32,134 nucleotides of DNA from Archangium sp. (GTDB taxonomy: Bacteria; Myxococcota; Myxococcia; Myxococcales; Myxococcaceae), in NCBI GenBank assembly GCA_016792935.1, contig JAEUJS010000208.1, positions 1 through 32,134 on the forward strand, read 5' to 3'. The translations under genes were made by a program, and so were the position numbers. Below the pieces are notes generated by a model that saw only the letters and a program-made list of their open reading frames with translations, was not told the origin of the DNA and made no database searches. This document shows, piece after piece, positions 1 through 32,134 of this stretch. Numbering within the stretch: position 1 is the first letter of the stretch; each line of letters opens with the position of its first letter.

Positions 1-1242
1 AGCTCGGTGCAGCTCGCCGAGTTCCTGCAGGAGATCTACGCCGAGCGCCTCGCGCGCGAACAGGAAGAAGGGCGGTTGATGATCGAGACCGCCGAGAGCG
101 CGGTCGGCAACGACTCGCAGGAAGTGGTGCGCGAGAAGGCCACTCCGTCGCTCGACGCGGTGAAGCGGCAGACCACGTCGATGCGCTCGGCGACCTCGTC
201 GAAGGCGGCCAAGCGCAATCAGGAAGAGACGCGCGCGGAGTCTCCGGGCCGCAGCCAGAGCAACAGCAAGAAGCGCGTCGACATCGCGCTCGATTCACAG
301 CGGCCGATTCCCGCGCTCGGAGACACCGGCAATCCACACACCGAAGCGAGCATGCCCACCCAGAGCGATGGGCGCGGCCGAGGAGCGATGCTGGTCGTCA
401 TCGCCGTCGCGGTGGTCGCGGTGCTCGGCATCGGCGGCTTCGTGATGTTCGGCCCGGCGAAGACCGCGAGCTTCTCGGTCGATTCCATGCCACCCGGAGC
501 GAAGGTCAGCGGGCCGAAGGGCGAGCTGTGCGTCACGCCGTGCCGCCTCGACGACGTCGAGCCCGGAGAGCTCGCCCTCACCATCGAGAAGGCCGACTTC
601 AAGCCCGAGAAGCGCGCGCTGGTGCTCAAGGCCGGAGTGCACGAGTCGCTCGCCGCGGTGGTGTTGGAGCCGTTGAACAAGGGGCCCACGGTTATCAGCA
701 ACGATCCTCCCGTGACCGACGTGAAGCCGCCGGAGCCGGTGGTGGTGATGGTCGAGGAACAGTTCATCTCCGAGCCTCCGGGCGCCCTGGTGACGCTCGG
801 CGCGGAAGAGCTGGGGCCGGCGCCGATCTCCCGCAAGTTGGAGAAGGGCTCGACGCTCGAAGTGAAGTTGGAGCTCAAGAACTTCCAGACCGTGACGGAG
901 ACCTTCGTGGTCGGTGACGCGGCCGAGGGCGTGCACAAGTTCGTGCTCAAGGCCGTGAAGAACGTGAAGCCTCCGAACAACAACGGCAACGTGAAGCAGC
1001 CTGAGGTGAAGAACAACCCGCCGCCGAGCGCGACCAAGGGCACGGTGCGATTCATCGTCAAGCCGTGGGCGACCGTCGAGTGCCCTCAGGTGCGCTTCAA
1101 GAACGACACGCCGTTCGCGGATCAGCAGTGGCCGGCCGGTGAGTATTCCTGCACCTTCACCAACCCGGAGTTCGCGACGCAGACCAAGCTGGTGCGTGTG
1201 GAGCCGGACAAGACCGTGAAGGTCTCGGTGACGATGCAGTGA
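1..1242 (+). CDS. C-terminal part of a PEGA-repeat membrane protein, probably a serine/threonine kinase (5' end outside window)
   Basis: The frame is open from the first base, so the gene very likely starts upstream; a GTG at 7 could be a start but the codons before it are also open. Counting from that GTG, residues 1-30 (LAEFLQEIYAERLAREQEEG) resemble the linker that follows the kinase domain in myxobacterial Ser/Thr kinases. A charged low-complexity region follows, then one membrane segment at about 127-149. The part after the membrane carries three PEGA-like repeats at about 153-222, 249-316 and 344-411; the first two have the S-x-PPGA motif (SMPPGAK, SEPPGAL), and the third is divergent. 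PEGA domains are usually extracytoplasmic and thought to bind surface structures. The kinase assignment is inference, because no catalytic domain lies in the window. The gene converges on the triple-DsbA gene across a hairpin. Confidence 0.75.
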   Translation, partial: SSVQLAEFLQEIYAERLAREQEEGRLMIETAESAVGNDSQEVVREKATPSLDAVKRQTTSMRSATSSKAAKRNQEETRAESPGRSQSNSKKRVDIALDSQRPIPALGDTGNPHTEASMPTQSDGRGRGAMLVVIAVAVVAVLGIGGFVMFGPAKTASFSVDSMPPGAKVSGPKGELCVTPCRLDDVEPGELALTIEKADFKPEKRALVLKAGVHESLAAVVLEPLNKGPTVISNDPPVTDVKPPEPVVVMVEEQFISEPPGALVTLGAEELGPAPISRKLEKGSTLEVKLELKNFQTVTETFVVGDAAEGVHKFVLKAVKNVKPPNNNGNVKQPEVKNNPPPSATKGTVRFIVKPWATVECPQVRFKNDTPFADQQWPAGEYSCTFTNPEFATQTKLVRVEPDKTVKVSVTMQ

Positions 1243-1258
1243 GCGGTGCTGAAAATGA

Positions 1259-1291
1259 AACGGCCGCCGCTCCAAAGGAGCAGCGGCCGTT
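1259..1291 (-). terminator. Hairpin terminator between two convergent genes
   Basis: AACGGCCGC at 1259-1267 pairs with GCGGCCGTT at 1283-1291. Inside it, GCTCC pairs with GGAGC around an AAA loop, with one C/A mismatch. Read on the minus strand the stem is followed by TTTCATTTTC, a T-rich tail, so it most likely ends the triple-DsbA transcript. On the plus strand no T run follows, so termination of the PEGA gene would be weaker or factor-dependent. Confidence 0.7.
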
Positions 1292-1318
1292 GAGATCTCC
1301 GAAAGGGAGAGAACCGGC

Positions 1319-3301
1319 TTACTTCTTCTTCTTCAGCTCATCGTCGATGACGGCCTTGAAGGCCTCGATGGGCTGCGCACCGACGACCTGGCGGCCGTTG
1401 ATGAAGAAGGTGGGCGTGCCGTTCGCACCGACGCGCATGCCTTCCGACGAGTCGGCCGTGATGTAGGCGTCGAACTTGTTGGAATCGAGCGCCGCCTTGA
1501 ACTTGCCCATGTCGAGGCCGAGCTCGGACGCGTAGCGCTCGAGGTTCGGGCGATCGAGCGCCTGCTGGTTGGCGAAGAGCTTGTCGTGCATCTCCCAGAA
1601 CTTGCCCTGGTCGTTCGCGGCCATCGAGGCGGCGGCGGCGATCTTGGCGTTGTTGTGGAAGGGCAGCGGCTGGTGCTTGAAGACGACCTTGATCTTGCCC
1701 TCGTACTGCTTCTCGAGGTCGTGGAGCGTCGGCACCACGCGCGAGCAGAACGGGCACTGGAAGTCGCTGAACGCCACGATGGTGACCGGAGCGTTCTTCG
1801 GGCCCTTGACCGGCGCGCCGTCGATCTTCAGGTCGGTGACGACCTTGGCCGGCTCAGGAGCGCCCGGAGCGGCAGGAGGCGGCGCCTTGCCCGCTTCCTT
1901 CTGGAACTCCGCGTAGAGGTCCATCGGCTTGATGCCACGGGCGAGCATCGCGTCGGCCTTCTTGATCTCGTCGTCGATGACGTTCTTGAACGCCTCGAAC
2001 GGCTGCGCACCGACGAACTCACGACCGTTGATGAAGAACGTCGGAGTGCCGTTCGCGCCCACCGCCATGCCGGCTGCCGAGTCTTCCTCGACGCGCTTGG
2101 TGAACTTGCCGGAATCGAGCGCGGCCTTGAACTTACCCACATCGAGGCCAACCTCCGACGCGTAGCGCTCCAGCGACGCGCGATCGAGCGCCTGCGCGTT
2201 GGCGAAGAGCTTGTCGTGCATCTCCCAGAACTTGCCCTGGTCGTTCGCGGCCATCGACGCCTCGGCGGCGATCTTCGCGTTGTTGTGGAAGGGCAGCGGC
2301 TGGTGACGGAAGACGATCTTCACGTTGTCGCCGTAGGTGTCCTGGATCTGCTTGATGGTCGGAACCACGCGCGAGCAGAACGGGCACTGGAAGTCAGACC
2401 ACTCGACGATGGTGACCTTCGCGCCGGCCTTGCCGCCCTTGGCAGGCGAGTCGGCAGGCACGTCGACCTTGCGGATCGCCGCGGGAGCCGGAGCGCCCGG
2501 AGCGTTCGGCGCCGCCGGAGCGGGAGCCGGCGCCGTCACGCCGTTGGCGATGACCTTCGCGTAGACCTGATCGGCCGGGGTGCCGCCCTTGACCAGCTCG
2601 TTGGCCTTGGCGAGCTCCTCGTCGATGACGCGCTTGAAGTTGTCGATGGGCTGCGCGCCGGAGATCTTCTTGCCGTTGATGAAGAACGCGGGCGTGCCGG
2701 TCGCGCCGAGCTGCATCGCGAGCGCGGTGTCCTTGGTGATCTGCGCCTGGAACTTCGGCGAGTTCATGTCGGCCTTCCACTTGTCGACGTTGAGGCCGAG
2801 CTCGCGGGCGTAGCCCTCGAACGTCGCGTCCTCGAGCTGCTGCTGGTTGCCGAAGATCTTGTGGTGCATCTCCCAGTACTTGCCCTGCTCACCGGCAGAC
2901 AGCGCGGCGAGGGCCGCCGGCTTGGCGCGCGGGTGGAAGTCGAGCGGGTGCTGCTTCATCGCCACGCGGACCTTGCCCTCGTACTGCTTCTCGAGCTCGA
3001 CGATGGTGTTGTTGGCGCGCGAGCAGAACGGGCACTGGTAGTCGGAGAACTCGACGATGGTGACGAGCGCCGTCGCCGGGCCCTTCACGGGGGACTCGTC
3101 GAGCGGCACCTTGTAGACGCTGGTGTCCTGCGGAGGGGCTCCCGGCGCGCGCGCTTGCGGCGCATTGGGCGCTCCGGCGATACCTGACGGGGCGACGACG
3201 GCGCTCGGGGCGCTGCCATCGGCGGGCTTCTGGAACATGCTGCCCACTGCAAAGCCGACGACTCCGCCGACGATGAGGGCAATGATGACTGAAGGTTTCA
3301 T
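1319..3301 (-). CDS. Membrane-anchored oxidoreductase with three tandem DsbA-family thioredoxin domains
   Basis: A 660-residue protein. An N-terminal hydrophobic segment (residues 4-22, no obvious cleavage site) should anchor it or direct export. Three DsbA/Thioredoxin_4 domains follow, each with a CPFC active site (90-93, 306-309, 516-519) and a cis-proline loop GTP-x-FFING (202-210, 418-426, 628-636). They are joined by Ala/Pro-rich linkers at about 255-278 and 471-486. All three active sites look intact. Known relatives usually have one such domain, so this is a triplication. Domains 2 and 3 are the closest: their active sites are exactly 210 codons apart and they share long identical stretches. 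The likely role is thiol oxidation or isomerisation in the periplasm; substrates are unknown. The start has an AGGGAG about 11 bases upstream. The gene is divergent from a TusA-like gene. Confidence 0.9.
   Translation of the reverse strand: MKPSVIIALIVGGVVGFAVGSMFQKPADGSAPSAVVAPSGIAGAPNAPQARAPGAPPQDTSVYKVPLDESPVKGPATALVTIVEFSDYQCPFCSRANNTIVELEKQYEGKVRVAMKQHPLDFHPRAKPAALAALSAGEQGKYWEMHHKIFGNQQQLEDATFEGYARELGLNVDKWKADMNSPKFQAQITKDTALAMQLGATGTPAFFINGKKISGAQPIDNFKRVIDEELAKANELVKGGTPADQVYAKVIANGVTAPAPAPAAPNAPGAPAPAAIRKVDVPADSPAKGGKAGAKVTIVEWSDFQCPFCSRVVPTIKQIQDTYGDNVKIVFRHQPLPFHNNAKIAAEASMAANDQGKFWEMHDKLFANAQALDRASLERYASEVGLDVGKFKAALDSGKFTKRVEEDSAAGMAVGANGTPTFFINGREFVGAQPFEAFKNVIDDEIKKADAMLARGIKPMDLYAEFQKEAGKAPPPAAPGAPEPAKVVTDLKIDGAPVKGPKNAPVTIVAFSDFQCPFCSRVVPTLHDLEKQYEGKIKVVFKHQPLPFHNNAKIAAAASMAANDQGKFWEMHDKLFANQQALDRPNLERYASELGLDMGKFKAALDSNKFDAYITADSSEGMRVGANGTPTFFINGRQVVGAQPIEAFKAVIDDELKKKK
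1571..1675 (-). repeat. Internal repeat, DsbA domain 3 copy (partner at 2201-2305)
   Basis: This 105-base stretch matches 2201-2305 with four mismatches by my count, at an offset of exactly 630 bases (210 codons). The first 57 bases are identical. It encodes the segment running from QPLPFHNNAKI to MHDKLFAN. Such near-identity shows recent duplication or gene conversion between domains 2 and 3; domain 1 is clearly more divergent. Confidence 0.85.
2201..2305 (-). repeat. Internal repeat, DsbA domain 2 copy (partner at 1571-1675)
   Basis: Second copy of the intragenic direct repeat described at 1571-1675. It is a possible site for in-frame recombination that would remove or add one whole DsbA domain of 210 residues. 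Confidence 0.85.
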
Positions 3302-3379
3302 GAGTATTTTGGCTCCCTGAAATCAAAAGGTTTCGGCCGCGGCGCTCTTAGCAAAGGCGCGGAATCGCGCAATGCACGC

Positions 3380-3625
3380 ATGAATGAGATCGAACGGATT
3401 CTGGTTTCAGCCCACCTGGTCGATGCGCGGGGAAAAGCGTGTCCCATGCCCATCATCGAGCTGGCCAGGGCGCTGCGGAGTCACGCCCGGGTCGAGCTGT
3501 GGGCTGACGACCCGGCGGCGAGGGGAGATCTCAACGCTTTTCTCTCTGCGACGGGCCACGCGTTGATCGACGATCGTCCGGGGTCGAGGGTGCTTCAGGT
3601 GGTGGTGGGTGTGCGCGCACCCTGA
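3380..3625 (+). CDS. TusA/SirA-family sulfur carrier protein
   Basis: An 81-residue protein with the TusA fold signature: VDARGKACPMPIIELARAL at about 14-32, with the CPxP motif at 21-24. Cys21 would carry the persulfide sulfur. The rest (a V-E-L-W-A-D-D-P-A strand, then a helix and VLQVVV) follows the family layout, and the length is normal. Family members pass sulfur to tRNA thiolation, molybdenum cofactor or dissimilatory sulfur pathways; no partner gene nearby tells which. It is divergent from the triple-DsbA gene, with 78 bases between the start codons, so the two may share a control region. The ATG at 3380 gives a short leader of about 12 residues before the core. Confidence 0.85.
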   Translation: MNEIERILVSAHLVDARGKACPMPIIELARALRSHARVELWADDPAARGDLNAFLSATGHALIDDRPGSRVLQVVVGVRAP

Positions 3626-3715
3626 AATCGCAAGTTGCCCCGGCTCCGGCGAGAATTTCTCCGCTGATTTCACGGGCGGCGTACGTGGGTATGGCGACTG
3701 CAACGCTGCTCGCGC

Positions 3716-4633
3716 ATGGATGGAAGTTTTGGAAACGGAAACGGAGCGCCTTTGGACGTCGACCTGAATCGGACCGAGGCAGACCTGCAGGCTGAAGAGT
3801 CAGCGCTCCACGCCGAGCTGACCAAGCTGGCGACCGTGGCCGAAGAGGTCGCGCAGCGGCTCGAGACCGTGCGGCGCAAGGCGGAAGCCGCGGGCGACAA
3901 CGCGATGGTGCAGCGGAGCTATTCGCCGACGCCGCAGCTCGATGAGAACCTGCTGATCGGCGCGAGGACGGCGCGGGCGGCGGCGATTCGTGCGCGGCAG
4001 GAAACGAACGCGCGGGCGAAGAAGGAGATCCTCGACGCCAAGAAGAAGCTGCAGGCGCTCGCCCAGCAGACGATGGCCGATGAGAAGGAACTGGTGGCGC
4101 GTGAGCGTGCGGCGGCGGTGACGCAGTCTGCTCCGCTGCCTCCAGCGCGTGCGTCGCAGCCGGTGATGGCGAACGCGTCGGCGCCGGCGGCCGCTCCGGT
4201 GGCCGTGCGCGATCGCGGGCCGATCACCGAGGGCCCAAAGACGGTGCCCATCGGGAAGATCGCCACGGTGTCCGCGGCGGAAGCGGCGAAGAAGCGCCAG
4301 AGCCCGCGCGTGAAGATGCAGGCCGCGGTGGACTTGTCGACCGACAGCAACTTCTTCAACGGCTTCTCGGCGAACATCTCCGACGGTGGCCTGTTCGTCG
4401 CGACGGTGAACCTGTTGCCGCTGGGCACCGAGGTCGATCTCGCGTTCACGTTGCCCTCGGGAGTGAAGGTGGAAGCGAAGGGCGTGGTGCGCTGGGTGCG
4501 CGAGGTGAACGACACGCACCAGGACGCGTTCCCGGGTCTGGGCGTGCAGTTCAGCGCGTTGCAGCCGCAGGCGCAGGCCGCGATCAACGACTTCCTCGCG
4601 CAGCGCGACCCGCTCTTCTTTGCCGCGGAGTGA
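3716..4633 (+). CDS. Coiled-coil PilZ-domain protein, likely c-di-GMP binding
   Basis: A 305-residue protein with no signal or membrane segment. Residues 15-60 and about 80-135 are Ala/Glu/Lys-rich and predicted to form coiled coils. An Ala/Pro linker follows to about 170. A PilZ domain occupies about 192-297, with both c-di-GMP-binding elements: RxxxR (RQSPR, 194-198) and NxSxxG (NISDGG, 220-225). It resembles the PilZ subfamily that is expanded in myxobacteria. This points to a c-di-GMP-responsive adaptor, perhaps in motility or envelope regulation; the partner is unknown. No clear ribosome site precedes the ATG. A TTG at 3751 with GGAG just upstream is an alternative start that would remove 12 residues. 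Confidence 0.85.
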   Translation: MDGSFGNGNGAPLDVDLNRTEADLQAEESALHAELTKLATVAEEVAQRLETVRRKAEAAGDNAMVQRSYSPTPQLDENLLIGARTARAAAIRARQETNARAKKEILDAKKKLQALAQQTMADEKELVARERAAAVTQSAPLPPARASQPVMANASAPAAAPVAVRDRGPITEGPKTVPIGKIATVSAAEAAKKRQSPRVKMQAAVDLSTDSNFFNGFSANISDGGLFVATVNLLPLGTEVDLAFTLPSGVKVEAKGVVRWVREVNDTHQDAFPGLGVQFSALQPQAQAAINDFLAQRDPLFFAAE

Positions 4634-4691
4634 GGCTGCATTTCTCTGGGGTCGAAGTCGTGTCGTTGGTCACGCGCAGCCGAACGGCGCG

Positions 4692-4917
4692 ACAGCCCTC
4701 ATTCCGAGCTCAATCTTCGACGCAATGGTCGACCACTGAGTGAAATTGGTCGTCAGGACAGCCAGATTCAGACACTGGTCGACTGACGACAACTCGCTCG
4801 ATGCTCGAGGGGCATGTTGGCCGTTCGGCAGGGCGAAAATCGTTCAGCACCAGGGCCTCAAAGCTGTTTGGCAGCCATTGTCCGACGGCACAACAGCCAA
4901 ATTCAGACACTGGTCGA
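4692..4917. repeat. Degenerate ~66-base repeats after rtcA
   Basis: This fills the 285-base gap between the PilZ gene and the rtcA stop, where I see no convincing gene. Two 25-base copies differing at one base lie at 4758-4782 and 4893-4917 (ACAGCC-A-R-ATTCAGACACTGGTCGA). Poorer matches start near 4692 and 4830, giving a rough period of 63-72 bases. A second block, TTGGYCGTYNGG-like, recurs between them (about 4745, 4817, and weakly near 4877). An inverted partial copy (TCGACCACTGAGTGAA) is at 4728-4743. The last copy ends one base before the rtcA stop codon, so the array would lie at the 3' end of the rtcBA mRNA. The two 25-base copies are firm; the four-unit reading is my inference. Confidence 0.55.
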
Positions 4918-4918
4918 G

Positions 4919-5941
4919 CTAGATCGGCGCGACCCTGATTCTCCACGTCGACGCGTTCTGCGCTTCCGGAGTCGCCTCGATCTTCACCGGCAAGAACCGC
5001 GGTACGAGCTCCACCTGCGTGCGCGTGTGCGGCGTCGGCTCGACCGTGCGGAACACGCCACCCTTCGCGACGGCGAGCGGAACGATGAGCTGATCAGCGA
5101 GGTGAAGTCCGACCGGCGCATCAGTTCGCAGTGAGCGCTTCACTTCACCCGCTGCTCGGCGCGCGACCTTCTCAGCCATGATCCCCGGAGCACCGAGGCC
5201 GACGAACACGTCCGTCACCTGCTCGTACTCGAGCGTCAGCGTCACCGCGTTGCCTGGACTCGGAGCCGTGATCTCCTCGGCGCGGATTTCGGCGTCGGTG
5301 AACGCAAGCTCTTCGCGCACCACACCCAGCTCACGGTTGGCGACCTTGAGGGGAATGGACGCCACCACCGCCTTCGCTTCGCGGCGCAGCAACTTCCCGC
5401 GCGTGACGAGCTCCAGCGATCCCAGCGGCGACGGAGTGACCTTCACCTCGATGCGCCCACCACCCGCAGGCTCGAAGCCCGGGCGGATCAACGCGACCTC
5501 GAGCTTCGCGCCCAGCCGCGTGAGGATCGGAAGGAGCGAGCGCTCGAGAAATTCGAAGGGCGGTGCGAGCCCGTTGTGCGTGCCACCCTCGACGGCGATC
5601 GTGATCGGCGCCGTCGCGCGAAGGAGCGCAGGGAGAACTGCCTGCAGCACGAGCGTCGTGCTCCCCGCGGTGCCGATCGAAAACTCGAAGTCGCCGCTCA
5701 CCAGCGCGCGCGGGCGAAAGCGCAGCTCCATGCTGCCGAGCTCTGCTCCTTCGACTTCGGCGTTGCCCAGCTTCGCGGCCGCCTGCACACCAGTGAGGTG
5801 CTGACGCAGCAGGCCGGGACGCTCGCGCCCACCGCGAATGCGCACGATGCGAAATTCCTTCCCCGTCACGAGGGAGAGGCCAAGCGCGGTGCGCAGCACC
5901 TGACCTCCTCCCTCGCCTTCTGAACCGTCGATGAGCAGCAT
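4919..5941 (-). CDS. rtcA: RNA 3'-terminal phosphate cyclase RtcA
   Basis: A 340-residue protein (E. coli RtcA has 338). It opens with the family signature IDGSEGEGGGQVLRTAL (4-20), then RPGLLRQHLTGVQAA (41-55) and EGGTHNGLAPPFEFLE (118-133). The nucleotidyl-accepting histidine is the His in EPTPHTRTQ (His305), matching the catalytic histidine of E. coli RtcA. RtcA uses ATP to adenylate itself and converts RNA 3'-phosphate ends to 2',3'-cyclic phosphates, the ends that RtcB can join. It starts 6 bases after the rtcB stop, with AAGGGG about 10 bases upstream inside rtcB, so the two are co-transcribed and probably coupled. A repeat region begins directly after its stop codon. Confidence 0.96.
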   Translation of the reverse strand: MLLIDGSEGEGGGQVLRTALGLSLVTGKEFRIVRIRGGRERPGLLRQHLTGVQAAAKLGNAEVEGAELGSMELRFRPRALVSGDFEFSIGTAGSTTLVLQAVLPALLRATAPITIAVEGGTHNGLAPPFEFLERSLLPILTRLGAKLEVALIRPGFEPAGGGRIEVKVTPSPLGSLELVTRGKLLRREAKAVVASIPLKVANRELGVVREELAFTDAEIRAEEITAPSPGNAVTLTLEYEQVTDVFVGLGAPGIMAEKVARRAAGEVKRSLRTDAPVGLHLADQLIVPLAVAKGGVFRTVEPTPHTRTQVELVPRFLPVKIEATPEAQNASTWRIRVAPI

Positions 5942-5947
5942 CGCTTT

Positions 5948-7150
5948 TCACCCCTTCACGCAGACCACCTGACGCAGCGTGTGCAGCACTTCGACCAGAT
6001 CTTCCTGCGCCGCCATCACCGCTTCGATCGGCTTGTACGCAGCGGGCGTTTCATCGAGCACGCCCTCGTCCTTGCGGCACTCGATGCCCTTCGTCGCGGC
6101 CTCGTGCTCCGCGATAGTGAACTGCGCGCGCGCCGCCGTACGCGACATGGTGCGGCCTGCGCCGTGCGAGCAGCTCTCGAAGCTCTGAGGGTTTCCCTTG
6201 CCGCGCACGATGTACGAACGCGCTCCCATCGAGCCCGGGATGATGCCCAGCTGCCCCTTGCCTGCGCGGACTGCTCCCTTGCGCGTGACCAGCACGTCGG
6301 CGCCGAAGTGCTTCTCGCGCGAGACGTAGTTGTGGTGACAGTCGACCACCATCAACGTCGCGTCGAACGGCTTGATGACGCGCGTGCTCTTCGCCGCCTC
6401 GACCACCGCAGCCATCATCAAGCGGCGGTTCTCGGCCGCGTATTCCTGAGCCAGGGTGACGGCCTCGACGTACTCGTCGAAGTGCGCCGTGCCTTCACGC
6501 AGGTACGACAAATCTTCGTCGGGCAGCGACGCGCCGTGCGCCTTCATGTCTTCGCGCGCGAGCTCGATGAAGATGGTGCCGAAGCGGTTGCCCAGGCCAC
6601 GTGAACCGGAGTGCAGCATGAACCACACGCGGTCCTGCTCATCGAGACAGACCTCGATGAAGTGGTTGCCGGTGCCGAGCGTGCCGAGCTGTGCCGAGGG
6701 ATCCTTCGAGCCCAGCGTCGGGCGCGACTCGACCAGCTTCCAGTAGCGTGGACCCAGGCGAGCCCATGACGCGTCGCGATCAGGAGCGGCCTTGCGGTGC
6801 ATTCCACGGCCGACCGGCACGCGCATCTCGATCGCCGTGCGCAGACCCTTGAGCGACGTCGGGAGATCAGACGCCGTCAGCGTGGTGCACACCGCGCTCA
6901 TGCCGCAGCCGATGTCGACGCCGACTGCCGCCGGGATCACCGCGCCGATCGTCGGGACCACGCTGCCGACCGTCGCGCCGATGCCCACGTGTACGTCCGG
7001 CATCGCCGCGACCCAGCCGTGGATGATCGGCAACGAGGCCGTGCGACGCAGCTGATCGAGCGCCTTGGGCTCCACCGACACACCGCGCGTCCACGCCTTC
7101 ACCGGCGCGCCACCTGCGTTCTCGATCACGTTGAAGGAGTTGGTTTCCAT
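5948..7150 (-). CDS. rtcB: tRNA-splicing/RNA-repair ligase RtcB
   Basis: A 400-residue protein, close to E. coli RtcB (408). RtcB joins 2',3'-cyclic or 3'-phosphate RNA ends to 5'-OH ends using GTP and Mn(II). Metal-site motifs are present: VGVDIGCGM (76-84), GTGNHFIE (159-166), LHSGSRG (179-185) and CHHNYV (271-276). The guanylated histidine is His329 in SCSHGAGR. The C-terminus ends in VVCVKG, as in E. coli. I chose the ATG at 7150 (protein starts METNSF) because a sigma-54 promoter lies just upstream; the longer open frame to 7192 would run through that promoter. Predicted transcription starts at about 7156, giving a leader of only about 6 bases. First gene of the rtcBA operon. Confidence 0.96.
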   Translation of the reverse strand: METNSFNVIENAGGAPVKAWTRGVSVEPKALDQLRRTASLPIIHGWVAAMPDVHVGIGATVGSVVPTIGAVIPAAVGVDIGCGMSAVCTTLTASDLPTSLKGLRTAIEMRVPVGRGMHRKAAPDRDASWARLGPRYWKLVESRPTLGSKDPSAQLGTLGTGNHFIEVCLDEQDRVWFMLHSGSRGLGNRFGTIFIELAREDMKAHGASLPDEDLSYLREGTAHFDEYVEAVTLAQEYAAENRRLMMAAVVEAAKSTRVIKPFDATLMVVDCHHNYVSREKHFGADVLVTRKGAVRAGKGQLGIIPGSMGARSYIVRGKGNPQSFESCSHGAGRTMSRTAARAQFTIAEHEAATKGIECRKDEGVLDETPAAYKPIEAVMAAQEDLVEVLHTLRQVVCVKG

Positions 7151-7166
7151 GATGCGTCGACGCAAG

Positions 7167-7182
7167 AGCAGCCGGCGTGCCA
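7167..7182 (-). promoter_or_regulatory. Sigma-54 (-24/-12) promoter of rtcBA
   Basis: Read on the minus strand the sequence is TGGCACGCCGGCTGCT. It matches the RpoN consensus TGGCACG-N4-TTGCW at all but one position (CTGCT at the -12 element). The invariant GG (7181-7180) and GC (7169-7168) are exactly 10 bases apart. Transcription should begin near 7156. The adjacent activator RtcR is a sigma-54-dependent AAA+ protein, which fits exactly. Confidence 0.88.
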
Positions 7183-7229
7183 TCGCGCTCACGCAGGGAA
7201 GGCTGTGGGCTGACCTCGGAGGACTTAGA

Positions 7230-7250
7230 ATCTCGTATCAAATACGAGAT
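7230..7250. promoter_or_regulatory. Perfect palindrome, candidate RtcR binding site (enhancer)
   Basis: ATCTCGTAT, a CAA spacer, then ATACGAGAT: a perfect 9-base inverted repeat in an otherwise GC-rich stretch. It lies about 75-95 bases upstream of the predicted rtcBA start, the usual distance for an enhancer-binding activator. It also ends 9 bases before the rtcR ATG, so it could mediate autoregulation or form a hairpin in the rtcR leader. That RtcR is the ligand is inference. Confidence 0.6.
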
Positions 7251-7259
7251 AGTCAGCGC

Positions 7260-8840
7260 ATGGCCCGGCCTCTCGTGGTTATCGGCATGCTCGGACCCAC
7301 GCTCGACAACGGCGAGGGAGCGGGGCGGTGGTCGCGTTGGCGGCCGAGTGTGGCGCTCTGTCAGGACCCGGCGCTGGTGGTGAGCCGCTTCGAATTGCTC
7401 TTCGACCCGAAGTTCACCTCTCTGGCCGAGGTGGTGGCGGCGGACATCGAGCAGGTGTCTCCGGAGACGAAGGTGAATCAGGTGCGCATGGCGCTGCGCG
7501 ACCCGTGGGACTTCGAAGAGGTCTACGGCGCGCTCCACGACTTCACGCGCGGCTACGAGTTCAAGCCCGAGCGCGAGGACTACCTCGTGCACATCACGAC
7601 CGGCACGCACGTGGCGCAGATCTGTCTCTTCCTGCTCGCCGAGTCGCGGCATCTCCCTGGGCGGCTCGTGCAGACGGGGCCGCCGAACAAGAAATCGCCG
7701 CGGCTGCCCGGCACGCGCGCGATCATCGATCTCGATCTGAGCAAGTACGACCGCCTCGCTTCGCGCTTCCGCGTCGAGGCGACCGAGGCGCGCTCGTTCT
7801 TGAAGCAGGGCATCGCGACGAAGAACGCGGCGTACAACGCGCTCATCGATCAGATGGAGCACGTTGCGTTGCGCACCCGCGCGCCGATGCTGCTCCTCGG
7901 GCCGACGGGAGCCGGAAAGTCAGAGCTCGCGCGCCGCATCTTTCAGCTCAAGCACGCACGCAATCTCGTGAAGGGCGAGCTGGTGAACGTGAACTGCGCC
8001 ACGCTGCGCGGTGAGCAGGCGATGGCCGCGCTCTTCGGCCACACGAAGGGTGCGTTCACCGGCGCCGCCAACGCGCGCGAGGGCCTCTTGATGCGCGCCA
8101 ATGAGGGCGTGCTGTTCCTCGACGAGATCGGTGAGCTCGGGCTCGACGAGCAGGCGATGTTGTTGCGCGCGCTCGAGGAGAAGGTCTTTCTCCCGGTCGG
8201 CGCCGATCGCGAGGCCTCGAGTGACTTCGTGTTGCTGGCGGGGACCAATCGCGATCTCACTGCGGCCGTGGCGAAGGGAGAGTTCCGCGCCGATCTCCTC
8301 GCGCGCATCAACTTGTGGACCTTCACGCTGCCGGGGCTCGCGGAGCGTCGCGAAGATCTCGCTCCCAACCTCGACTACGAGACCGAGCGCGCCGGCGCGG
8401 CGATCGGCCAGCAGGTGACCTGGAGTCGTGAGGCGCGCGAGCGGTACGTGAGCTTCGCGACCTCGAGCGAAGCGACCTGGCCGGGGAATTTCCGCGACCT
8501 CAACGCCTCGGTGACGCGCCTGGTGACGCTGGCGGAAGGTGGGAGGATCACCACGGCGCTCGTCGAAGCCGAGGTCGCACGGCTGCGCGCGGCGTGGAGC
8601 CCGATCGCTGATGACGATCCTCTCGCCGACGTGCTCGGCGCGCGCGCGGCGAAGCTCGATCTCTTCGATCGTGTGCAGCTCGCCGAGGTCGTGCGCGTGT
8701 GCGCTGGCTCGCGATCAGCTTCGGATGCGGGACGAAAGCTCTTCGCCCACTCGCGGCTCGAAAAGAGCACCAGCAACGACGCCGATCGCCTGCGCAAATA
8801 CCTCGCGCGCTTCGAGCTGACCTTCGACGAGCTGCGCTGA
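7260..8840 (+). CDS. rtcR: RtcR, CARF-domain sigma-54-dependent activator of rtcBA
   Basis: A 526-residue protein, similar to E. coli RtcR (532) along its length. Residues 1-180 form the RtcR regulatory domain, a CARF-type Rossmann fold known to sense RNA ends with 2',3'-cyclic phosphate; WDFEEVY (83-89) and DYLVHITTGTHVAQI (107-121) are conserved. The AAA+ domain has Walker A GPTGAGKS (214-221), the sigma-54 contact loop GAFTGA (264-269) and Walker B VLFLDEIGEL (284-293). The C-terminus contains the conserved NDADRLRKYLARF element. The ATG at 7260 matches the E. coli start (MARPLVVIGMLGPTLD); the frame is open much further upstream, but that part overlaps rtcB. No good ribosome site is visible: a GGAGGA lies some 37 bases upstream, beyond the palindrome. 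Confidence 0.96.
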   Translation: MARPLVVIGMLGPTLDNGEGAGRWSRWRPSVALCQDPALVVSRFELLFDPKFTSLAEVVAADIEQVSPETKVNQVRMALRDPWDFEEVYGALHDFTRGYEFKPEREDYLVHITTGTHVAQICLFLLAESRHLPGRLVQTGPPNKKSPRLPGTRAIIDLDLSKYDRLASRFRVEATEARSFLKQGIATKNAAYNALIDQMEHVALRTRAPMLLLGPTGAGKSELARRIFQLKHARNLVKGELVNVNCATLRGEQAMAALFGHTKGAFTGAANAREGLLMRANEGVLFLDEIGELGLDEQAMLLRALEEKVFLPVGADREASSDFVLLAGTNRDLTAAVAKGEFRADLLARINLWTFTLPGLAERREDLAPNLDYETERAGAAIGQQVTWSREARERYVSFATSSEATWPGNFRDLNASVTRLVTLAEGGRITTALVEAEVARLRAAWSPIADDDPLADVLGARAAKLDLFDRVQLAEVVRVCAGSRSASDAGRKLFAHSRLEKSTSNDADRLRKYLARFELTFDELR

Positions 8841-8910
8841 CTGCGCGCAGTTCTTGCGTTGCAGCGAACGCGCGCTCACGGCGTTGTGCGCGGTTGGCGC
8901 TGGCCGCCGG

Positions 8911-8925
8911 CTTGCTCTGAGCAAG
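8911..8925 (+). promoter_or_regulatory. Small hairpin overlapping a ribosome binding site
   Basis: CTTGCT-CTG-AGCAAG is a perfect 6-base inverted repeat. Its 3' arm contains part of the AAGGG ribosome site (8923-8927) of the gene starting at 8929. It could mask that site or simply mark the end of the rtcR transcript. There is no T run. Confidence 0.3.
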
Positions 8926-8928
8926 GGC

Positions 8929-9525
8929 ATGCGACTGTGCGTACTCGGCGGGCACGGGAAGACGGGCAAGCGGGTCGTCGACGCGGCCCGCCTGATGGGC
9001 CACGACGTGCGCGTGCTCGAAGGTGACGCGCTCGACGCCGCGGCGCTCAGCCACTGCATTCACGGCGCGGAAGCGGTCATCAGCGTCCTGGGGCCGGTGA
9101 GCGGGAGCGCTCCCGACTTCTGCAGCCGCTCGACCGAGCGCGTGATCGAGGTGATGCGCACGGAAGGTGTGAAGCGCCTGGTGATGGTCACCGGAGCGAT
9201 GTGCGGCCCGCGGGAAGAGCTGGGGCTCCTGTACCGCAGCATGCTGCGCATTCCTTCGCTCTCGCGCGTGATCGCTGATCGTGCGCAGTCGGAGCGGCTG
9301 GTGATGGTGTCGGATCTCGACTGGACACTGGTGCGACCGCCGCGCCTCAACGACGACGAGCCGACGACGCCACCGGTACTGTCTTCGCATGGGCTGGTGA
9401 CCATGCTCTCGACGTGTGCGCGCGTGCACCTCGCCCAGGTGCTGCTCTCGCTGGCGACCGGCGGAACGCACGTTCGCGAAGGCGTCTACGTGCGCAGCGG
9501 CGGGCACCTCGCCGTGGCCGCGTGA
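8929..9525 (+). CDS. NAD(P)-binding Rossmann-fold protein (NmrA/biliverdin-reductase-B-like)
   Basis: A 198-residue protein. The N-terminus has the dinucleotide-binding strand and loop MRLCVLGGHGKTGKRVV, with the GxxGxxG pattern at 7-13. Later elements suit the NAD_binding_10 family: a short acidic motif EGDALD, VISVLGP, and VKRLVMVTGAM, then DWTLVRPPRL. The family includes flavin or biliverdin reductases and redox-sensing regulators, and the substrate here cannot be told. The start is the ATG at 8929, because the glycine motif begins six residues later and AAGGG precedes it; the frame is open to 8854 but that part is low-quality. It follows rtcR by 88 bases on the same strand. Confidence 0.8.
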   Translation: MRLCVLGGHGKTGKRVVDAARLMGHDVRVLEGDALDAAALSHCIHGAEAVISVLGPVSGSAPDFCSRSTERVIEVMRTEGVKRLVMVTGAMCGPREELGLLYRSMLRIPSLSRVIADRAQSERLVMVSDLDWTLVRPPRLNDDEPTTPPVLSSHGLVTMLSTCARVHLAQVLLSLATGGTHVREGVYVRSGGHLAVAA

Positions 9526-9556
9526 CGAGACGCGTCGAGCGAGTAACGTCACGCCC

Positions 9557-10183
9557 ATGCGCTCACGACTCGCTGCTGCTGCCGTGGTCCTCGTCTCCGT
9601 CGCCGTGCTCGTCACCGCCAGCATCGGCCGCGCGGGTGAACGCGCTCCGGCGGTCTCGGTGCCGGTGAAGGAAGCGGTCGAGAAGATGAAGCAGGCGAAG
9701 GCTCCGAAGGGCGCCGTCGGCCTCGTGCGTTTCTACGGCGAGGTGCTCGACGGAAAATCGGTCGAGTTCTACTTCAGCGACTTCAGCAACGCGGGCCGTG
9801 CCAACGAGCAGCTCGCGCAGGCCATCGGCAAGTCGTCGTGCGGAAAGCTCGATGAGGCGAAGCTCAAGACGGCCTCCGCCTTGTTCACCGAGTTTGGAAC
9901 GGACTTCCCACCCGAGCTGCGCGGCTACGTGCTCGGGCAGCAGGGCAAGCCGGATCAGGCGGCGCCGTTGCTGCTCAAGGCGCTCGAAGAGATGCAGCCG
10001 CTCGATCGCTGCGTCTTCGGCCACCCCGACGATGCGGGAGAGCAGATGGGCCGCATCGGCACATGGGCTGGGTGTTTCACGGTGCTGGTGCCCAGGCCGA
10101 GCAAGGCCGACGCGAAGAAGCTCGAAGCGATCCGCTCCAAGGCGTTTCAGTGCATGGCGGAGACCGCCGGCACCGTCGGCTGA
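9557..10183 (+). CDS. Secreted protein of unknown function
   Basis: A 208-residue protein that I do not recognise. It starts with a typical signal peptide (MRSRL, then Ala/Val-rich to about residue 25), probably cut near SIGRAGERA. The mature part is hydrophilic and mostly helical, with five cysteines (KSSCGKL, DRCVFG, AGCFTV and FQCMAE among their contexts; one lies close to each). The stretch ELRGYVLGQQGKPDQAAPLLLKALEEM looks like one TPR-type helix pair. I chose the ATG at 9557 because it gives the signal peptide; the frame is open to 9416, but those residues overlap the previous gene. It ends 2 bases from the stop of the convergent HipA-like gene. Confidence 0.65.
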   Translation: MRSRLAAAAVVLVSVAVLVTASIGRAGERAPAVSVPVKEAVEKMKQAKAPKGAVGLVRFYGEVLDGKSVEFYFSDFSNAGRANEQLAQAIGKSSCGKLDEAKLKTASALFTEFGTDFPPELRGYVLGQQGKPDQAAPLLLKALEEMQPLDRCVFGHPDDAGEQMGRIGTWAGCFTVLVPRPSKADAKKLEAIRSKAFQCMAETAGTVG

Positions 10184-10185
10184 GG

Positions 10186-11317
10186 CTAGGCCCCGACGTA
10201 GCGAAGCCAGAGCGCCTTGAACGCGGTGTCGAGGTGTGGCGACGCGTCGACCAACGAGAGCAGCGTGTCGAAGAGCGGCCGAACGAGCGGCGGGACGGCG
10301 TGCGTGCGCGGCGTCACCCGCGAGTCGGGGAGCTCATCGGCGCGCGGCGCGAAGATCATCGCCGTCACGTCATAGATGGGAGCGAGCGAAGCAGTTCCAG
10401 CGTCGTCGAAGAGCAGCGCGTAGTTCCCGAGGTGGGCGTCGGTGTTTCCGATCGCTGCGCTGAAGGAATGAACCAACGCCACCGTCTCGGCGTCGGCTTC
10501 GCGGACGAGCCCGTGGCGCGCGAGCGAAGCCATCACCTTCGGTGCCGAAGGCTCGAACTCTCCACGCTCTGCCGCGAGGGAGTAGAGCGTCGCAGCTCCG
10601 GCTCGACCGAGTTCGGTCGGGCGATCAAAACGCGGAAGCAGAATGCCAGCGCGGTCGCTGGCTGGAATGCGCTGGAACGTTGCGGGCGATGCGCCACTCG
10701 CCGGGATCCCGTGACCGGCGAGCGTTTGCGCACAGAGCGCCTCGAAGGCGAGCAGGTTGCTCCAGCGAGTTCCCAGCTCGGTTGAGAGCGGAGGCGTGAA
10801 CTTGAGGAGCATCTCTCGCTTCGCCTGACCGACGGAGTGGAGCACCACCTTCGGTCGTTCACCGCCCAGCGACGAGTCCTTCCCGAACGATCCCGGGGCG
10901 AGGAACTCTTCGATCACTGCGGCGTAGTCATCCTTCTTTCGCGCGCCCGAGCGGATCGCCGGAGCGAGCTCGCGCTCATACCGCTCGCGCGATTCGCGGC
11001 CGAATCAGGTTGCCCGAGAGATCTTCGCCGCGCTGCGAGATGGCGGCGAGCACGTGCGAGCCGCCCCAGTCCTGCGTCCGATCGGGCAATGCCAGTTCGG
11101 GAAACGCGCGCGCGAAACGAGCGCCGATGTAGCCCGATGGGGCCATGTCCCAGAAGATCCACGGCAGCTCGCCTTCGAGCACGTGCGTGCCCGGCCCGAG
11201 GAAGGGGAAGCCGGCGCGCTCGAGCTCGAGCGTGCGTCGCGAGCTGCGCCATGACCCGAGGTCTTCGACCGTCCCGTCGGTTCGGACGATCGCGATGGGG
11301 GTAGCGTCGCTCGACAC
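10186..11317 (-). pseudogene. HipA-family (YjjJ-like) kinase gene interrupted by a frameshift
   Basis: Two reading frames together make one protein. The first (GTG at 11317 to a TGA at 10976) encodes a region with ELPWIFWDMAPSGYIGARF and GEDLSGNLI, typical of YjjJ-type HipA proteins. At about 11002 similarity jumps to another frame, which continues GRESRERYERELAPAIRSG and then runs to 10186 with the kinase core: SSLGGERPK (P-loop-like), a Lys in LLLKF, the catalytic GNTDAHLGN and the metal-binding APIYDV. One extra base or two missing bases near 11002 would explain it. The catalytic residues survive. The N-terminal helix-turn-helix of E. coli YjjJ is absent. It may be a true pseudogene, two proteins, or a sequencing error. 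It lies 9 bases downstream of the ABC ATPase gene. Confidence 0.75.
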
Positions 11318-11326
11318 GCCACGACC

Positions 11327-12265
11327 TTACGTCAACTGCAGGACCTTCTCTTCGAGCCGCTTGCCGCGCCACACGCCAGTCAGCAGCACCTTGCGGCTCG
11401 CCAGCAGCGCGACCGTGTCGGTGATGATCTGTTCCACCGAGACGATGGTGCCGTCGTAGGTCACGCAGAGCACGTTGTTCGCTTCCATGCGCGCGTCCTT
11501 CGCGCCGGTCAGCGCGCGGACTTCACTGACCGAGATCTCGCCCTTCGCGATCTGCACGCGGAACTCGGCCGTCGTGCCGGTCAGCTCCGCCATCGACGTC
11601 GCGCTGACGAGCTTCCCCTTGTCGAGGATCGCCGAGGCGTCGCACAGCTCCTCGAGTTCCTGCAGGTTGTGGCTCGACACCACCACCGTGTGCTTGCCCT
11701 TCAACTCGCGGATCACGTTGCGCACCTGCGCCGCGATCTTCGGATCGAGGCCCGCCGTCGGCTCGTCGAGGAAGATCACCGGCGGAGAGCCCATCAGCGC
11801 CTGCGCCATCGACACGCGCTTGTGCATGCCGTGCGAGAGCGCTCCGGCCTGCACGCCCCACGTCTCCGAGAGCTGCACCTTCTCGAGGGCCGCGCGGGCT
11901 TCCTTCTCGGCGTCTGCGAGGCCGCTCAGCTCGCCGTAGTACGAGAGCAGCTCGCCGACGGGCCACAGCGGAGGCAGCACCGCGTCTTGCGGCAGCACGC
12001 CGACCTTGCCCTTGAGCGCGCCCGATTCGGCCGGCGACGCGCCGAGGATGTTGATGGAGCCCGCCGACGGAATGAGGAAGCCGCACATCATCGAGAACGT
12101 CGTGGTCTTGCCCGCGCCGTTGGGACCGATCAGGCCATAGCAGTGGCCCTCTTCGACGTTGAACGAGACGTCATTCACCGCGGTCTTGGCGCCGAAGTGC
12201 TTGGTGAGGTTCTTGATCTCGATTGCCACAGCCGACTTGTCGGCTGATCTGTTCGCCGCGCTCAC
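11327..12265 (-). CDS. ABC transporter ATP-binding protein (ABC-2 exporter type)
   Basis: A 312-residue cytoplasmic ATPase. Walker A is GPNGAGKT (47-54), Q-loop LPQDAV (91-96), Walker B VIFLDEPT (163-170) and switch His199 in SSHN. The signature is LSHGM (143-147) instead of LSGGQ, a variation common in ABC-2-type subunits. An extra C-terminal region of about 80 residues follows the core, as in the CcmA/DrrA/NatA group. The GTG start at 12265 overlaps the permease stop (GTGA) and has GGAGA six bases upstream; an inner GTG at 12229 is less well placed. It works with the permease encoded just upstream; the substrate is unknown. Confidence 0.88.
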   Translation of the reverse strand: MSAANRSADKSAVAIEIKNLTKHFGAKTAVNDVSFNVEEGHCYGLIGPNGAGKTTTFSMMCGFLIPSAGSINILGASPAESGALKGKVGVLPQDAVLPPLWPVGELLSYYGELSGLADAEKEARAALEKVQLSETWGVQAGALSHGMHKRVSMAQALMGSPPVIFLDEPTAGLDPKIAAQVRNVIRELKGKHTVVVSSHNLQELEELCDASAILDKGKLVSATSMAELTGTTAEFRVQIAKGEISVSEVRALTGAKDARMEANNVLCVTYDGTIVSVEQIITDTVALLASRKVLLTGVWRGKRLEEKVLQLT

Positions 12266-13209
12266 AGGTCTCTCCGCTTCAAGATGATGAGCGCGAGGCC
12301 CATGAAGATCATGCCGAAGCCGACGTGCACGAGGCCCGCCGTCATCCAGCGCGCCCAGTGGGGATGAAGGAGATCGCCGCCGTAGTGCCACACCGACGCG
12401 TAGCGCAGGTAGGCGAAGTACGACTCCGACGAGAGCACCGTCGCCAATGAGCCCGGAGCGGCGACTTCGCCGGGGAAGCGGAAGAACTCTCCGACCGCCG
12501 CGACGAACCAGATCACGAACAGCGCGATGATGTTGAGCACCAGCGCCACGGTGCCCTGCCTGGTGATCGACGAGAACAGCGCCGTCAACGCGAGGTAGGC
12601 CAGAGAGAGCGTGTAGCTCGAGAGCACCAGCTTCGCGGTCCACACCGCGACGTCGACCCACTTGAAGTCGGCGTTGATGGCCTTGGTGACGACCACCATC
12701 AAGAACGTGCAGAAGATCAGCAACAGCCCGAAGAGCGTGGCCTGCGAGAGGAATTTGCCGAGCACGATCGAGCTGCGTTTGACGCGCACCACGAGGTACC
12801 GGACGGATTTGGGCCCGACCTCCCCGGCGAGTTGATCGAAGCCCATCAGCGCGATGAACAGCGGGAGAAACCGCAGGGTCAGCTTGAAGACGATGAGCAA
12901 CACCAGCGGGATCGCGGCGAGCGAGTCGAGCATCGTCTCGTCGTCGGTCACGAAGGACTTGAGCATGTCGCGGCGCTGCGCCTTGAACTGCTCGTCGGCC
13001 TTGGCGCGGATCTCAGGGGTGTCGGCTCCCGCGTCCTTGAGGGTCTGCTCGAACTTGGCGTTGATGGTGTGGTTGACCCAACCGGTGCCGGTGAGGGTGA
13101 GCCCGACGAACATCATGAAGAGGATCAGCAACACGAGCGCGCGGCCGCTCTTCAGCGCGCGGCGTGTTTCCCCGCGCCAGATCGCCCCGATCTCCGAGAA
13201 GTCTTCCAT
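12262..13209 (-). CDS. ABC-2 family transporter permease
   Basis: A 315-residue integral membrane protein. A short N-terminal cytoplasmic part (MEDFSEIGAIWRGETRRALKS) leads into a first membrane helix at about 23-42. A hydrophilic periplasmic loop of some 50 residues follows (43-92), then further helices at about 95-123, 155-175, 190-213, 220-241 and 291-310. This is the layout of ABC-2 permeases, in which the large loop follows helix 1. The N-terminal W-R-G-E-T-R-R-A-L motif is an elbow-helix type seen in this family. Its stop overlaps the ATPase start by four bases, so the pair is translated together. The DUF4388 gene precedes it by 24 bases. The transported compound cannot be read from the sequence. 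Confidence 0.85.
   Translation of the reverse strand: MEDFSEIGAIWRGETRRALKSGRALVLLILFMMFVGLTLTGTGWVNHTINAKFEQTLKDAGADTPEIRAKADEQFKAQRRDMLKSFVTDDETMLDSLAAIPLVLLIVFKLTLRFLPLFIALMGFDQLAGEVGPKSVRYLVVRVKRSSIVLGKFLSQATLFGLLLIFCTFLMVVVTKAINADFKWVDVAVWTAKLVLSSYTLSLAYLALTALFSSITRQGTVALVLNIIALFVIWFVAAVGEFFRFPGEVAAPGSLATVLSSESYFAYLRYASVWHYGGDLLHPHWARWMTAGLVHVGFGMIFMGLALIILKRRDL
12270..12275 (-). promoter_or_regulatory. Ribosome binding site that decides the ABC ATPase start
   Basis: GGAGAG at 12275-12270 on the minus strand lies inside the end of the permease gene, about 5 bases before the GTG at 12265. It supports the GTGA-coupled start over the internal GTG at 12229. Confidence 0.6.
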
Positions 13210-13233
13210 GAGGGCGTGCGACTCAGCACATCC

Positions 13234-14364
13234 TCAGAGACGAATCCATTTCTGATCGAGGAAGCGATCGAAGGCCACCAGCGCCTCGAATTCCCGCACC
13301 GGAGCGATGCGCATGATGCTCTCGACGTCTCGCCGCCCATCGATGCGCGACAAGAGGTAGCGCTCGGGCGCGGTCAGCGTGAGCTTGGCGACTTGTTCGG
13401 GGCCAATCAGCATCGCGGGCAGCTTGCCGCTGGAGACGAAGTTGGCTTTGAGCTGCGGGCCCCACGCGACCTCGATCTGCCGCATCAGCAACGTCGCATC
13501 GAGGGTGGGCGTCACCTCGTTGCTGCGACGCGCGAGCGCCCAGGCATCGCGGAAGTTGCTCTTGTCGAAGAAGGCGCGCGCGTTCTCGATCAGCCCCTCG
13601 GCCGACGGAGAATCACCGAGGCCGAGATCGACACCCATCGACAGCTCGGGGCCCGCCGGTGCGAGCACCTCGAGCGCACCCATGTGGAAGTACGCGTAGA
13701 GCCGGTTGTAGAGGAAGTAGTCGGTGGCGTGGAGCTTGAGCGCCATCTCGTCGATGGTCTGACCCGCTTCGATGCTGGCGAAGATCTTCTCGTCGATGCT
13801 CCCCGGCTTCGGGTCCTCGACCAGGTTCTCGCGCTTGAGATCCAACGTGCAGCCGCCCGACGGGAACGCCTGACGAATCAGCGACCACGCCTGCACGCGG
13901 AAGTCGGACTCCTTGTGGATCTCGATGAGCGGCACCTTTACCGGGATGCCTTCGGGCAACGCAGGCCGCTTGTCGGCTTCGAACTTGAACGTGCCCTCGA
14001 CCCAGTTGAAGGCGTCGAGCACGGTCTCGCGGAACTTGGTCGAGAGGACGGTCTCGAGCGTCTCGCGCGACACGGCGCCGATCATCTCGAGGATGCGGCC
14101 GAGGAAGATCTTCGTTTCCTTCTGCGTCGCGTAGGCCTTGTGGAACTGCTCTTCCGAGATGTGGCCGAGGTTGATCAGGTACTGGCCCAGGTACTCGCGC
14201 GGCAGGTTGGAGCTGGCGTTGTAGAGCTGCCCGTTGTCGAGGAGCAGCTCCTTGTGCACCGAGCGGTACTCGAGCGTCAGCAGCCCGGTGGACTGGCGGT
14301 TCCACAGGTAGACGACGAGGTCCTTGAGGGGCATCGTCGCGAAGTCGCCAGCCAAACCGCGCAT
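13234..14364 (-). CDS. DUF4388 (PATAN-type) protein
   Basis: A 376-residue soluble protein. The N-terminal part, GDFATMPLKDLVVYLWNRQSTGLLTLEY with the following K-E-L-L-L-D-N-G-Q-L-Y-N-A, is a DUF4388/PATAN domain (about 4-100). Such domains are frequent in myxobacteria and cyanobacteria, often in signalling proteins. The middle has REYLGQYLINLGHISEEQFHKAY and FLGRILEMIGAVSRETLE, helical units like those in type IV pilus ATPase N-domains. The C-terminus (from about 325) holds a winged-helix-like segment, LTAPERYLLSRIDGRRDVESIM. A regulatory or scaffolding role is likely, but the partner is unknown. It lies directly upstream of the ABC pair on the same strand. Its ATG is 14 bases from the ATG of the divergent glutaredoxin-like gene. 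Confidence 0.8.
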   Translation of the reverse strand: MRGLAGDFATMPLKDLVVYLWNRQSTGLLTLEYRSVHKELLLDNGQLYNASSNLPREYLGQYLINLGHISEEQFHKAYATQKETKIFLGRILEMIGAVSRETLETVLSTKFRETVLDAFNWVEGTFKFEADKRPALPEGIPVKVPLIEIHKESDFRVQAWSLIRQAFPSGGCTLDLKRENLVEDPKPGSIDEKIFASIEAGQTIDEMALKLHATDYFLYNRLYAYFHMGALEVLAPAGPELSMGVDLGLGDSPSAEGLIENARAFFDKSNFRDAWALARRSNEVTPTLDATLLMRQIEVAWGPQLKANFVSSGKLPAMLIGPEQVAKLTLTAPERYLLSRIDGRRDVESIMRIAPVREFEALVAFDRFLDQKWIRL

Positions 14365-14378
14365 CGGCTCTCATTCTC

Positions 14379-14639
14379 ATGCCTGTTCTGATCGACGTCT
14401 ATCGAAAGGCCGGGTGTCAGTTGTGTGACGACGCAGTCGATGCGCTCGACGACTTGCAGGCGCGCTTCGATTTCGACGTTCGTCAACACAACATCCAGAC
14501 CGACGCCGTGCTCTTCGAGAAGTATCGCTATCTGGTGCCGGTGGTAGTGATCGGTGGAATCGAGCGGCTCTCGCTGCGGTTCGACACACATCAGCTCGAG
14601 GCAGCGTTGAATGCCTCCGGAGTTCCCAGACGTGAGTGA
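14379..14639 (+). CDS. Glutaredoxin-like thiol protein
   Basis: An 86-residue single-domain protein. It starts VLIDVYRKAGCQLCDDAVDAL, with a CxxC pair at 13-16 after the first strand, followed by the cis-proline region YLVPVVVIGG (50-59), where the family has VPV. The layout is that of the short Glrx-like family (DUF836). The pair CQLC differs from the CPYC of classical glutaredoxins. Probably a cytoplasmic disulfide reductase or a redox helper for a neighbouring protein. Its last 8 bases overlap the proposed start of the aminotransferase gene, so the two are likely one operon. Confidence 0.85.
   Translation: MPVLIDVYRKAGCQLCDDAVDALDDLQARFDFDVRQHNIQTDAVLFEKYRYLVPVVVIGGIERLSLRFDTHQLEAALNASGVPRRE
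14619..14622 (+). promoter_or_regulatory. Ribosome binding site that decides the aminotransferase start
   Basis: GGAG lies 9 bases before the GTG at 14632, inside the end of the glutaredoxin-like gene. The alternative ATG at 14611 has no comparable site. This favours the GTG and an 8-base overlap with the upstream gene. Confidence 0.5.
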
Positions 14640-15909
14640 CGAGTCTCCCCAGCATCACATCGCGGCTTTTCGGCAGGTCCCTCGCACCGGTGTCATCTAC
14701 GTCACGACCGAGGCGACGCGGTTGGGGTTCAGCCCGCGCAACACCGACTGGTGCAACCTGGGGCAGGGCCAGCCGGAGACGGGAGAGATTCCGGGCGCTC
14801 CCAAGCGCGTGCACCACGTGGAGATCGACGTCGACGATCAGGAATACGCGCCGGTCGCGGGCCTGTGGGAACTGCGAGAGGCGATCGCCACGCTGTACAA
14901 CCGGCTCTACCGCAAGGGGAAGAAGTCGCAGTACGGCCCGGAAAACGTCGCCGTATCTGGCGGTGGTCGCGCGGCGTTGACGCGTGCGGCGGCGGCGCTG
15001 GGCCACATCAACCTCGGCCACTTCCTTCCCGACTACACGGCGTACGAGGAGCTGCTCGACATCTTCAAGGCGTTCACGCCGATCCCCATCTTGCTCGAGG
15101 GAGATCGAGGGTACGCGTTCACTCCGGAAGATCTGCGGCGCGAAATTCTGGGGCGTGGGCTGAGTGGCTTGCTGTTGTCGAACCCCTGCAACCCGACCGG
15201 CAAGGTGGTGCAGGGCGATGAGCTCGACAAGTGGGTCGGCATCGCGCGCGAGCTCGACTGTGCGTTGCTCGTCGATGAGTTCTATTCGCACTACATCTGG
15301 AACTCGCCTCCGGGGCGGCTGCCGGTGGAGAGCGCGGCGCGGTACGTCGACGACGTGAATCGCGACCCGATCGTGATCTTCGATGGGCTCACCAAGAACT
15401 GGCGGTATCCGGGCTGGCGCACCACGTGGACGATCGGGCCGAAGACGGTGATCGACGCGGTCGCTTCTGCGGGATCTTTTCTCGATGGCGGCGGCAGCAA
15501 GCCGATTCAGCGCGCGGCGATTCCGCTGCTCGCGGAGGCGCATGTCGTTCAAGAAACGAACGCGATTCAGGAAGTGTTTCGCGCCAAGCGCGATCGGCTC
15601 TTGAGTGGGCTGCAGCGGCTCGGTGTGCGCGTCGATCGCGTGCCCGATGGGACGTTCTACGTGTGGGGGAACGTGTCGCAGTTGCCGGCTCCGTTGAATG
15701 ACGGCATGGGCTTCTTCCGCGCGGCGTTGGAGAAGAAGGTCATCGTCGTGCCTGGTGAGTTCTTCGACGTGAATCCGGGCAAGCGGCGCGCTTCGCGTGG
15801 CTCGCGCTTTCGCCAGTACGTGCGCTTCAGCTTTGGGCCGTCGATGGAGACGATGGACACCGCGCTCAAGCGCCTCGAGGAGTTGGTTGCCCCGTTGCTG
15901 CGTGGTTGA
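14632..15909 (+). CDS. Pyridoxal-phosphate-dependent class I/II aminotransferase
   Basis: A 425-residue protein from the GTG at 14632 (432 from the ATG at 14611). Fold-type I features are clear: CNLGQGQPETG near the start, YAPVAGLWELREAIA, the substrate-arginine and cofactor region NPCNPTGKV (184-192), the D in ALLVDEFYSHYIW, and the Schiff-base lysine in GLTKNWRYPGWR (Lys255). The end QYVRFSFG carries the carboxylate-binding arginine. The substrate is not clear from sequence; amino-acid transamination is the default. It lies between a glutaredoxin-like gene (8-base overlap) and a Uma2 gene (8 bases later). Confidence 0.88.
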   Translation: MSDESPQHHIAAFRQVPRTGVIYVTTEATRLGFSPRNTDWCNLGQGQPETGEIPGAPKRVHHVEIDVDDQEYAPVAGLWELREAIATLYNRLYRKGKKSQYGPENVAVSGGGRAALTRAAAALGHINLGHFLPDYTAYEELLDIFKAFTPIPILLEGDRGYAFTPEDLRREILGRGLSGLLLSNPCNPTGKVVQGDELDKWVGIARELDCALLVDEFYSHYIWNSPPGRLPVESAARYVDDVNRDPIVIFDGLTKNWRYPGWRTTWTIGPKTVIDAVASAGSFLDGGGSKPIQRAAIPLLAEAHVVQETNAIQEVFRAKRDRLLSGLQRLGVRVDRVPDGTFYVWGNVSQLPAPLNDGMGFFRAALEKKVIVVPGEFFDVNPGKRRASRGSRFRQYVRFSFGPSMETMDTALKRLEELVAPLLRG

Positions 15910-15917
15910 GTCGCGTC

Positions 15918-16520
15918 ATGGAGTTGATTCGCCACCAGCACCACGAAGTCGACGAAGACGCCCGCGAGGACTGCGTGAGCGTTCGCGTCGGCTGGGACAT
16001 GTTCGAGGCGTTTCTCGAGTCACGCGGCAACGCCCGGCCGCGTTTCACCTACCTCGATGGAGTCCTCGAGTTCATGTCGCCTTCGTTCAATCACGAGCTG
16101 ATCGCGAGCAACCTCGGGAGACTTCTCGAGCGTTGGACCGAGGAACTTGGGATCGACCTCGTTCTCATGGGGTCGCTGACGATCAAGAAGAAGGCGAAGC
16201 AGGCCGGTGTGGAGCCCGACAAGTGTTACTTCCGCGGCTCCGCCAGCACTCGGCGAACTCCCGATCTCGCGATCGAAGTCGTCTGGACTGCGCCGCTCGT
16301 CGACAAGCTCGAGGTCTACCGGCGCCTGAACGTGCGCGAACTGTGGGTTTGGGAAAAGGGCGTGCTGACGCCGTGGATTCTCGGAGCCAACGGGTATGCG
16401 CGTGGGCGCAAGAGCCGCGTCCTGCCCGAGATCGATCTCAAGCAACTCAATCGGTATGCACTTCGCGTTGACCAGCTCAAGGCACTGCGAGAGTTGCTGG
16501 CTGCTGTGCGACGGGGTTGA
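15918..16520 (+). CDS. Uma2-family PD-(D/E)XK nuclease-like protein
   Basis: A 200-residue protein of the Uma2 (DUF820) family. Typical elements: a Tyr/Leu-Asp-Gly motif TYLDGVLEFMSP (44-55), a conserved His in NHEL (60 region), EPDKCYF (99-105), and the core TPDLAIEVVWTAP with Lys130 and YRRLNVRELWVWE (134-146). The PD...E...K residues of the nuclease fold are present (Asp116, Glu120, Lys130). The biological role of Uma2 proteins is largely unknown; many are spread through mobile or repeated gene families. A TTG at 15906, overlapping the aminotransferase stop (TTGA), is an alternative start; I prefer the ATG. Its stop directly abuts the cysQ-like stop. Confidence 0.85.
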   Translation: MELIRHQHHEVDEDAREDCVSVRVGWDMFEAFLESRGNARPRFTYLDGVLEFMSPSFNHELIASNLGRLLERWTEELGIDLVLMGSLTIKKKAKQAGVEPDKCYFRGSASTRRTPDLAIEVVWTAPLVDKLEVYRRLNVRELWVWEKGVLTPWILGANGYARGRKSRVLPEIDLKQLNRYALRVDQLKALRELLAAVRRG

Positions 16521-17348
16521 TCACGCGGGCAAGATGCCGGTCTCGCGCGCGATCTTCGAGATCGTTTCACCGGCGAACTTCCACGTCTCAGGGTGACACG
16601 CGACGAGCCCGCGCCCGTTCACGATCTCCCGACCCTCGTACTCGTACTTCTGGCCGGCGAAATCCGTGAGCTGTCCGCCTGCTGCTTCGATCACCGCCTG
16701 CGGTGCGCAGGAGTCCCACCGATTGCTGCGATTGCTGGGATGCAAATAGAGATCGGCCTCGCCCATCGCGATCAGCGCGCACTTGAGGCCGACCGATCCC
16801 TGTTCCTTCACCTGCGTGATGCCGAGCGCCTGTTTGATCTTCTCGGTCTTCTTCGACTTGTGACTGCGTGACACGAGCAAACGGAGATCGCCTTGCTTGC
16901 CGGGTTGCAGCACGAGTTCGCGCCTCTGATCTCCGAGCTCGAGCACGCACGGGTGACCGATCGCTCCAGACCACAACGCGCGCTGCATCGGAGCGAGCAC
17001 CACTCCCGCAACCGCCTTCGCGTCGATCGCCAGGCCGATGTGCACCGCGAACATGCCGTTGCGATCGACGAACTCGCGCGTCCCGTCGAGCGGATCGACG
17101 AACCACACCCGCTTCTGCTTCGGAGCGATGTGCGTCGACTCCTCGGCCACGATGTCGTCGTTCGGGAATTCCTTCTTGAGGCCGCTGACGATCAGCTCGT
17201 TGGCGCGCTTGTCGGCTTCGGTGACGGGTCCACCTCCGCCCGCCTTCTGCACCACCTCGAACGGCTTCTCGTACACCGTGCGGATCACCTCAGCCGCGGC
17301 ACGCGCGAGCCGTGAAGCGACCTGCAATTCCCAGGTGAACTCGCTCAC
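16521..17348 (-). CDS. cysQ: CysQ-type 3'(2'),5'-bisphosphate nucleotidase (inositol monophosphatase family)
   Basis: A 275-residue protein. Metal-binding motifs of the family are in order: VTEADKRAN (42-50), IVAEES with the double Glu at 69-70, WFVDPLDGTREFV (82-94) and RWDSCAPQAVIEAAGG (208-223). The DPLDGT and WDS...A motifs hold the Mg(II) ligands. CysQ removes the 3' phosphate from PAP, a by-product of sulfate activation; other members act on inositol phosphates. The T-R-E-F-V after DPLDGT favours CysQ over IMPase, but I cannot be certain. It starts with GTG at 17348, overlapping the stop of the gene before it (GTGA), and its stop TCA touches the convergent Uma2 stop. Confidence 0.85.
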   Translation of the reverse strand: MSEFTWELQVASRLARAAAEVIRTVYEKPFEVVQKAGGGGPVTEADKRANELIVSGLKKEFPNDDIVAEESTHIAPKQKRVWFVDPLDGTREFVDRNGMFAVHIGLAIDAKAVAGVVLAPMQRALWSGAIGHPCVLELGDQRRELVLQPGKQGDLRLLVSRSHKSKKTEKIKQALGITQVKEQGSVGLKCALIAMGEADLYLHPSNRSNRWDSCAPQAVIEAAGGQLTDFAGQKYEYEGREIVNGRGLVACHPETWKFAGETISKIARETGILPA

Positions 17349-17932
17349 GCGACCGCGGAGAAGAACTCAGCGTCCTTCCACACACTGACGACTGGGCCGT
17401 CGACCAGCGCGCGGTAGCCGTGCGGAACGTTCGCTCCGACGCGCGCTGCGGTGGCCTGCGCCGACTCGCCTCCGTTGAGCTGAATCGTCACGCGACGCGA
17501 GTCGCAGAGAATCGTGATGAGCGCCTTCTCAGCGATTCCGCCGAGGAACTCGATCTTGTTGTCGTCGAGCTGACGGGTGCGCAGGTTGGCGTCGGTGCAG
17601 AAGATGCGGAAGCGGGGCGTCTTCGCAGCAGGAACCAGCGCCTCGGTGAAGATCACCTCGACCCCATCGCGCACTTCTTCGTGACGCATGGTGATCGAGC
17701 GGGGCAGGGAGCGGCGCAACGCCGCCACCGCGTGCTCAGGCTTGCTGTGCGTCGCGAGCGAGATCTCCACCGTCTCGTTTGGCGTCGCGACATCGAGCTC
17801 GGCCGACGGATCGATCGAGATCTCACCGCTCAGCGCGAACTTCGAACCGCCACGCCACTCGACATGGAACGCCGGATCTTCCGAGTGAACGCGGAAGCGG
17901 GCGCTGCGCAAGAAGAGCGGCTCGTCGTACAT
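17345..17932 (-). CDS. Unknown protein coupled to cysQ
   Basis: A 195-residue soluble protein that I do not recognise, with no signal peptide or membrane segment. It begins MYDEPLFLRSARFRVHSEDPAFHVEW and is rich in beta-strand-like stretches (for example KFALSGEISIDPS, TVEISLATHS, VTIQLNGGESAQ). The end KDAEFFSAVA overlaps the cysQ start by four bases (GTGA), so translation is probably coupled and the two may act together. I chose the ATG at 17932; the frame is open to 18250, but the upstream part is Arg/Gly-rich and runs antisense-like over another gene. The 77 bases before it separate it from the STAS-like gene on the same strand. Confidence 0.6.
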   Translation of the reverse strand: MYDEPLFLRSARFRVHSEDPAFHVEWRGGSKFALSGEISIDPSAELDVATPNETVEISLATHSKPEHAVAALRRSLPRSITMRHEEVRDGVEVIFTEALVPAAKTPRFRIFCTDANLRTRQLDDNKIEFLGGIAEKALITILCDSRRVTIQLNGGESAQATAARVGANVPHGYRALVDGPVVSVWKDAEFFSAVA

Positions 17933-18009
17933 GGCGCACTGCGGCAAGTACCGCCTTCCGCCGTGTGAGACAAGCCCCCGAGGCAAAGTCCCCTGAACAA
18001 GGGCGCATT

Positions 18010-18408
18010 TCAGGCAGCGCGGACGACCATTTCCTCGAACTCCGCCATCGAGTTCACCACGTCGAGGTTGATTCCGAAGGGCTTCAGGGCGACCGACACC
18101 GTGCGCGCGGCGAGCGAGATGAAGACGCCCTGCGTCGCCACCGCGATGCGATCGATGCGGTTGCGGTGCTTGATGACCGCCTCGACCCACGCGTCGCGCA
18201 CCGCCGGATCGAAGCCGCGCAGCGATCGCGCATCGAGATAGACCGAACACCGCTCGGCACGTTCGGCCGTGCGCTCGGCGAAGGCGGCGAACTCCATGCC
18301 CACCGCCCCGGTGAGGTGCCCGTGAACCCTGACGTAGAAATGACCCGGCTCCAACTCATCGAGTTGCAAGCTCCCGCGGGCGTCGCTCTTCCGAAATCCG
18401 TGTTCCAT
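18010..18408 (-). CDS. SpoIIAA/STAS-like small protein
   Basis: A 132-residue protein. It reads as one alpha/beta domain: strand HFYVRVHGHLTGAV, helix MEFAAFAERTAERAERC, strand SVYLDARSLRGFD, then VRDAWVEAVIKHRNRIDRIAVATQGVF. The D-A-R-S-L-R-G-F-D strand followed by a long helix fits the STAS-like (SpoIIAA-like) family, which often act as small signalling or anti-sigma regulators in myxobacteria. This is a weak fold-level match, not a recognised gene. I chose the ATG at 18408; the frame is open further upstream to 19071, but that part is antisense to the YkgJ-like gene. Confidence 0.55.
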   Translation of the reverse strand: MEHGFRKSDARGSLQLDELEPGHFYVRVHGHLTGAVGMEFAAFAERTAERAERCSVYLDARSLRGFDPAVRDAWVEAVIKHRNRIDRIAVATQGVFISLAARTVSVALKPFGINLDVVNSMAEFEEMVVRAA

Positions 18409-18507
18409 GCGTGTGGGGAATTCAAGCGGAATGCCGAGCTGTCTGAGGCTCGACCAGGGGCGAGCCGAGAAGGGAACGGGCGACTTCTGCCGAGTAGGCT
18501 CCGCGAC

Positions 18508-19053
18508 GTGCGCGACGGGCCGATTCGCACCTTCCTCAAGTGGTTTGCGCGGAGCGTGAAGTCGTTCGATCTCTCCGTCACGCGCGCGCTGCTCGTACGC
18601 CACGGAGAACAGCGCTACCGACTGAGCGGCTCCTGCAATTCGTGCGGCAAGTGCTGCGAGACGCCGACGATTCCGGTTGGCCGCGCCGTGTGGTTCGTGC
18701 GCACGTTGCGCGCGATCTTTCTGTGGTGGCAGCGCGTGGTGAACGGCTTCGAGCTCATCGACACCGATCCGCGCTTCAAGTTGTTCATCTTCAAGTGCAC
18801 GCACTTCGACCCGGTCACGAAGCAGTGCGACTCGTACGAGAGCCGGCCGCTGATGTGCCGCGACTATCCGTACAACCTCACGTTCCAGGCCGTGCCCTCG
18901 CTCTTCCCCGAGTGCAGCTACGTGATGCACGACAAGAAGGCCGAAGGCCTGCGCGCGGCGCTGAAGAAGGCGGGCGTCGAGGGCGAGAAGCTCGCTGAGC
19001 TCGAGAAGAAGCTCTTCCTCACCAAAGATCCCGAGCGCGCGAGAGACGAATGA
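18508..19053 (+). CDS. YkgJ-family cysteine-cluster protein
   Basis: A 181-residue protein with eight cysteines in the YkgJ (UPF0153) pattern: SCNSCGKCCETP (42-53, Cys43, 46, 49, 50), then KCTHFDPVTKQCDSYESRP (96-114, Cys97 and 107), PLMCRDYPYN (114-123, Cys117) and PECSYV (135-140, Cys136). The cluster is thought to bind iron-sulfur or zinc. The family's function is poorly known; some members are linked to demethylation or metal handling. A hydrophobic stretch lies at about 59-76. The start is uncertain: I use the GTG at 18508, since the upstream frame is open through a region antisense to the STAS-like gene. The stop lies one base from the stop of a convergent LuxR-type gene. Confidence 0.8.
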   Translation: MRDGPIRTFLKWFARSVKSFDLSVTRALLVRHGEQRYRLSGSCNSCGKCCETPTIPVGRAVWFVRTLRAIFLWWQRVVNGFELIDTDPRFKLFIFKCTHFDPVTKQCDSYESRPLMCRDYPYNLTFQAVPSLFPECSYVMHDKKAEGLRAALKKAGVEGEKLAELEKKLFLTKDPERARDE

Positions 19054-19054
19054 C

Positions 19055-19318
19055 TCAGTTGCGCGAGGCATTCAGTGCCATCAGCTCCGAGCGCGAGTTG
19101 ACGCCCAGCTTCCGGAACAGACTCGCGATCTGATTCGCGATCGTCCGCACCGCGCGCCCACGCTTCTTGGCGATCTCTTTGTTGCTCAGGCCTTCGAGCA
19201 GCAACGTCATCACGTCGGCCTCGCTCGCCGTCAGCGCTTCGGCTTCGTCGCGCTCGATGGGCTCGCTCAAGACGGCGTAGCGCGCTCCACGGAGGCGGAA
19301 CTTGATGAGCCGCTTCAC
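19055..19318 (-). CDS. Short LuxR-type helix-turn-helix protein
   Basis: An 87-residue protein. A short N-terminal part (KFRLRGARYAVLSEPIE) is followed by a LuxR/FixJ helix-turn-helix at about 28-83: LTASEADVMTLLLEGLSNKEIAKKRGRAVRTIANQIASLFRKLGVNSRSELM. It has no receiver or sensor domain, so it could bind DNA constitutively or heterodimerise. It starts at GTG 19318, overlapping the upstream luxR-type gene by four bases (GTGA). Its N-terminal F-x-G-x-RY-x-V pattern resembles the segment just before the HTH of that gene (HFERDGRRYLVARR), suggesting a duplication of the C-terminal half. The stop is one base from the YkgJ gene's stop. Confidence 0.8.
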   Translation of the reverse strand: MKRLIKFRLRGARYAVLSEPIERDEAEALTASEADVMTLLLEGLSNKEIAKKRGRAVRTIANQIASLFRKLGVNSRSELMALNASRN

Positions 19319-20313
19319 AGCCGCCCCGCCTTGAACTGACGAATCAGCTCGAGCCGCGAGTCGATCTGCAGGCGATCCATCGCGGTCTTCAGGTGCGTTC
19401 CCACCGTCGACGCAGCGATGCCCAGCTCGTAGCCGATCAATCGATTCGAGTGACCGAGCGCGGCGAAGCCGATCACCTGCCGCTCGCGCAACGAGAGCTT
19501 TCCCGTGTCTTCGGCCTGCGGATCGTTGCGGCGCGCGACGAGGTAGCGGCGGCCATCGCGCTCGAAGTGATCGACCAGCGACCACCGGCCATGCACCAGC
19601 GCCTGCCATTCGCGCACCGCGCCATCGGGATCTTCGCTGCGGGCTTTTCTGGTCCGCGCGCGATCCAGAGCCAGCGCCGCGCTTCGCAACGCGACGCGGG
19701 CCGTCTGCTCTTCGGCGAGGCCTTCGACGTGCGCGATCTTTCCGTTCGGCTCGAGGATCGCCTCGGCGCCTTCCATCAACTCCAACGCCTGGATTTCGCG
19801 ACGGAGCCGGAAACCTGCCGCCATGTGCGCCGCGACGCGCGTCCACGTCATGCGGAAGCGCACGTCGGTCTTCGCCACTTCGTTCATCGGCGCCGCGAAG
19901 CAGATGCCTCGCAACGTCGAGTCGCCCGCGTTGAGCCCGAGAATGTCTTTGGTGCCGAAGAGCGCCGACGCCGCGGTCAGCAACGGAAACCGCCGCAACG
20001 TCGGAGCGCCACCGAGCTTCTCGCTCAACGTGCCGCAGCTCTCCCAGCGCAGGCGTTCGATGATGTCCTCGCCCGCGCTGACGACGCCCGCTCCGACGAG
20101 GCGGCTGCGCACCGGCGACAGGTTCATTCCCGTCAGGTTGTGGAGCCGCATGTGCTCCGCATCGCGCGCGTCGTATTCGGCAGAGACGATGCCGCGCCCG
20201 CGGTCGAACCACGGCGCGATGGCAGACGAGAGCCCTGACAGCCACTCGCTCGTTGGCTTCTCGAGCTCGTAGGCCGCCTCGACGACACCGATCAGATCGG
20301 TCCCCCGCGCCAT
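19315..20313 (-). CDS. LuxR-family transcriptional regulator
   Basis: A 332-residue protein. The C-terminal LuxR helix-turn-helix is at about 272-328 (LSLRERQVIGFAALGHSNRLIGYELGIAASTVGTHLKTAMDRLQIDSRLELI). The 270-residue N-terminal part is probably a sensor region; GAEAILEPNGKIAHVEG at about 182-198 looks PAS-like. No phospho-receiver site is visible. I chose the ATG at 20313 (MARGTDLIGVV), with GAGGG about 10 bases upstream; a longer start at the MVISSS position is possible, 12-14 residues further up. It is translationally coupled to the short LuxR gene and divergent from the alkyl-DHAP synthase homologue, with 87 bases between, so it may control that gene. Confidence 0.8.
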   Translation of the reverse strand: MARGTDLIGVVEAAYELEKPTSEWLSGLSSAIAPWFDRGRGIVSAEYDARDAEHMRLHNLTGMNLSPVRSRLVGAGVVSAGEDIIERLRWESCGTLSEKLGGAPTLRRFPLLTAASALFGTKDILGLNAGDSTLRGICFAAPMNEVAKTDVRFRMTWTRVAAHMAAGFRLRREIQALELMEGAEAILEPNGKIAHVEGLAEEQTARVALRSAALALDRARTRKARSEDPDGAVREWQALVHGRWSLVDHFERDGRRYLVARRNDPQAEDTGKLSLRERQVIGFAALGHSNRLIGYELGIAASTVGTHLKTAMDRLQIDSRLELIRQFKAGRL

Positions 20314-20400
20314 CGAGATGCAACCCTCGCTCAAACTCGATGAAATGACCATGCACCCGGTACGCGCAGACGGCCGGAAAACAGGCTCAAGTGCGCGCCC

Positions 20401-21972
20401 ATGGCGACCCGAAACGTGTGGGGGTGGGGTGTCACCGAAGCCGCGGTGAGCCTCGAAGAGACGCAAGGGCGCATCGAACCGTTCTTCGGTGCCTCCGAGA
20501 TCGAGAACGCGTCGGCGATGCAGCTGCCCAAACCGCGCCTGGAAGTTCCCGCAGCGCTTCGCGAATTCGCAACGGCTGCCGACCTCGATCGCGCCAGTCA
20601 CTCGATGGGCAAGAGCTACCCCGATCGCGTGCGCGGGTTTCGCGGTGACTTCTCGGTCGCTCCGGATTTCGTGGCGTATCCGCGCAACGAGCGAGAGCTG
20701 TCGGCGGTGCTCGAGGTCGCTGAGAAGGAAAAGCTGAGCGTCACTCCGTTTGGTGGCGGCTCATCGGTCGTCGCGGGTGTGGAACCGAAGCTCGGCCCCG
20801 GTCATCGCGGCGCGCTCACACTCGATCTCAGCAAGCTCTCGCGCGTGATCGAAGTCGATGACGTCTCGCACCTCGCGCGCATCGAGGGCGGCATCTTCGG
20901 GCCTGCGCTGGAACAGGCGCTCGCTCCCAGGGGCTTCACGCTTCGTCACTTCCCGCAGAGCTTCGAGTTCTCGACGCTGGGAGGCTGGATCGCCACGCGC
21001 GCCGGCGGTCACTTCGCCACCGTGCTCACGCACATCGATGAGCTCGTGCACTCAGTGCGGATGATCAGCCCGCGCGGCGTGTTCGAGACTCGCAGCTTCC
21101 CCGCGAGCGGCGCCGGCAGCGATCCCAACCGGCTCGTCGTCGGCAGCGAAGGCACGCTCGGCGTCATCACCGAAGCGTGGATGCGCATTCGCCCGAAGCC
21201 CACCTTCCGCGCCGGCGCGTCGATGCACTTCGAAGACTTCCACGAGGCGGTGGAAGCCACGCGCGCCGTCGCGCAGTCGGGGCTGAGCCCGTCGAACTGC
21301 CGGCTCCTCGACTCGCAGGAAGCGATGATCAACGGCGTCACGTTCGACGGCAACTCGGTGCTGGTGCTGGCGTTCGAGTCGGCCGATCACCCGCTCGACG
21401 CGTGGATCGATCGTGCGATGGCGATCTGCGCCGAGCTCGGCGGAACGTGCCCGCGCGGCAAGACGAGCGGCCAGAAGCCAGGCGATGCAGGAGAAGCGTG
21501 GCGCGCGTCGTTCTTGAAGGGCCCGTATCTGCAAGACGCGATGATCCGCCTCGGCGTGATCGCCGACACCTTCGAGACCGCGTGCACGTGGAAGCGTTTT
21601 CCCGAGCTCTACGCGTCGGTGAAGAGCGACATGGAAGCGGCGCTCACCCGGCTCTGCGGGAGCGGGATCGTCAGCTGCCGCTTCACGCACGTGTACCCCG
21701 ACGGTCCGGCGCCGTACTTCACGTTCCTCGGACGCTCTCCGAAACGCGGAGCGGAGCTCGAGACGTGGAATGAGCTGAAGCGCGTTGCGGGCGATGCGTT
21801 GGCGAGGGCAGGCGGCACCATCACGCACCACCACGCCGTCGGTCGCACGCACCGCCCCTGGTACGACCGTGAGCGGCCCGAGCCTTTCGCGCGGGTGTGG
21901 AACGCCGCGAAACGAGAGCTGGATCCGCTGGGACTGCTCAACCCCGGCGTGCTGTTCGACGCTGCACACTGA
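20401..21972 (+). CDS. FAD-binding alkyldihydroxyacetonephosphate synthase homologue
   Basis: A 523-residue flavoprotein. The FAD-binding domain occupies about 85-265, with VAYPRNERELSAVLEVAEK, the phosphate loop TPFGGGSSVVAGVEP (115-129) and the FAD contact RHFPQSFEFSTLGGWIATRAGG (182-203). The C-terminal part carries the triple His of the AGPS family, THHHAVG (475-481), followed by W-Y-D-R, matching the active site of alkyl-DHAP synthase. This enzyme swaps an acyl group for an alkyl chain, the first step of ether-lipid synthesis; ether lipids are known signals in Myxococcus development. The family also contains other FAD oxidases, so the exact substrate is inferred. No ribosome site is evident at the ATG. 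Confidence 0.85.
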   Translation: MATRNVWGWGVTEAAVSLEETQGRIEPFFGASEIENASAMQLPKPRLEVPAALREFATAADLDRASHSMGKSYPDRVRGFRGDFSVAPDFVAYPRNERELSAVLEVAEKEKLSVTPFGGGSSVVAGVEPKLGPGHRGALTLDLSKLSRVIEVDDVSHLARIEGGIFGPALEQALAPRGFTLRHFPQSFEFSTLGGWIATRAGGHFATVLTHIDELVHSVRMISPRGVFETRSFPASGAGSDPNRLVVGSEGTLGVITEAWMRIRPKPTFRAGASMHFEDFHEAVEATRAVAQSGLSPSNCRLLDSQEAMINGVTFDGNSVLVLAFESADHPLDAWIDRAMAICAELGGTCPRGKTSGQKPGDAGEAWRASFLKGPYLQDAMIRLGVIADTFETACTWKRFPELYASVKSDMEAALTRLCGSGIVSCRFTHVYPDGPAPYFTFLGRSPKRGAELETWNELKRVAGDALARAGGTITHHHAVGRTHRPWYDRERPEPFARVWNAAKRELDPLGLLNPGVLFDAAH

Positions 21973-21997
21973 GGCCGGCTCATGGGTCAGGGGCTTC

Positions 21998-22642
21998 ATG
22001 CGAGTGACGGTGTCGCCACTCTTTGGCGCCGCGGGGGGCGCGCTGCAGGCCCTTCGCCAATCAAACCCTGAGCAGAGTCTCGCCGAGCGCTGGCGTTTGA
22101 TGGTGGATGCGCGCCCTGACTTCGCGATCACCTACGGCTTCGTCTCGAAGATCATGGAATCGGGCTGGGCGGTGGTCGCGGTGCCCGACGACGCGGTCGC
22201 GTACACGGTGGGCTTGAACTACCGCTTCGGGCATCGCGAGCTGTTGATCAGCGCTCCCGAGATGCCGCTGCGCGTTCAGAAGAAGCTGCTCAATGAGTTC
22301 GCTTCGGCGATCGCCGACGGTGCGCGCTTCGAGCCGGGGCAGACGTTGATTCGCCCCGAGGGCGAGTTCACTTTCTTCGAATACGGCGACGAGATTTTCG
22401 AGCGGTACCCGTGCGGCTCGCTCGCGCGGTTCGAGCAGCTCTTCGAGGATCGCTCGCACGTTTCCGGTGGGACGTTGCCGGTGTTGTGGGCCGAGCTGGT
22501 GCGGCCGGCGCGCGCTTCGGCGCCGCGGAAGGTGCCGAGGCCGACGAAGGTCGCGCCCAGCGTGTCGAGGCGCTCGCGTGACGGAGCCGTGAGCGGAACG
22601 CACGCTGCGACCAATACGCCGCGAAGAAAGGGCTCTGCGTGA
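21998..22642 (+). CDS. DUF4262-type protein with overlong C-terminus
   Basis: A 214-residue frame. Residues about 40-170 fit the DUF4262 pattern: ITYGFVSKIMESGWAVVAVPDD, YTVGLNYRFGHRELLISAPEMP and a later PEGEFTFFEYGDEIFERYPCG. Function unknown. The ATG at 21998 has an AGGGG five bases upstream (start preferred). From about residue 170 the sequence becomes Arg/Pro/Ser-rich (PARASAPRKVPRPTK) and lies antisense to the TPR gene; this tail looks like read-through rather than a folded domain. It follows the AGPS gene by 25 bases and is probably co-transcribed. Confidence 0.6.
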   Translation: MRVTVSPLFGAAGGALQALRQSNPEQSLAERWRLMVDARPDFAITYGFVSKIMESGWAVVAVPDDAVAYTVGLNYRFGHRELLISAPEMPLRVQKKLLNEFASAIADGARFEPGQTLIRPEGEFTFFEYGDEIFERYPCGSLARFEQLFEDRSHVSGGTLPVLWAELVRPARASAPRKVPRPTKVAPSVSRRSRDGAVSGTHAATNTPRRKGSA

Positions 22643-22964
22643 ACTCGGCGGCGACCTTCGGGTCGAGGCGGAGCGCGGTGTCCATGCACTCGAACAGTTC
22701 AGTCTTCGCGCCACGGCGAGCGTGCAGGGCGGCCCGGTAGAACCACGGCCACGCGGCGAGGCCCTTCGAGAACTTCACCGCTTCGTCGAGGTGGTGCGCG
22801 GCGTCGTCGAGCTCACCGAGAGAGAGGAACGCCTTCGCGCGTTGGAGGTGCAGCGCGTAGTCGCGCGGACGCTTCGCGAGGTAGCGCCGGGCGAGCTTGA
22901 TCGTCTCGTCGAAGCGCCCCGCATCGTTGAGCGCATGCAGCTTCGTGAACCAGGCGACGCTCAT
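22368..22964 (-). CDS. TPR-type helical repeat protein, tail probably read-through
   Basis: A 198-residue frame. Residues 1-127 form TPR-like helix pairs: MSVAWFTKLHALNDAGRFDETIKLARRYLAKRPRDYALHLQRAKAFLSLGELDDAAHHLDEAVK, then a pair AWPWFYRAALHARRGAKTELFECMDTALRLDP. After YWSQRAFRSRL (about residue 127) the composition turns to basic low complexity (HASASTRWARPSSASAPSAAPKRAP), which looks like lost-stop read-through. The true end may be near 22584. The frame overlaps the DUF4262 gene by 275 bases. Function unknown; the TPR suggests protein binding. It lies upstream of the ccmI end and is on the same strand, but is not part of the ccm block. Confidence 0.6.
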   Translation of the reverse strand: MSVAWFTKLHALNDAGRFDETIKLARRYLAKRPRDYALHLQRAKAFLSLGELDDAAHHLDEAVKFSKGLAAWPWFYRAALHARRGAKTELFECMDTALRLDPKVAAEFTQSPFFAAYWSQRAFRSRLRHASASTRWARPSSASAPSAAPKRAPAAPARPTTPATSHRKRASDPRRAARTARASRTGTARKSRRRIRRK

Positions 22965-23067
22965 GCCGGTGATGGAGAAACAGGCGGTGATCCGCAGTTG
23001 CAGCGTGACGATGCTGCAGGGGCGGGAGAGGGGATCCTCGCGCGCGCGCTGAGGTGCCCTGGCGCTC

Positions 23068-24021
23068 TCACGGCTCGGGCTGCATCGAGCCCTGCGCAGC
23101 GAGCTGCTGCTTCAACTGCACCACCGCCATGCGCATCATCGGCGGCTGCTCATTCACCGGAGCCAGCGTCACATACGCCTCGAGGTTCATCAGCGCGCGC
23201 CGCTCATCGTTGTCTTCCAGCGCCAACATGCCGGCGAACATTCGCGCGTCGTACGACTCCGGGTATTTCGCCGCGAGGCGCTCGAGATCGTCGAGCGAGC
23301 CGCGCAGATCGCCTTCCAGCGCCCGCACCACCGCCCGCCCCACGCGCGCCTTCGGATGAAACGGGTCGAGCAACATCGCGCGATCGACGAGTGGCTTGGC
23401 TTCCTGAAACGCCTGCCGACGGATCAGATGGATCGCCAAATCCGTCACCGCGTCGACGTCTTCCGGGTTGGTCTGCACGCGCGCCGCGAGCGCCTCGAGC
23501 TTTCCGTCCGACTTCGGCTGCTGCATCGGCCCCGCGCCGCCCGGAGGCGTGGTGCCCGTGGCCTGCATGCCATCGGTGCGCGGAGTCGACTGCGCCTGCA
23601 GCTGCCAGCCGAGCAAGGCGAAGAGACCGACGACGGCTCCACCGATCAACACGCCGGCGACCAGCGGGTTCTTCTGCATCCACCCCTGCGGAGCAGCCGC
23701 CAGCTTCTCGGCGCGCGCCTGCTGCTTCGTCACCTCGTGCTTCTTGCCATCGCGCGCACGCAACACGTCGGCGGCGGCCTGCTCGATGCGCGTTCGCTCA
23801 CGCGCGAAGACGTCGGGCGCCATCAGGTGCTGGTTGGCGATGTGTTGGCGCAGCTCGCCGAGGATCGTCTGGTAGCGCGCCTCGAAGTCATCGAGCGTCT
23901 CCGGCGCCGGCGCGTCGGTCTTCAGCCGCTTCGACGAGAGGAGAAAGGCGACCGCTCCGATGATCGCGACCACGACGGCGATCAGGCCTGGAATCCAATT
24001 GGTGGCGTGCGCGGGGTTCAT
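23068..24021 (-). CDS. ccmI: Cytochrome c biogenesis protein CcmI (TPR apocytochrome chaperone)
   Basis: A 317-residue protein and the last gene of the ccm operon. Membrane segments lie at about 9-28 and 119-138, with a coiled-coil cytoplasmic loop between them (about 40-110), the usual CcmI layout. The C-terminal part has TPR units (LEALAARVQTNPEDVDAVTDLAIHLIRRQAFQEAKPLVDRAM, then ARVGRAVVRALEGD and so on) that bind apocytochrome c. Its start overlaps the ccmH stop by four bases (ATGA). CcmI presents the apocytochrome haem-binding site to CcmF/H. Confidence 0.85.
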   Translation of the reverse strand: MNPAHATNWIPGLIAVVVAIIGAVAFLLSSKRLKTDAPAPETLDDFEARYQTILGELRQHIANQHLMAPDVFARERTRIEQAAADVLRARDGKKHEVTKQQARAEKLAAAPQGWMQKNPLVAGVLIGGAVVGLFALLGWQLQAQSTPRTDGMQATGTTPPGGAGPMQQPKSDGKLEALAARVQTNPEDVDAVTDLAIHLIRRQAFQEAKPLVDRAMLLDPFHPKARVGRAVVRALEGDLRGSLDDLERLAAKYPESYDARMFAGMLALEDNDERRALMNLEAYVTLAPVNEQPPMMRMAVVQLKQQLAAQGSMQPEP

Positions 24022-24494
24022 TGCTTCTCGAGGTCAGCGCGAACTTTCGCGAGGTATTCGTCTTCAGCAGGCTTCTCTGTCTCGGGCGACGCGACGACGG
24101 CCGGCTGCGCGGGAGCCGCGTTCTTCGAGGTGTTCATCCACACCAGGAAGATGCCGATCGCCAACAACAGCAGTGGGCCGACCCACAGCCCGAGCGTGAC
24201 TCCGGACTTTCGGGGCTCCATGAGCGCCCACTCGCCGTAGCGCGCGACGAAGTAATCGAAGATCTCGTCGTCGCTCTTCCCCTCGACCACCAGCTCGCGC
24301 ACCTTGTCCAACTGCGCGCGCGCCATCGAGGCCGGAGAGTCAGCGATCGACACGCCCTGACACACCGCGCACCGCAGCAGCTTGCCGATGCGCTGCACGC
24401 GCGCTTCACGCTCGGCGTCGAGTGGGTCTTGCCCCTGGCGCGGCGGCGCGTAGCCCTGCGCGAGGACGATCGAAATGAGGAGCGCCTGGATCAC
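24018..24494 (-). CDS. ccmH: Cytochrome c maturation thiol reductase CcmH
   Basis: A 158-residue protein. An N-terminal signal or anchor (MIQALLISIVLAQG) leads to the family motif LRCAVCQG (40-47, Cys42 and Cys45), which reduces the apocytochrome CxxCH thiols. Then REL-V-V-E-G-K-S-D-D-E-I-F-D-Y-F-V-A-R-Y-G follows, also typical. One membrane segment lies at about 101-119, followed by a short Pro/Ala/Glu-rich tail. It has overlaps of four bases with the ccmG stop and ccmI start. The short form without a fused TPR domain fits the separate ccmI gene. Confidence 0.92.
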   Translation of the reverse strand: MIQALLISIVLAQGYAPPRQGQDPLDAEREARVQRIGKLLRCAVCQGVSIADSPASMARAQLDKVRELVVEGKSDDEIFDYFVARYGEWALMEPRKSGVTLGLWVGPLLLLAIGIFLVWMNTSKNAAPAQPAVVASPETEKPAEDEYLAKVRADLEKQ

Positions 24495-25093
24495 TGGAGG
24501 ATCTCCGCGATCTCTTTGTCGAACTCTTCGGGCGAATTGAAGGGAGCGATCACCTTCTTCACGATGATGCCCTCGCGGTTGATGAAGTACGTCTCGGGCA
24601 CTCCGGAGACGCCGAAGTCGACCGCGATCGTCGACTTGGGATCGTAGAGGTGGATGTACGGCGTGCCGGTCTCCGCGAGGTAGCGCCGCGTATTGGCCTC
24701 GGTGTCTTCGAACACGATGCCGACGAACGCGACGTCTTTGTAAGTCTGCGAAGCGAGGTCGAGGATCGGCTGCTCGTACTTACAGGGCCCGCACCACGTC
24801 GCCCAGAAGTTGAGCACCACCGGCCGGCCCTTGAACTGCGCGAGCGAGACCTCTCCGGGTTGATCGAGGCGCTTCACGGTGAAGGCAGGCGCGGGCTTGC
24901 CCTTGAGCATGAAGGGCACCGAGTGCGGGTCGGTGCCGAACGCGCGCGCCATGATGAAGACCAGCCCGCCGATCACGAGCAACGCGACGACGATGCCCAC
25001 CACGTTCACGCGCGGCGCGTTGGGGGGAGGTGAGACCGACGCGTTGCCGCGTGTGCTGAGCGTCTTGCGACGCGGAGGAGGAGCCGGAGTCAT
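24491..25093 (-). CDS. ccmG: Thioredoxin-like CcmG/DsbE
   Basis: A 200-residue membrane-anchored thioredoxin: cytoplasmic N-terminus with RRK, one membrane segment at about 30-50, then a periplasmic domain. The active site WATWCGPC is at 97-104 and the cis-proline loop GVPETYFINREG closes it. It differs from the WCxxC of many CcmG proteins only in the two middle residues (GP). CcmG keeps the CcmH and apocytochrome thiols reduced. It is coupled by four-base overlaps to ccmF and ccmH. Confidence 0.92.
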   Translation of the reverse strand: MTPAPPPRRKTLSTRGNASVSPPPNAPRVNVVGIVVALLVIGGLVFIMARAFGTDPHSVPFMLKGKPAPAFTVKRLDQPGEVSLAQFKGRPVVLNFWATWCGPCKYEQPILDLASQTYKDVAFVGIVFEDTEANTRRYLAETGTPYIHLYDPKSTIAVDFGVSGVPETYFINREGIIVKKVIAPFNSPEEFDKEIAEILQ

Positions 25094-27258
25094 GACGGCA
25101 CACCATCAGCCGGAGCAGGTGCAGGCGACGTGGTCGCCGTCTTCTTCCGCTGGGGGAAGAGCGCGATCAACGTGCCGAGCACCAGAATCGGAATCGCGTA
25201 CCAAATCCATCCGACGAGCGGGAACACCCACATGTTGAAGCTCGCGGTGCCCGTGCGCTGGTCGTAGGCGAGCAACGACACGTAGACGTCGCGAATGATC
25301 CGCTCATCGACGGTCGGCGAGCCGATCGGATCCGTCGAGCGGGCGTAGAAGTTCATGCGCGGCGAGTTGCGCGCAGTGAACGGCGTCTCGGCGCCCGAGG
25401 GGTCGATCACCGTCAACGTCGCGGCGATGTAGTGGCGGTAGGGCTCCTCGATGGAGACGTCTTCGCTGGCGCTCGCTCCCTGGAACGCGGTCATCAGGTT
25501 CTCACGCGTGAGCACGGTGCCTGCGGCGAGCCCCTTCCACGCGCTGGTGAGCCGCATGCCGGTCTGGAGCTGGCCGACCTTGATGGTGCGCACGCGGTTC
25601 GAGAAGTCGTCACCTTCCTCGAGGCGATTGAAGCGGACCTTGTACTGGCCGACCTGCATCTCTCCGCCGGGCTTGAGCGTGCCGGTGGCGTGCACCTTGC
25701 CGCTGCTCGACGCCGCGACCGCGACGACGATGGCCACGATGCCGAGGTGCACGATGTACCCACCGAAGCGGCGATTGGCGCGGGTGGCGCTCACCACCAG
25801 CGCGTTCATGAACGATTCCTTGTTCTCGTTCATGCGTTGCCGCGCGGGGAGGAACAGCTCGCGCAAGGTCACCACCACCACAAAGCCGGCGACGCCGAAC
25901 GTCATGATCGCGAGGAAGCTCGTGTAGCCGAAGAGCCACGAGAGCAGGCCGGTCACCACGCCGACCGCTCCGGGGATGATCGCCTGCTGCTGGGTCACCT
26001 TGGGATCCGCCGAGCCCCACGGGAGCATCGGCCCCACGCCCATCAAGAACAGCATCGCGAGCCCGAGCGGCAACGCCATCTGGTTGAAGTACGGCTCGCC
26101 GACCGTGACCTTCTTGTCGAAGAGGCCTTCGGTGATGAGCGGGTAGAGCGTGCCGAGCAGCACCACGAAGGTGAGCACGGTGAAGACGACGTTGTTGAGC
26201 AGGATGCTGCCTTCGCGCGACGCGATCGAACCGAGGCGCGACTCGGCGACCAGCATGTGACCGCGCGACGCGAGCAGCAGCGCCGAGAACACCAGCAGCA
26301 CGCCGATGAAGACCAGGAAGGTCGGGCCGATGTCGCTCTGCGTGAAGCTGTGCACCGAGTTGAAGACGCCGGAACGCGTCATGAACGTTCCGATGATGGT
26401 GAGCACGAAGCTCGCGAGCGCGAGCGCGATGGTCCACAGCTTGAGCGACTTCTTCTTCTCCAACACCATCGTGGAGTGCATGAACGCCGTCGCCGTGAGC
26501 CACGGCATGAACGACGCGTTCTCGACGGGGTCCCACGCCCAGTAGCCGCCCCAGCCGAGCACCGCGTACGCCCACCACGAGCCGAGGATGATGCCGACCG
26601 AGAGGAACAGCCACGGCACGAGCGTCCACTTGCGCAGCGGCACGAGCCACGCGTCGCCGAGCTCACCGCGGAGCAGCGCGCCCGCCGCGATCCCAAACGG
26701 AATCGTCATGCCGACGTACCCGAGGTACAGCATCGGCGGGTGGATGATCATCAGCGGGTGGTTCTGCAGCAGCGGGTTCGGGCCCGGGCCATCGCTCAGC
26801 GGGTTGGGAATCGCGGTCCACGGGTTCGCGGGGCCGGCGATCAAGAACGCGAAGAATGTGGCCACCGCCGCCATCACGCCGAGCGAGAGCTGCATGTAGC
26901 GGCCGTGCTCTTTGCGGTACGTGAACGCGAACGCGAAGAGGTACGTGCCCATGATCGCGCCCCAGAAGAGGATCGAGCCTTCGAGCGCGCTCCACAGCGA
27001 GACGATGGTGAAGATGAGCGGCGTGGTGCGCGAGCCGACCTGCGCGACGTATTTGACCGAGAAGTCGTGCGTCAGCAGCGACTCGATCATCACCAGGTTG
27101 CTCAAGATCATCGACGCCGCGAAGCCGTAGATGCCGCGCTGCACCCACGGGAGCGCGCTCTCTTTCCGCGCGAGGCCGGTGACGATGCCGACCACGGCGG
27201 CGAACGCCGCGCAGAGGAGGCCGGTCAGAACCAGCCCATATCCGAGGATGGAATTCAC
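25090..27258 (-). CDS. ccmF: Haem lyase subunit CcmF
   Basis: A 722-residue polytopic membrane protein, slightly longer than E. coli CcmF (647). The haem-handling tryptophan-rich (WWD) motif is WGGYWAWDPVENASF (236-250). Conserved motifs PNPLSDGPGPNPLLQNHPLMIIHPP (151-175) and FGYTSFLAI follow. Histidines of the family lie in the NHPLMIIHPP stretch. Near the C-terminus a soluble periplasmic domain (about 530-680) precedes the last helix. It joins haem to apocytochrome together with CcmH and CcmI. The start is GTG at 27258. It comes 94 bases after the lipoprotein stop, so it may carry its own promoter or depend on read-through. Confidence 0.95.
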   Translation of the reverse strand: MNSILGYGLVLTGLLCAAFAAVVGIVTGLARKESALPWVQRGIYGFAASMILSNLVMIESLLTHDFSVKYVAQVGSRTTPLIFTIVSLWSALEGSILFWGAIMGTYLFAFAFTYRKEHGRYMQLSLGVMAAVATFFAFLIAGPANPWTAIPNPLSDGPGPNPLLQNHPLMIIHPPMLYLGYVGMTIPFGIAAGALLRGELGDAWLVPLRKWTLVPWLFLSVGIILGSWWAYAVLGWGGYWAWDPVENASFMPWLTATAFMHSTMVLEKKKSLKLWTIALALASFVLTIIGTFMTRSGVFNSVHSFTQSDIGPTFLVFIGVLLVFSALLLASRGHMLVAESRLGSIASREGSILLNNVVFTVLTFVVLLGTLYPLITEGLFDKKVTVGEPYFNQMALPLGLAMLFLMGVGPMLPWGSADPKVTQQQAIIPGAVGVVTGLLSWLFGYTSFLAIMTFGVAGFVVVVTLRELFLPARQRMNENKESFMNALVVSATRANRRFGGYIVHLGIVAIVVAVAASSSGKVHATGTLKPGGEMQVGQYKVRFNRLEEGDDFSNRVRTIKVGQLQTGMRLTSAWKGLAAGTVLTRENLMTAFQGASASEDVSIEEPYRHYIAATLTVIDPSGAETPFTARNSPRMNFYARSTDPIGSPTVDERIIRDVYVSLLAYDQRTGTASFNMWVFPLVGWIWYAIPILVLGTLIALFPQRKKTATTSPAPAPADGVPS

Positions 27259-27352
27259 GAGGGCGTCTTACCGTGCGCCCCGCGGAATCGATACTGCGCT
27301 GCTCAGCTGGAGTGATGGCTGTAATTCTTCGCTTTCTTCCGGGTTCCTCAGG

Positions 27353-28465
27353 TCACGGCGTCGACGGGCTGCTCGAGTTGCGCGGATTCGTGAACGGCAC
27401 CATCGCGAAGTCGTTCAAGTTGTTGTCGCTGTCGAGACCGCTCGGTCGCGTGAGGCCGCTGTCGGTGTTCGTGGCCGTGGTGTTGTCGTGCGGGTTGGTG
27501 ATCGGCGAACCCTCGCAGACGTACGGCGTGGAGCAGGTCATCAAGTTCACCTGCGTCGGCGAGTCGAACGAGAAGCACAGCGCGTCTTCGACGATCGCGT
27601 TGTGGCGCAGCACGAGGTTGCCCGAGTCGGTGAGGCCCGAAGTGTACGTCGCGTCGGCGGAGACTCCGGCGTTGAAGCCCGGGCTCAGCGTGTTGGTGAT
27701 CAGCAGGTGGCCGCGCGCGGGGATGATCTGGCCGCTGCCCGTAAAGCGCACGCCTTCGCTGGTGTTGGTGCAGGTGCCGACTGCGCTGCGGAAGCTGATG
27801 GTCCACGTGCTGTCGAGGAGCACGGGCGCCGTGCCCTGGTTGAAGAGCTCGATGAACTCGTCGTTGCCGCCGTTGTCTCCGCGGGTCTGGACTTGAGAGA
27901 TCACGACGCGGCCGGGGACTCCGCCGCCCGTGCCGCCGCCCATCGCGCCGCCAGTGCCGCCGCCAGTCACGCCGCCTCCGCCAGTCACGCCGCCTCCGCC
28001 AGTCACGCCGCCGCCACCAGTCACGCCGCCTCCGGTGCCGCCGCCGCCAGTCACGCCGCCGCCGGTGCCGCCGCCAGTCACGCCGCCTCCGGTGCCGCCG
28101 CCAGTCACGCCGCCTCCGGTGCCGCCGCCAGTCACGCCGCCGCCGGGGCCGCCACCAGTCACGCCGCCTCCGGTTCCGCCACCAGTCACGCCGCCTCCGG
28201 TGCCGCCACCCATCGCGCCGCCGCCGCCACCGGTCGACATCGCGTTGCCGACGCAGCGACCGAGCACGCACGATCCTGCGAGGCAGTCAGTCGACGAATT
28301 GCACGAGCGCGCTTCGAGGCAACGGCCGCAGCTCAGACCGCCGCAGTCCACGTCGCTCTCCGTGCCGTTCTTCTCACCGTCCACGCACGACGGCGCCTGC
28401 GTCGCAGGACCACACGCGCTCAGCGCAGCAACGAGAACGAAGGGAAGGGCACGGACGGCGTTCAT
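27353..28465 (-). CDS. Lipoprotein with Cys-rich, Gly-repeat and lamin-tail domains
   Basis: A 370-residue lipoprotein. The signal peptide ends in a lipobox LSAC (Cys18). Residues 27-72 are Cys-rich ([23 protein letters not shown], then [17 protein letters not shown]), a pattern known from myxobacterial surface proteins. Residues 79-184 form a Gly/Thr/Val repeat (GGGVTGGGT units). Residues 185-370 form a lamin-tail domain ([25 protein letters not shown] and NNLNDFAM...FTNPRNSS). Probably a surface or outer-membrane lipoprotein; function unknown. It lies in the same direction between ccmE (40 bases away) and ccmF (94 bases), interrupting the ccm operon. I chose the ATG at 28465; the longer frame to 28588 would lack a signal peptide. 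Confidence 0.85.
27914..28231 (-). repeat. 27-base in-frame minisatellite coding the Gly/Val/Thr repeat
   Basis: Within the lipoprotein gene. The main unit is 27 bases (9 residues, GGGVTGGGT), with variants (GGGVTGGGP) and shorter 18-base units (GGGGVT) near its 3' end. Because the period is a multiple of three, gain or loss of units keeps the frame. Some units are identical, suggesting recent slippage or recombination. The opposite strand reads as a proline-rich open frame. Confidence 0.85.
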
Positions 28466-28505
28466 GTCACCGTGACACGCGCCAGCCCCAAGGTGTGCAA
28501 ACTGC

Positions 28506-28979
28506 TCAGCTCTTCTCGTCAGCCTGCGAGAGCGACTTCTTCCACGCGTCGTCCGGCATCCCGCCGTCACCCGGCGCGCGGTACTCATTGCTGTGGTTCA
28601 CCATCAGTCGGCTGCTGCGGAAGATCTGATCGGCGGCGAACGAGCCCTCGACGACCACGCCGATGCCCTCACGGAACATCTGCGGAGGCACCTGCTCACT
28701 GCGTACGTTCACCTTCGCCGCGTCGGGCTTGTGCGTGTCGGCCACCGTGAAGGTGACGATGGTGTGCTCCGAGTTCCACGACACCGAGCCAGGCACCACG
28801 ACGCCGCCGAGCCGCACCGTCGCCCCGTACGCCTTGGTCCCCTGCGCGAGCATCTCCGACGGCTTCCAATAATAGACGAGGTTCTCGCCGATGCTGCCGA
28901 ACGCGATCCACGCGAGGGCGGCTCCGGCGACGACGATGGCTCCGATGGCGATGAGCCGATTGCGCGCTTCAGAAGTCAT
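28506..28979 (-). CDS. ccmE: Haem chaperone CcmE
   Basis: A 157-residue protein. An N-terminal membrane anchor lies at about 9-29. The beta-barrel core follows, with [14 protein letters not shown] and [23 protein letters not shown]. The haem-binding His is His129 in VNHSNEY, with Tyr133 four residues later, the same H-x3-Y spacing as the E. coli motif. CcmE carries haem from CcmC to CcmF. It overlaps ccmD by four bases (ATGA). The next gene downstream is the lipoprotein, 40 bases on. Confidence 0.9.
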
Positions 28980-29236
28980 GACTGCGGTCCACTCTTTCCT
29001 GGGCTCCCGCGCGGCCGACGGGCGAACAAACTCAGTGCGTAGAAGATCGTCCCACCGATGGCCACGATGTAACAGGCGTACACGTAGCCCCAGCCTCCCT
29101 GAATGACGCCGGTCGGGACGTTCTCGATTCCTTCCGGGTGCACCGCGGCAGGCGCAGGAGCAGGAGGCGGCACCGGCGCGATGTCGGCGAACGCGAGCCC
29201 CGCCCACAGCGCGGCGACGAAGACGAAGCGCTTCAT
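28976..29236 (-). CDS. ccmD: CcmD-like small membrane protein
   Basis: An 86-residue protein by position and shape: a signal-like N-terminus (MKRFVFVAALWAGLAFA), a Pro/Ala-rich stretch, and one membrane segment at about 48-70 (GWGYVYACYIVAIGGTIFYAL). E. coli CcmD is a similar small one-helix protein that helps release haem-loaded CcmE from CcmABC. The N-terminal signal-like part is longer than in E. coli, so the assignment rests mostly on the operon position. It overlaps ccmC and ccmE by four bases each. Confidence 0.7.
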   Translation of the reverse strand: MKRFVFVAALWAGLAFADIAPVPPPAPAPAAVHPEGIENVPTGVIQGGWGYVYACYIVAIGGTIFYALSLFARRPRGSPGKSGPQS

Positions 29237-30003
29237 GCCGACACCTCCGGCTTCACGGCGGGCGCCTGCAGCGGAGGCAATTCGAGCGCGCTCGACTGAC
29301 GCGAACGCGAGATCTCGTAGCGCTTGAAGACGAAGACGAAGAACAGCGCGAGGAACGCCACGGTCGAGAACAGGTACCCGACGCGCATTGCGGGATCGAC
29401 GGTCTGCGAGTCACTCTGACGCTGGTGCAGCGAGTTCCACCACTGCACCGAGAACCACGTGATGGGCAACGTGACGTAGCCGAGGATCACCCCGGCCGCG
29501 CTCCATGCCGCGCGACGATCGGGATCTTCGGTGAACGATCGGAACGCGAGGTAGCCGACGTACACGAGCAACATGACGGTGGTGGAGATGAGCCGTGGAT
29601 CCCAGTCCCACCACACGCCCCACGTCGGGCGCGCCCAGATGCTGCCCATGGTGACGCCGCACGCTCCGAAGAAGATGCCGACCTCGGCCGACGCTTCCGC
29701 GAGCGCGTCGAGCTTCCAGTTCGCCTTGAACAAGTAGCCGACCGCGCAGACCACGTTCACCGTGAAGCCGACCATGCACATCCACACGAACGGAATGTGG
29801 ACGTAGATGATGCGGCCAACGTCGCTCATGTACGCCTCGCGCGGAGCGAAGAAGAGGCCGAAGTAGACGACGACCACCACTCCGATCGCGCCGAAGCCCG
29901 CGAGCACCTTCCACACCCACGCGCGCGCGGACGCACTGGCGGCGTGCACGATCATCAGCGCGATCACCAGCACCAGCGAAATCAGCGGAGCCCACTTCGG
30001 CAT
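29233..30003 (-). CDS. ccmC: Haem exporter-handling protein CcmC
   Basis: A 256-residue protein with about six membrane helices. The haem-binding tryptophan-rich motif is WGVWWDWDPRL (128-138), and the histidines that flank it are VHIPFVW (His69) and SLHQ (near 200). CcmC loads haem on CcmE. It has four-base overlap with ccmD; ccmB stops 3 bases before its start. The N-terminus carries an extra hydrophobic segment (about 7-23) before the usual first helix. Confidence 0.92.
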   Translation of the reverse strand: MPKWAPLISLVLVIALMIVHAASASARAWVWKVLAGFGAIGVVVVVYFGLFFAPREAYMSDVGRIIYVHIPFVWMCMVGFTVNVVCAVGYLFKANWKLDALAEASAEVGIFFGACGVTMGSIWARPTWGVWWDWDPRLISTTVMLLVYVGYLAFRSFTEDPDRRAAWSAAGVILGYVTLPITWFSVQWWNSLHQRQSDSQTVDPAMRVGYLFSTVAFLALFFVFVFKRYEISRSRQSSALELPPLQAPAVKPEVSA

Positions 30004-30006
30004 GGT

Positions 30007-30699
30007 TCAGTCTTCCTCGACGACCTTCGGGAACACGAGAAAACCCAACGACAGATAGATGAGATCGAACGCGCACAGCAACTTGAGCCATGAGGCCAGC
30101 TGCTCCTGTGGATCAGGCCCGAGGCAGAACTTCGTCGCGTTCACCGTCGCCAGCAACAACGGCACGAGCACCGGAAACAGCAGGAGCGGAAGCATCACGT
30201 CCCGCGCGCGAGCGTTCGACGAGATCGCGCTGTAGACGATGCCGGGCGCCGAGATGCCGACGCTCCCGAGGAACAACGTCGCGAGCAGGGCCAACGGCGC
30301 CTTGGCGAGATCGATGTCGTAGAGCGCGACCGCCACCGGCAACAGCACCAGTGAGAGTCCGAACAGCAGCGACGCGTTGCCGAACACCTTGCCCAGGAAG
30401 ATCGCGCGCGCCTCGACCGGAGTGAGCACCAGACCCAGCAGCGCCTGGTTCTCTCCCTCGACGCGGAACGACTCACCGAGTGAGAGGACCGACGCGAAGA
30501 ACAACGCGAGCCACAAGTAGCCGGCGGCGTGTGCCCGCAGCGCGTTGATGTCGGGGCCCATCGCGAACGAGAAGAGGAGCAGCGTCGAGAGCGAGAAGAA
30601 GATCAGCGCCGTGAGCCGCGCGCGCGTGCGCCACTCGATCATCCAGTCCTTGCGCAGCACCAGCCACGCGGCGGTGAGGAGCGAGATCTTTGGCTTCAC
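30007..30699 (-). CDS. ccmB: Haem exporter permease CcmB
   Basis: A 230-residue membrane protein with about six helices, close to the usual CcmB length (about 220). Start KPKISLLTAAWLVLRKDWMIEWRTRARLTALIFF, followed by hydrophobic segments; the N-terminal R-K-D-x2-x-E-x-R pattern is characteristic. CcmB and CcmA form the ABC transporter that, with CcmC, handles release of haem-CcmE. It starts with GTG at 30699, overlapping the ccmA stop by four bases (GTGA). The longer open frame toward 32094 is antisense to ccmA coding and is not real. Confidence 0.9.
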   Translation of the reverse strand: MKPKISLLTAAWLVLRKDWMIEWRTRARLTALIFFSLSTLLLFSFAMGPDINALRAHAAGYLWLALFFASVLSLGESFRVEGENQALLGLVLTPVEARAIFLGKVFGNASLLFGLSLVLLPVAVALYDIDLAKAPLALLATLFLGSVGISAPGIVYSAISSNARARDVMLPLLLFPVLVPLLLATVNATKFCLGPDPQEQLASWLKLLCAFDLIYLSLGFLVFPKVVEED

Positions 30700-31376
30700 A
30701 AAGGCCCCTGGGCCGACGGCGATTGGTGGTGAACCGTCTCCGACGAGAGGCGGCCTTGATCGAGGTGCAGCCGTTCCTGCGTGAGCGAGAGGCCCTGCTC
30801 GATCAAGTGCGTCGCCAGCACCACCGTCGTTCCGCGCGCGGTGAGATCGCGGAGCACACCTTCCATCTGCGTGATGCCCGCGGGGTCGAGCTCTCCGAAG
30901 GGCTCGTCGAACAGCGCGAGCCTCGGCTGCTTGAGCAACAGCCGCGCGAGCGAGAGGCGCTTCCGCATGCCGGCCGAGAACTGACGAACTGGAGAATCGG
31001 CGCGCTCTCCGAGACCGACGCGCTCGAGCAGCTCTTTGACGACGCCCGGCTTTTCCGCGTCGAGGAACTTCGCGAGCAGCGAGAGGTTCTGCGCGGCGGT
31101 GAGATCTTCGTAGTGAAAGCTGGCGTGCGAGATCAGCGCGACCTCGTGCCTCAGCGCGTCGCGGTGTTTGCGCGTCTCCTTGCCGAACACGCTGATCTCT
31201 CCCGCGGTGGGGAAGGTCGCGGTGGCGATCATGCGCAGCAGCGTCGTCTTGCCGGAGCCGTTGTGACCCGTGAGCAGGAGCGACTTCCCCATCGGCAACG
31301 ACCACGTCAATCGCGAGACGGCCCAGCGCGTGCCGAAGCGCTTGCTGACGTCCTTGATCTCGAGGGCGCTCTCCAC
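30696..31376 (-). CDS. ccmA: Haem exporter ATPase CcmA
   Basis: A 226-residue ABC ATPase and the first gene of the ccm operon. Walker A is GHNGSGKT (37-44), the signature FSAGMRKRLSLA, Walker B LALFDEPFGELDP, and the switch His ATHL. CcmA drives release of holo-CcmE from the CcmABCD complex. It starts with GTG at 31376 and overlaps ccmB by four bases. The 58-base gap upstream separates it from the divergent unknown gene and should contain its promoter. Confidence 0.9.
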   Translation of the reverse strand: MESALEIKDVSKRFGTRWAVSRLTWSLPMGKSLLLTGHNGSGKTTLLRMIATATFPTAGEISVFGKETRKHRDALRHEVALISHASFHYEDLTAAQNLSLLAKFLDAEKPGVVKELLERVGLGERADSPVRQFSAGMRKRLSLARLLLKQPRLALFDEPFGELDPAGITQMEGVLRDLTARGTTVVLATHLIEQGLSLTQERLHLDQGRLSSETVHHQSPSAQGPL

Positions 31377-31434
31377 GGGCGCGGTCGTCTATCAGACGCA
31401 GGCGCAGGGGATACAAGTTGCTAACCTGCGGCGC

Positions 31435-32134
31435 GTGTCGCGAAGAACGATGATGCTCATCGTCAGTCTGGTGACCCTCGTGTTCGGCGCGTGGTCGGTC
31501 ACCACCGTGCGCGCGTGGATTCACGATCAGCCCCTCGAACAGCATTGCGGCGACTTCCTGCGCTCTCCGAAGGCGGGCTGGTTCAAGTTGAAGGACTGCA
31601 CGCTCGACGTGAACGCCATGGTGCTCGAGAGCAGCAACGGCGAGTTCGAGCCGCTCGACAACCGGCGCAAGGGCATCAGCAGCAAGCTCTACGACGGCAC
31701 GCCGCAGTGGGTGGCCGCCTTGATCCCCATCACCACGCCGATGGATCGCGGAGCCCGGCGCGCGGCCATGCGCAGCGAGAGCGAAGATCTCTTGAAGTGG
31801 CTCAACGCGCACGAGCTCGCCGACGACGCCAGGCGCGAGAAGATGTGGGCCGACCCCGCGGTGCTGTTGCGCATGACGCGGCCCTCGGTGCTCGAGGGTG
31901 AAGCGGTGAAGCCCGAGGGTGATTTCATTCCGCGCGCGTTTGGCCCCGCAGCGTCGGTGAACATGCACGTCTTCACCGTCGGCAAGCCGCCCGAGCGCAC
32001 GCACGTCGGCATCACGCTGGTGATCGGCTTCGTGTTGTGGGTGGCGCTGGTGATGATTCTCTCGCGCTTTTCGAAGGCGCCGCGCCTCGAACACGAGCTC
32101 ACGCCCGAGCAGGTCACCGCGAAGAACATCGTCG
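31435..32134 (+). CDS. Unknown two-TM membrane protein, cut by the window end
   Basis: An open frame of 233 codons from GTG at 31435 that runs past the end of the window. I do not recognise it. It has a membrane segment near the N-terminus (MMLIVSLVTLVFGAWSVTTV, about 6-25), a hydrophilic central part of about 165 residues with two cysteines (EQHCGDFL, LKDCTLDV), and a second segment near about 195-215 (GITLVIGFVLWVALVMIL). The middle part is probably exported, with both termini cytoplasmic. An ATG at 31450 is an alternative start. It is divergent from ccmA by 58 bases; whether it is linked with cytochrome maturation is unknown. Confidence 0.65.
   Translation, partial: MSRRTMMLIVSLVTLVFGAWSVTTVRAWIHDQPLEQHCGDFLRSPKAGWFKLKDCTLDVNAMVLESSNGEFEPLDNRRKGISSKLYDGTPQWVAALIPITTPMDRGARRAAMRSESEDLLKWLNAHELADDARREKMWADPAVLLRMTRPSVLEGEAVKPEGDFIPRAFGPAASVNMHVFTVGKPPERTHVGITLVIGFVLWVALVMILSRFSKAPRLEHELTPEQVTAKNIV

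Follow-up and report, generated by a model that had tools for sequence, protein, structure and literature searches.

How does a ribosome find a message whose start codon appears to lie only a few nucleotides from its 5' end, and does it matter that the message encodes an RNA-repair protein? Both questions are raised by a locus of an Archangium sp., within a stretch of 32,134 nucleotides of DNA, the whole of which was analysed and is referred to here as the window. In it, rtcB and rtcA lie side by side, and the divergently transcribed rtcR encodes a protein with an RtcR (CARF-like) domain and a sigma-54 activator domain by Pfam; this is a standard RNA-repair locus (Table 1). A preliminary description of the window had placed the rtcB start codon about six bases after a sigma-54 transcription start, with no ribosome site, and had considered this layout notable for an RNA-repair gene.

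Table 1. Coordinates of features in the rtcBA/rtcR region of the window
Feature	Position	Strand	Remarks
rtcA	4919..5941	-	second operon gene; Pfam RTC E=4e-72; SD of -8.0 kcal/mol overlapping the rtcB stop
rtcB	5948..7150	-	400 aa; ATG 7150-7148; without SD; Pfam RtcB PF01139 E=6e-122
predicted transcription start	7153..7158, best 7156	-	12 nt past the -12 C (7168); purines G7158, A7157, G7155, A7153
sigma-54 (-24/-12) element TGGCACGCCGGCTGCT	7182-7167	-	GG 7181-7180, GC 7169-7168; near-consensus
near-perfect palindrome ATCTCGTATCAAATACGAGAT	7230..7250		21 bp, 9-bp arms; candidate RtcR enhancer, centre about -84 from the predicted start
rtcR	7260..8840	+	divergent sigma-54 activator; Pfam RtcR PF06956 E=2.5e-79, Sigma54_activat E=7.5e-46

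The rtcB promoter and start codon

The element upstream of rtcB holds GG and GC 12 nt apart, and its complete 16-mer, TGGCACGCCGGCTGCT, recurs unchanged ahead of rtcB in many relatives from the family. Within the 32 kb of the window, a single position reaches the score of even a weak sigma-54 site, and perfect TGGCACGNNNNYTGCW sites number just 4 in the genome, compared with 17 for the reversed pattern, in what is a fragmented draft of 8.8 Mb (740 contigs, 81% complete). The genome also encodes RpoN (RpoN DNA-binding domain, E=5.7e-62). A chance match to the motif is ruled out by conservation, genome-wide rarity and the adjoining activator gene. The attribution of the promoter to RpoN is thus borne out by the conserved 16-mer, its rarity, the presence of rpoN and the divergent rtcR.

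The position at which sigma-54 transcription starts varies within a few nucleotides. The distance from motif to transcription start has been reported as 8-13 nt in C. jejuni (PMC3847290). Carried over to the window, this spacing gives a predicted start range of about 7158-7153, and therefore an rtcB leader of between 3 and 8 nt. Because the -12 element lies 18 nt ahead of the rtcB ATG, we infer that the message starts about 6 nt before that codon. The coordinates agree with the offset first described, with TGGCACGCCGGCTGCT at 7182-7167 and the ATG at 7150 following the predicted start at 7156 by about 6 nt. The missing ribosome site is likewise confirmed, the SD pairing energy 5' of ATG 7150 being 0.

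Further upstream, several relatives show TATC/GATA-armed palindromes between -76 and -96, where an enhancer-binding protein is expected. The window's own palindrome ends 9 nt ahead of the rtcR ATG and, besides its candidate role as an rtcBA enhancer, could let RtcR regulate its own gene. The rtcR start at 7260 has a weak SD (-3.0); SDs of the window's genes are modest in general.

The length of the leader depends on the choice of start codon. Since the rtcB frame is open upstream to -90 from the ATG and contains in-frame starts, translation might begin elsewhere, either from an upstream housekeeping promoter feeding ATG 7183 or GTG 7192, or at the downstream, in-frame GTG 7129. ATG 7183, however, overlaps the -24 element and lies upstream of the sigma-54 start, and its extension, MSAMARRLLLRRRI, is unconserved, with a GC3 of 0.67 in frame upstream versus 0.90 after ATG 7150. 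GTG 7192 was rejected on the family N-terminus, GC3 and promoter overlap. GTG 7129 has no SD, loses a conserved aromatic position and leaves an N-terminus shorter than that of any relative: the distance from start to PIKAW-type motif spans 10-29 residues in relatives, mostly 14-17, and would be 15 from ATG 7150 and 8 from GTG 7129. A sequence search for a second sigma-54 site upstream of the rtcB element found none. Initiation at any of these other codons is accordingly very unlikely. Of the two alternatives that the preliminary description had itself named, the upstream start site and GTG 7129, neither gains support from these checks, and the family N-terminus and the rise in GC3 favour the ATG that it preferred. 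Judged by these features, ATG 7150 alone among the starts suits the promoter as well as the protein family.

Elsewhere in the window's genome there is a second, distant RtcB (L002, G000:C591; ~30% identity), with no rtcR in the flanking stretch fetched. Among other members of the genus, none of the five genomes searched (G049-G053) has rtcR, unlike most larger genomes of the family, where it is present. Because these five genomes are without rtcR, the rtcBA/rtcR operon may have been acquired, or retained where other members of the genus lost it.

Leaders of rtcB among relatives

For comparison, rtcR-bearing loci were gathered from three sources: named genomes, the order and phylum to which the window belongs, and the order containing a Polyangiales MAG. 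Each of the ~110 relatives was analysed for sigma-54 element, start codon and leader. In the majority of relatives from the window's own family the element is that of the window, and it is followed by an rtcB leader of 32-56 nt with an SD. Predicted leaders of 2-6 nt were found at twelve other rtcB loci (L164, L167, L169, L170, L194, L197, L201, L206, L209, L212, L238 and L242), among which L209 is ambiguous owing to later ATGs. All twelve start with ATG, a codon favoured in start choice, and in L164, L197 and L201 an in-frame stop 6-15 nt upstream makes an earlier start impossible. Some of the short-leader elements are weak, scoring about 11, with a chance of 0-0.012 of an equal score in local sequence. 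L153 was left out, its element being too weak, and L165 (initially a leader of -3) was placed in the leadered set because its third ATG is preceded by a good SD; at L108 and L116 an upstream ATG gives an apparent 13-nt leader, and the conserved start lies further downstream.

The distribution of leader lengths is discontinuous: none of the ~110 relatives has an rtcB leader of 7-12 nt, and from 13 nt up most have an SD. Short-leader loci have no special first-codon composition (A+C 0.64 vs 0.62) and no weaker 5' folding (-7.6, compared with -7.4 for all leadered loci and -5.7 for those that remain once the main family block is set aside). On the RtcB tree, leader state requires at least 7 changes, with L209 omitted from the count; the window's RtcB forms a long branch of uncertain placement. 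Divergent RtcB paralogues, each with its own sigma-54-like element, were seen at L181 (G196:C26), L182 (G195) and L184 (G199). Those at L182 and L184 adjoin a distant RtcR-like gene, and at L181 the ATG lies about 5 nt past the predicted start.

One could regard the short leader of the window as an accident. The rtcR-rtcB gap measures 110 bp there versus 144-175 in same-family relatives, which fits a deletion of some 40 bp from the interval that separates the -12 element from the ATG, and such an event could have removed leader and SD together, leaving rtcB merely poorly translated, a product of drift with no positive role. Yet one clade of the RtcB tree (SH-aLRT 99) consists entirely of short-leader loci, keeping leaders of 2-5 nt over several genomes (L209 being ambiguous), and the gap at 7-12 nt, together with the +2 to +6 peak seen across the genus and described below, suggests selection or a permissive mechanism. 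Drift seems highly improbable on this evidence.

Sigma-54 sites across the genus

The same spacing can be sought ahead of genes that have nothing in common with rtcB. All 4 perfect TGGCACGNNNNYTGCW sites of the window's genome have a start codon close by, at +2, +3, +6 (rtcB) or, as GTG, +2. The relaxed motif TGGCAC-N6-TGCW occurs at 24 sites there, against 106 for the reversed control; depletion relative to the reversed control was also seen in G051 and G068, not in Pseudomonas. At the non-rtcB sites, gene starts were set from Pfam matches, GC3 and the look of the N-terminus. Among the 17 promoter-like sites of the window's genome, 9 are followed by an ATG in frame at +2 to +6, 1-2 more have a GTG, and 6 are SD-led, at +16 to +50. 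The second genome of the genus, G051, has the ATG at +2 to +6 at 11 of 24 promoter-like sites. Elements that precede unrelated genes and have a start codon 2-6 nt past the predicted start lie at L257, L259, L260, L282, L286, L287, L291, L298 and L299 in the window's genome and at L305, L313, L317, L325, L329, L333, L334, L336, L337, L346 and L349 in G051; they provide the chief support for a genus-wide class.

In contrast, the same layout is found at 3/36 sites in G068, from another genus of the family, 3/20 in the small genome G091, also of the family, and 1/19 in Pseudomonas nitroreducens. Taken together and in frame with a coding ORF, this makes 20 of 41 promoter-like sites in the genus set of two genomes (the window's, G000, and G051), versus 7 of 75 in the three contrast genomes (Fisher P=4e-6). 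When the TGGCAC-N6-TGCW sites of the genus set are counted unfiltered and regardless of frame, 25 of 52 have an ATG at +2 to +6 where about 3 would be expected. No ATG falls at 0-1 or at 7-11, the other 6-nt bins contain about 3 each, and by this count the contrast set shows a slight +2 to +6 excess only. The ORFs behind the short-offset sites of the genus are varied. Pfam matches include DUF559, matrixin-like, DUF1592/1588, HlyD, ricin-type lectin, CBS, pirin, FtsX/MacB (ABC) permease and SOUL proteins, and several N-termini resemble signal peptides by eye. Judged from motif and spacing, near-leaderless sigma-54 transcription is real, and the layout appears to be general within the genus, seen at about half of the sigma-54 promoters found, with no special RNA-repair trick about it.

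These counts bear directly on the appeal to RNA repair. MazF is reported to remove the anti-SD of 16S rRNA, E. coli RtcB to re-ligate the truncated rRNA, and the ribosomes so altered to prefer leaderless mRNAs (reviewed in PMC12186496). A near-leaderless rtcB could then be an adaptation through which anti-SD-less ribosomes translate rtcB and are themselves repaired by RtcB, closing a feedback loop, and the independent emergence of short rtcB leaders in relatives is in keeping with such a scheme. The MazF model has, however, not been reproduced by other laboratories (reviewed in PMC9031893). Moreover, unrelated genes across the genus show the same spacing, rtcA has an SD within the same operon, and rtcB is leadered in E. 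coli as it is in most relatives from the family. The genome-wide control rules out an rtcB-specific device as the simplest reading, and we consider a repair adaptation quite unlikely. The view that the layout is notable because it belongs to an RNA-repair gene is not supported, since about half of the genus sigma-54 promoters show the 2-6 nt spacing before unrelated genes. A combined scheme, in which the genus would possess a dedicated, enhancer-dependent near-leaderless sigma-54 class with SD-free translation that also lets damaged, anti-SD-less ribosomes make RtcB, is doubtful.

A proposed near-leaderless sigma-54 class and its known counterparts

We favour reading rtcBA as an RtcR-activated sigma-54 operon that has an SD-less leader of about 6 nt and belongs to a genus-wide near-leaderless class, and put the probability of this reading, drawn as it is from sequence, at roughly 0.77. 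RtcR would activate sigma-54 polymerase at rtcBA, and the rtcB transcript would begin about 6 nt (3-8) before the AUG, with no SD. We infer that ribosomes enter at this 5'-proximal AUG, most likely by 70S-type initiation as on leaderless mRNAs; translation of rtcA would rely on that gene's SD or on coupling. Across the genus, the class would be defined by a -12 element and a start codon kept 14-18 nt apart.

A 6-nt rtcB leader is not strictly leaderless, and work in E. coli indicates leaderless translation to be best with the AUG at the extreme 5' end. Transcription of rtcB from the A of the AUG itself appears unlikely, because the start would then fall 18 nt past the -12 C, several nucleotides outside the usual range. 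At sites with an offset of 2-3, a strictly leaderless start is possible.

If about half of a genus's recognisable sigma-54 promoters lie 14-18 nt before a start codon, enhancer-dependent transcription would there be tied to SD-independent translation. The roughly 20 genes concerned would offer a natural set for testing how far an AUG may sit from the 5' end, and recognition of the class would improve the prediction of gene starts and promoters in myxobacteria. The layout of rtcB also renders the feedback idea, attractive but unproven, directly testable.

Leaderless genes and sigma-54 rtcBA operons are each already known. The rtcBA operons of E. coli and Salmonella have a divergent rtcR, as here; E. 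coli shares the rtcB-rtcA order, and its -24/-12 element, TGGCACGACGGTTGCA, is near-identical to TGGCACGCCGGCTGCT. The two differ in the leader, predicted at 28 nt for E. coli rtcB compared with about 6 nt and no SD in the window. Counterparts also exist among other Myxococcota. For example, the rtcB genes at L167, L194, L197, L201 and L242 have, like that of the window, a sigma-54 element, a divergent rtcR and no SD in the transcript, but their predicted leaders are 2-3 nt, their elements weaker (scores of 11-14 vs 17.4) and their RtcB proteins members of a different clade. At 4 of the 19 strong sites sampled in three such genomes an ATG lies at 1-3 nt; most of the other sites are SD-led.

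To our knowledge, leaderless genes have been catalogued almost wholly from sigma-70-type -10 boxes. Predictions based on sigma-70 boxes place them in 8 of 33 delta-proteobacteria, among others (PMC3160421), all those of C. jejuni have sigma-70 promoters (PMC3847290), and a study of transcription starts in B. japonicum states that leaderless genes have no specific promoters described for them (PMC4842269). We found no description of a near-leaderless sigma-54/RpoN class in the open-access literature, including that on myxobacteria. The class proposed here shares with the sigma-70 leaderless mRNAs of Deinococcus-Thermus, actinobacteria and C. jejuni a fixed distance from element to start, the lack of an SD and an AUG near the 5' end. 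Whereas those messages use a -10 box and an offset of 0, the window's genus would employ the sigma-54 -24/-12 pair, an enhancer-binding ATPase and an offset of +2 to +6.
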